Shown one piece after another: positions 1-64,000 of a stretch of 64,000 nt of DNA (position 1 is its first letter; each line of letters opens with the position of its first letter). Under the pieces are notes generated by a model. The model saw only the letters and a program-made list of their open reading frames with translations, did no database searches and was not told the DNA's origin. This DNA is from Guptibacillus hwajinpoensis (lineage in GTDB: Bacteria > Bacillota > Bacilli > Bacillales > Guptibacillaceae), in assembly GCF_020171785.1 (NCBI RefSeq), contig NZ_JAIVAE010000004.1, forward strand, positions 186,001 through 250,000. Direction: 5' to 3'. The translations under genes and the position numbers were made by a program.

Positions 1-152
1 AATTATTGATGGCATGTTAAGCCCATATCCGTATTGTAAAACCATCATAGAGACTATGTAAATTTCAACATTTTCCCTTTTTGACTTGATATGATTGACT
101 CAACCGTTCAATAGCGGTAAAAACTTATCGAGTTCAGGGAGGAATTTTGGAA

Positions 153-326
153 ATGAATAACAAGAAATTCATGCTCAAAATTGCAACTTCGTTAGTAGCT
201 GTTATGTTAATCACAGCGTGTAACAGCGGTGAAAATGATTCAGAGAACGGCAACAACTCTATGAACAATGGAAGTAACACCGAAGAGCCCGCAGCTAACG
301 AAAACTCCGAGAACTCTGCTGAATAA
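153..326 (+). CDS. small lipoprotein, 57 aa
   Basis: A 57-residue reading frame starts with ATG 153 behind the ribosome binding site GGGAGG at 137-142. Residues 1-22 form a charged then hydrophobic signal ending in the lipobox LITAC, so Cys23 should be lipidated and the protein held on the outer face of the membrane. The rest is short, acidic and rich in Asn, Ser and Glu, with no recognisable domain. A terminator follows directly at 336-369, so it is probably a single-gene unit. It resembles the second acidic lipoprotein at 2449-2742 in design but not in sequence. Function unknown. Confidence 0.75.
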   Translation: MNNKKFMLKIATSLVAVMLITACNSGENDSENGNNSMNNGSNTEEPAANENSENSAE

Positions 327-335
327 GAACTTTCT

Positions 336-369
336 CTCCTGTCCATTCTGGACAGGAGTTTCTATTTTT
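336..369 (+). terminator. rho-independent terminator after the lipoprotein
   Basis: CTCCTGTCC (336-344) pairs perfectly with GGACAGGAG (350-358) around a 5-base loop and is followed by TTTCTATTTTT. It ends the plus-strand lipoprotein and separates it from the convergent sinR-like gene. Confidence 0.8.
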
Positions 370-703
370 CCGGATCGTTTTTTCCGTGATGCAATTGCCA
401 CTTTTTAAACTCTAAATAATCCGCAAAGTCTTCTTTTGTAATGCCTGAGCGCATGGCCTCTTCGATCAATTCTTTCCATTCTGTATCAAGCGCAGGTTCT
501 TCATGATCTTCTTCAAGAATAAATACCTCAATCGGCACTTTAAGTTCCGCTGCGATTTTTTCAAGAAATTGAATCGACGGATTTGCTTGCTGATTTCGTT
601 CGATGGAACTTAGATAAGATTTGGCCACCCCTGCCCGCTTTGCTAATTCTGTCAATGACAATCCCATTCGATTCCGATAAAGTTTAATTTTTTCACCGAT
701 CAT
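362..703 (-). CDS. SinR-like transcriptional repressor (second copy)
   Basis: 113 residues with the two-part build of SinR, the repressor of biofilm matrix genes in Bacillus. Residues 4-60 are an XRE-type helix-turn-helix (LSLTELAKRAGVAKSYLSSIER). Residues 72-104 (LDTEWKELIEEAMRSGITK onward) are the SinI-type hook that in SinR mediates tetramers and SinI binding. A SinI-like gene lies divergently at 1013, and a GTTCT-containing inverted repeat at 757-776 sits just upstream of this gene, so self-control is likely. It is a paralog of the 1535-1870 gene, which lies next to a SinI gene in the classic order. Which copy is the orthologue of B. subtilis sinR cannot be settled here. Confidence 0.85.
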   Translation of the reverse strand: MIGEKIKLYRNRMGLSLTELAKRAGVAKSYLSSIERNQQANPSIQFLEKIAAELKVPIEVFILEEDHEEPALDTEWKELIEEAMRSGITKEDFADYLEFKKWQLHHGKNDPEK

Positions 704-756
704 CCCTTTACCTCGACTTTATCATTATTTAATGAGTTAATTTTATCAAGAACGCT

Positions 757-776
757 TTGTTCTGTAAACAGAACAA
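757..776. promoter_or_regulatory. SinR-type operator, inverted repeat
   Basis: TTGTTCTGTAAACAGAACAA is an almost perfect 20-bp inverted repeat about 55 bp upstream of the minus-strand sinR-like gene. Its half contains GTTCTGT, close to the SinR box GTTCTYT. The same arrangement recurs at 949-973 and 1932-1947, each beside a sinI or sinR gene. Binding by SinR is inferred. Confidence 0.6.
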
Positions 777-948
777 TAGTCATAGATTTTATAAATAAAC
801 GATAAGAAGAAATATAAAATTGTGAAAAATTAAGAATAATAGAGGATTTATTAGAAAATAGCAAGTTTATTTAAGAATACAGCTTAAAATAAAGAATTTT
901 CACTCTTTTTAATCTTCCAAAATAAGACTATATTAGATGTACATTCTA

Positions 949-973
949 AATAAAGAACAAAACGTTCTTTATT
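949..973. promoter_or_regulatory. SinR-type operator upstream of the plus-strand sinI-like gene
   Basis: AATAAAGAAC and GTTCTTTATT form a perfect inverted repeat separated by AAAAC. GTTCTTT matches the SinR box GTTCTYT exactly. It lies 40 bp before the sinI-like start at 1013. The surrounding 704-1012 is very AT-rich and holds no gene. Confidence 0.6.
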
Positions 974-1012
974 AGTGTCGGTTATTGCTGAATTTGATAA
1001 GGGGGATGGGGA

Positions 1013-1135
1013 ATGAGAACGTATACTGACGAAAAATTGGATCAGGATTGGGTGACCCTTATGTCAATCGCAAGAAATATAGGTTTGTCTAAGGAGGAAG
1101 TGAAGCGGTTTTTAATCAATTCCTCAAAAAAGTAA
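1013..1135 (+). CDS. SinI-like antirepressor, 40 aa
   Basis: A 40-residue frame opening at ATG 1013 after GGGGGATGGGG. The core DEKLDQDWVTLMSIARNIGL followed by SKEEVKRFL has the pattern of the SinI dimerisation helices, which bind the SinR C-terminal hook and release it from DNA. It lies divergently to the SinR-like gene at 362-703 and upstream of a small unknown gene at 1145, with which it is probably co-transcribed (9 bp apart). The sequence lacks any DNA-binding part, as expected for an antirepressor. Confidence 0.75.
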   Translation: MRTYTDEKLDQDWVTLMSIARNIGLSKEEVKRFLINSSKK

Positions 1136-1144
1136 GGAGGAATG

Positions 1145-1411
1145 ATGGTGATTAAGTTAGGTGAGGGGACGTTTGTATCCTATATACTTGGAAAAAGAAT
1201 CAAAGTGATCGCGATTGATGAACAAATTGCCAAGCTCTACATTAACGATGAGTATAAAGGAAACTGTGATCTGCCTTTTATTCTAGAGAAAATTCACAGT
1301 CTCGAATATAAAGACCAGGACATCAAGGGATTGATCGAGGATGAAAAAAAAATGTATGAGGAACTAAGTAAAATCATTAAAAACCAAACCATTTCACCTC
1401 ATAACGAATGA
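1145..1411 (+). CDS. hypothetical protein in the sinI-like operon
   Basis: About 88 residues, not recognised. An AAGGAGG site at 1134-1140 precedes three possible starts (ATG 1142, ATG 1145, GTG 1148). ATG 1145 or GTG 1148 have the better spacing. The first half is mixed beta-like (GTFVSYILGKRIKVIAIDEQ). The second half is charged and helical (LIEDEKKMYEELSKIIKN). There is no signal peptide or membrane segment. Position directly behind the SinI-like gene suggests co-expression with that switch, but no function can be assigned. Confidence 0.65.
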   Translation: MVIKLGEGTFVSYILGKRIKVIAIDEQIAKLYINDEYKGNCDLPFILEKIHSLEYKDQDIKGLIEDEKKMYEELSKIIKNQTISPHNE

Positions 1412-1497
1412 TGGGAAAAGGACCATAAGGGTTAATCAAGCTTCCCCAGTTTACTCGCTACATTTGTACTTGGATGACCTTAGTTGAAAATGAAATA

Positions 1498-1526
1498 AGA
1501 GCCTACCAAAAGGTGTCGGCTCTTGC
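1498..1526 (-). terminator. terminator of the sinIR operon
   Basis: AAGAGCC and GGCTCTT flank an imperfect stem-loop just beyond the minus-strand sinR stop. A short U-tract (TTATTTC) follows on the minus strand. Confidence 0.55.
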
Positions 1527-1534
1527 ATGACACT

Positions 1535-1870
1535 TTATTGATGAGGCCCCTGCTTTGCGCGCCATTTATTAAATTCAAGAAATTCCTTGAATTGATCTTT
1601 ACTAACACCTGATTCCATCGCTTCTTTCACTAACTTCTTCCATTCAGCGTCTAATTCACTTTGGTGAATCGGATCATCCCCTTGAAGGAGCACTTCGACT
1701 GAAACATCCAGTACATTTGAAATTTTATCTAGAAATTGAATAGAGGGATTTGATTGTATATTTCGTTCAATGGAACTTAAATACGATTTCGCGACGTTGG
1801 CGCGTTCTGCTAATTCTGAAAGTGATAATCCTTTGCGTAAACGATACTTTTTAACTTCTTCCCCGATCAC
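1535..1870 (-). CDS. sinR: SinR repressor
   Basis: 111 residues, the usual SinR length. Residues 4-60 carry the XRE helix-turn-helix (LSLSELAERANVAKSYLSSI), followed by the segment NPSIQFLDKISNVLDVSVEVLL. Residues 72-104 (ELDAEWKKLVKEAMESGVSK onward) are the SinI-type multimerisation hook. SinR represses biofilm matrix and related genes and is inactivated by SinI. The gene follows a small sinI gene (1983-2102) on the same strand, the canonical sinI-sinR order. A GTTC/GAAC inverted repeat (1932-1947) lies between the two genes. Sequence resemblance to B. subtilis SinR is stronger than for the 362-703 paralog. Confidence 0.88.
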   Translation of the reverse strand: MIGEEVKKYRLRKGLSLSELAERANVAKSYLSSIERNIQSNPSIQFLDKISNVLDVSVEVLLQGDDPIHQSELDAEWKKLVKEAMESGVSKDQFKEFLEFNKWRAKQGPHQ

Positions 1871-1931
1871 GTTTATCCCTCCGATGCTTCGACAAAATTC
1901 TTTCTATTCATAATTATACCAGTATGTTTTT

Positions 1932-1947
1932 GTTCCGTAAATAGAAC
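1932..1947. promoter_or_regulatory. SinR-type operator between sinI and sinR
   Basis: GTTCCGTAAATAGAAC is an inverted repeat with GTTC/GAAC ends, 61 bp before the sinR start and inside the sinI-sinR gap. It matches the organisation of the two other GTTC/GAAC repeats in this locus, so it is probably bound by a SinR protein (inference). Confidence 0.5.
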
Positions 1948-1982
1948 GAAAGCGGCATAATGCGATGCCGCTTTCGTTAAAG

Positions 1983-2102
1983 TTACTTTCCATTTTGATG
2001 AAGAAATGATTTAATTTCGTTAATATCCATGCCAAGTTCTTTTGCTTCAATGATTAGTGCAACCCATTCTTCATCAAGTTTTTCCTCCGTATGTACGCCC
2101 AT
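1983..2102 (-). CDS. sinI: SinI antirepressor, 39 aa
   Basis: A 39-residue frame with ATG at 2102-2100 preceded by AGGAGG. The stretch EEKLDEEWVALIIEAKELGM followed by DINEIKSFL is the SinI hook domain. It has no DNA-binding part. SinI binds SinR and relieves repression. It is the first gene of a two-gene minus-strand operon with sinR. The 346 bp between it and the next gene at 2449 contain the divergent promoters. I saw no convincing Spo0A box there. Confidence 0.8.
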   Translation of the reverse strand: MGVHTEEKLDEEWVALIIEAKELGMDINEIKSFLHQNGK

Positions 2103-2448
2103 GTAACTCCTCCTTTAACTCATTCCAGGTAGTTCAGCCATCGTAGAAGCTCCAATAACAACTTCCTTAGATCTGTTTACTTTGCGTCTACTTTTTTTCA
2201 AAAATAGTTGCCCTTTTCTGGAGGATACGTTGTACGATTAACGAATGCTAACGAAAATAACTACTTTCATCATAGGACATTTAACCTACGAATGGTGTAG
2301 AAATTTGTAAAAAATAACAATTGTTTATGACTATTTTTGTAAAAAATCGGCTTGATTTATCCTCATCTGCAGACGGTGGTTTTATGGATACATATTTTTC
2401 AAAGAGATGGCCAAAATACCACTATTACAGCTACGAGGAGGAGTTATT

Positions 2449-2742
2449 TTGAAAAAGTGGATGCTATCACTAGTTACTTGTTTACTTGCGTTGAACATAG
2501 CAGCATGCTCCAATGCAAATGAAGAAGAAGGTCCCGTTGAAGATCCAGAAATGCAGGAGAATACGCCTGAGGATGAAGAGAATGTGAATGAAGACGATGG
2601 AACAATTGATGAAGAAGATGACGATACGATGAATCAAGATGGGAAGCAAGAAGGCGATCAAGATGAAGATGGCAACATGGAGGAAGGCGATATGGACGAC
2701 GCCGAGAAGCAGCCGAATGATGAAACGGAAGATCAGCAATAA
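2449..2742 (+). CDS. acidic lipoprotein, 97 aa
   Basis: Starts at TTG 2449, 5 bases after AGGAGGAG. An upstream in-frame ATG at 2407 lacks a ribosome binding site and would spoil the signal peptide. Residues 1-18 are a lipoprotein signal ending in LNIAAC. The mature part is extremely acidic (EEEGPVEDPE, DEEDDDTMNQDG, EGDQDEDGNMEEGDMDD) and low in complexity, with no folded domain visible. A terminator follows at 2742-2770. Comparable small acidic lipoproteins are common in salt- or alkali-adapted Bacillaceae. Function unknown. Confidence 0.75.
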   Translation: MKKWMLSLVTCLLALNIAACSNANEEEGPVEDPEMQENTPEDEENVNEDDGTIDEEDDDTMNQDGKQEGDQDEDGNMEEGDMDDAEKQPNDETEDQQ

Positions 2743-2770
2743 GAGGCCTATGCAGGTCTCTTTTTATTTT
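2742..2770 (+). terminator. rho-independent terminator after the acidic lipoprotein
   Basis: AGAGGCCT pairs with AGGTCTCT around ATGC and is followed by a run of T residues (TTTTTATTTT). Confidence 0.75.
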
Positions 2771-2829
2771 CAAAAAATGGTCTAAAAAACGTAGCAGCGG
2801 GAATAGGCAGAAAAAAGGAGGTTATGAAC

Positions 2830-3597
2830 ATGAACAAAGTGGCAGTGATTACAGGTGGAGGTTCTGGCATTGGAGCAGCGACAGCTAAGCGAATGGCGAA
2901 AGAAGGAATTCGCGTTTGTTTATTTGATTTAAAAGAAAGTCGTGCAGAACAAGTGAAGGATGATATTATTCATGACGGGGGTGAAGCATTCGTACTTGAT
3001 GTGGATGTTGCCGACGAAGAACGGGTTACATACGGATTAAAGCAAGTTGTGAGCGAATGGGGACGCATTGATATTCTTTTCAATAATGCCGGGATTAACG
3101 GAACGCTCAATCCAATTGAAGAAATGAAGGTAGAAGAGTGGGATCAAACGATTGAAACAAACTTGCGAAGTACGTTTTTAATGGTCAAGCACACGATCCC
3201 TTATATGAAGGAAAATGGAGGTAGCATGATTATTACAAGCTCCATTAATGGCAATCGCACTTTTTCAAATTTCGGCATGTCTGCCTACAGTACGTCCAAA
3301 GCAGGACAAGTGGCTTTTATGAAAATGGCTGCGCTTGAACTGGCTCAGTATCGCATTCGCGTTAACGCGATTTGTCCTGGTGCGATTGAAACAAACATTG
3401 ATCAGAATACCGATAAAAAAGAAAGTGTGGAAGACATCGAAATCCCGGTCGAATATCCTGAAGGAAGTCATCCTCTTGAGCAAAAGCCAGGCTCGCCACA
3501 GCAAGTAGCGGATGTGGTTTATTTTCTAGCTTCCGATGCATCCAGTCATGTGACAGGCACAGCGATGTTTGTAGATGGAGCAGAATCTCTATTATAA
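2830..3597 (+). CDS. SDR-family NAD(P)-dependent oxidoreductase
   Basis: A classical short-chain dehydrogenase of 255 residues. The cofactor loop TGGGSGIG (residues 8-15), the structural NNAG motif (from residue 85), a catalytic Ser near 139 and the YSTSK pair Tyr153/Lys157 are all present. The C-terminal GSPQQVADVVYFLASD and VTGTAMFVDG blocks are typical of the family. Starts exist at ATG 2824 and ATG 2830. The second has the proper 8-base spacing from GGAGG. The substrate cannot be read from sequence. It lies 75 bp upstream of a VOC protein, possibly in one transcript. Cytosolic. Confidence 0.9.
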   Translation: MNKVAVITGGGSGIGAATAKRMAKEGIRVCLFDLKESRAEQVKDDIIHDGGEAFVLDVDVADEERVTYGLKQVVSEWGRIDILFNNAGINGTLNPIEEMKVEEWDQTIETNLRSTFLMVKHTIPYMKENGGSMIITSSINGNRTFSNFGMSAYSTSKAGQVAFMKMAALELAQYRIRVNAICPGAIETNIDQNTDKKESVEDIEIPVEYPEGSHPLEQKPGSPQQVADVVYFLASDASSHVTGTAMFVDGAESLL

Positions 3598-3672
3598 AGG
3601 AAAGGGCATGAGTGGGAATTTCTTATTGACGTTAGAACACCTCGGAACTATCGTGGAAGAGAGGTGATCAAA

Positions 3673-4059
3673 ATGTTTACAAAAGTCCAACACGTGGCCA
3701 TTATTTGCTCAGATTACGAACGATCCAAAGAATTTTATACGAATACTCTCGGATTAACAGTGATTGAAGAAACGTATCGAAAAGAACGAAATTCGTACAA
3801 ACTCGATTTAGCTGTAGGGGAACATACTCAAATTGAATTGTTTTCTTTTCCGAACGCCCCAGAGAGACCGACTTACCCTGAAGCAAGGGGTTTAAGACAC
3901 GTGGCGTTTGAAGTAACGGATCTTGATGAGGCGGTGCAACACCTTAAGGAAAAAGGCGTTTCATCACTTGAAAACATAAGAGTGGATGAGCTCACACGCA
4001 AGCGCTTTACCTTTTTCGCAGATCCAGACGGTCTGCCAATTGAACTTTATGAGATATGA
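3673..4059 (+). CDS. VOC-family protein, YaeR-like lyase/dioxygenase fold
   Basis: 128 residues with the vicinal oxygen chelate fold (glyoxalase I-like). Metal ligands are probably His7 (VQHVAII), the His of GLRHVAFEV and the final Glu of GLPIELYEI. The blocks ELFSFPNAPERPTYPEA and KRFTFFADPDGLPIELYE are characteristic of the E. coli YaeR group, whose reaction is not established. ATG 3673 is preferred over GTG 3664 because AGAGGTGATC is then properly spaced as the ribosome binding site. The gene follows the SDR gene. A regulatory region for the next gene begins immediately after it. Confidence 0.85.
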   Translation: MFTKVQHVAIICSDYERSKEFYTNTLGLTVIEETYRKERNSYKLDLAVGEHTQIELFSFPNAPERPTYPEARGLRHVAFEVTDLDEAVQHLKEKGVSSLENIRVDELTRKRFTFFADPDGLPIELYEI

Positions 4060-4113
4060 AACAATATTCTAAAAGTAGTTGATTCCTTTTAAAACCTGTG
4101 ACAAAATAAAGAA

Positions 4114-4127
4114 TGAAAGCGTTTGCT
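4114..4127. promoter_or_regulatory. CcpA cre-like site upstream of the GH13 gene
   Basis: TGAAAGCGTTTGCT fits the cre consensus TGWAARCGYTWNCW, which suggests catabolite repression of the starch-degrading enzyme. A second LacI/CcpA-like site lies at 4187-4204. Confidence 0.6.
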
Positions 4128-4186
4128 AAATGATGGAATCGTTGGTTTTTTTAAGAAGACAAGCGATTTCCTTGTTTTTATCGTTT

Positions 4187-4204
4187 TGTGCAAACGGTTT
4201 CACA
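4187..4204. promoter_or_regulatory. second LacI/CcpA-type operator
   Basis: TGTGCAAACGGTTTCACA is a near-palindrome centred on CG and fits TGNAANCGNTNNCA. It sits 21 bp before the start codon at 4226, where bound protein would block transcription. It could serve CcpA or a MalR-like repressor. The site differs from the ATGTTAnCGnTAACAT family of the neighbouring sugar locus. Confidence 0.5.
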
Positions 4205-4225
4205 TTTTCTTTAAGGGGGAAAAGG

Positions 4226-7200
4226 ATGAAAAGGGGTAATCGAAGAAAACTTTCACTGTCACTGGTCATTATTCTTGTTGTACAACTGCTTGCTGGGGCT
4301 ATTCCGGGAACAGTGAAGGCAGCTAGTAGTCCTGTTATTGATGGAACGTCAGCAACGTTTATTTTCGAAGGAGATGGAAGTGAGGAATCCGTTCTTGTAG
4401 CTGGTGATTTCACAAATTGGCAGGAAGGAGCGCTACCGCTCGAGAAGATAGAGGGTGTCTGGAAGTTAACGGTAGATGATTTATCCGATGGACTTCATCA
4501 GTACAAATTTATCGTAGGGGATGAATGGATGAAAGATCCTTTAAATCCAAATGGTAGCGATAACAGTACGTTTACAATTGGTGCGACGACAGATGAACGG
4601 ATTGTAACCCTTGTCGGTGATTTGCAAGACGAGCTTGGAGCAGCGGGAGAATGGGATCCAGCGTCTGAAGAAACAAAGATGGAAGCAAAAGGAGACGGAT
4701 TTTATGAATTCTCTGGTGAACTTCCAGCTGGAACTTATGAGTATAAAATAGCGATCAACCAATCGTGGGGAGAGAGCTATGGAGATGGTGCGAACAATCT
4801 GAAACTAACATTAGATGAAAAGACGAAAGTGACGTTTTATTATCATGATGAAACCCACGCCATTGCGAACTCAACGACCTATACGCCGGTGACGACAGAT
4901 AAACAACCACGACTTGTTGGTTCGATTCAACCTGCGATTGATGCAGGGGCTGAATGGAGTCCTGAACAGTCCACTGCGCTGTTTTCTGATGATAATTTTG
5001 ATAACGTTTATTCCTTTTCGACAAGTGTTCCTAAAGGAAACTATGAGTATAAAGTCGTGCTTGGAGATACGTGGGGAGAAGATTACCCTGCAGATAATGC
5101 AACGTTAAACGTGATTGAAAAGGCGGACGTTACGTTCTTTTATAATACAGAAACAAAAGAAGTAAGCACAGATTATACAGCAGAAGGATCAGATGGCGCC
5201 ATTTCGAAGGCAAGTCTTCTACATAACTCGTGGGAAGAAGCATTTCGCTCTCCGTTTGGTGCCGTGCCAGAAGGAAAGACAGTAACCCTTCGTCTAGCAG
5301 CAAAGAAAGATGATTTAACAAAAGCCGATCTTTACATTAAGAATCAAAATACAGGTACAAGCAATCTAATTGCAATGGAAAAAGCCGCTACTTCTGACGG
5401 CAAAGATTATTGGGAAGCGACAGTAACACCTGAAGAAAAAGGCCTTTACGGCTATAAATTTATCGTTCGTGATGGTTCGGCTAAAGCGGAATACGGAGAA
5501 GATACGAAGCAGGGTGAAGCAGGTAAAGCCGTAGATGCGAATGCAGAACTCTACCAATTAACGGTCTTTGATCCAGGATATAAAACGCCAGACTGGATGA
5601 AGGAAGCTGTTGTGTATCAAATTTTCCCTGATCGATTCTACAATGGAAATGAAGGCAATGACGATGCAAAGGAAACGGCGCGTGGTCCTGAACCAATTGA
5701 AGATCAGAATTGGGGAGAGCTACCGGATAATCCAAGGCTTTCAGATAGTGCCAACTACGAGGGTGATGGGATTTGGAGCAATGATTTTTTTGGTGGTGAC
5801 ATTAAAGGGATTCAGCAAAAGCTCGATTACATCCAATCACTCGGTGTCAATACGATCTATTTAAATCCAATCGCTAAGGCAGCATCAAACCACAAATATG
5901 ATGCAACGGACTGGAAAGCGGTTGATCCAATGTTTGGTACCCCAGAAGAATTTAAAGCGTTTACGGATGAACTCGAAAAACGTGATATGCATCTTATTAT
6001 GGACGGCGTGTTTAATCACGTTGGCGATGACTCCATCTATTTTGACCGCTACGGGAAATATGAAGTAGTTGGTGCCTATGAATACTGGTCTCGCATTTAT
6101 GACCTTATGAATGAAGACGGTATGAATGAAGAAGAGGCGAAAGTAGAAGCGCGTAAACAGCTCGAGGATGAGGGGCAAACGTTTAATGACGAATACGGTT
6201 TCCACAACTGGTTTAATCTTAAAAATGAAAAAGTAACGGACGAAAATGGGAATGAACGTTACGATTACCAGGCATGGTGGGGCTATGATTCCCTTCCTGA
6301 AATCAAAAGCGTTGAAGGTGATGCAGTTGATTACGACAGTGAGTTAAATAATGAAAAATTTGCGGACTACATTATGTACGACAAAGATTCTGCATCTAAA
6401 TCATGGTTAACAAATGGCGCGTCCGGCTGGCGCCTTGACGTAGCGAATGAAGTGGATATGGAATTCTGGCGAGAGTTCCGTGATGAATTAAAGTCTGAAG
6501 AAATGGCCGGTGCTGGTGCAACATTAAAAGAAGGGGAAGAGCCGCTTATTCTCGGTGAAATTTGGGATGATGCTTCGAAATACTTCCTTGGCGATCAATA
6601 TGATTCCGTGATGAATTATCGGTTTGAAGGTGCCATTCTCAATTTCTTGAAAAGCGGAGATGCCGCGAGTGCAGATGAGAAGCTGATGGCGGTACAAGAA
6701 GATTATCCTGATGAAGCGTTCCATGCGCTTATGAACTTAATGGGATCTCACGATACGCCGCGTGCCATTTACGTTCTTGGCGGCGGAACGGATACGTATG
6801 AGCGAGCAGAATTCGATCCTAATTACGATCATGAGCTTGGCGTGCAGCGTCTAAAGTTAGCGGCCGTGCTGCAAATGGGCTACCCTGGTGCTCCGACGAT
6901 TTATTATGGCGATGAAGCTGGCGTAACGGGTTCTAAAGATCCTGATGACCGCCGCACGTATCCATGGGGTGATGAGAATACAGACCTGATCGATCACTAT
7001 CAAGCTGCAGGAGCAATTCGTACTGAAAATGCAGATATACTGGCATATGGAAAGCTCACAACGCTACATGCAGAAGGCGATGTTTATGCATTTGCGCGTA
7101 CGGATAAAGACGGTGCAGCAATCATTGCAGTGAACCGCGGCACGAAAGCACAAACGATTGATCTAGATGTAAAAGATGTTGTGAAAAATAAAATCTCCTT

Positions 7201-9745
7201 TACTGATGGACTTGCGAAGGATTACAGCGTATCGGTTAAAGACGGGAAAGTATCTGTCACAATCCCTGCGATGACTGGCCGCATGCTAATTGCGGATCAA
7301 GGACAGAATTTTGAACTTCCGAAAGCACCAAGTGATTTAAAAGTCGCTACCGGAGAAGGAAGCGCCACTCTTTCATGGACAGGTGATGCAGCGCAGTACA
7401 AGGTGTATCGCTCAACGCTTCAAGGGGCGATGTATGAAGAAGTGGGTGTGACAGACGGCAATGACCTGACCGTCGACGGATTAACAAACGGCCAGTCTTA
7501 CTATTTTGCCGTAACGGCAGTAGATGAGGATGGAAATGAATCCGTTAAGGTAGAAACAACAGAACCAACGATTCCACACATTGAGTGGAAAGAAGGAAAG
7601 TATGAGATCTCATCTGTTACGGCGACCCCAGACCAGGTGCTCGATCTAGCAAACGCCTTTGCGATTGAAGCGGGTGTAAAAATTGACGGCGCTACGGAAA
7701 CGGACCTTGCACAAGGCTTAATTGGAAAGCTTCAAGTGAAGCAGGGTGACGGTGATTGGCAGGAGTCGAAGGCAACCTATACGGGACAGGATGGCGCATT
7801 TAACAAATTTAAAGCTAATTTCCGTCCGATCGAAAAAGGAACCTATGCTTATCGACTTGCTTTTTCAACCGATCGTGGTGCAACGTGGAAAACAACGAAC
7901 ACCGAAGAAGTGACGTTTACGCAAAATGAAGATGATACGAAAGCACCGGCGGATGCAGTGAAATTAGAGGAGCCACTAAAAGAGTCCGGTCAAGTGACGT
8001 TGAACTGGAAGCTTGATGGCGCTGACGGTGCTTATCTTTTAGCGGTAGAGCGTGATGGCGAAACAATCGAGCTCATCGAAAATGCAGAGACGACGACTTA
8101 CACCGATTTTGCTGTACAGAACGGAAAAACGTATACGTATCGCATTGTCGCTTATGATCAAGCTGGCAATCAAACGGCTTCGAATGAAGTGAAGGTTACG
8201 CCAGATATTGTCATGGTTGACGTCACGTTTAAAGTTCATGCTCCAGACGATACGCCGCTTAGCGCGAAAGTAACGATGCCAGGTGATCAAAATGGATGGA
8301 GTACGAGCGCGTGGGAAATGTCTCGTAACGGAGCGGTATCACCAGACTGGGAGATCCAAAAGTCGTTCCCAGAAGGGACGATTTTAACGTACAAATATGT
8401 AAAAGGGGAATCGTGGGATCAAGAGGGTCTTGCTGACCATACACGTAACGATAAGTCAGACGATGACGTGAGTTACTATGGTTACGGAGCGGAAGGCACA
8501 GATCTTAAAGTAACGGTAACGAACCAGGGTAGTAATAAAATGGTCGTACAGGATGAAATTCTTCGCTGGATCGACATGCCAGTTGTCGTGACGTCTCCTG
8601 AAAATGGTGCGGTTGTGGAAGGTGACACGGTTACGTTTAAAGGTAATGCGATTAAAGAAGGTAACCTGACGATCAATGGTGAAAAAGTGGCAGTAAATGA
8701 GGATATGACATTTACGCATGAAGTAACGCTTGAAAATGGCGAGAATGAAATACCGATCACGATTGAACCATCAGAAGAAAATAAAACCGCAATTTTTAAC
8801 AACGATGGTGGCGCAATTGGTAAGAATACGAAGAAATATACGTGGAAAGTGACTTCGAATGCTGGGGAAGCAGAGGCGAAAGAGCCTGTGCGGTTGTCAG
8901 GTTCCGACCGCTATGAAACGGCAGTTGAGATTTCTAAAGAAGGCTGGGAAAAAGCCGACACGGTAATCCTGACAAGAGGAGATGAATTCGCAGATGCGCT
9001 TGCTGGTGTCCCTTATGCTTATCAATTAGATGCGCCTATTCTGCTTACAGGTAAGGACAAGTTGACTAGCAGCACGAAAAAAGAAATTCAGCGTCTTTCT
9101 CCAGAGAAAGTGATTATTTTAGGAGGGGAAGGCGTCGTCTCAGATTATGTTGTCTATCAACTTCGAGGAATGGGTATCAAAGTCGATCGAATTGGGGGGC
9201 ATGACCGATTTGAAACGGCCGCAAATATTTCGGCACGTATGGGTGATTTCGAAAAAGCGATCGTTGTAAATGGACTCGATTTTCCTGATGCTTTGTCAGC
9301 TGGTGCCTACGCTGCAGAAAAGGGTTATCCGATTCTTTTTACAATGAAAGAAAAGCTTCCGAATGAAACGGAAAAAGTACTAAAATCAAAAGAAAGCACG
9401 ATTATAGTAGGCGGCACGGGAGTCGTGAGCGAAAAAGTAGCACAACACCTTCCAAAACCAACAAGGTATTCTGGCAAGGATCGTTTTGGTACAGCCGCAA
9501 AAGTGGCAACAGAATTAAATCCTTCGAATCACGTTTTCGTAACGACAGGTATGGATTTCGCTGATGCCTTAGCGGGATCAGTCCTTGCTGCAAGACAAGA
9601 AGCAACAGTACTTCTAGTACAGCCAGACAAATTGCCTGAAACTACGAAAGAAGCTGTTGGAATGTTAAAAGCAAACGAATTTACAATTCTAGGCGGTACA
9701 GGAGCGGTTAGTGAGCAAGTGGTTAAGGAAATGATGGCGAGGTAA
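4226..9745 (+). CDS. cell-wall-anchored GH13 amylase/pullulanase-type enzyme
   Basis: 1839 residues, starting at ATG 4226 behind AAGGGGGAAAAGG. Residues 1-30 are a Sec signal ending VKA. The order is: CBM48-like domain (42-110); two X25-like pullulanase modules (about 124-210 and 228-330); GH13 N-domain; GH13 barrel from 454 with region I DGVFNH (593-598), region II GWRLDVANE (nucleophile Asp near 738), region III GEIWDD (acid/base Glu near 777) and region IV GSHDTPR (near 840); fibronectin-III-like and starch-binding-like modules (1032-1450); an Ig-like module; three CWB2 repeats (1554-1839). It should split alpha-glucans outside the cell while bound to the wall. cre-like sites upstream suggest carbon control. 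The CWB2 part is about 98% identical in DNA to that of the 15965 gene. Exact linkage specificity (1,4 versus 1,6) is not decided. Confidence 0.9.
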   Translation: MKRGNRRKLSLSLVIILVVQLLAGAIPGTVKAASSPVIDGTSATFIFEGDGSEESVLVAGDFTNWQEGALPLEKIEGVWKLTVDDLSDGLHQYKFIVGDEWMKDPLNPNGSDNSTFTIGATTDERIVTLVGDLQDELGAAGEWDPASEETKMEAKGDGFYEFSGELPAGTYEYKIAINQSWGESYGDGANNLKLTLDEKTKVTFYYHDETHAIANSTTYTPVTTDKQPRLVGSIQPAIDAGAEWSPEQSTALFSDDNFDNVYSFSTSVPKGNYEYKVVLGDTWGEDYPADNATLNVIEKADVTFFYNTETKEVSTDYTAEGSDGAISKASLLHNSWEEAFRSPFGAVPEGKTVTLRLAAKKDDLTKADLYIKNQNTGTSNLIAMEKAATSDGKDYWEATVTPEEKGLYGYKFIVRDGSAKAEYGEDTKQGEAGKAVDANAELYQLTVFDPGYKTPDWMKEAVVYQIFPDRFYNGNEGNDDAKETARGPEPIEDQNWGELPDNPRLSDSANYEGDGIWSNDFFGGDIKGIQQKLDYIQSLGVNTIYLNPIAKAASNHKYDATDWKAVDPMFGTPEEFKAFTDELEKRDMHLIMDGVFNHVGDDSIYFDRYGKYEVVGAYEYWSRIYDLMNEDGMNEEEAKVEARKQLEDEGQTFNDEYGFHNWFNLKNEKVTDENGNERYDYQAWWGYDSLPEIKSVEGDAVDYDSELNNEKFADYIMYDKDSASKSWLTNGASGWRLDVANEVDMEFWREFRDELKSEEMAGAGATLKEGEEPLILGEIWDDASKYFLGDQYDSVMNYRFEGAILNFLKSGDAASADEKLMAVQEDYPDEAFHALMNLMGSHDTPRAIYVLGGGTDTYERAEFDPNYDHELGVQRLKLAAVLQMGYPGAPTIYYGDEAGVTGSKDPDDRRTYPWGDENTDLIDHYQAAGAIRTENADILAYGKLTTLHAEGDVYAFARTDKDGAAIIAVNRGTKAQTIDLDVKDVVKNKISFTDGLAKDYSVSVKDGKVSVTIPAMTGRMLIADQGQNFELPKAPSDLKVATGEGSATLSWTGDAAQYKVYRSTLQGAMYEEVGVTDGNDLTVDGLTNGQSYYFAVTAVDEDGNESVKVETTEPTIPHIEWKEGKYEISSVTATPDQVLDLANAFAIEAGVKIDGATETDLAQGLIGKLQVKQGDGDWQESKATYTGQDGAFNKFKANFRPIEKGTYAYRLAFSTDRGATWKTTNTEEVTFTQNEDDTKAPADAVKLEEPLKESGQVTLNWKLDGADGAYLLAVERDGETIELIENAETTTYTDFAVQNGKTYTYRIVAYDQAGNQTASNEVKVTPDIVMVDVTFKVHAPDDTPLSAKVTMPGDQNGWSTSAWEMSRNGAVSPDWEIQKSFPEGTILTYKYVKGESWDQEGLADHTRNDKSDDDVSYYGYGAEGTDLKVTVTNQGSNKMVVQDEILRWIDMPVVVTSPENGAVVEGDTVTFKGNAIKEGNLTINGEKVAVNEDMTFTHEVTLENGENEIPITIEPSEENKTAIFNNDGGAIGKNTKKYTWKVTSNAGEAEAKEPVRLSGSDRYETAVEISKEGWEKADTVILTRGDEFADALAGVPYAYQLDAPILLTGKDKLTSSTKKEIQRLSPEKVIILGGEGVVSDYVVYQLRGMGIKVDRIGGHDRFETAANISARMGDFEKAIVVNGLDFPDALSAGAYAAEKGYPILFTMKEKLPNETEKVLKSKESTIIVGGTGVVSEKVAQHLPKPTRYSGKDRFGTAAKVATELNPSNHVFVTTGMDFADALAGSVLAARQEATVLLVQPDKLPETTKEAVGMLKANEFTILGGTGAVSEQVVKEMMAR

Positions 9746-9787
9746 AGAGTAGGAGATGAGGGGTCAGGCTCGAGCCTGACCCCTCCA
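8881..9787 (+). repeat. 907-bp duplicated CWB2 anchor plus REP, copy 1
   Basis: Matches 19354-20260 without gaps at a constant offset of 10,473 bp, with about 15 mismatches counted by eye. It covers the whole triple CWB2 module, the stop codon and the following REP palindrome. Sequence on both sides is unrelated between the copies. Confidence 0.9.
9758..9785. repeat. REP palindrome, copy 1
   Basis: A perfect 28-bp palindrome with half-site GAGGGGTCAGGCTC, 13 bp after the GH13 stop codon. It has no tail hairpin and no T-run. Confidence 0.9.
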
Positions 9788-9928
9788 TAGTATCTAATAT
9801 GGTGAACTAAAAAATATGATTAGAAAGCTGATTTCAAAAAAACAGGGTGAATTGTCATTAGATTAAAAGGAATCTTTAAGTCCTTTTTCATAGCAACGAT
9901 TTTGCAACAGCTACATAAAAAGAAAGTG

Positions 9929-9958
9929 TTGACAGCGCTATCATATGGTTTGTATACT
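9929..9958 (+). promoter_or_regulatory. sigma-A promoter with overlapping cre for the sugar ABC operon
   Basis: TTGACA (9929-9934) and TATACT (9953-9958) are spaced by 18 bp. TGACAGCGCTATCA at 9930-9943 fits the cre consensus TGNNANCGNNNNCA and overlaps the -35 box, so CcpA would block the promoter. A LacI-type operator begins 7 bp downstream of the -10 box. Confidence 0.7.
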
Positions 9959-9964
9959 TACTGT

Positions 9965-9980
9965 ATGTTATCGTTAACAT
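9965..9980. promoter_or_regulatory. LacI-type operator 1 of the GH30/ABC regulon
   Basis: ATGTTATCGTTAACAT, an inverted repeat centred on CG, just downstream of the -10 box. It is the exact reverse complement of the site at 10086-10101. Confidence 0.8.
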
Positions 9981-10085
9981 TTTAAGTAAAATCTAGTTTA
10001 CACCGTTTCTGTTAATGCGAGAGTTTAAGTATGAATTTTACCGTGGTAAAAGGTGAAAGGCAATAAGATATTTTTTTAAAGAAAA

Positions 10086-10101
10086 ATGTTAACGATAACA
10101 T
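10086..10101. promoter_or_regulatory. LacI-type operator 2 of the GH30/ABC regulon
   Basis: ATGTTAACGATAACAT lies 29 bp before the start codon of the binding-protein gene. The pair 9965/10086 is 121 bp apart, suited to looping by a LacI-type tetramer or simple double blockage (inference). Confidence 0.8.
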
Positions 10102-10130
10102 TTAAATTCATTTTATTAAGGGGGAGAAAG

Positions 10131-11384
10131 ATGAAAAAGCAATATTTGTTCTCTATCATTTTAGTTTTAGTATTGGTTCTTATAACAGCATGTTCTAGCT
10201 CCGAAAATTCTTCTAGTAAAAGTAGTGCTGGAGGCGACACAAAAGACGCAAGCTTGGATTTTTGGGTATATGAGCCAGAATCCATTGAAGGTAAGAATAA
10301 GTTAAAAGATTTGGCTAAAAAGTATGAAGAAGAAACTGGAACTGAAATTAAGTTAACGTTTATTCCTAAAGATGATTTTAATACGAAGCTAAACGGAACA
10401 ATTGCAGTAGGTAATAACCCCGATATTTCCTATTTAGATCAACCACTTGTTCCACAGTTTGCCAAAGATGGAGTGCTTTTAAATGTTGATCAATACGTAG
10501 AAGGTGAAAATGGTATCAATCGTGATGATTATTTCGATGGTGCATTTAATTCTGTAATAGTAGATGAAAAACTTTATGGTCTTCCCCTAAATCAATCAAC
10601 AGTTGTATTGTTTTATAATAAAGATTTAGTTGAAGATCCACCTGAGACATTTGAAGAGTGGATTGATATGGCAAAGGAAGTCTACCAAAAAGGAGAAATA
10701 GCTGCATTCGAAGGAATTGGAGATGGTGGTTATGCAGCATGGTTATATCCAGCTCTCGTTCATAGTGCAGGTGGTTCAATGGTAAATGATGATGAAACAA
10801 AGGCAACATTCGGTGAAGGAAAAGCACTAGAAGCTGCAAAGCTACTAGATGAATTATTGAAATATTCAGATCAATCCGTTCGAGATACGCAAAATGCATT
10901 TGGTAACGGTTTGATTGCAACGAAGATCAGTGGCGCATGGGATATTGATAACTATAAAAACAACTTCAGTGATTTGGATTTTGGTGTCTCTCTTATTCCT
11001 TATAAAGAAGGAGAAAAATCGCATTCAAATTTGGGTGGGGATGATATCGTCATATATGAAAATACAGAGTATCCAGACGCCTCATGGGATTTTATTAAAT
11101 ATTTAACCAATGATGAAAACGCAATTACAATGTCTGAAATCACCGGTAACTTTCCGGTTAATGTAAATGCTGCGGCTGATTCTAGATACAAAGAAGATGA
11201 AAATCTAAGTGTTTTCTCAAAACAAATTGAAACGGCGGTAGCAAGACCTAGAATTACCGAATGGTTAAAAATTAATGATGAAGTTGTTGGTTCATCTTTA
11301 GACAAAGTTATTATTTCTGGAGAAGATCCTGTAAAAGTAATGAAAAAGGCACAAGAAGATGCGAATGTCATTATGAGTAAATAA
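10131..11384 (+). CDS. ABC sugar importer, solute-binding lipoprotein
   Basis: 417 residues. ATG 10131 follows AAGGGGGAG. The upstream in-frame ATG at 10086 lies inside the operator and is rejected. Residues 1-21 are a lipoprotein signal with lipobox LITAC, so the protein is tethered outside the membrane. The mature part has the extracellular solute-binding family 1 pattern (LDFWVYEPESIEG, EETGTEIKLTFIPKDDF, NPDISYLDQPLVPQFAKDG, LPLNQSTVVLFYNKDLVEDPPETFEEW). It heads an operon with two permeases and a GH30 glucosidase and is controlled by a cre site and two LacI operators. The ligand is probably a beta-glucoside or an oligosaccharide released by the surface GH30 (inference). Confidence 0.9.
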   Translation: MKKQYLFSIILVLVLVLITACSSSENSSSKSSAGGDTKDASLDFWVYEPESIEGKNKLKDLAKKYEEETGTEIKLTFIPKDDFNTKLNGTIAVGNNPDISYLDQPLVPQFAKDGVLLNVDQYVEGENGINRDDYFDGAFNSVIVDEKLYGLPLNQSTVVLFYNKDLVEDPPETFEEWIDMAKEVYQKGEIAAFEGIGDGGYAAWLYPALVHSAGGSMVNDDETKATFGEGKALEAAKLLDELLKYSDQSVRDTQNAFGNGLIATKISGAWDIDNYKNNFSDLDFGVSLIPYKEGEKSHSNLGGDDIVIYENTEYPDASWDFIKYLTNDENAITMSEITGNFPVNVNAAADSRYKEDENLSVFSKQIETAVARPRITEWLKINDEVVGSSLDKVIISGEDPVKVMKKAQEDANVIMSK

Positions 11385-11390
11385 AAAGTA

Positions 11391-11417
11391 AAAGAGGGGG
11401 AGGGTTTCTCCCCCTTT
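11391..11417 (+). terminator. intercistronic hairpin between binding protein and permease
   Basis: AGGGGGAG pairs with CTCCCCCT around GGTTT, followed by only a weak TTTATATT. Such hairpins after binding-protein genes usually stabilise the upstream mRNA and allow partial read-through. Confidence 0.6.
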
Positions 11418-11446
11418 ATATTGACAAAGAGTAGAGGTGTGAAGCA

Positions 11447-12346
11447 ATGAGTAGAGAAAAACTAACAAAACTCAAAAATTGGTATGCCAAAGAATCAACC
11501 ATGGGTTGGGTATTTATTTTACCGTTATTGCTTTATTTCATCGTATTTCAGTTGGCCCCTATGCTTCTTTCATTTGGAATCAGCTTTACCTCATGGAACT
11601 TGAGGTCTCCAGCTGAGTTTGTAGGGTTTGAGAATTATAAAAACTTATTGTTTGATTCAGTGAATTATCCTGATTTTTGGCCATCCCTTTGGATAACGCT
11701 AAAATATATCGTTTTTAGCTTACCAGGAGGGATTTTTATTGCACTCGTATTAGCAGCGATGTTAAATGCGAATGTAAAAGGTGAAGGTTTTTTTAAGACG
11801 GCCTACTATATTCCTAATATAACGGCAATGGTTGCCGTAGCAGCCATGTGGATATTTTTATTAGATCCTAAATATGGATTAGTTAGTCAATTATTTGATA
11901 TTGATCAAAGTTGGCTAGGAAGTAAATCAACAGCGCTCCCTACTTTAGGGATAATGGCAATATGGTCAGCCCTTGGCTATAATGTGTTAATTCTCTTAAC
12001 TACTATGAAGGGGATTCCAGACGAATTATATGAGTCAGCCACGATAGATGGGGCTAATGCTTGGCAAAAATTTACGAAGGTAACACTACCTATGATCCAA
12101 CCTACAATTTTTTTCTTAATCGTAACTGGCTTAATTGCGGCGTTCCAAGTATTTGACCAAATGTACTTGATGACTGGTGGAGGCCCAGATGGCGCAACAC
12201 AAACCTATATGCTTAGTTTATATAATCATGCTTTTCGATATTTTGAAATGGGTACCGCGTCTGCTATGTCTTACATTTTATTAATAATTATATTAATTAT
12301 TACATGGGTTAACTTTAAGTTTATACCACAACGATTTGACGATTAG
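11447..12346 (+). CDS. sugar ABC transporter permease, MalF type
   Basis: 299 residues with about six membrane segments, beginning WVFILPLLLYFIVFQLAPML. The cytoplasmic EAA loop reads ESATIDGANAWQKFTKVTLPMI, the contact point for the ATPase. It follows the binding-protein gene and is followed 13 bp later by the partner permease. No ATPase gene is present in this operon, so the importer probably uses a shared multi-sugar ATPase of the MsmX type, as many Bacillus sugar importers do (inference). Confidence 0.92.
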   Translation: MSREKLTKLKNWYAKESTMGWVFILPLLLYFIVFQLAPMLLSFGISFTSWNLRSPAEFVGFENYKNLLFDSVNYPDFWPSLWITLKYIVFSLPGGIFIALVLAAMLNANVKGEGFFKTAYYIPNITAMVAVAAMWIFLLDPKYGLVSQLFDIDQSWLGSKSTALPTLGIMAIWSALGYNVLILLTTMKGIPDELYESATIDGANAWQKFTKVTLPMIQPTIFFLIVTGLIAAFQVFDQMYLMTGGGPDGATQTYMLSLYNHAFRYFEMGTASAMSYILLIIILIITWVNFKFIPQRFDD

Positions 12347-12359
12347 GAGTTGAGCAGGC

Positions 12360-13211
12360 TTGAAAAAAATGAAGATGGAACGAATTTTCCTATACATAGG
12401 TTTGATTCTATTTGCACTCGTATTAGTATTTCCATTTATTTGGCTCCTATCATCGTCATTTAAAGAAAGTAAAGATATCTTTTCAACTACCTTTGAATTG
12501 ATACCTAAAAAAGAGGATGGTAGCTTTTATTTTACTCTAGAGAATTATAAGAAAGCATTTGAGTATTTAGATTTTCCAATGCTTTTCAAGAATACGTTAA
12601 TTGTTGCTGTTGTGAATACTGCATTAAACCTTTATTTAAATGGATTGGCTGGATATGCTTTTGCAAGAATGCGCTTTAAAGGAAGAGATGTTATTTTTAA
12701 AGTTATTTTAACAGCAATGATGGTACCTGGTACTGTCTTACTCGTTCCGAATATGATTATCGTCAATAAGTTAGGTTTTTATGATAGCTTAGCAGCATTG
12801 ATTTTACCGTTTTTCATTTCAATTTATAATATTTTCATGATGAGACAGCACTTTATGAGTTTGCCTAGAGAACTTGAAGAAGCGGCTGTTATGGATGGAG
12901 CAGGCTGGTTTAAAATTTTCAATAAAATTGCCTTACCGCTTTCAAAACCAATTTTAGTCGTATTAGGTATATTTACGTTTATGTGGAACTATAACAATTT
13001 CCTATGGCCGCTCGTTGTTATTAACTCATCTGAAAAATATACTTTGGCCTTGGGGCTGGGTGCATTATTAACATCAGGTGGTCAAAGTGCAGAAAAATAT
13101 CCCATTATGATTGCAGCAAGCGTTATTGTAGCTTTGCCATTAATTGTTTTATTCTTCATATTCCAAAAGCATATTATGAAAGGTATTACAGCGGGAAGTG
13201 TAAAAGGCTAG
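12360..13211 (+). CDS. sugar ABC transporter permease, MalG type
   Basis: 283 residues starting at TTG 12360 after AGGAG. About six membrane segments, with the EAA loop ELEEAAVMDGAGWFKIFNKI and the family ending IFQKHIMKGITAGSVKG. It forms the membrane channel together with the 11447 permease. It is followed by the GH30 gene after 41 bp and is probably co-transcribed with it. Confidence 0.92.
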   Translation: MKKMKMERIFLYIGLILFALVLVFPFIWLLSSSFKESKDIFSTTFELIPKKEDGSFYFTLENYKKAFEYLDFPMLFKNTLIVAVVNTALNLYLNGLAGYAFARMRFKGRDVIFKVILTAMMVPGTVLLVPNMIIVNKLGFYDSLAALILPFFISIYNIFMMRQHFMSLPRELEEAAVMDGAGWFKIFNKIALPLSKPILVVLGIFTFMWNYNNFLWPLVVINSSEKYTLALGLGALLTSGGQSAEKYPIMIAASVIVALPLIVLFFIFQKHIMKGITAGSVKG

Positions 13212-13252
13212 GAAATTAATTGAATACAAATTAATAAATGAGGAGTTTATAA

Positions 13253-14593
13253 ATGAAAAATATCAAAGTGTATTTAACATCTAGAAATTCAGAAGATCTA
13301 CTTACGAAAAAACAAGATTTACAGTTCCAGACAGGAAGTCCCTTAGAAAAGAGCGATATTGTCATTGATCCAGAAAAAACATACCAGGAAATTATTGGAT
13401 TTGGCGGTGCGTTTACAGAAGCTACTGCTTATACATTATCTCAAGTAACAGCTGATAAAAGACAAGAAGTGATTGAAAGCTATTTTAATCAAGATACAGG
13501 ACTTGGTTATACAATTGGTAGAGTTCATATCCACAGCTGTGATTTCGCATTAGGTAACTACACGTACGTAGAAGATTACGATGAAAATTTAGATACATTT
13601 GATATAAGTCGTGATCATAAGTGGGTTATTCCACTCTTAAAGGATGCTGAAAAGGAAAAAGGTGGACAAATTAAATTAGTAGCTTCACCGTGGAGTCCAC
13701 CTGCTTGGATGAAAACAAATAACGAGATGAACCACGGCGGAAAACTTCTTCAACAATATATGGATACATGGTCAAGATACTATACGAAGTTTATAGCTAC
13801 TTATGAAAAGGAAGGCTTTCCGATTTGGGCTATCACTGTACAAAATGAACCAGAAGCAGTACAGACGTGGGACTCTTGTATTTACACTGGTGAAGAAGAA
13901 AGAGACTTTATCAAGAATTATTTAGGACCACAGATGCATCGTGCTGGTTATGAAAATGTAAAAATACTGATTTGGGATCATAACCGCGATGTCATTGTTG
14001 ATCGAGCAAAGGCAGTGTTTGAAGATCCAGAAGCATCAAAGTATGTTTGGGGAACAGGATTTCATTGGTATGTCAGTGAAGAGTTTGAAAATGTAGGGAA
14101 GGTACATGATCTCTATCCTGATAAGCATTTGTTATTTACTGAAGGCTGCCAAGAAGGGGGAGTGAAATTAGGCGAATGGTTTACAGGTGAACGGTATGGG
14201 CGTAATATGATTGGCGATTTGAATAATTGGACTGAAGGCTATATAGATTGGAATATGGTATTAAATGAAGAAGGTGGACCCAATCATGTAAATAATTTAT
14301 GTGATGCACCTATTATTGCTGATACAAAAACAAATGAAATTCATTATAATAGTTCCTTCTATTATATTGGTCATTTTAGTAAGTTTATTCGCCCTGGGGC
14401 TAAACGAATTGGTTTAGAGGTGGCGAATGAGAACCTACAATCAACTGCATTTATGAACAGAGATGATTCCATTTCGATCGTAATTATGAATGAAACAGAT
14501 CAAATAGAATCATTTACGATTGAGTATAAAAACGAATATTTTTCTACACAATTACCACCACATTCAATTGCAACATATCTTTTTGAAAGTTAG
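13253..14593 (+). CDS. cytosolic GH30 beta-glucosidase / glucosylceramidase-like enzyme
   Basis: 446 residues without a signal peptide. The GH30 signature EIIGFGGAFTEATAYTL is near the start. The acid/base Glu199 lies in TVQNEPEA and the nucleophile Glu297 in LLFTEGCQEGG. SPWSPPAWMKTN is another family block. It ends with a short beta domain (SIATYLFES). As the last gene of the importer operon it should hydrolyse the imported glycoside in the cytosol. GH30 enzymes related to glucosylceramidase act on beta-1,6- or beta-1,3-glucosides and aryl glucosides. The true substrate is not determined. The secreted paralog at 15965 shares the catalytic motifs. Confidence 0.9.
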   Translation: MKNIKVYLTSRNSEDLLTKKQDLQFQTGSPLEKSDIVIDPEKTYQEIIGFGGAFTEATAYTLSQVTADKRQEVIESYFNQDTGLGYTIGRVHIHSCDFALGNYTYVEDYDENLDTFDISRDHKWVIPLLKDAEKEKGGQIKLVASPWSPPAWMKTNNEMNHGGKLLQQYMDTWSRYYTKFIATYEKEGFPIWAITVQNEPEAVQTWDSCIYTGEEERDFIKNYLGPQMHRAGYENVKILIWDHNRDVIVDRAKAVFEDPEASKYVWGTGFHWYVSEEFENVGKVHDLYPDKHLLFTEGCQEGGVKLGEWFTGERYGRNMIGDLNNWTEGYIDWNMVLNEEGGPNHVNNLCDAPIIADTKTNEIHYNSSFYYIGHFSKFIRPGAKRIGLEVANENLQSTAFMNRDDSISIVIMNETDQIESFTIEYKNEYFSTQLPPHSIATYLFES

Positions 14594-14795
14594 TATCCTA
14601 AGAGAAACAACTTCATTGGATATTATAACAATCCGACTATGGGTAACTTTACTAGATTAAAGCTGTTTATATTAGAAGAACAAGATTCATTTTTTTAGAA
14701 ATAAAGGTAATGTTTTGGAGCGATCCGTTATTAGCGGTCAGTAGTTATCTAATATACAAAGCAAATTTATAATATCTCAGGGATCAGTGGTTGGA

Positions 14796-14824
14796 TTGAC
14801 ACCTTAATAGACTAATACTATATT
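14796..14824 (+). promoter_or_regulatory. sigma-A promoter of the LacI-type regulator gene
   Basis: TTGACA (14796-14801), a 17-bp spacer and TATATT (14819-14824). The operator at 14829-14844 begins 5 bp after the -10 box, which implies self-repression. The rest of 14594-14892 shows nothing else. Confidence 0.7.
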
Positions 14825-14828
14825 AGTG

Positions 14829-14844
14829 ATGTTAACGGTAACAT
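14829..14844. promoter_or_regulatory. LacI-type operator 3, autoregulatory
   Basis: ATGTTAACGGTAACAT, same family as the sites at 9965, 10086 and 15911, placed over the expected transcription start of the regulator. Confidence 0.8.
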
Positions 14845-14892
14845 ATTGTTAGTACTACTAATAATCGTAATTGAAGAATAGAGGTATATTCT

Positions 14893-15861
14893 ATGGCTAC
14901 TATGAAAGATGTTGCTTTAAAAGCAGGTGTCTCTGTTATGACTGTATCTAGAGTAATAAATTCACCAGATTCAGTAAAAAGTGAAACGAAGAATAAAATA
15001 TTATCAGCAATGAATGATTTAAAGTTCCACCCGAATTATGCAGCTAAAGCTCTGGTAACCAATAGAACGAGAACAGTTCACTTATTAATTCCTAACCAAC
15101 TTGAAACGGCAGATCCTTATTTAATGACTCTTATTGCAGGTATTAGTGATGTATTAAGTAAAAATTATTATGCCTTTTTATTGAGAAGAGAATGGGACTC
15201 TCATTATAAATGTGATGGCGTTATCGCAATGGGGTTAAATGAAGAAGAAGACCAGCAATTATTAGAGAAAATGAATATTCCATGTGTTTTATTTGGAGAT
15301 ACAAATTTAAGTATTGATTGTATAAATGTAAACGATCAAAAAGGAGGATATGACATGACCAATTATATTCTCCAAAATGGACACGAAAAAATAGGGATAA
15401 TTGTCATTGATGAAGATAATACTTTTCCCGTGAAAAGGTATAACGGTTATCAACAGGCCCTTCGAGACAATGATATTCCTTTTAATCCTAACTATGTTCG
15501 TTATTCTAATAATACTGAAGGTGACGGTTTTACAAAGGCCCTGGAGCTACTTGAGAGTACTGATATTACTGCTTTATTTTGTTTAAGTGATGTATTAGCA
15601 CTAGGAGCTTTACGTGCTGCCAGAGAGGTAGGGAAAGTAGTCCCAAAAGAGATATCTATTGCAGGTTTTGATGGAGTCTTGTTTGACCAAGTTGCAGAAC
15701 CACACTTAACAACAATGAAACAGCCTGTCTATGAAATTGGTCAAGCTTTAGCTAGTGAATTACTTACAAGGATAGAAAATCCATTCAAAAAGGTTACTAA
15801 AAAATTGTTCGATCCAAAAATTATGATACGTAATTCAACATCAAAATTAAATAAAGATTAA
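14893..15861 (+). CDS. LacI-family transcriptional repressor
   Basis: 322 residues. Residues 2-55 are the LacI helix-turn-helix and hinge (TMKDVALKAGVSVMTVSRVI and HPNYAAKALVTNRT). The remainder is a periplasmic-binding-protein-type effector domain (GYDMTNYILQNGHEKIGIIV, CLSDVLALGALRAAREVGKV, ISIAGFDGVLFDQVAEPHLT). It lies between the GH30/ABC operon and the surface GH30 gene. Four ATGTTAnCGnTAACAT sites surround these units and its own start, so it very probably represses all three in the absence of the sugar. The effector is unknown. Confidence 0.92.
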   Translation: MATMKDVALKAGVSVMTVSRVINSPDSVKSETKNKILSAMNDLKFHPNYAAKALVTNRTRTVHLLIPNQLETADPYLMTLIAGISDVLSKNYYAFLLRREWDSHYKCDGVIAMGLNEEEDQQLLEKMNIPCVLFGDTNLSIDCINVNDQKGGYDMTNYILQNGHEKIGIIVIDEDNTFPVKRYNGYQQALRDNDIPFNPNYVRYSNNTEGDGFTKALELLESTDITALFCLSDVLALGALRAAREVGKVVPKEISIAGFDGVLFDQVAEPHLTTMKQPVYEIGQALASELLTRIENPFKKVTKKLFDPKIMIRNSTSKLNKD

Positions 15862-15877
15862 TAAACAAGTATAGTTT

Positions 15878-15899
15878 AAGTCCCTATATGGGGCTTTTA
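15878..15899 (+). terminator. short terminator after the lacI-type gene
   Basis: AAGTCCC and GGGGCTT form a short stem around a TATAT loop, followed by TTATT. It lies just before operator 4. Confidence 0.5.
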
Positions 15900-15910
15900 T
15901 TCATCATAAA

Positions 15911-15926
15911 ATGTTAGCGCTAACAT
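15911..15926. promoter_or_regulatory. LacI-type operator 4, perfect palindrome
   Basis: ATGTTAGCGCTAACAT is a perfect 16-bp palindrome 38 bp upstream of the surface GH30 start codon. It is the most symmetric member of the operator family. Confidence 0.8.
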
Positions 15927-15964
15927 TCCGAATCGCCATTACACTAATGGAGGGAAGTAGAAGT

Positions 15965-18900
15965 ATGCTAAAGAAAATGTTGAAAATAACAAACAGTTTT
16001 TTGTTGTCAATGCTTGTCCTACTTGGGAGTTCGCCATTTTACTTAAATGAAATTTCAGCAGAGGAGAACGAGGTGGAAGTTTGGCTAACTACAGCAGATG
16101 GATCGAAAAAATTAGAAAAACAAGAAAATATCCCATTACTAATAAATGAAAACTCACCTTCTAGTAAGAATACTATTAATGTGAATGAAGAAAAGAAATA
16201 TCAAGAAATGGACGGATTTGGTGCCGCAATCTCTGGTGCCTCAGCCCATGTCCTATCAAATTTAGATCCTGAGAGAAGAAAAGCCATACTAAAAGATTTA
16301 TTTACAGATCAAGGCATTAACTTAAGTTTCTTGAGAATGACAATCGGATCATCTGACTTTTCGTTAGATCGATACACGTATAATGATATGCCGATTGGAG
16401 AAACCGATGAAGATTTAAACCATTTTTCTATTGAAAAGGATCAAGAAGTAGTTTCGATATTGCAACAAGTACTAACTCAAAAGGAAAATGTGAAAATTAT
16501 GGGGAGTCCGTGGAGTCCTCCGGCTTGGATGAAAGTAGGAAATTCGTTAAACGGTGGTACATTAGATCCGATCTATTACAATTCCTATGCAAGTTACCTT
16601 GCAAAATATATTAATGCGTTTGAAGAACAAGGGATTCCAATTTACGCGATTACCCCGCAAAATGAACCATTGCATGAAGCGACAGGTAATGACACGCAAT
16701 ACGGTTATCCAAGCATGAAAATGACAGCGGCAGAACAAGTCAAGTTTATAAAAAATAGCTTGGGACCAACTTTTGAAGAGAAAGAAATCGATACAAAAAT
16801 TATTGCTTATGATCATAACTGGGATAAACCAGAATATCCAGTTGAGGTACTAAATGATGATGAGGCTAGAAAATATATTGCTGGATCTGCTTTCCATGCA
16901 TATGCTGGAAATCCAAAAGTACAATCTAACGTTCATGATCAATATCCTGAGAAAGGAATTTGGTTCACTGAAATTTCTGGTGGGGAATGGTCTACTAATT
17001 TTGGTGATAACCTTGCTTGGAATATGAAGAATATTATCGTGGGGGCGACAAGAAATTGGAGCAAAAGTGTTTTGTTTTGGAACTTAGCACTAAATGAAAA
17101 TCATGGCCCAACTACCCCTTCTGACGAAGACGGAAAAACGGAAACATCAGGTTGTAAGGATTGTCGCGGAGTAGTAACAATCGATTCAAAAACAGGTGAG
17201 ATTACTAAAAACGTAGAGTACTATATTCTAGGACATGTTAGTAAGTTTGTAAAACCAGGTGCAAATCGAATCCAATCCTCTGATATTAGTGAGCAAAGTA
17301 ACATAGAAAATGTTGCATTCATAAACCCTGATGGATCAAAGGTAATGTTAGCAATGAACACAAGTGATAGAGATAAAGAAATCAAAGTTAATTGGGGTGA
17401 AAAGTCATTCCTTTATACATTGAAAGCTGGTTCAGCTGCAACTTTTAATTGGTCAGGTGAGCAAACAGGAGACCAAGTCATACCCGCACTTAGTAAGATA
17501 GAGGCTGAATCCTACGATAAATCAAATAAAGACCTACGTATTGAAGTTACATCGGATGTGGGTGGTGGGGAGTTCATCACTGGAGTAGCTAAAGGAGATT
17601 ATATTGCGTTTAATCAGGTTGATTTTTTAGAAGCGATTCATTCGGTTCAGGTGAGGGTAGCTACTGAGAAAGCCTCGAGCTTAGATCTTAGAGTAGGATC
17701 ACATGAAGGCTATTCAATAGGAAAGGTGCCAATAAATCCGACAGGTAGCGAAAATACTTGGGAAACTATCACTGTTCCAGTAGATATAACAGGGGTAACA
17801 GGAACCCAAAAGCTCTATGTTGTTTTTGAAGAACCAGTAAACATGAATTGGTTTCGCTTCTCGACTGATTTTTTTCAAGATTCATTGAATTATATAAAAA
17901 ATCCTAGTTTAGAAACAGGCTCGTTTGAGTCTTGGTCGGAAACTCATCCTGATGGACAAGAGCTTTCACAAAGTGTTAGTAGTGAAGAAGCTAAAGACGG
18001 TAATCATAAAATAGACCACTGGAGTTCAGGAGATTATAAGCAAGCTACCTACCAGACAGTACAAGTACCTAATGGAACGTACAAATTTAGTGTGTGGGTA
18101 AGATCAAGTGGAGATCAAAATCAACTCACCCTTCAAGCAAAAGGTCATGGTAGCTCTATGAAAACAAAAGAAATTGGTTCAACAGGAGTTGGAACGTGGA
18201 CTAAATATACTATCGAAAATATTCATGTCTCTACTGGTGAAATAACAGTAGGAGTATTTTCAGACGCTAACGGAGGAAACTGGGCAAATTTTGATGAGTT
18301 TAGCTTACATCGAGTATCAAAAGAGGTGCCTACTCAGGGCACTAATGATCTTTTAGCACCTAACCATGTGGAAGTTACTCAATCAAACCAAGTGGAATTG
18401 AGTTGGGATCAAGTGAAAGGTGCCAGAGGATATAGCGTATATCAAGCGACGATTGTAAATGGAAAATCCTCTCCGTATATTGAGAGAACGTTTACTGATG
18501 AAACAACGTTTATTGATTCAGGCTTAAAAATGGGCACAACCTACAGCTACAAAATTACTACTGTAGATGATCAAGGTGAATCACTGCCGAGCGAGCCCGT
18601 TCATATTAAACCAGAAAAGGTTGATGTGAACCCACCTGCTACCCCAACTGATCTTCGAGGAATAGCACAAGAAGAAAGTATTTTATTGAAGTGGAATAAT
18701 AATACTGATCTTGATTTTCAAGCTTATCATGTATATCAAAATGGAAAAATGGTCGCATCGATAAGTCCTATCACCGAAACCTCAAAGTCTATATCAAATT
18801 TACAAGGTGAAAAGAATTACTCTTTCTCAATAAGTGCAATAGATTTATACGGGAATGAATCAAAACTTTCAGAACCTATTTCACTTTCACCATTATCTAA

Positions 18901-20218
18901 AGGGAAACCAATAACTATTGAAAATCTAGACTTTGAATCGGGGGATTTATCTCATTGGAATGAATGGCATCCAGCAAATCAAGAAAGTGCCCATAAAGTT
19001 GACAATGATTACCCTTTAGAAGGTAACTATAAATTAACACACAACTTAGCTGAGAATTATGAACAGTACACATATAGAACGGTAGAAGTTCCGAATGGGA
19101 AATATAAAGTTTCAGTAAGTGTACGGTCAGGGATAGAAAAATTGGAATTACAAGTTAAAAACTATGGTGGGGAAGAGAAAAAACAGTTGATGAAATCTCC
19201 ATCATGGGATAAATGGACAAAGTTTTCTATTGATCAAATCGAGGTTACAAATGGTCAATTAGAATTTGGAGTTTACTCAAAAACTGGGAATAATACGGGG
19301 TGGGCTGCAATTGATGGATTTGAGATAATTTCTTATGAAAAAACACAACCAGGAGAGCCTGTGCGGTTGTCAGGTTCAGACCGCTATGAAACGGCAGTTG
19401 AGATTTCTAAAGAAGGCTGGGAAAAAGCCGACACGGTAATCCTGGCAAGAGGTGATGAATTCGCAGATGCGCTTGCTGGTGTCCCTTATGCTTATCAATT
19501 AGAAGCGCCTATTCTGCTTACAGGTAAGGACAAGTTGACTAGCAGCACGAAAAAAGAAATTCAGCGTCTTTCTCCAGAGAAAGTGATTATTTTAGGAGGG
19601 GAAGGTGTCGTCTCAGATTATGTTGTCTATCAACTTCGAGGAATGGGTGTCAAAGTCGATCGAATTGGGGGGCATGACCGATTTGAAACGGCCGCAAATA
19701 TTTCGGCACGTATGGGTGATTCCGAAAAAGCGATCGTTGTAAATGGACTCGATTTTCCTGATGCTTTGTCAGCTGGTGCCTACGCTGCAGAAAAGGGTTA
19801 TCCGATTCTTTTTACAATGAAAGAAAAGCTTCCGAATGAAACGGAAAAAGTACTAAAATCAAAAGAAAGCACGATTGTAGTAGGCGGCACGGGAGTGGTG
19901 AGCGATAAAGTAGCGCAACACCTTCCAAAACCAACAAGGTATTCTGGCAAGGATCGTTTTGGTACAGCCGCAAAAGTGGCAACAGAATTAAATCCTTCAA
20001 ATCACGTTTTCGTAGCAACAGGTATGGATTTCGCTGATGCCTTAGCGGGATCAGTCCTTGCTGCAAGACAAGAAGCAACAGTACTTCTAGTACAGCCAGA
20101 CAAATTGCCTGAAACTACGAAAGAAGCTGTTGGAATGTTAAAAGCAAACGAATTTACAATTCTAGGCGGTACAGGAGCGGTTAGTGAGCAAGTGGTTAAG
20201 GAAATGATGGCGAGGTAA
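15965..20218 (+). CDS. cell-wall-anchored multi-domain GH30 glycosidase
   Basis: 1417 residues from ATG 15965 (GGAGGGA at 15949). Residues 1-32 are a signal peptide. The GH30 domain spans about 65-490 with EMDGFGAAISGASAHV, acid/base Glu234 (TPQNEPLHE) and nucleophile Glu336 (WFTEISGGEW). Then follow a CBM6-like domain (505-640), a jelly-roll domain (641-785), two fibronectin-III domains (797-975), a second jelly-roll domain (983-1125, clearly related to the first) and three CWB2 repeats (1132-1417). It should cut a beta-glucan or similar polymer outside the cell, with products taken up by the 10131-13211 importer. Regulation is by the LacI-type repressor through operator 4. The CWB2 segment is a recent copy of, or source for, that of the GH13 gene. 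Confidence 0.9.
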   Translation: MLKKMLKITNSFLLSMLVLLGSSPFYLNEISAEENEVEVWLTTADGSKKLEKQENIPLLINENSPSSKNTINVNEEKKYQEMDGFGAAISGASAHVLSNLDPERRKAILKDLFTDQGINLSFLRMTIGSSDFSLDRYTYNDMPIGETDEDLNHFSIEKDQEVVSILQQVLTQKENVKIMGSPWSPPAWMKVGNSLNGGTLDPIYYNSYASYLAKYINAFEEQGIPIYAITPQNEPLHEATGNDTQYGYPSMKMTAAEQVKFIKNSLGPTFEEKEIDTKIIAYDHNWDKPEYPVEVLNDDEARKYIAGSAFHAYAGNPKVQSNVHDQYPEKGIWFTEISGGEWSTNFGDNLAWNMKNIIVGATRNWSKSVLFWNLALNENHGPTTPSDEDGKTETSGCKDCRGVVTIDSKTGEITKNVEYYILGHVSKFVKPGANRIQSSDISEQSNIENVAFINPDGSKVMLAMNTSDRDKEIKVNWGEKSFLYTLKAGSAATFNWSGEQTGDQVIPALSKIEAESYDKSNKDLRIEVTSDVGGGEFITGVAKGDYIAFNQVDFLEAIHSVQVRVATEKASSLDLRVGSHEGYSIGKVPINPTGSENTWETITVPVDITGVTGTQKLYVVFEEPVNMNWFRFSTDFFQDSLNYIKNPSLETGSFESWSETHPDGQELSQSVSSEEAKDGNHKIDHWSSGDYKQATYQTVQVPNGTYKFSVWVRSSGDQNQLTLQAKGHGSSMKTKEIGSTGVGTWTKYTIENIHVSTGEITVGVFSDANGGNWANFDEFSLHRVSKEVPTQGTNDLLAPNHVEVTQSNQVELSWDQVKGARGYSVYQATIVNGKSSPYIERTFTDETTFIDSGLKMGTTYSYKITTVDDQGESLPSEPVHIKPEKVDVNPPATPTDLRGIAQEESILLKWNNNTDLDFQAYHVYQNGKMVASISPITETSKSISNLQGEKNYSFSISAIDLYGNESKLSEPISLSPLSKGKPITIENLDFESGDLSHWNEWHPANQESAHKVDNDYPLEGNYKLTHNLAENYEQYTYRTVEVPNGKYKVSVSVRSGIEKLELQVKNYGGEEKKQLMKSPSWDKWTKFSIDQIEVTNGQLEFGVYSKTGNNTGWAAIDGFEIISYEKTQPGEPVRLSGSDRYETAVEISKEGWEKADTVILARGDEFADALAGVPYAYQLEAPILLTGKDKLTSSTKKEIQRLSPEKVIILGGEGVVSDYVVYQLRGMGVKVDRIGGHDRFETAANISARMGDSEKAIVVNGLDFPDALSAGAYAAEKGYPILFTMKEKLPNETEKVLKSKESTIVVGGTGVVSDKVAQHLPKPTRYSGKDRFGTAAKVATELNPSNHVFVATGMDFADALAGSVLAARQEATVLLVQPDKLPETTKEAVGMLKANEFTILGGTGAVSEQVVKEMMAR

Positions 20219-20260
20219 AGAGTAGGAGATGAGGGGGCAGGCTCGAGCCTGACCCCTCCA
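19354..20260 (+). repeat. 907-bp duplicated CWB2 anchor plus REP, copy 2
   Basis: Partner of 8881-9787. Same length, no indels, about 15 substitutions. The identity ends right after the REP palindrome, where this copy continues with a tail hairpin and the other does not. Confidence 0.9.
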
Positions 20261-20305
20261 AAAGACAACACCCCCAAAAGTGTCCACCTCAGGTGGACAC
20301 TTTTT
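20231..20305 (+). repeat. REP element, copy 2, with tail hairpin
   Basis: Core palindrome at 20231-20258 with one mismatch. It is followed by AAAAGACA and the hairpin AAAAGTGTCCACCT / AGGTGGACACTTTTT (20276-20305), which has the form of a terminator for the GH30 gene. Confidence 0.85.
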
Positions 20306-20369
20306 CAATAGAAAAACATATCTAAAGAGCTGAAAAGCTATGGTGGATATGGATTTGCGGGTGAAAGAG

Positions 20370-20409
20370 GGGCGAAGGGGGTCTGGTTCGTACCTGACCC
20401 CCTTCGCCC
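20370..20409. repeat. REP palindrome, copy 3, long stem
   Basis: Core GGGGTCTGGTTCG / TACCTGACCCC extended outwards by GGGCGAAG and CTTCGCCC, giving a 40-bp stem with a few internal mismatches. It lies about 160 bp upstream of the RAYT gene. Confidence 0.8.
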
Positions 20410-20572
20410 GCTCTATTACCTCTCTCTTCAATATCCTTCAAAAACAATTAAAAAATATTTCTGAATAATTTATTAATTAACTATTCCCAAATTCTTGAAA
20501 AGTGGTATACTACAAATATCAGCCCCGCTATAGTAGAAATTCCCCATTTTCCTTGCCAAAGGAGTCATTCGA

Positions 20573-21193
20573 ATGCCTCGAAAGAAACGAACCTGGTTTC
20601 CTGGTGCAAAGTATCACATTATTTGCCGTGGAAATCGAAAAGCACCGTTGTTTGAAGAACGAATCGATCGTCAAAAGTATTTACAAATTCTAGAACAAGC
20701 TCGTCTCGCCTTTCCATTTCGCCTACACGTATACTGTCTCATGACTAACCATGTGCATCTCTCCATCGAAACCTTCGACCATCCCCCTGGTGAAATCATG
20801 AAAGTGATCAACTCCAACTATGCTAGATATTTCAACGACAAATATGAGTACACAGGCCACGTTTTTCAAGGTCGCTACAATGCTGAACTGCTTGATTCAA
20901 TTGACTATGAAATTGATGTTAGTAAATACATTCACCTTAATCCAGTTAAAGCCCGCATGGTTGCTAAGCCAGCGGACTATATGTGGAGCAGTTATCGTGC
21001 TTTTATTTCATATTTAAAGAATCCGCACGCTTACCCTGATTACATACTCTCACTGTTTCAAAAACCTTCACGGGAAGCTTATCAGCGCTACGTCGAAAAT
21101 GAGGAACCATCGTCTCCACCAGATCTTGTGCAGAAGTTGCCAGAATGGAAAGGGAAAAAGATTTATCTGCTCTCTAATTTACCCAGTAAATAA
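20573..21193 (+). CDS. REP-associated tyrosine transposase (RAYT), Y1_Tnp family
   Basis: 206 residues. AAAGGAG at 20558 is 8 bases before ATG 20573. The N-terminus RKKRTWFPGAKYHIICRGN, the HUH metal motif in MTNHVHLSIE and the block GHVFQGRYNAEL...YIHLNPVKARMV are those of IS200-like Y1 transposases of the RAYT branch. The catalytic Tyr lies in the IDYEIDVSKYIHLNP region. RAYTs process single-stranded palindromic REP sequences. There are no flanking insertion-sequence ends, and REP copies occur on both sides (20231, 20370, 22468), the usual single-copy RAYT setting. It is followed 42 bp later by a broken dprA gene. Confidence 0.88.
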   Translation: MPRKKRTWFPGAKYHIICRGNRKAPLFEERIDRQKYLQILEQARLAFPFRLHVYCLMTNHVHLSIETFDHPPGEIMKVINSNYARYFNDKYEYTGHVFQGRYNAELLDSIDYEIDVSKYIHLNPVKARMVAKPADYMWSSYRAFISYLKNPHAYPDYILSLFQKPSREAYQRYVENEEPSSPPDLVQKLPEWKGKKIYLLSNLPSK

Positions 21194-21235
21194 AACGCCT
21201 TACTCTAAAATTTATCATGAAAGAGAAGTGAATGA

Positions 21236-22093
21236 ATGGAGCGCTGGATCTGGCTAAGTTCGATTCCGCATATTGGCCCTGTAACGCAAAAGAAATTACT
21301 GGGCGCATTCGGAAATCCAGAACGAGTCTATGATGCCTCTCCATCTGAACTAAAGGAAATCGGAATCTCTCCTCGTGCCCGCGAAGCTATTGCTGCTGCG
21401 CGTTCTCTTGAAAATTCGAAACGGATTCTTGACCTTGTTCAGAAAAAGGAGATCTGGCTTTTACCCCGAGATGACCCGCTATATCCGAGTTATGCAAAAG
21501 ATGTTGCTGAATCGCCCGTTCTACTATATGTCAAAGGTCAGATCAAACCGTGCTTACCTTCTGTCGGTATTGTTGGTTCCCGTTCTTGTTCCGATCACGC
21601 ACGACGTGCTGCGGAAGATTTATCCACCAGACTCTCAAGCCTGAACATACCTGTTATTAGCGGTCTCGCGAAAGGCATCGATCATGCTGCTCACACTGCC
21701 TGCCTCGCAAATAGTGGGCATCCGATGGCTTTTATTGCAACTGGGGTTGATGAGTGTTATCCGAAAGAGCACCGCTCGCTCTACGAAGCAGTCATTAATG
21801 AAGGCGCTGTCATTTCACGGTATCCACCTGGCACAGCACCTGCACCAAAGTAATTTATTCAGCGAAACGCATTAATCAGTGCATGGTCAAGTCATGTGGT
21901 GATTTTAGAAGCTAACGTAAAAAGTGGTGCGATGACGACCGCTCACTTTGCTCGAAAGCATGCAAGAAAAGTCTTTGTCTTTATAAGCAACGACTCTCGA
22001 TTCAGGGAGGGGACAACCTGTCTACTCAATCAAGGTATACGCCCTTATCATAGCTTTCAATGGATTGAAAAAGAGATTCTTCCTATTCTCTGA
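21236..22093 (+). pseudogene. dprA: dprA (DNA processing protein) interrupted by one in-frame stop
   Basis: Reading 21236-22093 in one frame gives a full-length DprA/Smf-like protein of about 285 codons, broken only by TAA at 21851-21853 (codon 206). Before the stop lie SVGIVGSRSCSDHARRAAED, SGLAKGIDHAAHTACL and VISRYPPGTAPAPK. After it, without frameshift, comes FIQRNALISAWSSHVVILEA then NVKSGAMTTAHFARKHARKV, the rest of the Rossmann core. DprA loads RecA on incoming single-stranded DNA during transformation. The stop removes the C-terminal third of the fold. It is not beside topA as dprA usually is in Bacillus, so this may be a second, decaying copy. A sequencing error is the alternative. 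Confidence 0.8.
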
Positions 22094-22239
22094 AACCACC
22101 AAACAATGAAAAATCTTCGCAAGTTTACCGTGATTTGATCCCTCTAGGATCTTCAAGAACATCTTTCCTTAACTAGAGCATGATGGATCCAACCCATCAA
22201 GGAAGAGATGTAAGAAAGAAGAAGATAAACCTGCCTCTG

Positions 22240-22275
22240 AACCACCTGATCGAGCCATCGATTAGGTGGTTTTTT
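22240..22275 (+). terminator. terminator after the dprA pseudogene
   Basis: AACCACCTGATCGA pairs with TCGATTAGGTGGTT around GCCA and is followed by TTTTTT. This is a strong rho-independent terminator. Confidence 0.85.
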
Positions 22276-22419
22276 AGTGCTCAGAACTAGTACTTTCGAC
22301 TTGTACGCTTGTTTTTAAGTTAAGAGTTGCTAAACTAGTAAACCTATTGGCATATATTAAATTCACACAGTCTTTACAATGAGCAGCACTCAATAAAGGT
22401 GGATTTTTACAATGAGGAG

Positions 22420-22497
22420 TGTCCCGTCAGCGTGGACAAATGCAGTGAAAAGAGCGGTTTTGTCTTTAAGGGGGGTCAGGTTCGAGCCTGACCCCTT
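22420..22497 (-). repeat. REP element, copy 4, reverse orientation
   Basis: Core GGGGTCAGGTTCGAGCCTG plus ACCCC at 22468-22497. Read on the minus strand it is followed by AAAGACA and a weaker GTCC/GGAC hairpin near 22420-22438, so the whole unit is inverted relative to copies 2, 6 and 9. The remainder of 22276-22629 contains the upstream region of the nuclease gene and no gene. Confidence 0.8.
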
Positions 22498-22580
22498 CTA
22501 TATAATGTAAGCGCATTCTAAAGTTAGACAATTTACGCTATTTTTACACATTTGGGCCTAAAGTTATTGTATACTGACAA

Positions 22581-22599
22581 TTGGTGGGACTATCACCAA
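22581..22599. promoter_or_regulatory. inverted repeat in the nuclease leader
   Basis: TTGGTG (22581-22586) and CACCAA (22594-22599) flank GGACTAT, 30 bp before the TTG start of the nuclease gene. It could be an operator or a small leader hairpin. The partner protein is unknown. Confidence 0.35.
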
Positions 22600-22629
22600 A
22601 ATTCGACTACATATCCGGGGGGATGAAAT

Positions 22630-25600
22630 TTGAAACGAAGATCAACCAGTCGTTTTATTAGCTTTGCGCTAATATTTTCAATGGTTCTTAGTTTTTTCGC
22701 AGCTCCTGTTTCTCAGTATGCGTCAGCAGCTGAAGAGACGTTTCAGGACTTAATTATTTCAGAGTACATTGAAGGGTCTTCCAGCAATAAAGCAATAGAA
22801 ATTTATAATGGAAGTGGAGCCTCAATTGATTTATCAAATTATACCTTGGAAGCCTATTTTAATGGTAAAACTGATTCAGGAGCTTCAGTTAAATTAGAAG
22901 GAACGTTGGGGAATCAAGAAGTTTTCGTTCTAGCAAACTCCAATTCAAACGAAAAAATTCTTGCTCAAGCTGACTCAACGAATAATTCTGTTATTAACTT
23001 TAACGGTAATGATGTTCTTGTATTAAAGAAAAATGGAAGTGTGATTGATTCATTTGGACAGATTGGTAATGATACTAGTTTTGCTTCAGATGTAACACTT
23101 GTTCGTAAAGATTCAGTTAAATCTGGAGATACAGATGCCACTGATGCCTACGACTTTACAAATGAATGGACGCAATACTCAAAAGACACGACAGACTACC
23201 TCGGTGCCCACCTTTCCGACGGCACAGCCCCAGACCCTGAGCCAGAACCAGAACCAGAACTCTCAACCATTACAGATGCTAGAAAAGTAGCAAACAGTAC
23301 ACCAGTAAAAATTAAGGGAACGGCGACTGCAGCCTTTGAAGCCGGTGGCCAAACCAACCTATTTATCCAGGATGATACAGCTGGCATCATCGTTCGTGCT
23401 GCAGGCATTTCTGCCAATCTAGGTGATGAAGTTACTGTAGAAGGAACAATGTCTGATTACTATGGAATGCAGCAAGTCATGACAAGTGCTTCTGATGTAA
23501 TCATCACCACAGAAGACAAAGGCATCCCAACCCCTCAGTCCCTTAAATCGACAGACCTTTCCAAAGAAAATGGTGAACAGCACGAAGCTGAATTTACTCA
23601 ATTTAAAGATGTTACGGTTCAATCGGTCGACAGCAATGGAAACTTCACAGCGAAAGACGCTTCAGGTGAATTCGTCATTAAGCCTAATGCCAAATCACTT
23701 CTTGAAGTCGGCAAAACGTATGAACTTCTTAAAGGCGTAATCGACTACAACTATAGCGAATACAAACTCGTACCTCGTAGCGCCGCTGATGTAATCGAAA
23801 AAACTTTCTCGGTAACAGCAAATCCTGCGTCAGGATCTGTTCTTGAAGGCACGATGGTCAAACTGGCGACAGCAGAAGAAGGTGCAACGGTTCATTACAC
23901 AACAGATGGTAGCGAACCAACTGCTGAAAGCACAGCATATACAACCCCAATTGAACTAACAGAAGATACAACAATCAAAGCCGTTGCAGCAAAAGATGGT
24001 CAAACAAGTGAAGTCGCTACGTTCGACTACACAGTTCTAAAATCCGCTGACGGCATTAGCATTCACACTATTCAAGGTGCAGGCCACACTTCTCCTTATG
24101 AAGGAAAAGCGGTAACGAAAATTGCTGGGATTGTAACAGCTAAAGACGGCAATAACGCATTCTACATGCAAGAAGAAAACCCGGACGATAACGTCGCTAC
24201 TTCAGAAGGCATCTACGTTTACAAAAGCGGTGGTGCTGGTGTAAGTGTTGGTGACAAAGTAGAAGTAGACGGTCAGGTAAAAGAGTATCGTGAAGGTGGT
24301 TATAGCGATGCAAAAGATCTTCTAACGACTCAAATTACTGCTTCAAGCATCACGATTGCTTCTTCAGGAAACACACTACCAGAAGCAATCGTAATCGGAG
24401 AAGACCGCACACCTCCAACTGAAATCGTAGAAGACGATGAAATGAAGACATTTGATCCAAAAACAGATGGACTGGACTTTTACGAAAGTCTTGAAGGGAT
24501 GCTCATTGAGATTCCAGATGCAACGGTAACAGGTCCAGTGAAATACGATGAGCTTCCTGTTTACGTAAACGCAAGTGAAGATCAACTGTTCACTCGTGCA
24601 AACGGCCTTCTTCTGACAGCAGACGATCCAAATCCAGAGCGCCTGCTCATCGACGTTGATGGCATTGATATTGACGTTACGACTGGCGATCGCCTTGACG
24701 GATCGGTTACTGGAAACGTGAGCTATGATTACAGCAACTTTAAAATTCGCCCAACCGGGACATTCCCTTCTGTTATTGAAGGAGACACGGAGCGCGAAGT
24801 TACAAAAATGGAAACAACTGATGGTGATCTAACGATTGCTTCCTACAACATTGAAAACTACTATCCTGGTGTTGGAGAAGAGAAAACAGGCAAAATTGCT
24901 GAATCGATCGTAAAGAACATGAAGACACCAGACATCGTTGGCTTAATCGAAGTACAAGATAACAACGGTCCAACAGATGATGGCACGACAAAGGCAAACG
25001 AGTCTTACGAAGCGATTATTCAAGCGATTGAAGAAGCAGGCGGACCAACGTACAAGTTTGCGGATATCGCACCAGCGGACAAAACAGATGGCGGACAGCC
25101 TGGCGGAAATATTCGCGTCGGCTTCATCTACAACCCTGATCGCGTTACTTTCCCTGAGAAAAAATCAGGTGATGCAACGACATCGGTAGGCGTGGATGAA
25201 AACGGCCTAACCTTGAACCCTGGTCGCATTGATCCAACAAATGAAGCCTTTGACGATTCTCGTAAAGCACTTGCAGCGGAGTTCGAATTTAATGGTGAAA
25301 AAGTCGTCGTCGTCGCAAATCATTTTAACTCAAAAGGTGGAGACGGTGCCCTATTTGGCGCGGATCATCCTGTCGTTTTAGGAAGTGAAGTACAGCGCAT
25401 GAAGCAAGCATCGGTCGTAAACAACTTTGTTAATGAAGTTGTGACGAACATGGATAATGGTAACGTTGTTGTTCTAGGTGACTTGAATGACTTTGAATTT
25501 TCAAAGCCAATCGAAACGCTTGAAGGCGATGTTTTAACAAACATGATCAACAAGCTTCCAACAGAGCAACGTTACACGTACAACTATCAAGGTAACGCGC

Positions 25601-26610
25601 AAGTGCTCGATCATATCCTCGTATCGAACAACCTAGCAAAACGTACGATGATTGATAGCATTAACATTAACTCTGATTTCAGTGAAGCAGATGGACGTGC
25701 AAGTGACCACGATCCGGTGCTTGCTAAGATTCAATTCAAAAATAAAGTTGAACGAATTTCTGGTAAAGATCGCTACAAAACAGCTATTGAAGTATCGAAA
25801 GCTGGCTGGGAAAAATCTGATACCGTTGTTCTCGCTCGTGGTGATGACTACCCAGATGCATTAGCAGGCGGTCCACTTGCTTATAAATACGATGCGCCAA
25901 TTCTATTAAATGCGCAGAATAAGTTGAACACAGAAGTGTTAGAAGAGTTACAGCGACTTGAGGCGAAAAAGGTGATTATTCTTGGCGGTTCAGGAGCGAT
26001 CTCGACTTATGTTGAATATCAGCTTGAAGGCTACGGATTTGATGCTAGTCGTATTTCTGGTAAAGACCGTTTTGAAACAGCCGCAAACATTGCTGCTCGT
26101 TTAGACGGTAACCCGGCGAAAGCAGTCATTGCTGACGGATATAACTATCCAGATGCTCTATCTGTTGCTTCCTATGCAGCAGTCAAAGGATATCCGATTC
26201 TTCTATCTGGAAAAACAAAACTTCCTGCCGCAACGAAAACAGCACTGCGTGAAGTTGATGAGTCCATTGTTGTTGGTGGTACTGGCGTGATCGGAGCGGA
26301 AGTGTTTAATCAGCTTCCTGAACCGAAGCGCTATAGCGGTAAAGATCGTTATGAAACGGCCGCTACGATTGCAACTGAATTAGTTGGTGAAACAGATACA
26401 GCTTATATTGCAACAGGAAAAGGCTTTGCAGATGCTTTAACAGGTTCTGTTCTTGCAGCGAAAGATGAAGCAGCGATGCTCCTTGTCGAAACGAATAAAG
26501 TGCCTGAATCTACGAAACAAGCGATTGAAGAACTAGAAATCAACCAGTTTCGTATTCTTGGTGGGACAGGCCCGGTTAGCGATGACGTATTAAATCAATT
26601 CAAAAATTAA
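22630..26610 (+). CDS. cell-wall-anchored extracellular nuclease (YhcR/ExeM-like)
   Basis: 1326 residues starting at TTG 22630 after a GGGGGGATGA site. Residues 1-34 are a signal peptide. In order: a lamin-tail domain (36-150, LIISEYIEGSSSNKAIEIYN), an OB-fold nucleic-acid-binding region (215-395), a chitobiase-like Ig module (397-470), a second OB-like region, an endonuclease/exonuclease/phosphatase domain (733-1035) with SYNIENYYPG, GLIEVQD, VVVLGDLNDFE (near 950) and ASDHDPV (near 1026), and three CWB2 repeats (1040-1326). It should degrade DNA or RNA at the cell surface. Together with the 5'-nucleotidase that follows, it forms a nucleic-acid scavenging pair supplying nucleosides and phosphate. 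Confidence 0.9.
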   Translation: MKRRSTSRFISFALIFSMVLSFFAAPVSQYASAAEETFQDLIISEYIEGSSSNKAIEIYNGSGASIDLSNYTLEAYFNGKTDSGASVKLEGTLGNQEVFVLANSNSNEKILAQADSTNNSVINFNGNDVLVLKKNGSVIDSFGQIGNDTSFASDVTLVRKDSVKSGDTDATDAYDFTNEWTQYSKDTTDYLGAHLSDGTAPDPEPEPEPELSTITDARKVANSTPVKIKGTATAAFEAGGQTNLFIQDDTAGIIVRAAGISANLGDEVTVEGTMSDYYGMQQVMTSASDVIITTEDKGIPTPQSLKSTDLSKENGEQHEAEFTQFKDVTVQSVDSNGNFTAKDASGEFVIKPNAKSLLEVGKTYELLKGVIDYNYSEYKLVPRSAADVIEKTFSVTANPASGSVLEGTMVKLATAEEGATVHYTTDGSEPTAESTAYTTPIELTEDTTIKAVAAKDGQTSEVATFDYTVLKSADGISIHTIQGAGHTSPYEGKAVTKIAGIVTAKDGNNAFYMQEENPDDNVATSEGIYVYKSGGAGVSVGDKVEVDGQVKEYREGGYSDAKDLLTTQITASSITIASSGNTLPEAIVIGEDRTPPTEIVEDDEMKTFDPKTDGLDFYESLEGMLIEIPDATVTGPVKYDELPVYVNASEDQLFTRANGLLLTADDPNPERLLIDVDGIDIDVTTGDRLDGSVTGNVSYDYSNFKIRPTGTFPSVIEGDTEREVTKMETTDGDLTIASYNIENYYPGVGEEKTGKIAESIVKNMKTPDIVGLIEVQDNNGPTDDGTTKANESYEAIIQAIEEAGGPTYKFADIAPADKTDGGQPGGNIRVGFIYNPDRVTFPEKKSGDATTSVGVDENGLTLNPGRIDPTNEAFDDSRKALAAEFEFNGEKVVVVANHFNSKGGDGALFGADHPVVLGSEVQRMKQASVVNNFVNEVVTNMDNGNVVVLGDLNDFEFSKPIETLEGDVLTNMINKLPTEQRYTYNYQGNAQVLDHILVSNNLAKRTMIDSININSDFSEADGRASDHDPVLAKIQFKNKVERISGKDRYKTAIEVSKAGWEKSDTVVLARGDDYPDALAGGPLAYKYDAPILLNAQNKLNTEVLEELQRLEAKKVIILGGSGAISTYVEYQLEGYGFDASRISGKDRFETAANIAARLDGNPAKAVIADGYNYPDALSVASYAAVKGYPILLSGKTKLPAATKTALREVDESIVVGGTGVIGAEVFNQLPEPKRYSGKDRYETAATIATELVGETDTAYIATGKGFADALTGSVLAAKDEAAMLLVETNKVPESTKQAIEELEINQFRILGGTGPVSDDVLNQFKN

Positions 26611-26715
26611 AGATGTCGCTCTCTGTTCGTAGCAGAGAGCGGCAAACCTGGTTTGAATAACTAGTAGTCTAGTTTTTCGATAAATAGAGGGATTGAAAGG
26701 GAAGGGATGACACAA

Positions 26716-29178
26716 ATGAATTTAAAAAAACCACTTTTCGGCGTTCTATCAACAGCAGCACTAGCGATGGGAATTGCTGCCGCTGCGCCGTCAACACCAG
26801 CAGAAGCTGCGACAGGCGATTTCGATTTAACAATTATGCATACGAATGATACGCATGCCCACTTGGATAATGCACCAAGACGTCTAACGGCTGTTGAAGA
26901 GATTCGCGCTGCACGTGCAAACACGATTCTACTTGATGCCGGTGATGTTTTCTCTGGAACGTTATTCTTTAATAAATACAAAGGTCTTGCAGATGTGCAG
27001 TTCATGAACATGATGGACTACGATGCCATGGTTCCAGGAAATCACGAATTTGATGAAGGGCCAAAGACGTTCTCAGAATTTGTGAAGCAAACAAAATTCC
27101 CGATCGTCAGCTCAAATATCGACTACAGCAAAGACCCGGATCTAAGCCCTCTATACAAAAATGAAATGGCGATGACTGGTGACGACGGCACAATTTATCC
27201 TGCTGTGATTCTTGATGTGAATGGTGAAGAAGTGGGCGTATTTGGACTTACGATCGAATCGACAGACGAACTTTCAAGCCCTGGCGACACAATCTCTTTT
27301 CTAAATCATCAGGAGCAAGCAGAAAAAATGGTGAAAATGCTCCAAGATAAAGGCGTTAATAAAATTATCGCACTAACTCATCTTGGAAAAACAGTTGAAG
27401 TGGAGCTTGCTAAAACAGTCGAAGGCATTGACGTGGTCGTTGGTGGACATAGCCATACGAAAATCGAAGAAGCGGTCGTCGTTGACACATTTGAAGATCC
27501 TACACTCGTTGTACAAGCCAATGAATATAGCAAATTCCTCGGTGATTTGGAAGTAACGTTTAACGCGGAGGGCGTTCTGACTGATTGGGATGACGAGCTT
27601 CTTGACTTAAGTGACGATGACGAGCTTGAACGCATTTATGAATCTGATCCAGAAGCTGAGGCACTTTTAAATGAATTAAAAGCACCTCTTGATGAATTTG
27701 CACAGCAAGTTGTTGGCCATTCAGATGTGTATCTAGATGGAAAGCGTAGCTCAGTTAGAACAGGGGAAACGAATCTTGGTAACTTGATCACAGATGGTAT
27801 GCTTGCGAAAGCACAAGAACTTACCGATGCAACTATCGCAATAACAAACGGTGGCGGAATCCGTGAATCGATTGACAAAGGCCCAATTACGTTAGGTGAA
27901 GTACTAACGACAATGCCGTTTGGTAACAACCTTGTAACACTGGAAATGAGTGGTCAAGAAATTATTGATTCATTAGAGCACGGAGTTAGTGGAGTTGAAA
28001 CAGCTGAAGGTCGATTCCCTCACGTTTCTGGATTAAAGTTTTCATTTGATGAAAAGCTTCCAGTAGGGGAGCGAATTCTTGATGTGAATGTAAAAACAAA
28101 AAATGGCTATGAGGATATTAACCCTGAAGCAATGTATACTGTTGCAACCAATGCATTTATGGCAGGCGGTGGCGATGGCTATACAACAATGGGAGAAGTG
28201 TCTGATTCCGGTCGAATCAATCAGTTAAACCTCGTCGACTACGAAGTATTCACTGAGTACCTTGATGAAATCGGAACAGTAAAAGCAAAAGAGGAAGCTC
28301 GTATAGTCGAGGCTGAAACAATGCGCTTATCAGGAGAAGATCGTTATGAAACAGCTATTCAGGTATCACAATCTGGTTGGGAGCAATCTGACTATGTAGT
28401 TTTAGCTCGCGGTGATCAGTTCCCTGATGCGTTAGCAGGAGCACCTCTTGCTTATAAAATGGATGCCCCGATTCTTCTAACAGGGCAAAAGTCTTTGAAT
28501 AAAGAAGTAAGAGCAGAAATTCAGCGTCTTGGTGCGAAGAAAGTCTTCATTCTTGGCGGAACGGGTGCTGTTAGCAACTATGTTGAGTATCAAATTGAAG
28601 GACTTGATATTGATACAGAGCGAATCAATGGGAAAGATCGTTTTGAGACAGCAGCAAACATTGCAGCGCGCCTGGGTGGCTCACCTGAGCAGGCCGTTGT
28701 TGCAAACGGGATGGACTTCCCGGATGCCCTATCTGTTGCTTCTTATGCAGCGCGTAATGGATTCCCGATTCTATTAACGGAAGATGACAAGTTACCGAAA
28801 GTAACAGATCGTGCAATCAGTGGCATTGATCACACCATTGTTGCAGGTGGATCAGGCGTCGTAAGTGAGAAAGTAAAAGACATGCTACCAGATGCAACAC
28901 GCTATGCTGGCAAAGATCGTTTTGCAACGGCAGCAACCATTGCAACTGATTTGAACCCTTCTGCAAAAGTATTTGTCGCAACTGGCATGGACTTTGCGGA
29001 TGCATTAGCAGGATCCGTACTTGCAGCAAAAGAAAATGCTTCAATTCTACTTGTTCAGCCGAACAAGTTACCTAAAGCAACAGAAGATGCGATTAATGAA
29101 TTAGATGCAGCGAACTTTACTATCACTGGTGGAACGGGTGCGGTAAGTGACGACGTATTGAAAAAGCTTTCTGAATAA
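26716..29178 (+). CDS. cell-wall-anchored 5'-nucleotidase / cyclic phosphodiesterase
   Basis: 820 residues. ATG 26716 has better spacing from AAAGGGAAGG than ATG 26707. A signal peptide ends near AEAA. The metallophosphatase domain carries the metal ligands HTNDTHAHL (Asp45, His47), GDVFSG, GNHEFDEG (108-115), ALTHLG and GGHSHT. The 5'-nucleotidase C-domain carries TGETNLGNLITDG, ITNGGGIRES and the substrate-stacking AFMAGGGDGY. Three CWB2 repeats begin at residue 536. It removes phosphate from nucleotides, the step after the nuclease encoded upstream. The 105 bp between the genes contains a GC hairpin (26617-26641) without a T-run, so co-transcription is possible. Confidence 0.92.
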   Translation: MNLKKPLFGVLSTAALAMGIAAAAPSTPAEAATGDFDLTIMHTNDTHAHLDNAPRRLTAVEEIRAARANTILLDAGDVFSGTLFFNKYKGLADVQFMNMMDYDAMVPGNHEFDEGPKTFSEFVKQTKFPIVSSNIDYSKDPDLSPLYKNEMAMTGDDGTIYPAVILDVNGEEVGVFGLTIESTDELSSPGDTISFLNHQEQAEKMVKMLQDKGVNKIIALTHLGKTVEVELAKTVEGIDVVVGGHSHTKIEEAVVVDTFEDPTLVVQANEYSKFLGDLEVTFNAEGVLTDWDDELLDLSDDDELERIYESDPEAEALLNELKAPLDEFAQQVVGHSDVYLDGKRSSVRTGETNLGNLITDGMLAKAQELTDATIAITNGGGIRESIDKGPITLGEVLTTMPFGNNLVTLEMSGQEIIDSLEHGVSGVETAEGRFPHVSGLKFSFDEKLPVGERILDVNVKTKNGYEDINPEAMYTVATNAFMAGGGDGYTTMGEVSDSGRINQLNLVDYEVFTEYLDEIGTVKAKEEARIVEAETMRLSGEDRYETAIQVSQSGWEQSDYVVLARGDQFPDALAGAPLAYKMDAPILLTGQKSLNKEVRAEIQRLGAKKVFILGGTGAVSNYVEYQIEGLDIDTERINGKDRFETAANIAARLGGSPEQAVVANGMDFPDALSVASYAARNGFPILLTEDDKLPKVTDRAISGIDHTIVAGGSGVVSEKVKDMLPDATRYAGKDRFATAATIATDLNPSAKVFVATGMDFADALAGSVLAAKENASILLVQPNKLPKATEDAINELDAANFTITGGTGAVSDDVLKKLSE

Positions 29179-29190
29179 AATGGAATAAAG

Positions 29191-29229
29191 ACCACAAAAG
29201 GAGCTGCCAGAGGTAGCTCCTTTTGTGGT
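29191..29229 (+). terminator. long hairpin after the 5'-nucleotidase gene
   Basis: ACCACAAAAGGAGCT and its exact reverse complement flank GCCAGAGGT. Almost symmetric, so it may stop transcription from both directions. Confidence 0.75.
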
Positions 29230-29240
29230 TTAAAGCAGCG

Positions 29241-29264
29241 GGGGTCAGGTACGTACCTGACCCC
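29241..29264. repeat. REP palindrome, copy 5
   Basis: Perfect 24-bp palindrome with half-site GGGGTCAGGTAC. The centre is GTACGTAC rather than CTCGAG, so both halves changed together. No tail hairpin. Confidence 0.85.
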
Positions 29265-29371
29265 TTCCATTTGCCCCCCACCCTCACCCCACTCTCTACT
29301 TTCTTTCCATTTACCCCCATTTCAATCTATGAATTTGATACAATGCTAAAAGATGGAAAGGGGAGGAACGA

Positions 29372-31120
29372 ATGAAGAAAAGAGTGGTTCAAGTAGTTAT
29401 CGCTTTACTAATTGTAAGTGGATTTGGAACTGGCGGTGCCGCGGCAGAAGAGCCAAGTACGAAAGCAGAGATTAGTAAACTGTTAACAGAAGAAGCAATT
29501 ATACAAGACATTCCGCCAGAAATTGCAAAGGCAGTCGCTTTTGAAGAAAGCGCGTGGAACCAGGATCTCATTTCAGAAGATGGTGGGATTGGGGTCATGC
29601 AGGTGACAAACGATTCGCGCTTCGACCAGGAGCGGTTGAAAAACGATGTAGCCTACAACATTAGCAGCGGCCTTCAAATTCTTAACGAAAAGTTTGAGGG
29701 GAAAAGTGGCAAGCTCCCAACTGTAAATGATAATGAACGAGATGTGCTTGAAAGTTGGTATTTCGCGGTATTAGCCTACAATGGTCAGGTACAGGAAAAT
29801 AGCCCAATTTATTTAAGTAAAGGTTCTACTGAACGAAACTTAGAGGCGTATCAAGAGCAAGTCTATCAAACGATTGAGAATTCAAACTTGTATAGCGAAT
29901 TTCATCCTATTCCATTTAATTTTGAGCTAGATGATTTTGAATATGGTAGTGGAAATCAACTTTATTTCAAAAAGGATCATTACGAGCTTCCGGAAAAGGA
30001 GCTGCATCAAACGTCTCAACTGTATCAAGAAAATGAGATAGTCTTATCATCAGCAAGATTACGTGAAGCACCAACGACGAGCTCTCCCGTCGTCGAAGAA
30101 TCGACTGCGAAACCTCGTCCGCTGACGTTACTCAGTTCGAACGTATATGATAACTCAACGAAAGCGGATCCGCTAAACAACCATTATGTTTGGTATAAGG
30201 CGGAGACAGACGATGGAGCGATTGGTTATATCTCTTCTATCGAAATGACGCAATTAGGGGAACGCCTCTCTGGGAAAGACCGCTATAAAACGGCAGTGGC
30301 GATCTCACAAAAAGGATGGGATCATGCGGAGACTGTTGTTTTAGCAAGAGGTGGAGAGTTCCCTGATGCCCTTGCAGGAACGCCACTTGCTTATCAGCAT
30401 GACGCCCCAATGCTATTAACAGAGGATAATAAACTCACAGATTCAACGAAAAAAGAGTTAGAAAGATTAGAGCCGAACAAGGTGATCATTTTAGGAAGTT
30501 CTGGTGCAATCACAAACAAAGTAAGTGATGAAATCAAAGCTATGGGGATCGAAGTTGAGCGTTTCGGAGGAAAAAATCGCTTTGATACAGCAGCGATTAT
30601 CGCCGATAATCTTCCAAAGAAGAATGAGACGGCAATTCTAGCATACGGCATGAATTATCCCGATGCCTTATCGATTGCCCCATACGCAGCGAAAAATGGT
30701 TATCCGATTTATCTGTCCTTAACGGATAAGCTTCCAAAAGAAACCGCTGCTGAAATCCAAAACTATGATAATGTAATTGTCGTAGGAAGTAGCGGCGTGA
30801 TCAGTGAAAAAGCTCTCACAGAAATTACAGATTATAAGCGGTATGCAGGGAAAGATCGCTTTGAAACGAACCAGGAAATTATTAAGAACCTTCCTCTTGG
30901 AAACGAACAAGCGTATTTTGCGACTGGAAAAGGTTTTGCTGATGCATTAACGGGAGCTGTGCTTGCGGCAAAGAATGACGCGCCTCTTTACCTTTCATGG
31001 CCAAACCGACTTCCGACAGGTACAGGAACGCTTTTAGAAAAGAATTCTTATGATCAATTTAATCTCCTTGGTGGGAACAGCGTCATTGATATCGAAAAAG
31101 AATTAGCTGACTTGAAGTGA
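29372..31120 (+). CDS. cell-wall-anchored lytic transglycosylase-like protein
   Basis: 582 residues with a signal peptide ending near AAAEEP. Residues 35-165 look like a transglycosylase SLT domain: IPPEIAKAVAFEESAWNQDL has the catalytic Glu (58 or 59), followed by DGGIGVMQVTN and NISSGLQILNEKF. Residues 225-295 resemble a bacterial SH3 domain (SSARLREAPTTSSP, WYKAETDDGAIGYISS). Three CWB2 repeats fill 296-582. It should cut peptidoglycan glycan strands during wall turnover. Start ATG 29372 is behind GGGGAGG. The terminator at 31136 makes it a separate unit. Confidence 0.85.
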   Translation: MKKRVVQVVIALLIVSGFGTGGAAAEEPSTKAEISKLLTEEAIIQDIPPEIAKAVAFEESAWNQDLISEDGGIGVMQVTNDSRFDQERLKNDVAYNISSGLQILNEKFEGKSGKLPTVNDNERDVLESWYFAVLAYNGQVQENSPIYLSKGSTERNLEAYQEQVYQTIENSNLYSEFHPIPFNFELDDFEYGSGNQLYFKKDHYELPEKELHQTSQLYQENEIVLSSARLREAPTTSSPVVEESTAKPRPLTLLSSNVYDNSTKADPLNNHYVWYKAETDDGAIGYISSIEMTQLGERLSGKDRYKTAVAISQKGWDHAETVVLARGGEFPDALAGTPLAYQHDAPMLLTEDNKLTDSTKKELERLEPNKVIILGSSGAITNKVSDEIKAMGIEVERFGGKNRFDTAAIIADNLPKKNETAILAYGMNYPDALSIAPYAAKNGYPIYLSLTDKLPKETAAEIQNYDNVIVVGSSGVISEKALTEITDYKRYAGKDRFETNQEIIKNLPLGNEQAYFATGKGFADALTGAVLAAKNDAPLYLSWPNRLPTGTGTLLEKNSYDQFNLLGGNSVIDIEKELADLK

Positions 31121-31135
31121 ATCATCTAGTAAAAG

Positions 31136-31173
31136 TGAGAGATGTCGTTTTATACGATGATCTCTCATTTTTT
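31136..31173 (+). terminator. terminator after the transglycosylase gene
   Basis: TGAGAGAT and ATCTCTCA flank a stem-loop containing TCGT/ACGA and are followed by TTTTTT. Confidence 0.85.
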
Positions 31174-31258
31174 GTAGGTCGAAAGTTCTATCAGGAATCA
31201 GGTTTGCGTGCTACTATTAAGGGAATATTCACCATATCGAACACGGGGAGATGAATAA

Positions 31259-34003
31259 ATGAAACGCACGCTATTTTACAAAATTGGACTACTAACGATT
31301 CTTGTGTTCTTTATGTTGAACGCTACAACGCTGGCTGCGCCGGCTTCTGATCAAGCAAGAACGGAGAAGCAACCAAATGGATTGGAATTTGAATTAAAAG
31401 CAGCTGGGGATGAAATCCGTCACTGGTTTGAAACGGAAGATGGCCAAGTGATTTTAAAAGAAGAGAACAACTACTGGGTTTACGCAATGTTAAAAGACAA
31501 TAAATTGATTAGCACTGGAGCAAAAGTAGGGATTGATGCTGTACCGGAAGCGGTCGCTAGTCACAGTGAGATGATGAAGCTCCCCAATACAGAAGATAGC
31601 AAAAGGTTTACTGAACGGCCTGAGATCAATCAGGTGACGATTCAATCTACGAATCAGGTAGACAAGCATCCCTTGCTTGTTTTACTCGTAAACTTTAAAG
31701 ATAAGAAAATAAAGTATTCTGAAGCAAGTTGGAATAATACTTTTTTTAGTAGTACAGGAAAATCTGTGAAAAATTATTATGATGAGGTCTCAAACGGAAG
31801 ACTCCAATTCGAGCCGGCGGCTGAATCCAGTGGCACGTCGAACGGTATCGCTACTGTCTCATTACCGTATAACCATCCGGATCCTGTCGGGAAACAAACA
31901 GAGAACGCGTTATATAGTAAGCTCGTCTCGGACGCTTTGAAAGCATCTGATGATACGGTTAATTACAAAACATATGATACGAACAAAGATGGCTACATTA
32001 GCACAAATGAGCTCCATATTGTGACAATCGCAGCAGGTGGTGAAGGAAGCTTTTCAGATCCTTCTCCAAGCGTTTGGGGTCACCGCAGTAGCCTGGTCCT
32101 GAATGATGTCCCTACGCTAGATGGCGTGAAGGTTGCCTCTTTAGAAGGTAAGGGAGGGTACATGCAGTTTGGTGAAACGCAGGGTGGTCATATGGCGACA
32201 ATTGGAATTATAGCTCACGAACTAGGACATGACCTTGGATTACCTGATTTATATGATCGAGACAACTCTTCTCTTGGCGTTGGCGTACATAGTTTAATGG
32301 GAGAAGGATCATGGGCATATTTGAATGGGGAATACCAGGGACAAACGCCTACTCATTTAGATGCATGGTCAAAAGAAAAACTAGGGTTTAGTATTCCTAC
32401 TCTCGTTTCTTCGTCAGGAACGTATTCGGTTCAGTCGAACAAAGATGGGGCTTACAAAGCCATTCGCGTGAATACGGAGAAACAAGGCGAATATTTTTTA
32501 ATCGAGAATCGGCAGTATATCGGGTATGACCGAGGATTGCAGAACCGTACTGTAACTGGTGGACTCGTCATCTGGCACATTGATGAATCTCAGAAATATA
32601 GAGGGAACGATAATGAAAAGCATAAGTTAGTTGATCTTGAAGAAGCCAACCAGAAGGAAAGAGGATTTAGTGAGCTAGATAATGGAGATTGGTATTCAAA
32701 ATACGATCACTATTTCACAGCGAATCAGTATCCGAGTTTTAATGCTTCTTCTTTACCTAATAGCAATCTTTATGATGGATCAAGTTCAAATCTATCTGTA
32801 GAAGCCCTGGACCGTAGCATGGATAGCATGAAGATCCAAGTTAGCATCGACACGGATACAACGCCACCAAGCTGGCCTTCCACGAAAAGCCTGCGTACAA
32901 GTGAAGTAGAAGCATCGTCATTAAAGCTCGCATGGTCGTCTGCATCAGATAAAGGTGGAATCGACCATTATAAAATTTATCAGGATAATCAAGTCATCCA
33001 AACAGTCAGCGATAAGAACAGCATGAAAATAGCAAATCTGACGCCAAATACAACGTATCGATTTTCCGTACAAGCGGTCGATTCGGCAGGCAATGAGTCG
33101 AAGGACGGACCAACCGTTACTGTGAAAACGAAATTACAAGATATTTTAAGAGTGAGAGGCTCGGATCGATTTGGGACTGCAAGTGCTGTTAGCGAGCATA
33201 CGTATGATACGGCAACGACCGTGCTCATTGCGCGAGGGTTAGATTTCCCTGATGCACTAGCCGGCTCGCCACTTGCGTATCAATTAAAGGCGCCGATTCT
33301 TCTAGCCGGTAAATCAAGTCTTCCTGACCAAACAGTGGATGAAATCGAGCGTCTTAACGCATCTAAAGCAATCATTCTAGGTGGAAACGGGGCTGTTTCG
33401 GAGTCCGTTCGTGACCAGCTAAAGAAACTTGGTCTTGATGTTGAGCGTATTAGTGGAAAAGACCGATTTGAGACGGCTGCCGAAATCGCTAAGCGGATGG
33501 ATCCTGCTAAAAAAGCCGTTGTGGCATACGGAATGAATTTCCCTGATGCCCTTGCCATCGCACCTTATGCGGCTGAGCATGGTTATCCGATTCTACTCGC
33601 AAATACGACGAAACTACCAGAAGTGACAAAGATTGCACTGAAGGGAGTGGATGAAACGATTGTTGTCGGGGGAACTGGCGTCATTAGCAAAGGCGTTGTT
33701 GATCAGCTTCAGAACCCCACTCGATATTCAGGTAAGAATCGTTTTGGTACCGCAGCTGATATTGTAAATCGACTTTATATGGAAACGGATATGACGTATT
33801 TTGCGAATGGAATGGGATTCGCAGATGCCCTCACCGGTTCAGTAGCGGCTGCAAAAAATCACGCGCCACTATACCTTGTTGAGAAAAATCGTATTCCTGA
33901 TGAGACGAAGCAGCTCATTAACAATCGCCAGTCAGAATCTTACGTACTACTAGGTGGAAGTGGAGCGATCAGTTTAGATGTTGAAAACCAACTAGCAGAG
34001 TGA
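31259..34003 (+). CDS. cell-wall-anchored M6-family metalloprotease
   Basis: 914 residues with a signal peptide ending LAAP. An N-terminal propeptide-like region is followed by the catalytic domain with HELGHDLGLPDLYD (zinc ligands His320 and His324, catalytic Glu321), the extended HExxHxxGxxD motif of M6 (immune inhibitor A) proteases. SLMGEGSWAYLNG is the Met-turn region. KTYDTNKDGYISTNELH looks like a calcium loop. A fibronectin-III module lies at about 530-620 and three CWB2 repeats at 631-914. It probably degrades external proteins while wall-bound. ATG 31259 follows GGGGAG. Confidence 0.9.
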   Translation: MKRTLFYKIGLLTILVFFMLNATTLAAPASDQARTEKQPNGLEFELKAAGDEIRHWFETEDGQVILKEENNYWVYAMLKDNKLISTGAKVGIDAVPEAVASHSEMMKLPNTEDSKRFTERPEINQVTIQSTNQVDKHPLLVLLVNFKDKKIKYSEASWNNTFFSSTGKSVKNYYDEVSNGRLQFEPAAESSGTSNGIATVSLPYNHPDPVGKQTENALYSKLVSDALKASDDTVNYKTYDTNKDGYISTNELHIVTIAAGGEGSFSDPSPSVWGHRSSLVLNDVPTLDGVKVASLEGKGGYMQFGETQGGHMATIGIIAHELGHDLGLPDLYDRDNSSLGVGVHSLMGEGSWAYLNGEYQGQTPTHLDAWSKEKLGFSIPTLVSSSGTYSVQSNKDGAYKAIRVNTEKQGEYFLIENRQYIGYDRGLQNRTVTGGLVIWHIDESQKYRGNDNEKHKLVDLEEANQKERGFSELDNGDWYSKYDHYFTANQYPSFNASSLPNSNLYDGSSSNLSVEALDRSMDSMKIQVSIDTDTTPPSWPSTKSLRTSEVEASSLKLAWSSASDKGGIDHYKIYQDNQVIQTVSDKNSMKIANLTPNTTYRFSVQAVDSAGNESKDGPTVTVKTKLQDILRVRGSDRFGTASAVSEHTYDTATTVLIARGLDFPDALAGSPLAYQLKAPILLAGKSSLPDQTVDEIERLNASKAIILGGNGAVSESVRDQLKKLGLDVERISGKDRFETAAEIAKRMDPAKKAVVAYGMNFPDALAIAPYAAEHGYPILLANTTKLPEVTKIALKGVDETIVVGGTGVISKGVVDQLQNPTRYSGKNRFGTAADIVNRLYMETDMTYFANGMGFADALTGSVAAAKNHAPLYLVEKNRIPDETKQLINNRQSESYVLLGGSGAISLDVENQLAE

Positions 34004-34021
34004 CATCATTTCATATGCAGA

Positions 34022-34060
34022 AGAAAAGCCTTTCGCTAAAAAAGAAAGGCTTTTTTCTTT
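34022..34060 (+). terminator. terminator after the M6 protease gene
   Basis: AAAAGCCTTTC and GAAAGGCTTTT form a stem, followed by TTTCTTTT. Confidence 0.85.
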
Positions 34061-34242
34061 TGTTATTTTAACGTCTCTAATTTAGTAATAACGTACTAGC
34101 ATATGCCAAAAGTTGCTTTTTTACATGTATTTTCATGAATAATAAAATTTTAACAGGAAATCTATTCAAACTTAGCGAATTATAGCCGATATTGTTAAAA
34201 GATCTCTATTCATGCGCTGTGATAAAACTAAGGGGGAAATTC

Positions 34243-35886
34243 ATGCAACTTTCTACATGGAAGAAGACGCTTGTAGGTTCGGCATTTTTAACTGGGTTAT
34301 TTTATGTTCAAACGGAGGATGTGGAAGCGTCTCTCGGTGACCAGGCTTTGCAAAAGGGTATGAACAGCCCTGATGTGAAAGAGTTACAGGATGTTCTTAA
34401 AGAAAAAGGTTATTTTACATACCATACGTCCACTGGCTACTTTGGCCCCATTACAGAGCAAGCGGTGAAGGATTTTCAAAAAGCAACTGGTTTAAAAATA
34501 ACGGGAACGGTATCGGGTGACACATTGAACGCGCTCAAAGGGAGTGTAGCAAAATCAGCTCCAGCCACATCATCTTCAACCCTAACGATAGGGGATCGCG
34601 GTCAATCCGTTACTTCGATTCAATCGACGTTAAAGAGCAAAGGTTACTATAATTACAACGTTGATGGGATTTTTGGTCCAATTACAGAAAAAGCGGTGAA
34701 ACAGTTTCAGAGTGCAAATGGATTAAGCGCCTCTGGAGTTGTCGATCAAGCGACTGAAAATGCCCTCAACGCTGCTGAAGCAAAACAAGAGGCGGACGGT
34801 GTTTTAAAGACGGGTTCTCGTGGTTCAGAAGTAACGTCTGTGCAGCAACAGCTGAAAAACAAAGGTTACTATAACTACAATGTTGATGGAATTTATGGTC
34901 CGATTACAGAAAAAGCCGTAAAGAAATTTCAGAGTGCAAACGGATTATCACAAACAGGGGTTGTAGACAGCCAAACGAAGACTAAGCTCTCAAGCTCATC
35001 TGTAGAAGAGAAAAAGGAGGAAGTTTCAGGGCTTAAGGTTGGCGCTCGTGGAAGTTCGGTTACCTCCCTTCAGCAGAATTTAAAAGATCGCGGCTACTAC
35101 AATTACAACGTTGATGGAATTTTTGGGTCGATCACAGAAAAAGCCGTTAAAGAGTTTCAAAGTATCGTTGGTCTTCCTGTCACAGGTGTAGCAAATGATG
35201 CGACTATTGATGCATTAAAAGCTCGTGGCGGCACGACACAAACGCCTGTCAGCGACCAGGTAACGCAAGGGGACATTCTGAAACTGGGCGTAAAAGGTGA
35301 GGGTGTCAAAGAGCTACAATCAAAGCTAACAGCGCTTGGATACTATAAAGGTTCAAAAGACGGTGATTTTGGACCAGCAACAGAGCAGGCGGTAAAGAAC
35401 TTCCAATCACGCAACAAGCTTACGGTCGATGGGGTAGTTGGACCTGCAACATGGGAAAAGCTCAAACAGGGGACTGCTTATTCCGGAAGTGAAAGCGATA
35501 ATACCGGAAGCGGGTCTCAATCTTTTAATGCAATGGACTTGATCGCGGATGCTTCAGAATTTATTGGCGTTCCTTATACTTGGGGAGGCAATACGCCTCA
35601 GTCTGGGTTTGATTGTAGTGGGTTTCTTGTCTATGTCTTTAAAAAACAGGGCATTTCTCTGCCACGAACGATGGCACAAATGTGGAATGTAACCGATTCG
35701 GTTAGCAGCCCGTCCGTTGGGGATATTGTTTATTTTACAACGTACAAGCCTGGCGCATCACATGGCGGAATTTATATCGGAAATAATAAATTTATTCATG
35801 CAGGATCATCGACTGGCGTAACCATTAGCGATATGACGTCAAGCTACTGGGCACCGAGGTATTTAGGTGCGAAACGCGCGCATTAA
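34243..35886 (+). CDS. secreted NlpC/P60 endopeptidase with five PG-binding repeats
   Basis: 547 residues from ATG 34243 (AAGGGGGAAATTC before it). The upstream in-frame start at 34192 lacks a site. A signal peptide is followed by five peptidoglycan_binding_1 repeats, four of them sharing YNYNVDG or close variants (for example KGYYNYNVDGIFGPITEKAV). The C-terminal NlpC/P60 domain has the catalytic Cys458 in GFDCSGFLVYVF and His507 in GASHGGIYIG. Such enzymes cut the D-Glu-diaminopimelate bond of stem peptides (LytE, LytF and CwlS class). It differs from its neighbours in using PG-binding repeats instead of CWB2 for wall attachment. Confidence 0.92.
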   Translation: MQLSTWKKTLVGSAFLTGLFYVQTEDVEASLGDQALQKGMNSPDVKELQDVLKEKGYFTYHTSTGYFGPITEQAVKDFQKATGLKITGTVSGDTLNALKGSVAKSAPATSSSTLTIGDRGQSVTSIQSTLKSKGYYNYNVDGIFGPITEKAVKQFQSANGLSASGVVDQATENALNAAEAKQEADGVLKTGSRGSEVTSVQQQLKNKGYYNYNVDGIYGPITEKAVKKFQSANGLSQTGVVDSQTKTKLSSSSVEEKKEEVSGLKVGARGSSVTSLQQNLKDRGYYNYNVDGIFGSITEKAVKEFQSIVGLPVTGVANDATIDALKARGGTTQTPVSDQVTQGDILKLGVKGEGVKELQSKLTALGYYKGSKDGDFGPATEQAVKNFQSRNKLTVDGVVGPATWEKLKQGTAYSGSESDNTGSGSQSFNAMDLIADASEFIGVPYTWGGNTPQSGFDCSGFLVYVFKKQGISLPRTMAQMWNVTDSVSSPSVGDIVYFTTYKPGASHGGIYIGNNKFIHAGSSTGVTISDMTSSYWAPRYLGAKRAH

Positions 35887-35910
35887 GACACCATTTTTAT
35901 GAGAAGATCA

Positions 35911-35949
35911 CACAAAGAAGTGTCCGTCTTAGACGTGCACTTCTTTGTG
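35911..35949. terminator. long symmetric hairpin, possible terminator
   Basis: CACAAAGAAGTG and CACTTCTTTGTG enclose CGTCT/AGACG with a single-base loop, a nearly perfect 39-bp stem. There is no T-run of note. The inner AAGTGTCCGTC resembles the second hairpin of the REP composite elements. The rest of 35950-36236 is a leader in which I recognise no riboswitch. Confidence 0.6.
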
Positions 35950-36236
35950 CTGAAATGGATTCGTTTTGATAGGGAAAGGGAATAACAAAAGCAGCTCTCT
36001 ATAAAACAATCAGTTCCATTTTCTAAGTAGAAATAGTTACTTTATATTCATTGAAGCAAAATAGTTGACGGTGTATGATTAGCTTAGATGTAAACAATGT
36101 CTTTCTGTTAAAGAAAGTGAGCGGTTTTAAAGCAACGACATCAATAAATCTCTTCATTAAAAGAGTCACGAAAAAAAGCCCATCGCTTATGGTAGAAGCA
36201 AGTTAATGACGTGAAGAATAGGAAGGATTGGATTTG

Positions 36237-37601
36237 ATGAGAAAAACGATTGGAGTGGCCACTTCGTTACTAGTAGCTACGAGTTTACTAGCCAATCCAT
36301 CAGCATTAGCCTTAAGCAGCAAGAAGGCTGACGCTGACGAAGTGAACATGATTCAAGAAAGAGAATTAAATGATACGTTTAATAGTGCCAACCAGACTTT
36401 AAAGTCAAACGATTTTGTCCAAGGCACGTTCGCAAAAAATGATAAGGACTTTTATAAAGTTGAATTAACTGGTGAAAAAGAAAATGATTTAATGATTTCA
36501 ATCGGACAAGAAGATGGCAAAGCAACTGATATGGAACTGCATGCCAACGTCTATGATTCTGATGGAAATAAGGTGAAGCCTTATGAAATTGGAGAGGGGA
36601 CTTACTTTCGATCTAGCTATCTATTAAAAGCTGGCACCTATTATATCGAAGCTTCCGACTTGAACAACGTGAACAATGGAAAGGTTTATGAATTAAATGC
36701 GGCAGTTGGTGAAATGGAGAAAGGGATTTACCGAATATCCGGCAGCGATCGTTATGAAACGGCAGCTAAAGTAGCCGAGCAAAATCGAGCGGGTGGTCCA
36801 GCGGAGAATGTGGTGCTTGTCTCGGGTGAAAATTTTCCTGATGCACTCTCAGGAGCACCGCTTGCTTATGAGCTAGATGCTGAGATGTTGTTAACTCAAA
36901 AGGATAAATTACCAGAAGTCACGAAAGATTCATTGAAATCCTTAAAGGCGAAGAAAGTTACGATCGTTGGAGGAGAAGGCGCGGTTTCAAATAAGGTAGT
37001 AAAATTCTTAGAAGACGAGCTAGGTCTGAAAGTGGATCGCATCTCCGGGAAAGACCGCTACGGGACGGCTGCCGCAGTTGCAGAAAAGCTATCTTCTGAT
37101 CAAGTTGCCGTTGTGAATGGAAAAGGGTTCTCAGACGCGCTTTCAGTTGCCGCGTACGCTGCTCGCAGTCATATGCCGATTCTTTTAACGGAAACAAATG
37201 AGATTCCAGATGCTACAAAAAAAGCTCTAGAAAAGTATGACCGCAGTCTGGCTGTTGGTGGCAGTGGCGTGATTAGCGAGGATGTTTTTAATGAGCTTCC
37301 GGATTCAGAACGCCTTTCCGGCAAGGATCGTTACGGAACTTCTGCTGCTGTAGCTGAATATTTTGATTGGTCGCCTAGCATCATCCATCTTGCAAAAGGT
37401 TCGGGGTATGCGGATGCGTTAACAGGTTCCTTGCGGGCAGCTTACTTACAAACTCCTCTCCTGTTGACCCCGGAAACAGAGCTTTCTCCGGCTACCGTAA
37501 AGTTTCTTGATCAACAAGAGACCTATAAGTATATGATCCTTGGCGGAAAAGGCGCTGTCTCTGAGTCCGTAGAGCTTGAGCTTGTTACGAAATATTATTA
37601 A
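36237..37601 (+). CDS. surface protein, PPC-like domain plus triple CWB2
   Basis: 454 residues. GGAAGGA at 36221 favours ATG 36237 over TTG 36228. A signal peptide ends near ALALSS. Residues about 35-155 (RELNDTFNSANQTL, DFVQGTFAKNDKDFYKVEL, LLKAGTYYIEASD) match the bacterial pre-peptidase C-terminal (PPC) fold, normally a companion of secreted proteases. No catalytic domain is present. Three CWB2 repeats start near 163. It is a paralog of the 39838 gene, and the pair brackets the LtaS-family gene. The role may be binding or structural. Confidence 0.85.
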   Translation: MRKTIGVATSLLVATSLLANPSALALSSKKADADEVNMIQERELNDTFNSANQTLKSNDFVQGTFAKNDKDFYKVELTGEKENDLMISIGQEDGKATDMELHANVYDSDGNKVKPYEIGEGTYFRSSYLLKAGTYYIEASDLNNVNNGKVYELNAAVGEMEKGIYRISGSDRYETAAKVAEQNRAGGPAENVVLVSGENFPDALSGAPLAYELDAEMLLTQKDKLPEVTKDSLKSLKAKKVTIVGGEGAVSNKVVKFLEDELGLKVDRISGKDRYGTAAAVAEKLSSDQVAVVNGKGFSDALSVAAYAARSHMPILLTETNEIPDATKKALEKYDRSLAVGGSGVISEDVFNELPDSERLSGKDRYGTSAAVAEYFDWSPSIIHLAKGSGYADALTGSLRAAYLQTPLLLTPETELSPATVKFLDQQETYKYMILGGKGAVSESVELELVTKYY

Positions 37602-37640
37602 ACAACCTGAGGCAATTCATAAGCCAAACTAACTGCGAGA

Positions 37641-37668
37641 AGTCCGTTATCGAGACGGGCTTTTTGTT
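37641..37668 (+). terminator. terminator after the PPC-CWB2 gene
   Basis: AAGTCCGT and ACGGGCTT form an imperfect stem followed by TTTTG and TTTTG. Confidence 0.65.
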
Positions 37669-37812
37669 TTGTTCCTAAACGATTCTATGAAAATGGTCGA
37701 TAGACGTGGAACTGGTAACTTAGCCCTAAGGTTTTCATTTCCTCAACTATTGTTAATCTAGTGTAAACTTTCTGTTACAATATGAAGAAACAGATGCAAA
37801 GAAGGAAGATAT

Positions 37813-39675
37813 ATGACGAAGTGGATGAAGATAGGTTTATGGGCGTTCGTTATGGTGATCGGCTGGACGTTTAAAAACGCCTATTTTGCTCACCAAATGA
37901 TTGGCGAAGCCAATATTGGATTAATTTTAGTGGGAGCGGCGGGGCTGACACTCTTTTTAACAAGTATGCTTTTATTCTCAACAAAGAAAAGGGCAGCGCT
38001 TATTTCGCTTGGATTATATGGGTTACTTTCACTACTACTCTACGGTGACGTTCTCTATGAACGGTATTATAGTAGTCTTCTATCACTAGAATTAGTAAAT
38101 CAAGCTGGTCAAACAGCGGATGTTGGAGATTCGATTACCTCGTTAATGCAGTGGAACGATGTCTGGTTTGCTGTTGATGTCGTGCTGCTCGCTGTAGTGG
38201 GGCACTGGATGTACATGAAAAAAGCGCACTTCAAAAAGATCGCTGCGGGCTATTCATTTTTACTAGCTGGAATGGTGATTCTAACGTGTGTTTCGATTTT
38301 TGCGATGGAAGAACAGTACAGTGATCAATACAAAGTGGCTGTGGCTGGGATCCTTCCAGCCCACCTCTATGATAGTACAATTTACTTTAATGAGGAAAAA
38401 ATTGCGCCGGCAATTGGGAAAGACAGCAGCGCGAAAGAATTAGAGAAAATCAATGCTTATTTTGCAGAGAAACAAAAAGCGAATCAAGCTTCGCCGTCAT
38501 TTGGAATCGCCAAAAACAAAAACCTTGTAATCGTGCAAGGAGAATCGCTCAACGATTTTGTGATTGGGCTTGAAGTGAATGGCGAAGAGATTACGCCGAA
38601 TTTAAATGAGCTCATTAAGAAAAGCCATTATTTTACTAACATTTACACCCAGATCGGAAAAGGCAATACGTCCGATGCGGAATTTATCGTCAATAATTCA
38701 CTCTTCCCTGCAGAAAACGAGAGCGGCTATACGGCTTATGAAAACGGCGCTTTTCAATCGTTGCCCATTCTTCTAAAGGAAGAAGCGTATCAGACGAGCG
38801 TGGCTCATGGAAACGATCCTGAGTTTTGGAATCGGAAAGCCGCTTATCCAGCGCAGGGGTTTGAGGAATTTTATAGCGCTACTTCGCCTGATATCGATCC
38901 TACTGATCAATTAGGAATGGGAATTTCGGATGAAAGCATGTATGAGCAGCTAAGCAACATCTATGAAAAAGACGCTGAAAAGGGACCGTTCTACAACTTC
39001 TTTGTTACCCTTTCTCAGCACCGACCGTTTAAACTACCGGAGGAACAGCAGATGCTCCGCTTACCAGATAAATTTAACGGAACGCCTGTTGGTGATTATT
39101 TACAAAGCGCCTATTACGCGGATCAAGCGCTCGGAAATTTTATCGAGGATTTGAAACAAAAAGGGATTTGGGAAGAGACGTTGTTCGTTTACTACGGCGA
39201 TCACTATGGGCTATTGGCTGATTCGGCAGATCAATTAGATGAGCTCGTTGATGTGACATTCGATCGCAAAGAGATGTTTAATGTCCCGCTCATTATTCAT
39301 ACACCTGGCCAGGAAGATGGGGTTACGGAAGAGGTTATTGGTGGAATGGTTGATATCGCCCCAACCGTGACCTCACTACTTGGCATTGAGCAGCCTCTTT
39401 ATCAAGTAGGAGACAACCTGTTAACGAAAGAAAAAGGATTTGTTGGGTTTCGACACGGCTTCCCGACCGGTACGTTCTTTGGGGAGGACTATTCCTTTAG
39501 CATGTCACCTACTGGAGAGTTTTCAAAAGGAACTTGTACAAATACCGAGACAGGTGAAAAAGTGGACATCGAGAAATGTCGCGAAGGTTACGAACAGATT
39601 AAGAAGCAGATTGACATGTCGGACCAACTTCTTGAAAATGATTTAATTGAAGTGTTGAGAGACGGCAAACAATGA
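37813..39675 (+). CDS. LtaS-family lipoteichoic acid synthase-like enzyme
   Basis: 620 residues. Residues 1-175 contain about five membrane segments. The extracellular sulfatase-fold domain begins near 234 with NLVIVQGESLND (metal ligand Glu), contains the catalytic Thr near 285 in GKGNTSDAEF and ends with the YYGDHYG metal site (about 459-465). Also present is TLSQHRPFKLP. LtaS enzymes polymerise glycerol phosphate onto a glycolipid on the outside of the membrane. Bacillus has several paralogs (LtaS, YfnI, YqgS, YvgJ) and I cannot say which this is. A terminator follows at 39678. Confidence 0.9.
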   Translation: MTKWMKIGLWAFVMVIGWTFKNAYFAHQMIGEANIGLILVGAAGLTLFLTSMLLFSTKKRAALISLGLYGLLSLLLYGDVLYERYYSSLLSLELVNQAGQTADVGDSITSLMQWNDVWFAVDVVLLAVVGHWMYMKKAHFKKIAAGYSFLLAGMVILTCVSIFAMEEQYSDQYKVAVAGILPAHLYDSTIYFNEEKIAPAIGKDSSAKELEKINAYFAEKQKANQASPSFGIAKNKNLVIVQGESLNDFVIGLEVNGEEITPNLNELIKKSHYFTNIYTQIGKGNTSDAEFIVNNSLFPAENESGYTAYENGAFQSLPILLKEEAYQTSVAHGNDPEFWNRKAAYPAQGFEEFYSATSPDIDPTDQLGMGISDESMYEQLSNIYEKDAEKGPFYNFFVTLSQHRPFKLPEEQQMLRLPDKFNGTPVGDYLQSAYYADQALGNFIEDLKQKGIWEETLFVYYGDHYGLLADSADQLDELVDVTFDRKEMFNVPLIIHTPGQEDGVTEEVIGGMVDIAPTVTSLLGIEQPLYQVGDNLLTKEKGFVGFRHGFPTGTFFGEDYSFSMSPTGEFSKGTCTNTETGEKVDIEKCREGYEQIKKQIDMSDQLLENDLIEVLRDGKQ

Positions 39676-39677
39676 TG

Positions 39678-39703
39678 AAAAGCACCCAGCGGGTGCTTTT
39701 TTT
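39678..39703 (+). terminator. terminator after the LtaS-family gene
   Basis: AAAGCACCC, loop AGC and GGGTGCTTT, followed by TTTT. Strong and compact. Confidence 0.88.
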
Positions 39704-39837
39704 GTCGAAAGAAACAAATAGCTCTTTTGGAAAAAATTATATATAATCCTCTTAGTGAAATAAGAGGGACGGTGAGGCCAGGATAGATTGGTGTGGATTT
39801 AAAGTGTGTTTAATAAAAAAATGGGGGAACGAGACGA

Positions 39838-41268
39838 TTGAAAAAAGCACTAGGAATTGCAACATCTTTCTTAATGGCTACGAGTTTACTAGCCAGTCCG
39901 GCTGTACAAGCAGCATCAAATGATCAGGTTGATTTATCGATTTTACAGAAGCGTTCGCAACACTTAGGGAATCAAAATGAAATCTCTATTCAAGGATACG
40001 ATGAGTATGGAGGTTTCATGGAAGAGGAACCGAATAATACATTCGGCGAAGCAAATAAAATCAACGTCGATGACTATGTGGTCGGAACGTTTGATAAAGA
40101 TGACAAAGACTATTATAAACTTGAGATCACTGGTGATGAGAAAGTTGATTTTTATGCCTCGATTTTCTCCGCAAGCGACGAAGAGACTGAGATGAAGCCG
40201 CGAGTAACTGTATATGATGCGGCGAAGCAAAAGCTCGTAGCGGATGAAGAGTGGGAGGATGAGTACGGCTCTGGTAACGGCTTTGTACTCGAACCCGGAA
40301 CTTATTATATGGAAGCAACGGATCTTGCGAATCTCGATAACGGCGAGGAATATATCTTAAACGGCTTTGTTTACGAAGAAGAACCAATGATTGAGCGGAT
40401 TTCTGGGAAAGACCGCTATTATACAGCAGCGGCGATCGCAGCTCGTCAGCAGTTTGGAGGTTCAGTTGAAAATGTCGTGCTCGCAACGGGTGAAGATTTT
40501 CCTGATGCCTTAGCAGCTGCACCATTAGCTTATTATTATAATGCGCCAATCCTCCTAACAGAGAAGAAAAAACTTTCAAAAGTGACAGAAGCTGCGCTAA
40601 CCTTCCTACAAGTGGAGAATGTAACGATTGTTGGGGGTAAAGGTGCTGTCTCAACGAGCATCGAAAATTACTTAGAAGATGAATTGGATATCGAGGTAGA
40701 TCGTGTGTCTGGAAAAGACCGCTATGAAACGGCTGCCGCGATCGCGAAAAAGCTACCGCCTTCTGATACAGCGGTTGTCGCTTACGGAAAGAACTTTCCA
40801 GACGCTTTATCCATTGCTCCTGTTGCGGCGCAATATATGATGCCAATCCTTCTAACAGATAAAGATAAAATGCCAGAAGTGACGAAAAAAGCGCTAAAGA
40901 ACGTTGATCATACTTTGGCGATCGGTGGCACTGGCGTGATTGGTTCAAAAGTCTATAATGCGCTGCCAGGGAAAGAGCGTATCTCAGGAAAAGATCGTTA
41001 CGGAACAGGCATCGCCATAGCCGAACATTTTGACCTTGAAGCTCAGGCCGTAACTCTCGCAACGGGTACAGGGTTTGCGGATGCCCTAGCAGGATCCGTT
41101 CTTGCCGCTAATTACGGCGAGCCCCTGTTGCTTACACCTAAGAACAAACTTGATTCGAAAGTGAGAACGTATTTGCAGGACAACGAAACGTTCTACTTCA
41201 CAATCTTTGGCGGAACCGGTGCCGTTGGAGAAGAAGTGGAGCAAGAGATTTGGGAAATGTTTGAGTGA
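39838..41268 (+). CDS. surface protein, PPC-like domain plus triple CWB2 (paralog)
   Basis: 476 residues from TTG 39838 behind a GGGGGAACG site. The signal peptide KKALGIATSFLMATSLLASP is nearly the same as that of the 36237 protein (RKTIGVATSLLVATSLLANP). A PPC-like domain (EEEPNNTFGEANKI, YVVGTFDKDDKDYYKLEI, VLEPGTYYMEATD) covers about 60-180. Three CWB2 repeats start near 183. No catalytic domain. The two paralogs probably arose by tandem duplication around the LtaS-family gene. Between its stop codon and the next REP lies a small GGTAGTGC triplication. Confidence 0.85.
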   Translation: MKKALGIATSFLMATSLLASPAVQAASNDQVDLSILQKRSQHLGNQNEISIQGYDEYGGFMEEEPNNTFGEANKINVDDYVVGTFDKDDKDYYKLEITGDEKVDFYASIFSASDEETEMKPRVTVYDAAKQKLVADEEWEDEYGSGNGFVLEPGTYYMEATDLANLDNGEEYILNGFVYEEEPMIERISGKDRYYTAAAIAARQQFGGSVENVVLATGEDFPDALAAAPLAYYYNAPILLTEKKKLSKVTEAALTFLQVENVTIVGGKGAVSTSIENYLEDELDIEVDRVSGKDRYETAAAIAKKLPPSDTAVVAYGKNFPDALSIAPVAAQYMMPILLTDKDKMPEVTKKALKNVDHTLAIGGTGVIGSKVYNALPGKERISGKDRYGTGIAIAEHFDLEAQAVTLATGTGFADALAGSVLAANYGEPLLLTPKNKLDSKVRTYLQDNETFYFTIFGGTGAVGEEVEQEIWEMFE

Positions 41269-41292
41269 GGTAGTGCGGTAGTGCGGTAGTGC
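41269..41292 (+). repeat. 8-bp tandem repeat, three units
   Basis: GGTAGTGC occurs three times in a row directly after the stop codon at 41266-41268 and just before a REP element. A slippage-prone stretch with no evident function. Confidence 0.75.
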
Positions 41293-41301
41293 GGTCAAAT
41301 A

Positions 41302-41373
41302 GGGGTCAGGCTCGTGCCTGACCCCATTAAAAGACAAAATGACAAAAGTGTCCGTCTATGGCGGACACTTTTG
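41302..41373 (+). repeat. REP element, copy 6, with tail hairpin
   Basis: Core at 41302-41325 (half-site GGGGTCAGGCTC, one central mismatch), then AAAAGACA and the hairpin CAAAAGTGTCCG / CGGACACTTTTG at 41343-41373, placed as a terminator for the PPC-CWB2 gene. Confidence 0.85.
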
Positions 41374-41498
41374 TTTTAGTGTTTTGAATAACATTGTCCA
41401 ATCGTTTGATTAATGGTCAAAGCACGATCATGTGGAGGTGCTTTATTCAATTGTATTGCTTAAATGTTACAGTAAGAGAGAGAACAACTGTCTTTTAG

Positions 41499-41524
41499 AG
41501 GGGTCAGACCCCTCTCTGACCCCT
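41499..41524 (-). repeat. REP-like palindrome, copy 7, variant
   Basis: AGGGGTCAGA and TCTGACCCCT enclose CCCCTC. TGTCTTTT precedes it on the plus strand, so it is inverted relative to copy 6. It lies about 30 bp upstream of dsdA. Confidence 0.65.
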
Positions 41525-41552
41525 ACCACAGTAAAGGAGTGAAGAACCCATC

Positions 41553-42815
41553 ATGACTATAGCTGGAAAATCACTTGAACAGTGGAAGGGCGAGCATCCG
41601 CTGTTAGATGACATACTTCAATTAAAGGAAGTTTATTGGAGAAATCCACAAAAAGGAAAAACCACGCCAACAACGGATCTTTCGATGGCAGATATTCTGG
41701 ACGCTGAAGCTCGGATGAAACGTTTTGCGCCTTATTTTCACAAAGTGTTTCCAGAAACAAACGGCATCATTGAATCGCCTATTTCAGAAATCAGCAACAT
41801 GAAAGCGAAGCTGGAGGAAGAAGAGCAGATCAAAATTCAAGGAGATCTTCTTTTAAAGCGAGATGATATTCTCCCGATTGCAGGCAGCATTAAGGCGCGT
41901 GGAGGCATTTATGAAGTCATCAAACATGCCGAGAAATTAGCTCTTGGTCATGCGATTTTAACGAAGGACGATGATTATTCTATTCTAGCTGATAAAAAGT
42001 TCACCGAGTTCTTCTCTGCTTTTTCAATTTCCGTCGGTTCAACAGGGAACCTTGGATTAAGCATTGGTATCATGTCGGCCAAACTCGGTTTTAACGTTAC
42101 GGTTCATATGTCGAGTGACGCGAAGCAGTGGAAAAAAGACCTTTTACGTAAAAAGGGAGTTCAAGTTGTGGAACATCAGGCAGACTATGGCGCGGCTGTA
42201 GAAGAAGGACGAAAGCAGTGTGAGAAGAAGCTAACGTGTTACTTCATTGATGACGAGAACTCAAAAGACCTCTTTCTCGGATATGCCGTAGCAGCGCTTC
42301 GCTTGAAAAAGCAGTTTGAGGAGCGAGGAATAAAAGTGAATGCTGAAAATCCGCTACACGTTTATTTACCATGTGGTGTAGGCGGAGGACCCGGTGGGAT
42401 TGCGTTTGGCCTTCATCAAGTGTTTGGGGAGCACGTTCACTGTTACTTTGCAGAACCTACGCATTCACCTTCCATGCTGCTGGGCTTAATGACAGGATTG
42501 CATGATCAAGTTTCCGTGCAAGACTTTGGGATCGACAATAAGACAGCGGCAGATGGTCTCGCAGTCGGGAGACCATCTGGTTTTGTTGGCCATGTGATGC
42601 AACCCATGCTTGAAGGTGTCTACACGGTGACAGATGAGCGAATGAAGGCAATGCTCAAATGGATCTATGAAACAGAAGCAATTAAGCTTGAGCCTTCTGC
42701 CCTTGCAGGAATGAGCGGTCCGCAAGCAGTAGAAGGAAAAAGTTCTCGCGGCACGCATCTTGTGTGGGCGACGGGCGGGAGCCTCGTGCCGGATGAGGTG
42801 TGGGGTGAAGAGTGA
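41553..42815 (+). CDS. dsdA: D-serine dehydratase
   Basis: 420 residues of the fold-type II PLP enzymes. The PLP lysine lies in [13 protein letters not shown], the phosphate cradle is [13 protein letters not shown], and [16 protein letters not shown] and [14 protein letters not shown] are typical DsdA blocks. It converts D-serine to pyruvate and ammonia, removing a toxic wall-related amino acid and giving carbon and nitrogen. No DsdC-type regulator or D-serine transporter is next to it. AAAGGAGTGA precedes ATG 41553. The gene is framed by REP copies on both sides. Confidence 0.93.
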
Positions 42816-42826
42816 GCAGCGATAGG

Positions 42827-42858
42827 GAAGGGGGTCAGGCTCGAGCCTGACCCCCTTC
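42827..42858. repeat. REP element, copy 8
   Basis: Perfect 32-bp palindrome (half-site GAAGGGGGTCAGGCTC) 11 bp after the dsdA stop. Followed by AAAGACAAA and a degenerate remnant of the GTCC/GGAC tail near 42890-42910. Confidence 0.9.
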
Positions 42859-43024
42859 AAAGACAAATCGCCCAATAATAGCGATATCGTCCACGTATTG
42901 AGGACACTCCACCGATAGATTCACTTCTATTCCTTTTGAAACAATTTCACCTCCTATTTCGTATCTATAGATAGATTGGTCATTATTGTAAATTCGGCTT
43001 TGCAGAGGGGGCGAGGAGTTGGAA

Positions 43025-43315
43025 GTGTTTTTGGAGTTTTTAGCGTTAGTAGGTGATTTGTTTTGGTGGGGCGATCCACCAGATGAGCAGCGAATTGAAG
43101 CAAATATTACGGCTCTGATGGCGTACAGTTGGTTTGTAGAGCTAGTCGAGAAACCTCAATACAACAAGTTAGTTCAGGAAAATACGTCTGTACGGTATGT
43201 GATTGGAAAAATGAAAATGAAAAAGATGAAACGATCACCGATGTATGAAGAGCGGAAAGAAAAAAAACTAAAAAAAGAAATTCAAAAACATCTCGTTGTA
43301 ACCGAAGGAAGGTGA
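43025..43315 (+). CDS. hypothetical protein, 96 aa
   Basis: Not recognised. GTG 43025 has proper spacing from GCGAGGAG, while TTG 43019 would overlap it. The start is hydrophobic and aromatic (FLEFLALVGDLFWWGDPP). The middle is helical (TALMAYSWFVELVEKPQYNK). The C-terminus is strongly basic (KMKMKKMKRSP, EERKEKKLKKEIQKH). Its end overlaps the ribosome binding site of the deoxyribosyltransferase-like gene, so the two are translationally linked. Confidence 0.6.
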   Translation: MFLEFLALVGDLFWWGDPPDEQRIEANITALMAYSWFVELVEKPQYNKLVQENTSVRYVIGKMKMKKMKRSPMYEERKEKKLKKEIQKHLVVTEGR

Positions 43316-43323
43316 CAAGTCGA

Positions 43324-43716
43324 TTGAACTTTTACATTGCATCAAGTTTCCAAAACAAACAACACGTGCAAACACTAGCTACTGAACTGAAACGTCATGG
43401 CCTCAAGCATACATACGATTGGACGAAAACTGAAAAAGCCGTTACGTTTGATGAACTTGCTTCGATTGGAGAAGCAGAATTAGAGGCAGTAAAAAAAGCG
43501 GATATTCTTATTGTTCTGCTTCCAGGAGGAAAAGGGACCCATGTTGAACTTGGCATTGCGCTTGGTCGTGATCTCCCAGTTTACCTTTTCAATGAAGAAG
43601 GGTTTCTCGGCTCAGAAGCAAGCTCCTTTTACTACACGAGTGGAGTAACGAGAGTAGAAGGCAACCAACAGAAACTTGTTCAAATCATTTTAGAAAAGCA
43701 TTGCTTTTCTACTTAG
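43324..43716 (+). CDS. nucleoside 2-deoxyribosyltransferase-like protein
   Basis: About 130 residues from TTG 43324, 8 bases after AAGGTGA. The alternative GTG 43312 lies within that site. The N-terminus NFYIASSFQNKQHVQTLA, the block ADILIVLLPGGKGTHVELGIALG with the candidate nucleophile Glu, and VYLFNEEGF match the 2-deoxyribosyltransferase superfamily, which moves or hydrolyses base-sugar bonds of nucleosides and related compounds. The substrate is uncertain. It follows a small unknown gene and precedes another. Confidence 0.75.
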   Translation: MNFYIASSFQNKQHVQTLATELKRHGLKHTYDWTKTEKAVTFDELASIGEAELEAVKKADILIVLLPGGKGTHVELGIALGRDLPVYLFNEEGFLGSEASSFYYTSGVTRVEGNQQKLVQIILEKHCFST

Positions 43717-43763
43717 TCTGTCCTTTTAGTAACAGGGCTGAATAAACACAAGGAGGGGTTATC

Positions 43764-43970
43764 TTGGTGAATAAGAAAATGACCGAAGAAGAAATGGAGC
43801 AGGAAATTCACCGGCTACATCATGTATTAGAAGAGCAAAGTGAAACTTTAAAAAAGTTTACGGGAAAAGGCATGTTCGAAAGAGTGAAAACGGATGGAAA
43901 AGGAACAGTTATTGTGGAATCGGATGATATACAGCAGAGAAAGATGTGGGGCATCGATGATGATGAGTAA
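43764..43970 (+). CDS. hypothetical small protein, 68 aa
   Basis: Starts at TTG 43764 (or GTG 43767) after AAGGAGGGG. The first 33 residues are a likely coiled coil (EEEMEQEIHRLHHVLEEQ). The rest (KGTVIVESDDIQQRKMWGI) is a short beta-like tail with an acidic end. No signal peptide. I do not recognise the family. A REP element with terminator-like tail follows 15 bp later. Confidence 0.65.
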   Translation: MVNKKMTEEEMEQEIHRLHHVLEEQSETLKKFTGKGMFERVKTDGKGTVIVESDDIQQRKMWGIDDDE

Positions 43971-43984
43971 GTAGGAAGCGATGA

Positions 43985-44057
43985 AGGGGTCAGGCTCGAG
44001 CCTGACCCCTCATAAAGATGAAACCACCAAAAGTGTCCTTCACCAAAGGACACTTTT
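43985..44057 (+). repeat. REP element, copy 9, with tail hairpin
   Basis: Perfect core palindrome at 43985-44010, then AAAGATGA and the hairpin AAAAGTGTCC / GGACACTTTTT (44029-44057). It probably terminates the 43764 gene. Confidence 0.85.
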
Positions 44058-44130
44058 TCACATTAATTGTGAAGCATTCCTTCTGCAAAACCCTTACACA
44101 GTAAGGGATTGAGCACAATGAGAGGTGGAG

Positions 44131-44156
44131 GGGGGTCAGACACGAGCCTGACCCCC
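44131..44156 (+). repeat. REP element, copy 10
   Basis: GGGGGTCAG and CTGACCCCC around a mismatched centre, followed by AAAGACAAA. The tail hairpin is missing because the convergent TspO-like gene ends at 44176. Confidence 0.8.
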
Positions 44157-44175
44157 TATAAAGACAAACCCACCT

Positions 44176-44892
44176 TCAAACCGCTTCCGCTCTCATCCTT
44201 CGCCCACGCACCTCCTGCACGACCTTCCAAATCACAAACGCCACAAGTCCAATCATCACAATACTAAGCGTGTAGGTCAGCTGCAACGGTTTGTCGTCTT
44301 TCACAAAGATGCCAAAGTAACCCCACAAAAACACGATCGGGTAGATCAAATCGTCGTTGTAAAGACTAAAGTAGACGGCGAGTCCTGCGCCGATAATGAG
44401 CATAATAATGGTCCAGGTTAGCTCATTCATCCCAAAAATCAGCGATACGTTATTTACATCTGCCACAACGAATACATCCACGATCGTGGCGATCGATGTC
44501 CAGGCGAGGTAGAACGAGAACGGTACGCTGAAAAAGGAAGAGCGTTCAGCATTTTTAGTGATGATGGCGTAAAGGATGGACAGCGTAACCAATGAACCGG
44601 CGATAAAGATGAGCGCCACTGAATCACTGACAAGAACGGCGGTTCCAGATAAAAGCATGCTGCTTGCAAAAAGGTAGGAAATTTTCACATATAGTGCTTG
44701 ATCACACTCACTTGCCGTAAATTGGCGAACGAGTGAGATGAGAAGAAGCAAATAAATCAACAACCAGATTGAAAATGTGTAGCCGGAAGGGGCAATGAGC
44801 ACATCGTTTCCGCCAGACATATCTCCTGAAAAAATAAGAGATGAGGCGATCAAATAGAAGTAAGCCACAATTGTAACGATTTTCATAGTCAT
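44176..44892 (-). CDS. TspO/MBR-like membrane protein
   Basis: 238 residues with about seven membrane segments. APSGYTFSIWLLIYLLLL and SVPFSFYLAWTSIATIVDVF resemble the conserved blocks of the tryptophan-rich sensory protein family (TspO/MBR), though the longer relatives in Bacillaceae have no defined ligand. The C-terminus is basic (KVVQEVRGRRMRAEAV) and probably cytosolic. GGAGGAAACC precedes the ATG at 44892. It stands alone downstream of the gas vesicle cluster on the same strand, separated by a terminator. Confidence 0.7.
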   Translation of the reverse strand: MTMKIVTIVAYFYLIASSLIFSGDMSGGNDVLIAPSGYTFSIWLLIYLLLLISLVRQFTASECDQALYVKISYLFASSMLLSGTAVLVSDSVALIFIAGSLVTLSILYAIITKNAERSSFFSVPFSFYLAWTSIATIVDVFVVADVNNVSLIFGMNELTWTIIMLIIGAGLAVYFSLYNDDLIYPIVFLWGYFGIFVKDDKPLQLTYTLSIVMIGLVAFVIWKVVQEVRGRRMRAEAV

Positions 44893-44954
44893 AACCGGTT
44901 TCCTCCTTCATAGGTCTAAGTATTCGTATGCTACCCTGATTGAAGAAATCCTAT

Positions 44955-44996
44955 GAAAAAAGGGACAGAGAATGGCGATATGCCTTCTCTATCCCT
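44955..44996 (-). terminator. terminator of the gas vesicle cluster
   Basis: On the minus strand AGGGATAGAGAA pairs with TTCTCTGTCCCT, followed by TTTTTT, just after gvpU. Confidence 0.85.
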
Positions 44997-45003
44997 GATT
45001 AAC

Positions 45004-45390
45004 TTATTTTGAATCTGAAATTTTTCCAAGAAAAAATCCGTCTACTTCACTTAATTTTCCTCGCCACACGATCTTTCCCTGTGAAGGCGTTGGTTTGCTA
45101 TCACCGAGGTAAACCTTTGTATTCTTTAAATGAATAAAATTGGTTTGCGAATCGCCGTTATTTTCTAGAGACTGTCCAGCATCCGCAAGTTTTTCACTTA
45201 ACTTCTGAGCGACATCATTGCCGTTACCAATGGAATCGCTCAACGTATCAAAATACTCTTTTGCTGAAATCGTAGTTCCAGTGATCAGTGCACCATTTAC
45301 ATTTAACGTAATATCCAGCGCAAAATCATGTTGATTCGATGCGTGTGTAAAAAATTCAAGAATACTGTCTTTATTTGATTCAAAACCCAT
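45004..45390 (-). CDS. gvpU: gas vesicle protein GvpU
   Basis: 128 residues from ATG at 45390 (AAAGGAGA spaced 7 bases). Last gene of the cluster, in the position of gvpU in B. megaterium. It contains DFALDITLNVNGALITGTTI and QTNFIHLKNTKVYLGDSKPT, a beta-rich protein with a GvpU-like core. In B. megaterium GvpU is a regulatory protein linked to vesicle clustering. No signal peptide or membrane helix, so cytosolic. Confidence 0.85.
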   Translation of the reverse strand: MGFESNKDSILEFFTHASNQHDFALDITLNVNGALITGTTISAKEYFDTLSDSIGNGNDVAQKLSEKLADAGQSLENNGDSQTNFIHLKNTKVYLGDSKPTPSQGKIVWRGKLSEVDGFFLGKISDSK

Positions 45391-45417
45391 GTTCACTTCT
45401 CCTTTCAGTGCAAGTAA

Positions 45418-46386
45418 TTAAGAAGATGTGTCGTCGTTACTAGAAAGTGTCGTTACTTTCTCTTTTTCACGGTTTTGCTCATCATTTTTATCATTCGCTT
45501 TTTTCGAACTGTTCGACTTTCGGGAAGTGCTTCGTTTCTTTTTGTTAGAGGACGATTTCGGTTCTTCCGATTCTTCCTCATCATCTTCTTCCTCGTCCTC
45601 GTCTTCACTATTTTCAGTATCTGCTTTCATCTGCTTATTTCCGGGAGCTTCAGTTTCGTTTTCTTCCTCATCTTCACTTTCTTCCTCTTCATCATCCTGA
45701 TCGTCTTTTTTATTCTCTGGTTTACGAGACGTTTTCTGTTTCTGCTTTTTTGAAGAAGGCTTGTTTTCTTCGTCATCTTCCTCGTCCTCAACACTTTCTT
45801 GAGCGTTGTTTAACTTCTGATTCTCAGGCGTTTCATCTTCGCTTTGCTCGTCATCGCCTTCAACTTCTTCTCCAAGTGCTCTCGTTAATCGATCAAGCTT
45901 TTCTTCGATCTGGCTAAGGCGGTTTTGAAGAGAATCATTTTCTTCTTTCAACGAGTTGTAATCCTCGTTAGAATCCTGCTGTTGGTCAGAATGAGTCTCA
46001 ACCTGTTCTTCAGCTTCAATCGTTGGAGCTGCTTCGTTGGAAGCGAGAGTCGTTTCATTCGTTTCATCGTTTTCTGGAGATTCTTCCTGCTTGTTCCGTT
46101 TAAAAAGGTTAGCGGTTGAAGTTCGAATTGAACCTGCTGCTTGCTTTGACTTTTCTTTCGTCGCTCGTCCAAAATCTTTGCTTTTGTTTTTAAGCTTTTC
46201 TTGATCAATCTTGCCAACTAATCTTTTCCCGTTTTCTGGAGTGGCGAGGTAGCCAACTGTAGCACCAAGAATACTTCCTGTGACGGTTCTTGTAAGTGGT
46301 CCATTTAATCCGGACTTTTTCTTATCCGTTCCATTCTGCTGCTGATCTTGTGTTTGGTTTTCAACTTTTGTGTTTTGTTCTGTCAT
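45418..46386 (-). CDS. gvpT: gas vesicle protein GvpT, long acidic tail
   Basis: 322 residues from ATG at 46386 (GGAGGGA before it). Residues about 30-60 (GPLTRTVTGSILGATVGYLA) are a glycine-rich YtxH-like segment also seen in GvpP. A coiled coil (SLKEENDSLQNRLSQIEEKL) follows. The C-terminal half is a low-complexity acidic and lysine-rich region (EEEESEDEEENETEAPGN, EDEDEEEDDEEESEEPKSSS). The size comes largely from this tail, which is likely disordered. Its position between gvpJ and gvpU supports the name. Confidence 0.85.
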   Translation of the reverse strand: MTEQNTKVENQTQDQQQNGTDKKKSGLNGPLTRTVTGSILGATVGYLATPENGKRLVGKIDQEKLKNKSKDFGRATKEKSKQAAGSIRTSTANLFKRNKQEESPENDETNETTLASNEAAPTIEAEEQVETHSDQQQDSNEDYNSLKEENDSLQNRLSQIEEKLDRLTRALGEEVEGDDEQSEDETPENQKLNNAQESVEDEEDDEENKPSSKKQKQKTSRKPENKKDDQDDEEEESEDEEENETEAPGNKQMKADTENSEDEDEEEDDEEESEEPKSSSNKKKRSTSRKSNSSKKANDKNDEQNREKEKVTTLSSNDDTSS

Positions 46387-46405
46387 GATAAATCCCTCCA
46401 ATAGT

Positions 46406-46732
46406 TTATTTTTCATTTAGATTAAGCCTATTTTGGCTTAAGTTGTTTTCAAGTGCTTCCAATCTTTCTTGTAATTGCTTGTTTTCTTGTTCAAGTGCGG
46501 CTGTTTTGTTATCGGCGGCTTTCGAGCTAAGGTAGGGGTCATTTTCCCACCAGTCCATGCCTATTTCTTTTGCTTTATCAACGGAAGCGACGATTAAGCG
46601 AATCTTAATCGTAAGAAGTTCGACATCAGCGATCCCGACCGTAATATCACCGGCAATCACGACGCCTTTATCTAGCACTTTTTCTAACACATCGACAATC
46701 GTATTTGACTGCATCTGATGCTCAATAGCCAT
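46406..46732 (-). CDS. gvpJ: minor gas vesicle structural protein GvpJ
   Basis: 108 residues, a GvpA-family protein: VDVLEKVLDKGVVIAGDITV followed by GIADVELLTIKIRLIVASVD covers the conserved amphipathic core. The C-terminus is extended by a coiled coil (ALEQENKQLQERLEALENNL) absent from GvpA. GvpJ is a minor shell or nucleation component. ATG at 46732 follows AAAGGAGG. Confidence 0.9.
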   Translation of the reverse strand: MAIEHQMQSNTIVDVLEKVLDKGVVIAGDITVGIADVELLTIKIRLIVASVDKAKEIGMDWWENDPYLSSKAADNKTAALEQENKQLQERLEALENNLSQNRLNLNEK

Positions 46733-46759
46733 CTGAATGCCTCCTTTACCTGAAGCAAA

Positions 46760-47041
46760 TTAAAGCAAGTTGCCAAGTGGGCCTAGATCGATGTTCAAAT
46801 CTTCCGCATCAAGGCCAAATACATCCTTTAACTCTTCCATTTTTTCTTCTAAATTCATTAATGCAACACCGAGGTTCTCAACCTGCTCATCGGTTAACGT
46901 GCCGCCTTCAACACGTCTCATCGCATGTCTCTCGACAATCTGCCGTAGAAGTTCGACGACCGTAAGCACAAGCTGGGCGAGCCCTTGCTCGGCGTTATCA
47001 GGGTCAACGTTGATGCGACCACTCGTCGGGTTGTGCTGCAT
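46760..47041 (-). CDS. gvpK: gas vesicle protein GvpK
   Basis: 93 residues from ATG at 47041, 9 bases after GGAGG. An upstream start is less suitable. RINVDPDNAEQGLAQLVLTV, ELLRQIVERHAMRRVEGGTL and EQVENLGVALMNLEEKMEEL are characteristic of GvpK. GvpK is needed for vesicle assembly and is not a main shell protein. Its start overlaps the end of gvpS by 38 bp. Confidence 0.92.
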   Translation of the reverse strand: MQHNPTSGRINVDPDNAEQGLAQLVLTVVELLRQIVERHAMRRVEGGTLTDEQVENLGVALMNLEEKMEELKDVFGLDAEDLNIDLGPLGNLL

Positions 47042-47282
47042 GATCCAAAGCCTCCCTATCTCGATCAAATTGTTCTGAATTTATGATTTTTCGTGTACCC
47101 TGCTTGTGTTGCACAAGCGTCTCTACAGATGAGATTAGTACGCGTAAGTCGAGGTAGACGAGGTCAACCCCAGCAATGGAGATGATTAAGTCTCCTTTAA
47201 TCGCCACCCCTTTATCAAGAATGACGTCTAAAATATCGATAAGGGCAATGTCTTTATTTTCAATGGTTTCTCGTACCGTCAT
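47004..47282 (-). CDS. gvpS: gas vesicle protein GvpS (GvpA family)
   Basis: 92 residues. IALIDILDVILDKGVAIKGD and LIISIAGVDLVYLDLRVLIS match the GvpA-type core, with a hydrophilic tail. It lies between gvpL and gvpK as in B. megaterium and is probably a minor shell or assembly component. GAGGATGA precedes ATG 47282. Confidence 0.9.
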   Translation of the reverse strand: MTVRETIENKDIALIDILDVILDKGVAIKGDLIISIAGVDLVYLDLRVLISSVETLVQHKQGTRKIINSEQFDRDREALDHAAQPDEWSHQR

Positions 47283-47306
47283 GGCAATTCATCCTCACTG
47301 TCTTCA

Positions 47307-48110
47307 CTAAGAAAAGCTAGAAAAATGGTAGGGTGGCCATGGTCCAGATACTTCAAATTTCCATCCGGCTTCTTCAAAATCTCCCTCGTATTGCTCGACG
47401 TTGTTTAAAAACGTCTCCACGTTAGGCGAAGGGAGGAGAAAAACGCTATTCCACGCCATTTTTTCCTTACGGCCCGTTACATCCTTACCCCAGGTTTTCT
47501 TAATACTTCCGTAGAGAGAAACGCTCTTAAGCTTTTCATGAATGTCTTCACAAAAACGGTTTTTCTCATCTTCGAGTTCTTGATTGATCAGCTCATCCAT
47601 TTTCTTTTTCTCGAAAAATTGTCTGCCACGAGGTAAAACACTAATTTCTTCTCGTTTTGCTTTAATGACCGGATTGCTTTCACTTACTTGCTGCTTGATC
47701 TGCTCGTCATCACAATAAATTTTAAGATTCCATTCTTCGTTTCCATCAAGCAGTTCAAACGTTTCCTTCAGCTTCGTTTTGTTTTTATTAACCGTTTCTC
47801 GTAAGCTTTCTTCATTTTTATAAAGCGTACAGAATTTTAACGGGACAATCGTATATTGCTTCGCGAGCTGTTGCACCGTTTCATGATGATGAAATGCTTT
47901 TTCTTGTAGCCATTCCATATCATTGTTGATTTTGTCGCTAATCGTTTCTTCTGAATAGGCTGCATGATCCAGGTGACAAACGATTGCTGTCACGTCTTCA
48001 TTAGGAAGCATAAAGATCTCGTGCTCACCATCAAACCCTTTTACAGAAGGGAGGGGATGAGTTGCTTCACTTGTTGGGATAAGACCGTATAAGTAGAGGA
48101 GGTCCCCCAT
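47307..48110 (-). CDS. gvpL: gas vesicle protein GvpL (GvpL/GvpF family)
   Basis: 267 residues starting MGDLLYLYGLIP at 48110, after GGAAGGTGA. An ATG at 48125 lies within that site's upstream gene. The segments WLQEKAFHHHETVQQLAKQY, IVPLKFCTLYKNEES and the ending WKFEVSGPWPPYHFSSF define the GvpL/F family. These proteins interact with GvpA and help nucleate vesicles. It begins 4 bp after the gvpG stop. Confidence 0.9.
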   Translation of the reverse strand: MGDLLYLYGLIPTSEATHPLPSVKGFDGEHEIFMLPNEDVTAIVCHLDHAAYSEETISDKINNDMEWLQEKAFHHHETVQQLAKQYTIVPLKFCTLYKNEESLRETVNKNKTKLKETFELLDGNEEWNLKIYCDDEQIKQQVSESNPVIKAKREEISVLPRGRQFFEKKKMDELINQELEDEKNRFCEDIHEKLKSVSLYGSIKKTWGKDVTGRKEKMAWNSVFLLPSPNVETFLNNVEQYEGDFEEAGWKFEVSGPWPPYHFSSFS

Positions 48111-48114
48111 ATCG

Positions 48115-48375
48115 TCACCTTCCATCTTTTTTCGTTAATTCTTCCCATTGCTCCATTTCTCGCTGCTTCGCAATTTCATAGCGCAACAGCAATTCTTCTT
48201 CTTTTTCCGTATAAGCATCTTCTGGCAGTTCGCCAAGCTCGTACATCATTTGAAGCTGAATTAACTTCTTTTGAATGGTAGGAAGATCGTATAATTCTTT
48301 ATCTGCTTCTTCTTTAATTTTCTCACCGACTTTAATGACTAGATCAAAAGGCGCGGTAACCAGTTTGTGTATCAT
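48115..48375 (-). CDS. gvpG: gas vesicle protein GvpG
   Basis: 86 residues, helical and charged (FDLVIKVGEKIKEEADKELY, KKLIQLQMMYELGELPEDAY, TEKEEELLLRYEIAKQREME). Typical GvpG length and pattern. Its start codon overlaps the gvpF stop by one base (TAATG), so translation is coupled. Assembly factor between gvpF and gvpL. Confidence 0.9.
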   Translation of the reverse strand: MIHKLVTAPFDLVIKVGEKIKEEADKELYDLPTIQKKLIQLQMMYELGELPEDAYTEKEEELLLRYEIAKQREMEQWEELTKKDGR

Positions 48376-49142
48376 TACGCTTCTTCTACCTTTAAGTGAA
48401 TGTTGACGAAATTATAGGCGGGCCATGGGCCGGTATAATTAAAATCAACTTTGTCTTTCCACTTCTCATGAGCTTCATTGACCTTTTGATCAAATTCCTG
48501 CTCACGATCGCGGTCTATGAGAAAGGAAGCATTTAAAAGCATTTTTTCACCAAGTGGGTCATTTGCTTTCGCCGACTCTGCCGTTTCTTCTAATGGAACG
48601 AAGATCTCCTGTTCAATTTCTTTTTGAAGGGAGGCGAAGAATTTTTGTGCCATTCCCCCGAGCTGAATGCGCTCATAATACCCAGCCGCTTCTGATTTCC
48701 CTTTGACAGCTGCTGCCATTTTCTCTACCTCAGGGTTGTCGTTCACAGCGGCTTCAAGCCATTCTTTTTTACCAATCACTTTTAATCCAACTTCGATTTT
48801 GCCTTTAATATTCGGAAAAAGGTTCACGAATTGCGGGTAGAGGTTTTCAAGGAGAACCTTTACATCGTCTTTCGATTTAAATACGTTCCCAAAGCTAATT
48901 GGAATAACCGTATCCTTCTGACTCATCACTTGAGAGACGGCGTTCTGATGCGTTAAGAGATTATCTTTCTTTGGATGATAAATTTTCATCGGCACTTCTG
49001 CCGCTACCATCGCGGCATCTTTGTAGCGAATCGTAAAAATGTCACGATTTTCGTTTTCAAGTTCAATTGTGCCAAAATCATCATCCTGGTTCGTTTGAAT
49101 GGCACAAAAAATATAGATTCCCGTTGTTTCTGCTTCACTCAT
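48375..49142 (-). CDS. gvpF: gas vesicle protein GvpF (GvpL/GvpF family)
   Basis: 255 residues from ATG at 49142 (AAAGGAG spaced 8). An upstream start at 49169 overlaps gvpN and lacks a better site. GIYIFCAIQTNQDDDFG, KDTVIPISFGNVFKSKDDVK and the ending FNYTGPWPAYNFVNIHL are GvpF features. It is a paralog of GvpL. GvpF contacts GvpA at early assembly in other organisms. Confidence 0.9.
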   Translation of the reverse strand: MSEAETTGIYIFCAIQTNQDDDFGTIELENENRDIFTIRYKDAAMVAAEVPMKIYHPKKDNLLTHQNAVSQVMSQKDTVIPISFGNVFKSKDDVKVLLENLYPQFVNLFPNIKGKIEVGLKVIGKKEWLEAAVNDNPEVEKMAAAVKGKSEAAGYYERIQLGGMAQKFFASLQKEIEQEIFVPLEETAESAKANDPLGEKMLLNASFLIDRDREQEFDQKVNEAHEKWKDKVDFNYTGPWPAYNFVNIHLKVEEA

Positions 49143-49155
49143 CGTTGACACTCCT

Positions 49156-50067
49156 TTATTCCTTAACAACTTTCATGTTTTCACAAGCATCTCGTATCAC
49201 TTTTTCTACGGATTCTTGGTCTTCTTCTAAGCATTCGCTCATCGTGTGAGCTGTTATATCAAGACATAGACGTTGAAAATCAGCGTTTTGTCCATCTATG
49301 GGAATATCAGATTCAATCGCGAGGGTGGCGATCATCATGGAAGCCCGCAAACTTGGTCCGTGATTCGAACAATGGCTCCGTAACTCTGAGATCATGGAAG
49401 TGACTGCGCGTGCTTCACTCATGACCAGGTTCGCTTTCTCAGATACGATTAGCGCCTCGCGTTCAGGATCTTTGTAATCGACATTGATCGTAATTAGGCG
49501 ATCTAATAAGGCATCCTGCGTTCGGTAAACACCGGCATATTCGGCAGGATTACTGGTGAAAATTACCGAGAATGCAGGGTGAACGCGGATAAAAGGTTCC
49601 GTTAACTTGGAACCGTATAGTGGAAGAATGCCTTCTTCAAGAATCGATAGGAAAAGGTTATTTGTCGTTGGTTGTGAACGCGTAAATTCGTCGTAGACGA
49701 GCGTATAGCCATTTTTCACAGCTTCCAACAAACGCCCATCTCGCCATGTTTCCGTCACGCTTTCATCTTTTTTATAAACCGATCGAACATATTGATCGAC
49801 GACTTTTTTACTTGTATAACCAGTAAAATCACCAATTAAATCTTTGTTATTTAACTCATGATTTCCATGGATAAGCATCACCGGACGATTTCGCTTTTTT
49901 GCTAAAGCTAGGGCAAGAGATGTTTTTCCAGCACCTGATGGGCCGATATAGTGGACAGGATAGCCGGATTTCAGGTACTGAAGTGAACGTGAGAGCAGTT
50001 CCTTTGTTTCGTCATCCTGTATAAGCGCGCGTCGATCCTTTTTCTTGTGATTCGTTAAAACGGTCAC
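49156..50067 (-). CDS. gvpN: gas vesicle AAA+ ATPase GvpN
   Basis: 303 residues from GTG at 50067. MoxR-type AAA+ ATPase with Walker A GPSGAGKTS (near 41-49), Walker B TLVYDEF, sensor region VIFTSNPAEYAGVYRTQDAL and an arginine-rich second domain. GvpN widens or extends vesicles in other species. The gene overlaps the leader of gvpF and is close to gvpR upstream. Confidence 0.93.
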   Translation of the reverse strand: MTVLTNHKKKDRRALIQDDETKELLSRSLQYLKSGYPVHYIGPSGAGKTSLALALAKKRNRPVMLIHGNHELNNKDLIGDFTGYTSKKVVDQYVRSVYKKDESVTETWRDGRLLEAVKNGYTLVYDEFTRSQPTTNNLFLSILEEGILPLYGSKLTEPFIRVHPAFSVIFTSNPAEYAGVYRTQDALLDRLITINVDYKDPEREALIVSEKANLVMSEARAVTSMISELRSHCSNHGPSLRASMMIATLAIESDIPIDGQNADFQRLCLDITAHTMSECLEEDQESVEKVIRDACENMKVVKE

Positions 50068-50090
50068 GTCACATACCTCCTGCTCGTCGC

Positions 50091-50357
50091 CTACATTTCT
50101 TGTCCGATCGCACTTCGATAGCGGACGTCACGTCTCGAGAAAGAGACCACTTCTTTTTCATTATTTAAAAGCACTTCATATGTTCCGAGCATTTCATCTT
50201 TCGCGTACTTTTTCATATATTCTTTTTCTTCGATCACTTCAGCAATCACTTTCCAGCCTTCTTGGTCGTTCATTTCGACGGAAGTAATTTTATGGAGGGG
50301 AGCTACATGCTGGTTAAAAAAATCGGCTACTTGATTCATAATTTCCTTGATTTCCAT
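50091..50357 (-). CDS. gvpR: gas vesicle protein GvpR (GvpO-like)
   Basis: 88 residues: VTSVEMNDQEGW-type core (ITSVEMNDQEGWKVIAEVIE), KEYMKKYAKDEMLGTYEVLL and FSRRDVRYRSAIG are GvpO-family blocks. AGGAGG precedes ATG at 50357. Position between gvpB and gvpN matches gvpR of B. megaterium. Role poorly known, possibly regulatory or assembly. Confidence 0.87.
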   Translation of the reverse strand: MEIKEIMNQVADFFNQHVAPLHKITSVEMNDQEGWKVIAEVIEEKEYMKKYAKDEMLGTYEVLLNNEKEVVSFSRRDVRYRSAIGQEM

Positions 50358-50412
50358 AGTGTCCTCCTATCGTAATAGGGGAGGCGGCGATCCGCCTCAC
50401 AATTGATTTCAG

Positions 50413-50673
50413 TTAAATACTAAACTGTGCGTTACGCTCATTCTGCTGATTCGCGAGACCCTCTTCTTGAACGTCATCACGAAGCAGACCAACGGCTTCC
50501 GCATAACGGAGCCACGTATCGACACTGGCAATGACGACGCGAGCTTCAATCGTAAGAATCTCAATTCCTACAACCGAGACGCGAGCGAAAGCGTCAATGA
50601 CAATCCCCTTATCAAGAATACGGTCGATTACCTCAGCAAGACTTGAACTATCGGCACTTTTTTGAATAGCCAT
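50413..50673 (-). CDS. gvpB: major gas vesicle shell protein, second GvpA-type copy (GvpB)
   Basis: 86 residues from ATG at 50673, 7 bases after GAAAGGAG. The long upstream frame is not used. It is nearly identical to the 51695 product: the core [20 protein letters not shown] is shared, with one V/L change in the middle and a few changes at the tail ([12 protein letters not shown]). It forms the ribbed shell of the vesicle. Gene order places it as gvpB. Confidence 0.93.
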
Positions 50674-50692
50674 CATCATTCTCCTTTCATTC

Positions 50693-51151
50693 TTAAGATG
50701 TGATCCGTTTAATGTCTTTCGACGATTTAATGTTTTCAGAGCTTTTAATTTCAGTGGAGCTTTTAATGTCGAGTGAACTTTTGATATCACTCACGCCTTT
50801 AAGACTTCCAACGCCTTTCACTTTTGTCTTCTTCTGATCAGAATCGGACATTTTTTCCTGGAACTCTTCGCCGGCTTCTTTTGCATTTCCAAGCTTTTCC
50901 CGAACAGATAAAAGCACATCTTGTACTTTCTCTTTCGCGTCTTCCGCTTTAGAATGAACGTTTTCCGCGTTTTCCTCTTTGGTTTTCTCCAATTTCTCAG
51001 AAGCTTCAATGACCTTTGATTGGACGCTGTTCTGCACGTGATCGCGCATATCATCAGCGAATTTTTCCTTTGCCTTGTCCATAACCTTTTCTTTCACCGG
51101 TTCAGGCGTATGTTCCGCGACCTTCTTTGCAATTTTCTTGCTGACACTCAT
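50693..51151 (-). CDS. gvpQ: gas vesicle protein GvpQ
   Basis: 152 residues, mostly a long charged helix ([40 protein letters not shown]). It ends with about five degenerate hexapeptides of the type xDIKSS ([30 protein letters not shown]). The helix part fits GvpQ of B. megaterium in size and position. Role not known. The repeats look like an extendable solenoid or binding tail. Confidence 0.82.
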
Positions 51152-51176
51152 CGAATTCCCCCTTAAGGGACGTCTG

Positions 51177-51662
51177 TTATTTTGAATCTACTAAGCTAGA
51201 AAGCATGTTTTCAATGCGATCTAATCGTTCGTTTAACTGCTTGTTTTCTTCTTTAATTTCATCGATTTCTTCATTGGAAGAGGAAGCGGCTACTTCATCG
51301 TTCGCTTGTTGCTGTTCTCCGCCGCTCTTTTTCGTTGATGAGAGGAGACGCCCTTCATATTTACTCATATAACCAGTCGCCGTTTGCCTCAACGTAATCA
51401 TGGCTTGTTCTGTTATGAATTCTTGTGCCGATCTTCTTAGTTCCTTACCGGCATTTCTTACTGCTTCGGATTTGCCGAGGCTTTCAACGACTTTTTTGCC
51501 TGTTCCAGGATTTGAAAGTAAGCCAACCCCGGCGCCAACAACGCCACCAATGATGGCGTAATTCATGGACGGGCGTTCACCCGTTTCTTGTTTCTGTTTC
51601 GCGCCGCTTTCGGGCTGCGATAAGATTTTTCCGCTTGTATGATTCACATCGTTTTCACTCAT
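51177..51662 (-). CDS. gvpP: gas vesicle protein GvpP
   Basis: 161 residues. MNYAIIGGVVGAGVGLLSNP is a YtxH-like glycine zipper shared with GvpT. The middle is amphipathic (AVRNAGKELRRSAQEFITEQ) and the end is a coiled coil (EIKEENKQLNERLDRIENML). It follows gvpA by 32 bp, the gvpP position in B. megaterium. Its role in vesicle formation is not established. Confidence 0.83.
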   Translation of the reverse strand: MSENDVNHTSGKILSQPESGAKQKQETGERPSMNYAIIGGVVGAGVGLLSNPGTGKKVVESLGKSEAVRNAGKELRRSAQEFITEQAMITLRQTATGYMSKYEGRLLSSTKKSGGEQQQANDEVAASSSNEEIDEIKEENKQLNERLDRIENMLSSLVDSK

Positions 51663-51694
51663 GTTTTTCCCTCATCTCTATTAGAATGGTTTTA

Positions 51695-51955
51695 TTAAAC
51701 ACTAAACTGAGGTGCACGATCGTTACTTTGCTTCGCCAGACCTTCTTCTTGCACGTCATCTCGAAGTAATCCGACGGCTTCAGCATAACGAAGCCATGTA
51801 TCTACACTTGCAATTACGACGCGAGCTTCAATCGTTAGAATTTCAATCCCAACAAGAGAGACTCTCGCAAATGCATCAATGACAATTCCTTTGTCGAGAA
51901 TACGGTCAATTACTTCCGCCAGACTCGAACTATCGGCACTTTTTTGAATACTCAT
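51695..51955 (-). CDS. gvpA: major gas vesicle shell protein GvpA
   Basis: 86 residues: [20 protein letters not shown] and [20 protein letters not shown] form the conserved amphipathic shell core, followed by [11 protein letters not shown]. It is the first gene of the 14-gene cluster. AGGAGTGG-type site before ATG 51955. It is followed directly by gvpP. A sigma-B-like promoter lies about 80 bp upstream. Confidence 0.95.
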
Positions 51956-52036
51956 GCTTCCACTCCTTATTCAAGTTGTTATGCGACTTTTGAACCGGAT
52001 TGTTTTAGTAGAGTTGAACGTTGATTAATTCGGAAT

Positions 52037-52062
52037 ATACCTCGGTCTGACGCTCTTGAAAC
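52037..52062 (-). promoter_or_regulatory. possible sigma-B promoter of the gvp cluster
   Basis: On the minus strand GTTTCA (52062-52057), a 14-bp spacer and AGGTAT (52042-52037) each differ by one base from the sigma-B boxes GTTTAA and GGGTAT. The start would lie about 75 bp before gvpA. The region 51956-52468 otherwise contains AT-rich sequence and a REP element. Confidence 0.35.
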
Positions 52063-52316
52063 CATCCCAAATCCGCTAAAATCTAAAAAGAGACATTTTT
52101 TAAACATCTTTCTAAAGTTTTCAACACTTTTGTAATAAAAGTTTCTATATTCCATAAGGGATTAGGCGATATTTAGACGTTTATTAAGACAAATATTACA
52201 AATATATAACAGTTAATGGACTTTTTTTGATGATTGAAATCGCTTTCTAAAATGTAGTACAAAAGGCAGAGTGGTGGGGGTCGAGGGGGGAAATAAAAGA
52301 GGTAAATGATGGATAA

Positions 52317-52386
52317 GGGGGGTCAGGCTCGAGCCTGACCCCCTTTGAAAACAAAACAAGCAAAAAGTCCCTCATAGAAGGACTCT
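52317..52386 (+). repeat. REP element, copy 11, with diverged tail hairpin
   Basis: Perfect core palindrome at 52318-52343 (half-site GGGGGTCAGGCTC), then AAAACAAAAC and the hairpin AAAAAGTCC / GGACTCTTT. It lies between the gvp cluster and the end of the sulfotransferase gene. Confidence 0.85.
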
Positions 52387-52468
52387 TTGTGTATCACTAA
52401 ATTCGTTTTAATCGCCACCATAAAGGGAGGACAAAGAGGTTCGTAGGATAGAAGTACTGCGTAAACCG

Positions 52469-53224
52469 CTATTGATATCCCAATTCTTCAAGTAGATCTC
52501 CAGCACACGCTTGAAACAGTGCTTTGAGTTCATCATCCATCTCATCCTTCCATCCACCGCTTTTTCCTTTACGGAATGTAACGGAAGCTTCTGGTCGGAT
52601 GTTTGAAATCATTGCGGTAATCCAGTCTTCTCGATGAAGGGAATGGTCGACTCCATCAGCTAGAAAATCAAGCAAATCGCTAGTGGTTTTCCGCTTCGTT
52701 TGTTCAGAACCAATCATATCTTCGAAGCGTATGGCGTGCACGTTTGGACGGTTTAACCAACCTGAAAAGCTTTGATACCACTCTCGAATGCCTGGGTGAT
52801 CTGGAATTCCATTCTCTAAAACTGGCCCTCCTTCTATTAGAAACTTGATACGATCACGATGTGTGAATCCTTCTTGTGTAAAAGTAGAATATAGATGGTC
52901 TATTTGCGTTTTAGGAATGAAGTGAGCATACGAAATCAAGACATCTCGCGGATCGCGAAATACAAAGACCTGCTTCATATCGAGTTCTTTGAAGAACGTC
53001 TCCCAATCCACTGAGTAATGAAGGTGCCCATTTGCAAAAGAATGTGGGGAAAGATTTTTAATTGGATTTAGTTTTTCATCCGTCTGATAATGATAGTGCT
53101 CATATAACCCAATTTGAGAATTATATTGGATACCAGGAATCCCAAGAAGCAGCTGTTTTAAAAGATGTGTACCGCTTTTGGGGATTGAATTTAAAAAAAA
53201 GCGTGGGATGACAATCTGATTCAA
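52469..53224 (-). CDS. PAPS-dependent sulfotransferase
   Basis: 251 residues from TTG at 53224, behind AAGGAGG. The 5'-phosphosulfate-binding loop NSIPKSGTHLL (residues 12-22), the 3'-phosphate-binding block VFRDPRDVLISY (88-99) and the C-terminal RKGKSGGWKDE are the defining motifs of the sulfotransferase_1 family. NGHLHYSVDW holds candidate catalytic His residues. It transfers sulfate from PAPS to a hydroxyl or amine acceptor. It is the last gene of an operon making PAPS. No signal peptide, so the acceptor is probably a cytosolic or precursor molecule. The acceptor is unknown. Confidence 0.87.
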   Translation of the reverse strand: MNQIVIPRFFLNSIPKSGTHLLKQLLLGIPGIQYNSQIGLYEHYHYQTDEKLNPIKNLSPHSFANGHLHYSVDWETFFKELDMKQVFVFRDPRDVLISYAHFIPKTQIDHLYSTFTQEGFTHRDRIKFLIEGGPVLENGIPDHPGIREWYQSFSGWLNRPNVHAIRFEDMIGSEQTKRKTTSDLLDFLADGVDHSLHREDWITAMISNIRPEASVTFRKGKSGGWKDEMDDELKALFQACAGDLLEELGYQ

Positions 53225-53290
53225 ACCTTAAAACCTCCTTAATTTGATGAATCTTGTGGCACTATTTGGCCCTCATCATGAGCCTGGGAG

Positions 53291-53893
53291 TTAACCTTTC
53301 AAATACCCATGTTTCTGTAAATAGGACACAATCGATTGGACAGCTTCCTCTACGGTCAGTTTTTCTGTATCAAGAACGATGTGAGCGGTAGTTGGGGGTT
53401 CATAGGGAGAGTCGATGCCGGTGAACTGATGAATCTCTCCTCGGCGGACCTTTGCATATAAACCTTTCGGATCCCGATTCTCACATGCTTCAAGGCTTGC
53501 TTTTACAAAAATCTCAATGAATTCTCCCTCATTGAATCGGGAACGAACCATGTCGCGGTCTTTTTGAAAAGGAGATATGAAGGCTGTCAGGGTTATGAGA
53601 CCAGCATCCACAAATAGCCGAGACACTTCACCAATTCTCCTGATGTTCTCGACCCTGTCCTCATCACTGAAGCCAAGGTCACGATTTAACCCATGCCGCA
53701 CGTTATCGCCATCAAGCCGATACGTATGGACACCTGATGCGTGTAAAACGTTCTCAAGCTCTACGGCTATCGTCGATTTACCTGAACCGGATAATCCTGT
53801 GAACCAGAGCACGACCCCTTTATGTCCCTTCCGTTTTTCACGATCCGGCTTCGTCACCCTTCCCTCGTGCCAGGTAATATGTTTTTCTTTCAT
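53291..53893 (-). CDS. cysC: adenylylsulfate (APS) kinase
   Basis: 200 residues. ATG at 53893 has good spacing from AAGGAG, while the ATG at 53902 abuts it. Walker A is GLSGSGKS (33-40), followed by [20 protein letters not shown] and [14 protein letters not shown], all typical of CysC. It phosphorylates adenosine phosphosulfate to PAPS, the donor used by the sulfotransferase downstream (66 bp gap). Confidence 0.95.
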
Positions 53894-53911
53894 CAAATCC
53901 ATCTCCTTTCC

Positions 53912-55663
53912 TTAAGCCATTAAATAAAATCGAACAAGGACTAAAGTAGTCACCATCACAATGATGGTTAAAGGGAATCCTATTTTTAAAAAGTCTTGGA
54001 ACCGATAACCACCTGCACCATAAACAATTAAATTGGTTTGGTAGCCAATTGGCGTCATGAAGCTTGCGGAGGCAGCAATCGCAACAGTGATGGCGAGTGG
54101 CATGAGTTCAACTTCAAGCGTTCGGGCCACTTCCATTGCAATCGGAAACATAAAAACGACTGCGGCGCTATTCGTCATCATTTCGGTAAAGACATTTGTG
54201 ACGACATAGAGGCTGAGAAGCGTAGCAAATAAACCAAAAGGATGGGTGAACGTAATTAAGAAATCAGCCATTGACGTAGCGACCCCTGAATTTAATAACG
54301 CAGTTCCAATCCCGAAAGAACAAGCGATCATCAACAGAACATTCCATTGAATGAGATGCCGCGCTTCACCAGGTGTTACAAGCTTTGTTAAAAAGAGTAG
54401 CAGTGTTGTCACAGCCATCGCGGTAAGCATCGAGAGAACATTGAATGTGACGAGGGCAATCATCATTCCAAACCATCCGCTCGATAGCCAGCCCATTCTC
54501 ATTTGTCGCTTGGTCACAAGTTTATGATCGATTGGTGTAATGGCATAGAAATCGTTTTTCTTATCAAACTGTTCTCCAGCCACCATTAACAGCACGTCCC
54601 CAGGCTTTAACACAATATCACCGATTTTCGTTTGCAAACGCTGGTTATGTCGATGAACAGCAATTACCGCAGCTTGATGAAGGCTTCTAAAGTTGGTGTC
54701 TTTCACCTTTTTAAAAAGGTGGGAAGAATGATGGGTGACGATTCCTTCCACGAGCCGGTGGTGGTCTGGAAAAGACGAACCTGTGCTTTCTTGCAGTTCG
54801 AGCCCTTTCATCCGCTGGATATCGGTAATTGTTGAAATATCACCGCTAAACACGAGCCGGTCACCTTCTTTTAAAATTGTGTTGCCTGATACGGGCGCTA
54901 TCGCATGTTCGTTACGTAAAATGCTGACGAGAAATAATCCTTTCAAGCTCCTTAGCTGCGCTTCTTTCACCGTAAGATTTCGATAAGGAAATTGGGCAGT
55001 GATGAGCGCTTCACCGGTGTACTCCTTAAGCACCGGCTCAGAGAGATTTGAAATACCACGCCCTGGTAGCAGGTGATCACTAAATAGAACCAAATACAAG
55101 AGTCCGAGTAATGTAATTGGAATACCAATAGCGCTAAGCTGAAAAAAAGAAAAGCCAGCATAGCCGTTTTCAACAAGAAGACCGTGAACGACCAAATTGG
55201 TTGATGTCCCGATTATCGTAATCGTACCGCCGAGAATGGTTGCGTAAGAAAGTGGAATGAGAAATTTAGAAGGCGAAATACCATTTTCCGTACACCATTT
55301 TTTCACCATTGGCGTGGAAGCGATGACGATCGGCGTATTGTTCACGAATGCGGAAATCAACGAGATAGGAAAGAGCAATCTGACCAATCGTTTCTTTGGC
55401 GAATAAGCCCCTTTTAAGAGGCGTAGAAACGTGCGGTCGACAATTCCACTTTTTTGAATACTTCCAGCAATAATGAAAAGAAGGGCGATGGTGAGCATTC
55501 CTTCATTCGAGAATCCGGCCGTTGCTTCTTCCGGCGTAATGATCCCGGTAAAAAGAAATAAAACGAGAACGGAGGCAAGAATAACGTCAGGCCGTCCCAG
55601 TTCAAAGAAGAGGGCGATTAGCATTGCGATCATGGTAATGAGAACAAAATAGAAAGTAATCAT
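53912..55663 (-). CDS. SLC13/DASS-family permease with two RCK_C domains, likely sulfate uptake
   Basis: 583 residues. About five N-terminal membrane segments (FVNNTPIVIASTPMV is the DASS signature-like loop), then two TrkA-C-type domains (near 205-275 and 290-370), then the second half of the transporter (FTEMMTNSAAVVFMFPIAM). Permeases with this layout import sulfate or dicarboxylates. The neighbours point to sulfate. It lies 21 bp after sat and 18 bp before cysC. I see no good ribosome binding site before ATG 55663, so translation may be coupled to sat. Confidence 0.88.
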   Translation of the reverse strand: MITFYFVLITMIAMLIALFFELGRPDVILASVLVLFLFTGIITPEEATAGFSNEGMLTIALLFIIAGSIQKSGIVDRTFLRLLKGAYSPKKRLVRLLFPISLISAFVNNTPIVIASTPMVKKWCTENGISPSKFLIPLSYATILGGTITIIGTSTNLVVHGLLVENGYAGFSFFQLSAIGIPITLLGLLYLVLFSDHLLPGRGISNLSEPVLKEYTGEALITAQFPYRNLTVKEAQLRSLKGLFLVSILRNEHAIAPVSGNTILKEGDRLVFSGDISTITDIQRMKGLELQESTGSSFPDHHRLVEGIVTHHSSHLFKKVKDTNFRSLHQAAVIAVHRHNQRLQTKIGDIVLKPGDVLLMVAGEQFDKKNDFYAITPIDHKLVTKRQMRMGWLSSGWFGMMIALVTFNVLSMLTAMAVTTLLLFLTKLVTPGEARHLIQWNVLLMIACSFGIGTALLNSGVATSMADFLITFTHPFGLFATLLSLYVVTNVFTEMMTNSAAVVFMFPIAMEVARTLEVELMPLAITVAIAASASFMTPIGYQTNLIVYGAGGYRFQDFLKIGFPLTIIVMVTTLVLVRFYLMA

Positions 55664-55684
55664 AGGGAGAGTAGGATGCCGGCA

Positions 55685-56845
55685 TTAAGTTTCTTCAGAG
55701 TCATGCTGTTGCACCTCATTAATCAAGATGTCGATCACTTCAGGCCGAGAAAATTCCTTTGGTGGACGCTGCCCATTTTTCAGCATTTCTCGAACTTTTG
55801 TACCGCTCAGGTGAAGGTGACATTCACTGTCGTGTGGACACGTTTTGGAAGTTGCCATGCTTGCACATTGCTCACAGTAAAAAGCATGTTCGAAAGCCAT
55901 GATCTCAATGCCAATTTCATCTTTTGCGAATTGGTTAAAGATGTTCTGAGCCGCGAACGTATTGTAAAAGTCGCCAACGCCTGCATGATCCCTTCCAACG
56001 ATAAAATGGGTACAGCCAAAGTTCTTCCGAACAATACTATGAAAAACGGCTTCACGCGGGCCGGCGTATCTCATGGCAGCAGGAAAAACAGAAAGAATAA
56101 CGCGGTCGGCCGGATAGTAGTTTTCTAAAAGAGTATGATAGCTTTTCATGCGGATATCCGCTGAAATGTCATCTTTCTTTGTTTCCCCAACAAGCGGATG
56201 GATCAGAAGGCCATCAACCGTTTCGAGTGCTGTCTTTTGAAGGTACTCATGCGCGCGATGAATCGGATTGCGCGTTTGAAAACCTACAATCGTTTTCCAG
56301 CCACGTTGTTGAAAGGATTCTCTCAATTCGGCTGGCGTTTGAAAATTTTCCTGAAGTGCCTTTGGATGTTGGAGGAGGGTGATCGGTCCCCCAAGATTAA
56401 AAGCCTGCTGCTCGTACGTTTTTTGTACACCAGGGTGTGTTGGATCGTTAGTTCCGTAAACAGCATGTGCTTCTTCACGTTTGTTGGTTTCATAGATATC
56501 TTCTACTTCCATAAGTCCGTAGATTTCCCCATCATTCCCCTTTAAGCAAATAGTGGGGCTAAAAGATATTTGGTCACGCACTTCATTAGAGACGGAAAGT
56601 GTAATAGGCAAGCTCCAGATTGTCCCATTTGCGAGCCGCATTTTCGTTAAAACATTCTGGTAATCAGTTTGGTTCATAAAGCCGGTTAACGGACTGAATG
56701 CGCCGATTGCGATGAGATACAAATCAGATAAATTCCATGGTGTTAACGTAATCGCTGGAAACATTGCAGCTTTCTCAAGCAGCGCCAGGCGATCTTCTTC
56801 ACATGGAATGCGGTTCACTAGATGACCGCCATGTGGTTCAATCAT
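55685..56845 (-). CDS. sat: sulfate adenylyltransferase (ATP sulfurylase)
   Basis: 386 residues from ATG at 56845, after AAAGGAG. QTRNPIHRAHEYLQK and HFIVGRDHAGVGDFY are the ATP- and sulfate-binding motifs. A cysteine-rich segment (CEQCASMATSKTCPHD) is common in the prokaryotic homo-oligomeric enzyme. It makes adenosine phosphosulfate from ATP and sulfate. It is the first gene of the operon sat - permease - cysC - sulfotransferase. Unlike the assimilation operon of B. subtilis there is no cysH. Confidence 0.94.
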   Translation of the reverse strand: MIEPHGGHLVNRIPCEEDRLALLEKAAMFPAITLTPWNLSDLYLIAIGAFSPLTGFMNQTDYQNVLTKMRLANGTIWSLPITLSVSNEVRDQISFSPTICLKGNDGEIYGLMEVEDIYETNKREEAHAVYGTNDPTHPGVQKTYEQQAFNLGGPITLLQHPKALQENFQTPAELRESFQQRGWKTIVGFQTRNPIHRAHEYLQKTALETVDGLLIHPLVGETKKDDISADIRMKSYHTLLENYYPADRVILSVFPAAMRYAGPREAVFHSIVRKNFGCTHFIVGRDHAGVGDFYNTFAAQNIFNQFAKDEIGIEIMAFEHAFYCEQCASMATSKTCPHDSECHLHLSGTKVREMLKNGQRPPKEFSRPEVIDILINEVQQHDSEET

Positions 56846-56942
56846 AACTATTCTCCTTTCATGCTCGTTCAAGGATTATCGATGCTACTAGCTTATGAAA
56901 GAAGAGGAGGGGAAGAGAGGGCGAATGGGAAAAAAGGTTGTA

Positions 56943-56968
56943 GGGGGTCAGGCGCGAGCCTGACCCCC
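56943..56968. repeat. REP palindrome, copy 12
   Basis: GGGGGTCAGG and CCTGACCCCC around GCGCGAG-type centre. A tail CAAACAAACG and CAAAGAACACCC follow without a hairpin. Lies between the divergent sat and blaI-like units. Confidence 0.85.
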
Positions 56969-57012
56969 TCCGCAAACAAACGTCCTCCCACAAAGAACAC
57001 CCTCAATTCCTC

Positions 57013-57048
57013 TTGACCCCACCATCCATTTAAACTACACTGTGTAGT
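57013..57048 (+). promoter_or_regulatory. sigma-A promoter and BlaI-type operator of the blaI-like operon
   Basis: TTGACC (57013-57018), 17 bp, TACACT (57036-57041). The inverted repeat ACTACA CTG TGTAGT (57034-57048) covers the -10 box, the pattern of BlaI/MecI operators built on TACA/TGTA. A related palindrome precedes the DoxX gene. Confidence 0.75.
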
Positions 57049-57062
57049 GTGAGGTGGACGTG

Positions 57063-57473
57063 ATGAAAATTCAGCAGTTCAAGACAAATGAGACGGGGTT
57101 GAATCGTTTCTTTGGTTCGCTTGAAGCGAAGATAATAGACATTCTTTGGGATGGTCCGGAGATGACGATTAAAGATGTGAAGCAAAAGCTTGATCAGGAA
57201 AAGAGTACGAACTTTAACACGGTGATGACGGTCATGAATCGTCTTGTTGATAAAGGCGTACTTGCGAAGAGAACGGAGAAGCGAACGTCCATGTTCAAGC
57301 CGGTTTTCTCAAAAGAAGAGTTTTTACAAACGCAGTCGAAAGAGCTAACGCAGGATTTGATGGATGAATTCGGTCCGCTAGCGGTTAATCATATGCTTGA
57401 TGCGCTTGATGAAGCAGATCCTATTCTGATTGAAAAGCTTGAGCAAAAAATCAAGCAGCTAAAGGAGAAGTAA
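57063..57473 (+). CDS. BlaI/MecI/CopY-family repressor
   Basis: 136 residues from ATG 57063 (GAGGTGGA before it). The winged helix is SLEAKIIDILWDGPEMTIKD followed by NTVMTVMNRLVDKGVLAKR. The C-terminal part is a helical dimerisation domain. BlaI-type repressors leave DNA when cut by their partner protease. The next gene is a M56 protease with one base between. Operators at 57034 and 58338 define its probable targets. The regulon is not a beta-lactamase one, since none is present. Confidence 0.9.
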   Translation: MKIQQFKTNETGLNRFFGSLEAKIIDILWDGPEMTIKDVKQKLDQEKSTNFNTVMTVMNRLVDKGVLAKRTEKRTSMFKPVFSKEEFLQTQSKELTQDLMDEFGPLAVNHMLDALDEADPILIEKLEQKIKQLKEK

Positions 57474-57474
57474 G

Positions 57475-58314
57475 ATGAAAATCAAACAGACAGGGCTTGT
57501 TTTCACGCTGTCTCTTTTTCTCGTCGCAGCTGTGGTCGTGCAAATGGCGATGTACAGTCTGCATCTTTTCTCAAACTGGAATCTGATATTTACCGTTCTT
57601 GAAGCTTGTCATAACTTGTTTCGCGCAATCGGCATATCATCGATGAATGTTTTTTTAGAAGTGCTGATTCTTTCAACGTTAACGCTTGTTGTGATTGTGC
57701 TCGTGAAGCAGTTTGCACGGTTCATTACTTTTTCAAAACGAGTGTCGCTTTTACAAGACGACCCAGCTACAAAGAAGGTAATCGTTCACTATAATCTGAA
57801 CCAAATCACCGTTATCACAAGCGAAGAACCGATCGCACTTACATATGGGCTGATCAAGCCGAAGATCGTAGTTTCGACTGCGCTTGTGAACATGCTTACT
57901 GAAGAAGAGCTTCGTGCCGTCATTTGTCATGAACAATTTCACCAACAGCATCGTGACCCGTTAAAAAAGTTTCTCATCACGCTTTTCGTGACCGCGCTCT
58001 GGTACGTTCCGATCCTTAAATGGGTATCGAAACACTATCAAACGCTGAGGGAGATTGAGGCGGATAAATTCGCGATGTTGCAAACAAACAATATGCTCGA
58101 CCTTAGTAGTGCACTTTTAAAATTGTTGAAAAACGAGTACAGGCAGCGACACGCGTTTGCCGTTTCGTTCGCAGATACGTCTGTGAATGACCGCATTCAG
58201 CACATTCTTTCTCCTGAAAAAGAAGTACATGCTACGCTGCCTGTGGAAACCATACTTTATTCAGTCTTTATCGTCTTAGGGTTAACCGTCATGTTCACGG
58301 TGGCGACACCCTAA
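57475..58314 (+). CDS. M56-family membrane protease (BlaR1-like, no sensor domain)
   Basis: 279 residues with about four membrane segments. The zinc motif ICHEQFHQQH (HExxH, residues near 151-158) with a downstream acidic ligand in REIEADKFAML. BlaR1 and MecR1 carry an extracellular penicillin-binding domain that is absent here, so the trigger must be sensed otherwise or by another protein. It presumably cleaves the repressor encoded one base upstream. Signal unknown. Confidence 0.87.
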   Translation: MKIKQTGLVFTLSLFLVAAVVVQMAMYSLHLFSNWNLIFTVLEACHNLFRAIGISSMNVFLEVLILSTLTLVVIVLVKQFARFITFSKRVSLLQDDPATKKVIVHYNLNQITVITSEEPIALTYGLIKPKIVVSTALVNMLTEEELRAVICHEQFHQQHRDPLKKFLITLFVTALWYVPILKWVSKHYQTLREIEADKFAMLQTNNMLDLSSALLKLLKNEYRQRHAFAVSFADTSVNDRIQHILSPEKEVHATLPVETILYSVFIVLGLTVMFTVATP

Positions 58315-58337
58315 TTCTTTTTCGAAAATGAACACTA

Positions 58338-58349
58338 CACTACGTAGTG
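58338..58349. promoter_or_regulatory. BlaI-type operator before the DoxX-DsbA operon
   Basis: CACTACGTAGTG is a perfect palindrome 22 bp before the DoxX start, with the same ACTAC/GTAGT halves as the site at 57034. The -10-like TACACT (58336-58341) overlaps it. Confidence 0.65.
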
Positions 58350-58371
58350 CAATGCAAAGGAGAAATCATAT

Positions 58372-58776
58372 ATGAAATTATCACCAAACGTCGCCCTAGT
58401 CGTCCTTCGTCTCGCTCTTGGAGTTATTTTCACCGTCCATGGATTTGATAAGTTTGCAGGAGGAATTGAAAATACCGTTGGATTTTTTGAAAGCATTGGC
58501 ATAAGTGGTGGATTAGCTTATGTCGTGGCAACAATCGAACTTGTAGGTGGTCTGCTTATGATTGTTGGTCTCGGAACACGCATCGTCGCTGCGCTTTTTA
58601 TCATTGTGATGCTCGGAGCGATTTTCACGGTGAAAAGCGGAACGGGATTTATCGGAGGTTACGAGCTTGATCTCGCCCTTCTCGGTATGTCACTCGCGCT
58701 ACTTATAAGCGGTGGTGGAACGATTTCTGTCGATGCTAAACTTTTTTCAAAACAAGGTGAGGGAGTTCAAGGATAA
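58372..58776 (+). CDS. DoxX-family membrane protein
   Basis: 134 residues with four membrane segments. VVLRLALGVIFTVHGFDKFA and ELVGGLLMIVGLGTRIVAAL are typical DoxX blocks. DoxX proteins cooperate with thiol or redox enzymes in some bacteria. The next gene overlaps (TAATG) and encodes a DsbA-like protein, so they are made together. Repression by the BlaI-type regulator is suggested by the operator upstream. Confidence 0.88.
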   Translation: MKLSPNVALVVLRLALGVIFTVHGFDKFAGGIENTVGFFESIGISGGLAYVVATIELVGGLLMIVGLGTRIVAALFIIVMLGAIFTVKSGTGFIGGYELDLALLGMSLALLISGGGTISVDAKLFSKQGEGVQG

Positions 58777-59465
58777 TGGCAAATTCTAAAAATAAAAAGA
58801 AGAACCAGGCGACGAAGTCAAAACAGAAGCCGAAAGCGTGGTTGTATGGATTAGCGGCTGCGGCGGCTGTTATTATCGTCGTTGTCATCATCATGACAAC
58901 TGGATCAAACTCGGGCGGGTCGAGTGAAGAAGCAATGAACCAGCCTTTTCTTGGAGATGAAAATGCCCAGGTGGAAGTGATCGAATTTGGTGATTACAAA
59001 TGTCCTTACTGTAAATCGTTTGAACAATCGTTTTTCCCGCAAATCGATCAGGAGCTAATTCAAACGGGGGATGTGAAATTTACGTTTATGAACTATCCGT
59101 TTATTAATGTCGATTCCAATCGCTCGGCGGAATTTGCTGAAGTCGTGTACCAAGAGCTCGGCAACGACGTTTTCTGGGAGTTCCATAGCTTAATGTATGA
59201 AAAGCAAACCGAAGGAACGGAACAGCAGGATATTTATACAGAAGATTACCTCGTCGAAACGTTGAAAGAAATCACTAATGAAGAGAAAGCGGAGCAAGTG
59301 CTCACTGCATTTCAGGACGGTGCTGGTGAAGAAGCGGTGGAGTACGATCTTAAACGTGCGAAGGATTTAGACGTCAGCGGGACACCGGCGCTATTCGTAA
59401 ACGGTGAACCGTTTGAAGGGCAGACGATCGAGGATTTGAAGAAAATGGTGGAGGAAGCGAAGTAA
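58776..59465 (+). CDS. membrane-anchored DsbA-like thiol oxidoreductase (BdbD type)
   Basis: 229 residues. A basic N-terminus and one membrane segment (PKAWLYGLAAAAAVIIVVVI) anchor it, with the thioredoxin-fold domain outside. The active site is FGDYKCPYCKSFE (CPYC), and the cis-Pro loop is SGTPALFVNG. It should form or isomerise disulfides in exported proteins. It overlaps the DoxX gene by one stop/start codon. A terminator follows. Confidence 0.92.
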   Translation: MANSKNKKKNQATKSKQKPKAWLYGLAAAAAVIIVVVIIMTTGSNSGGSSEEAMNQPFLGDENAQVEVIEFGDYKCPYCKSFEQSFFPQIDQELIQTGDVKFTFMNYPFINVDSNRSAEFAEVVYQELGNDVFWEFHSLMYEKQTEGTEQQDIYTEDYLVETLKEITNEEKAEQVLTAFQDGAGEEAVEYDLKRAKDLDVSGTPALFVNGEPFEGQTIEDLKKMVEEAK

Positions 59466-59491
59466 GGGTAGGAGTAAGTTGAAGGAAATAG

Positions 59492-59537
59492 AAGCCGTCA
59501 GTGGTTCACTTGTTGTGAGCCACTGACGGCTTTTTTA
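59492..59537 (+). terminator. terminator of the DoxX-DsbA operon
   Basis: AGCCGTCAGTGG pairs with CCACTGACGGCT, followed by TTTTTT. Confidence 0.9.
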
Positions 59538-59618
59538 TAATGTGATAGGAAGGTTCAAGTGATTCCGCAATTACAAATGGATATGTGTTGTAAATATTGT
59601 ACAATTGAAAGTGGGGCA

Positions 59619-59693
59619 GGGGGTCAGGCACGAGCCTGACCCCCTCAAAAGACAAAAGCGTGAAAAGTGTTCCTCACACAGGGACACTTTTCA
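59619..59693 (+). repeat. REP element, copy 13, with tail hairpin
   Basis: Core at 59619-59644, then AAAAGACAAAA and the hairpin TGAAAAGTGT-TCC / GGGACACTTTTCA (59661-59693). Confidence 0.85.
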
Positions 59694-59764
59694 CATTTCA
59701 TTAAAGGGCGTTAGTTACTTTGAAGCCATATCTATCAAGGGATTTGAATGGAATGAATAGCGAA

Positions 59765-59788
59765 GGGGTCAGGCTCGAACCTGACCCC
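59765..59788. repeat. REP palindrome, copy 14
   Basis: GGGGTCAGGCTC with its near reverse complement, one mismatch at the centre. The following sequence is a 13-bp tandem array instead of the usual tail. Confidence 0.85.
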
Positions 59789-59903
59789 ATCAAAGAACAC
59801 CATCAAAGAACACCATCAAAGAACACCATCAAAGAACACCATCAAAGAACACCATCAAAGAACACCATCAAAGAACACCATCAAAGAACACCATCAAAGA
59901 ACA
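59789..59903 (+). repeat. 13-bp tandem repeat array (8 full units and a partial ninth)
   Basis: ATCAAAGAACACC repeated 8 times without a mismatch, then ATCAAAGAACA. The unit resembles the REP tail TCAAAAGACA. It ends 22 bp before the response regulator start and 7 bp before its ribosome binding site. An open frame across it (HHQRTPSKN repeats) is a by-product of the unit length and not a gene. Confidence 0.9.
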
Positions 59904-59925
59904 AACCAAAGGGAGGGTGCTCCAA

Positions 59926-60615
59926 TTGAAACTATTAATGGTTGAAGATGATAAAACGATTGCGACGGGACTCGACTATTCCTTGCAAAACGAGGGGTAT
60001 GAGACGATTGTTTGCCATGATACTCAATCGGCCCGGAACGTGCTTACGGAGCAATTACATAAAATCGATTTGTGTTTATTTGATTTATCCTTACCAGATG
60101 GTAGCGGATATGATCTTTGTGAGTTTGTGAAGAAACGTCGTGATGTACCGGTTATTTTTCTCACAGCATTTGATGATGAAGTGAATGTGGTGATGGGGCT
60201 TGATATGGGGGCGGATGATTACATCACAAAGCCGTTTCGCATTCGTGAGCTACTTTCACGAATTAAGTCAGTGTTGCGTCGTTACAATAAGCAGCCGCAG
60301 CCACAATCAACAAACGTCATTACGGTTGAAGATATTCGAATCAATATGCTTGAAGGGAAAGTATATAAGAAAGGTGAGGAAGTGCTCCTCACGGCTCTTG
60401 AGTACAGGCTTTTCCTCATTTTCGCTAATCATGTTGGACAGGTTTTAACGAGAAATCAATTATTAGAACGGATATGGGATGTGGCTGGTGATTTCGTTAA
60501 CGACAATACGCTGACAGTCTACATCAAGCGGCTTCGCGAAAAGCTAGAGGATAACCCACAGAGCCCGAAAATCATTAAAACTGTACGTGGTTTAGGTTAT
60601 AAGGTGGGTGATTAG
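59926..60615 (+). CDS. OmpR/PhoB-family response regulator
   Basis: 229 residues from TTG 59926, 8 bases after GGGAGGG. A GTG at 59917 overlaps that site and is rejected. Receiver domain with MVEDDKTI acidic pocket, phosphorylated Asp53 in LCLFDLSLPDGSGYDL and Lys in DYITKPF. A winged-helix DNA-binding domain ends the protein (LTALEYRLFLIFANHVGQVL, VYIKRLREKL, TVRGLGYKVGD). It is paired with the kinase gene overlapping by 8 bp. It probably activates the downstream ABC transporter via the repeats at 61643. Confidence 0.94.
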   Translation: MKLLMVEDDKTIATGLDYSLQNEGYETIVCHDTQSARNVLTEQLHKIDLCLFDLSLPDGSGYDLCEFVKKRRDVPVIFLTAFDDEVNVVMGLDMGADDYITKPFRIRELLSRIKSVLRRYNKQPQPQSTNVITVEDIRINMLEGKVYKKGEEVLLTALEYRLFLIFANHVGQVLTRNQLLERIWDVAGDFVNDNTLTVYIKRLREKLEDNPQSPKIIKTVRGLGYKVGD

Positions 60616-61621
60616 GTTGTGGCGTAATCGCGAAATTCGGCTTTTTGTTCTCATTCTTTCCGGTATTATTGTGCTCGCCACGGGGCTCGCTGCGTTCACA
60701 CTCTCTTTTTATGCGGCGCTTTTCACCTTCATCACATCGCTCCTGCTCGTCAGTTGCTTTGTGCTTTTTACAAGGTGGCGCTACCGTGAGATTGAGCAGC
60801 TTTCCGGCTATTTAAGGCAGGTCAGTAGTGGCGATTACACGCTTGATGTCAGAAACAATCATGAGGGCGAGCTCAGTATTTTAAAGAATGACATTTATAA
60901 GGTGACAATGATGCTTTCAGAGCAGCATGCCCTTTTACAAGAAGATAAAATAAAGCTAACCAACGCCATTTCAGACATCTCGCACCAGCTCAAAACGCCG
61001 CTCACTTCCATGCTCGTCATGGTGGATTTAGTGAGTGATCCGAAGTTAGATGAGAGGAAGCGGGTTGAGTTCACGACAAACATCCGCGTTCAATTAGAAA
61101 GGATTGAATGGCTAGTCTCTTCTTTATTGAAATTATCGAAAATAGATGCTGGAACGATTGCCTTTAAAAAGGAAAGTATTTCCCCTCGGCAGGTGATCCA
61201 AAAAGCCATTGAACCGATCCTCATTCCAGTTGATATTAAACAGCAAAATCTCTCGATCACGGGAGATGATACGATTACATTCGATGGTGATTTCAACTGG
61301 ACGTCTGAGGCGCTTCTTAACATCTTGAAAAATTGTGTTGAGCATACGGGAGAGGGTGGGACCATTTCACTTTCCTATACCGATAACCCGCTCTATACCG
61401 AAATCACAATTGCTGACAACGGAATTGGTATTCCAAAAGAAGATCTACCGTACATTTTTAAGCGCTTTTATAGGGGGAAGAATGCTTGCGATGATAGCGT
61501 AGGCATCGGTCTTGCGATGGCGTACAGCATTGTGACGAGCCAGAATGGGGACATTGAAGTTATCAGTGAAAAGGGCGCGGGGACCGAGTTTAGAATCAAG
61601 TTTTACAAGCAAGTGGTTTAA
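60608..61621 (+). CDS. sensor histidine kinase
   Basis: 337 residues. Two membrane segments close together (FVLILSGIIVLATGLAAFTL and AALFTFITSLLLVSCFVLF) leave almost no extracellular loop, as in intramembrane-sensing kinases. A HAMP-like linker, the H-box DISHQLKTPLTS with His126, and the N and G boxes (LLNILKNCVEHTG, IADNGIGIPKED, GIGLAMAYSIV) follow. GTG 60608 overlaps the regulator gene. TTG 60617 is an alternative with better spacing. Together with the adjacent ABC transporter it resembles antimicrobial-peptide sensing modules. Confidence 0.92.
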   Translation: MIRLWRNREIRLFVLILSGIIVLATGLAAFTLSFYAALFTFITSLLLVSCFVLFTRWRYREIEQLSGYLRQVSSGDYTLDVRNNHEGELSILKNDIYKVTMMLSEQHALLQEDKIKLTNAISDISHQLKTPLTSMLVMVDLVSDPKLDERKRVEFTTNIRVQLERIEWLVSSLLKLSKIDAGTIAFKKESISPRQVIQKAIEPILIPVDIKQQNLSITGDDTITFDGDFNWTSEALLNILKNCVEHTGEGGTISLSYTDNPLYTEITIADNGIGIPKEDLPYIFKRFYRGKNACDDSVGIGLAMAYSIVTSQNGDIEVISEKGAGTEFRIKFYKQVV

Positions 61622-61642
61622 AAATGGCAAGGTGACGAAACT

Positions 61643-61675
61643 GTCACTTAAGAGTCACTTTACCGTCATTTTAGG
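61643..61675 (+). promoter_or_regulatory. three direct repeats, likely response-regulator binding site
   Basis: GTCACTTAAGA, GTCACTTTACC and GTCATTTTAGG begin at 61643, 61654 and 61665, exactly 11 bp apart. OmpR-family regulators bind such direct repeats. It lies 43 bp before the ABC ATPase start. Confidence 0.65.
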
Positions 61676-61717
61676 CAGATAAACTGAAGATACATTAAAT
61701 TAATGGGGGAATCTGCA

Positions 61718-62401
61718 ATGGAAATTTTAAAAATAGAAAATCTGTCTAAAGTGTACGGCAAAGGCGAAACGGCAGTGAAGGCGCTCGATGATGTTTCCTT
61801 TTCGGTGAATAAGGGAGAATTTGTGGTCATTATTGGACCATCTGGTTCTGGAAAATCAACGTTGCTTCATATGCTCGGCGGCGTGGATCGACCGACAAGC
61901 GGCAGTGTTCTTGTCGATAATACCAATATTTATGAGCTAGATGAAACGCAGCTTGCCATTTTTAGAAGAAGGCAAATTGGACTCATCTACCAATTTTATA
62001 ATTTAATTCCGATCTTATCTGTGGAAGAAAACATGACCCTTCCGATGCTATTAGATGAACACAAAGTCGACAAGAACCAGCTTGAGAATATTGTTAACAC
62101 GCTAGGCTTACAAAATCGACTGGGGCATTTGCCAAACCAGTTATCTGGAGGACAGCAGCAGCGGGTTTCCATTGGAAGAGCGCTTATTAGTAATCCGTCG
62201 ATAATGCTCGCCGATGAGCCGACTGGAAATCTGGATAGTCAAAACAGTAGCGAAATCATGGAACTTCTGAAAATGTTTAATAAAACATACAACCAAACGC
62301 TTATTGTGATTACGCATGATGAACGGATCGCGCTCCAAGCGGATCGCGTCATTTCCATTGAAGATGGAAGGATTGCCAAAGACGAGGTGATTCGTCCATG
62401 A
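61718..62401 (+). CDS. ABC transporter ATPase (FtsX-type partner)
   Basis: 227 residues from ATG 61718 (GGGGGA spaced 7). The upstream in-frame ATG 61703 overlaps that site. Walker A GPSGSGKST (from residue 40), Q-loop GLIYQFYNLIPILSVEENMT, signature QLSGGQQQRVSIGRAL and Walker B IMLADEPTG. This sequence type (MacB/LolD/BceA group) pairs with FtsX-like permeases. The permease gene overlaps its stop by 4 bp. Confidence 0.94.
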   Translation: MEILKIENLSKVYGKGETAVKALDDVSFSVNKGEFVVIIGPSGSGKSTLLHMLGGVDRPTSGSVLVDNTNIYELDETQLAIFRRRQIGLIYQFYNLIPILSVEENMTLPMLLDEHKVDKNQLENIVNTLGLQNRLGHLPNQLSGGQQQRVSIGRALISNPSIMLADEPTGNLDSQNSSEIMELLKMFNKTYNQTLIVITHDERIALQADRVISIEDGRIAKDEVIRP

Positions 62402-64000
62402 ACATCGTGAACAAATTGACCGTCAGGCATTTAAAAGAAAACAAGAGGCGGACGCTCGTTACCATCATAGGCGTCATTATTTCTGTCGCAATGGTAACCG
62501 CAGTTGCCACGCTTGGCGTCTCGTTCATGGATCTTCTCCAGCGACAATCGATCGCAACAGATGGCGAATGGCACGTTCAATATGAGAACGTCAATACGGA
62601 TCAAATTGAAGCCATTGAAAAAGACGAATCGACCAGTACGCTCGCTCTCGCCAATAATGTCGGTTATGCCAAATTAGACGAGCCACAAAATGAAAGCAAG
62701 CCGTATCTATTTATTAAAGAATACAATGAACAGGGATTTAACAACTTTCCGATCGAAATAAGTGAAGGGCGCTTGCCGAAGGATGATGATGAAATTGTGT
62801 TGTCTGAAGAAATTTTAGCGAATTCAGGCATGAACCTTGAGATTGGCGATCAACTTACAGTCGATGTTGGCGAACGCCAGATGGAAGGGGTCCTTCATCC
62901 TTTTTCTCAAAATGATCCGCTACAAACGGGTGTGGAGGGTGCCAGTGAATCATTAGAAAAGACGGAGTCCAGAACGTACACGGTCGTTGGAACAATCAAA
63001 CGTCCTTCCTGGGAGCCAGCCTGGGCACCTGGTTATACAGCGATTAGTTATGTTGACCAAAGCCTCATGAACAGTACGGATAAAGTCGATGCCGTGGTGG
63101 TTTTAAATAAAGTGAAACGGTCCCTTTATGAGCATGCAGAAACGCTGGCGAGCGAAAACAATATTGAAAACGTCTCGTTTAACGATGATCTGCTGCGTTA
63201 CTATGGCGTGACGGACAACGATAATCTATTAAAAACGATGCTACTACTAGCAGGTATTATTATGAGCGTGATCATCATTGGTTCTGTCGCTTTAATTTAT
63301 AATGCTTTTGCGATTAGTGTGTCGGAGCGATCGAGACACTTAGGGATGCTGTCGAGCGTCGGGGCGACGAAACGCCAAAAGCAAACATCGGTCTTTTTTG
63401 AAGGAGCGATTATTGGTGTCATCAGTATTCCAATCGGAATTCTTGCTGGTCTCGGTGGCATTGCAGCGACGTTCCTGTTCATTAACTCCTTTATTGAAGG
63501 GGCGCTTGGAGGGACGGAAAAGCTCCGCGTGGTGGCGACACCGATGTCTATTCTTATAGCATGCGGGATTTCAGTGATTACGATTTTTATTTCATCCTAT
63601 ATGCCAGCGCGGAAAGCATCGAAGATCTCTGCCATTGATGCAATTCGACAAACTCAGGATATTAAGCTAACTGGCAAGAGGGTGAAAACGTCAAAGTTTA
63701 TTCGAAAATTATTTGGGATTGAAGCGGAAATTGGCTTGAAGAATTTAAAGCGGAATAAAAGAAGGTACCAAGTGACGGTCTTCTCGCTTGTCATCAGCAT
63801 TATCCTTTTCTTGTCGGTGTCCTATTTTACATCGAATTTAGAAAAATCTCTTGAGCTCTCACAGCAAAACATCAATTTTGATATTCAAGTAAGTGGACAG
63901 AGAGTAGGGAAAGAAGATCTCGAGCCGTTTACGAAGCTCAAAAATGTCACAAAATCCACTTTTATTAATGATCTACACCTCACGACATTTGTGGATCCTA
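62398..64000 (+). CDS. FtsX-like ABC permease, 3' end beyond window
   Basis: At least 534 codons, open to the window edge. ATG 62398 overlaps the ATPase stop (ATGA). The first membrane segment (LVTIIGVIISVAMVTAVATL) is followed by a roughly 200-residue extracytoplasmic domain, then membrane segments with the FtsX-like pattern (YNAFAISVSERSRHLGMLSS followed by VGATKRQKQTSVFFEGAI). A second set begins near residue 460. This long exporter or resistance permease would work with the 61718 ATPase under the two-component system. Substrate unknown. Confidence 0.88.
   Translation, partial: MNIVNKLTVRHLKENKRRTLVTIIGVIISVAMVTAVATLGVSFMDLLQRQSIATDGEWHVQYENVNTDQIEAIEKDESTSTLALANNVGYAKLDEPQNESKPYLFIKEYNEQGFNNFPIEISEGRLPKDDDEIVLSEEILANSGMNLEIGDQLTVDVGERQMEGVLHPFSQNDPLQTGVEGASESLEKTESRTYTVVGTIKRPSWEPAWAPGYTAISYVDQSLMNSTDKVDAVVVLNKVKRSLYEHAETLASENNIENVSFNDDLLRYYGVTDNDNLLKTMLLLAGIIMSVIIIGSVALIYNAFAISVSERSRHLGMLSSVGATKRQKQTSVFFEGAIIGVISIPIGILAGLGGIAATFLFINSFIEGALGGTEKLRVVATPMSILIACGISVITIFISSYMPARKASKISAIDAIRQTQDIKLTGKRVKTSKFIRKLFGIEAEIGLKNLKRNKRRYQVTVFSLVISIILFLSVSYFTSNLEKSLELSQQNINFDIQVSGQRVGKEDLEPFTKLKNVTKSTFINDLHLTTFVDP

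Follow-up and report, generated by a model that had tools for sequence, protein, structure and literature searches.

The locus at 57063-59465 of the window (the whole stretch of 64,000 nucleotides of Guptibacillus hwajinpoensis DNA analyzed here) raises the question of what a BlaI-like repressor and an M56 metalloprotease control when they stand directly upstream of genes for DoxX and a DsbA-like protein, and what signal they might receive. Our reading as a whole, to which we assign a probability of roughly 0.65, is that these genes form a self-regulated envelope thiol-redox unit built from BlaI-M56 parts. On this reading, a sensor family familiar from antibiotic resistance would have an apparent redox branch across many families of the Bacilli, and the comparison points to a probable regulator and to a single cysteine open to testing. 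To our knowledge, the disulfide-forming machinery of Gram-positive bacteria has no known regulator dedicated to it. A search of the open-access literature found no published link of BlaI to DoxX, DsbA, or BdbD; the constituent families are known, and what seems new is how they are combined, how widely the combination occurs, and the cysteine.

Layout of the locus and its relatives

The four genes are consecutive and all on the + strand, in a genome of 4.24 Mb. The first (57063..57473, +) encodes a BlaI-like repressor of 136 aa that matches PF03965 at E 8.5e-24 and scores 84.6 bits against a curated cut-off of 22.6; its start is the ATG at 57063, which is kept in relatives, and the mechanically called open reading frame begins at a GTG at 57054. 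Relatives in the PDB are 2g9w, 1p6r, MecI (1sd6/1okr), and the penicillinase repressor 1sd4. The closest of these by sequence are 2g9w, labelled a conserved hypothetical protein, which we take to be Mycobacterium tuberculosis BlaI (Rv1846c), and the penicillinase repressor 1p6r, presumably that of B. licheniformis. The targets of M. tuberculosis BlaI are beta-lactamase and respiratory genes, and the literature search found no DoxX-DsbA link for it. The second gene (57475..58314, +) encodes a short M56 metalloprotease of 279 aa (PF05569, E 8.2e-13) with BlaR1 (8exs, E 2.1e-5) as its closest solved relative. Next, behind the ribosome-binding sequence AAAGGAG (58356..58362, +), comes doxX (58372..58776, +), which encodes a membrane protein of 134 aa (PF07681, E 1.9e-22; 80.1 bits against a curated cut-off of 23.6). 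The last gene (58776..59465, +) encodes a dsbA/bdbD-like, membrane-anchored thiol oxidase that matches PF13462 (E 3.3e-29) and also PF01323, with a membrane segment at 19-48 and a CPYC motif at Cys76/Cys79; the CxxC is present in all 25 of the aligned proteins, and the closest solved relative is BdbD (3eu3, E 4.2e-27). A scan of 56800-60000 gave no Rfam matches.

By their families, DsbA would form disulfides in envelope proteins and DoxX would serve DsbA in the membrane. The window's DoxX contains zero cysteines, which excludes a DsbB-type thiol relay through this protein, and no cysteine column reaches 30% in an alignment of 26 DoxX sequences. Across loci, DoxX alternates with, or adjoins, DsbB, and a weak match of DoxX to MauE (PF07291, E 2.3e-5, below that family's cut-off) would fit a helper for a thioredoxin-fold partner. 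The arrangement resembles BdbD-BdbC of Bacillus, in that the window's DsbA matches BdbD and a BdbC-like DsbB follows dsbA in several relatives, but in the window a cysteine-free DoxX stands in BdbC's place. DoxX has been tied to thiol homeostasis in M. tuberculosis, where it belongs to a DoxX-SodA-SseA membrane oxidoreductase complex, and to the oxidant response in Haemophilus, where the doxX operon is induced by HOCl under the ECF sigma factor RpoE2 (PMC7907618). Control in Haemophilus is thus by an ECF factor, unlike here, and the part of that source available to us does not mention a DsbA or BlaI partner.

Searches for relatives of the M56 protein gave hits in 21 of 101 near genomes at E 1e-3, a count that takes in long M56 proteins. 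At E 1e-15, 42 of 397 genomes of the order had a relative, two of these proteins being long, and at E 1e-20 the figure for the class was 51 of 398 genomes; this genome is included each time. The comparison covers 69 loci that encode a short M56 protein, 39 from the order and 30 stretches selected among the class-level places; the window is excluded from these 69 counted loci and included among the 70 M56 proteins compared. The set is redundant, containing seven genus mates and the near-identical groups L104-L107 and L111-L115, and the loci are mutually related, so that the counts overstate independence. Genes for DoxX, DsbA, or DsbB, identified by HMM, or CcdA/TlpA-type genes lie near 58 of the 69 (in L245, the CcdA/TlpA identity was assigned by likeness to L244). 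One further locus (L056, in G057) is not counted, since no intact M56 was found in it; it keeps blaI with its site, dsbA, and dsbB, and the M56 gene is a short interrupted remnant between blaI and dsbA.

The window's own genome contains a second doxX-dsbA pair (L059, G000:C10:105673-106743), which lacks an operator and may be a housekeeping copy, and a DsbB gene lies elsewhere at C17:32350. A 23-bp palindrome, GGGTCAGGCNCGARCCTGACCCC, occurs at 56945-56967, 59621-59643, and 59766-59788 and in further copies in the window; genome-wide, with up to 2 mismatches, it has 45 forward and 43 reverse matches against 0 for the reversed control. These lie on contigs C1, C4, C5, C6, C8, and C22, mostly C4, C6, C1, and C22, and the palindrome is a REP-like, regionally clustered element. 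A perfect tandem array of 9.0 copies of CCATCAAAGAACA spans 59787-59903, directly before a response-regulator gene.

Candidate operators and the genes they accompany

The first-pass annotation had pointed to ACTACA/TGTAGT repeats over the blaI promoter and again before doxX. This holds up: with at most 1 mismatch, ACTACA-N3-YGTAGT matches the window at only two places, 57034 and 58334. The 15-bp cores, ACTACACTGTGTAGT at 57034-57048 and ACTACACTACGTAGT at 58334-58348, are identical at 13 of 15 positions, and they define two candidate operators, site A (57033..57049, AACTACACTGTGTAGTG), the left half of which contains the -10 box TACACT (57036-57041), and site B (58333..58349, CACTACACTACGTAGTG), in the gap between M56 and doxX. 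The form shared by the two copies is (C)ACTAC-N5-GTAGTG, and TACA/TGTA-type operators are typical for the BlaI/MecI family. The 12-bp CACTACGTAGTG at 58338-58349, which the annotation had taken as the operator before doxX, is in the wrong register, being the right-hand part of the CACTAC-N5-GTAGTG that relatives keep (for example CACTACGTGATGTAGTG in L042).

Counted on both strands, the window has 4 matches to ACTACA-N3-YGTAGT against 0.15 expected, a number reached in 0 of 100 shuffles. For CACTAC-N5-GTAGTG with up to 2 mismatches there are 4 window matches against 0.95 expected, and 4 of 100 shuffles reach 4, so this count alone is weak. Site A is the sole exact ACTACA-N3-TGTAGT in the genome, three places, site B among them, differ from it by 1 mismatch, and the degenerate form MACTAC-N5-GTAGTK occurs only at these two sites and at one match in a coding frame (C3:227387). 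At 2 mismatches, ACTACA-N3-TGTAGT is not enriched genome-wide (106 matches, where the reversed control gives 289), and the strength of the operators therefore comes from their position and conservation. It is likewise on position and conservation, not on genome-wide counts, that we reject chance palindromes.

With up to 2 mismatches in 12 allowed, site A is present in 58 of the 69 loci and site B in 46; 44 loci have both, 14 have A only (among them seven loci of family f44 with dsbA-dsbB), 2 have B only, and 9 have neither. By our reading, the loci with both sites span 11 families of the order. Outside this counting rule, L244 and L245 carry a site with 1 mismatch before a divergent TlpA-like gene.

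The sites also follow doxX and dsbA where these genes are turned around or moved away. In L049, a divergent dsbA has its own exact site, and in L117, L121, and L227, a divergent doxX is preceded by sites with 1-2 mismatches. Five f44 genomes (5.1-6.0 Mb) contain two exact sites that by their coordinates are 95-98 bp apart and lie far from blaI; in two of the five (L154 and L156), the exact pair precedes an unlinked doxX, with one site on TTGACT-N17-TACAAT and the other directly before the ribosome-binding site. In G200, 2.8 Mb of one contig separate the blaI locus (3,099 kb) from this doxX (290 kb). A fourth exact site in the f44 genomes lies between NlpC/P60 and amidase genes; in the four such stretches inspected (L155, L157-L159), it resembles the stem of a terminator followed by T-rich sequence, and it was not taken as an operator.

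Every member of the genus has additional doxX copies. By direct reading, both sites are carried by 8 of 8 genus genomes with the M56 gene, whereas five of the six without it have 0 sites and one (G002) has 1. The operator is present at all 8 BlaI-linked doxX-dsbA pairs. The cleanest negative control is that, with up to 2 mismatches allowed, it is present at 0 of the 14 pairs read elsewhere than beside blaI, each from a different genome; in G003, a doxX that lacks a dsbA partner (L193) shows two matches with 2 mismatches. Across the order, an exact site occurs in 26 of 42 M56-positive genomes and in 29 of 355 M56-negative ones (Fisher p 4e-15, uncorrected for kinship); in G115, one of these 26, site and M56 are on different contigs. 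A single exact match carries little weight, as many genomes also have hits to the reversed control; within the genus this control has 0-7 matches per genome and exceeds the motif in most. Six of the 29 M56-free genomes were opened (L160-L165): in L163-L165 the sites are inside long frames, and in L160-L162 they are between genes, those of L160 and L161 being hairpin-like.

That a BlaI-like repressor controls DoxX-DsbA, as the annotation had proposed, is thus upheld, by comparison between genomes, as very probable by the conserved double sites, the sites at divergent and unlinked copies, and the lack of sites at the 14 unlinked pairs. DoxX would thereby be tied to DsbA through shared operators, beyond linkage alone. 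A dimer of the repressor probably binds CACTAC-N5-GTAGTG both over its own -10 box and at the copy before doxX, a well-supported step in the proposed mechanism.

Possible function of the site before doxX

The two sites differ in their surroundings. Site A overlaps the -10 box of TTGACC-N17-TACACT (57013-57041; -35 box TTGACC at 57013..57018, +), which is the only promoter-like match in 56900-58450, a stretch in which shuffles average 2.3. Among relatives, the left half of the site reads TACAAT or TACACT in 51 of 58 site-A sequences and in 13 of 49 site-B sequences, and a hexamer sharing 4 or more of its 6 letters with TTGACA, at a distance of 16-18 nt from the TAC of the site, accompanies 54 of 58 and 8 of 49, respectively. 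Some exceptions arise because, at loci with several upstream sites, the first one was counted as A. The 49 site-B sequences come from 46 loci; two of them, in L105 and L107, fall within doxX with 2 mismatches each and are likely noise. Site B is instead accompanied by a T-tract, which in the window (58318..58322, +) ends 10 nt before the site. A T-run of at least 5 is found in 39 of 49 site-B sequences, against a mean of 7.6 and a maximum of 15 in 500 single-letter shuffles, and in 2 of 58 site-A sequences; in 33 of the 49, exactly 9 or 10 nt separate the end of such a run from the site.

This anatomy suggests that site B and the T-tract act together as a block on polymerase arriving from upstream, which would be stalled over a U-rich hybrid. 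For the window's genus, we lean slightly toward site B being such a block on read-through and not the operator of a promoter of its own, and the block itself is a reasoned guess. Regulators bound within a transcribed region, such as the Kpn2I C-protein and LacI, are reported to stop RNA polymerase (PMC6237814, PMC4132739). In contrast to those cases, the block proposed here is read from anatomy alone, and it includes a phased T-tract. Under this scheme, site B would be a second lock on read-through from the leaky blaI-M56 promoter, aided by the upstream T-tract, and would keep doxX-dsbA off while the sensor stays at a low level. As to the T-tract being a terminator, this was rejected as a general explanation, as hairpins with z < -1.5 precede it in no more than 14 of 36 distinct cases; at that frequency, plain attenuation is possible. 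These hairpins speak against the read-through block, as does the lack of a phased T-tract at the unlinked doxX copies.

The alternative that site B serves as operator for a doxX-dsbA promoter distinct from that of blaI, with no read-through block, is one to which we give a lesser but still appreciable chance. It draws on L104-L107, which carry TTGATT-N17-TACACT at site B, and on L119, where the first of two sites before doxX lies on TTGACG-N17-TACAAT; given these -35-like boxes, a promoter could be controlled through site B in these loci, and in some other clades the site may cover a second promoter. The 8 of 49 site-B sequences with TTGACA-like letters in place point in the same direction, as does the weak -35-like CTGATT or CTAATT that the M56 stop codon and the T-tract together give in other clades. 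Against this, the best -35 match at 16-18 nt has only 1-2 of 6 letters in the window's genus, some congeners have TACGTG, TACGAT, or TACGAC in the place of the -10 box, and the promoter scan gave no match at site B. Furthermore, in L154, L156, and L119, the site adjacent to doxX is downstream of another site that lies on a good promoter. Least probable of all the explanations considered is that sites A and B are chance repeats or RNA hairpins instead of operators: site B could form a stem, a minus-strand terminator-like match covers it, and the loose pattern is not enriched genome-wide, but the half-site letters are kept, including at site A and at unlinked doxX, and CATTAC or GTAGTT variants have no compensation on the opposite arm, so that an RNA hairpin at site B is disfavored because letters, not pairing, are conserved.

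The proposed sensor loop and its signal

The M56 protein was described in the annotation as lacking a penicillin sensor, and this is confirmed, as it has 279 aa, ends after the last membrane segment, and has no match to a sensor Pfam family. Its zinc site, formed by H152, E153, and H156 (HExxH, 152-156) with E193 and D197, is invariant in 8 of 8 alignment rows. By hydropathy and the positive-inside rule, the loop at about 34-53, after the first membrane segment, is predicted to be extracytoplasmic, and it holds the single extracytoplasmic cysteine, C45. Of the 70 short M56 proteins, 65 retain this cysteine, and it is missing from each of the 8 other M56 proteins in the comparison (seven with 574-787 aa, one with 316 aa). 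The short proteins without it are those of L054 and L238-L241, and none of these five loci has a thiol-redox neighbor; among the 64 counted loci whose M56 has the cysteine, 58 do (Fisher p 4e-5, kinship ignored); six loci bear the cysteine without such a neighbor. In divergent M56 proteins with 4-7 cysteines (L123, L243-L246), the aligned cysteine is uncertain.

In a weak HMM alignment that starts at BlaR1 residue 82, C45 falls opposite BlaR1 residue 87, within EL1. In BlaR1, EL1 comprises residues 56-96, of which 87-94 occupy the penicillin-binding groove, and displacement of the loop starts signaling (PMC9834060). The structure predicted for the M56 protein from a 4-row alignment has a pLDDT of 43.8; with this value and so weak a local alignment, we can only infer that the C45 loop corresponds to the signaling loop EL1. 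The short M56 protein would then sense the extracytoplasmic thiol state via its lone Cys45 and subsequently cut the repressor in the cytoplasm. A redox input is plausible on these sequence data, and one specific residue is implicated; we put the odds of a thiol-redox input through Cys45 as even. The residues aligned to the scissile Asn101-Phe102 of MecI/BlaI are Asn109-His110 here, and His110, invariant in 12 of 12 sequences, replaces an almost invariant P1' Phe. With Asn-His at the cut position, cleavage of the repressor may differ or not occur.

The locus is like BlaI-BlaR1 and MecI-MecR1 of Staphylococcus and Bacillus licheniformis in having a winged-helix repressor, predicted to bind over its own -10 box, and a paired M56 zinc protease (HExxH...E...D) with a loop that may be comparable to EL1. 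It differs in the sensor-less M56 of 279 aa with a cysteine in that loop, in the probable targets DoxX, DsbA, and DsbB, and in a cut position that is Asn-His and not Asn-Phe. Extended to a BlaI-M56 family of the Bacilli, the full chain would be that the loop cysteine directly reads the redox state of thiols outside the cytoplasm, the repressor is cleaved, and two locks, an operator on the promoter and a read-through block with a phased T-tract, release an operon or regulon for DoxX, DsbA, DsbB, or CcdA/TlpA, with DoxX as a cysteine-free partner of DsbA. We offer this extension tentatively and consider it doubtful in its entirety.

The annotation had suggested that the system senses wall or redox stress. 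The redox part gains from the conserved extracytoplasmic cysteine of M56 and from the CcdA/TlpA modules, and the wall part is left with an NlpC/P60 link in side branches. A non-thiol cue, such as wall damage, metal, or membrane state, with DoxX-DsbA repairing the result, has in our view a lesser but still appreciable chance. The side branches adjoin NlpC/P60 wall hydrolases, other neighbors are a His/Met-rich lipoprotein (L054) and proteins with wall-binding domains (L243, L246), and CopY, a copper-responsive repressor, belongs to the BlaI family; these would all suit such a cue. On the other hand, extracytoplasmic thiol-redox genes lie near 58 of the 69 loci, the only near-universal cysteine sits in the putative signaling loop, and NlpC/P60 genes without redox genes occur mainly where the cysteine is missing (L238, L239, and L241; L236 and L228 keep it). 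That the locus is a bla system for sensing beta-lactams that retained its regulator and lost the beta-lactamase has family membership of BlaI and M56 in its favor, but it is highly unlikely, as MACTAC-N5-GTAGTK has no places in the genome other than the two sites of this locus and the coding-frame match, and beta-lactam sensing is rejected because the penicillin-binding sensor domain is absent.

A distant short M56 adjoins CcdA/DsbD-like and TlpA/AhpC-TSA-like genes, an extracytoplasmic thiol module, in L235, L242, L244, L245, and L247; BlaI lies beside it in L235, L244, L245, and L247, and L242 ends at a contig end. Genes for NlpC/P60 wall endopeptidases adjoin blaI in L236, L238, L239, and L241 and were also seen in L228 and L155 (identified by Pfam in L236, L238, L239, L228, and L155 and by likeness in L241). 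In the first four, they are preceded by operator-like sites with 2 mismatches near TTGACA-type letters, and the loop cysteine of M56 is missing in three of these four. Finally, divergent BlaI-M56 pairs adjoin the His/Met-rich lipoprotein-like protein of L054 and the proteins with wall-binding domains of L243 and L246, neighbors that may indicate a metal or wall link.
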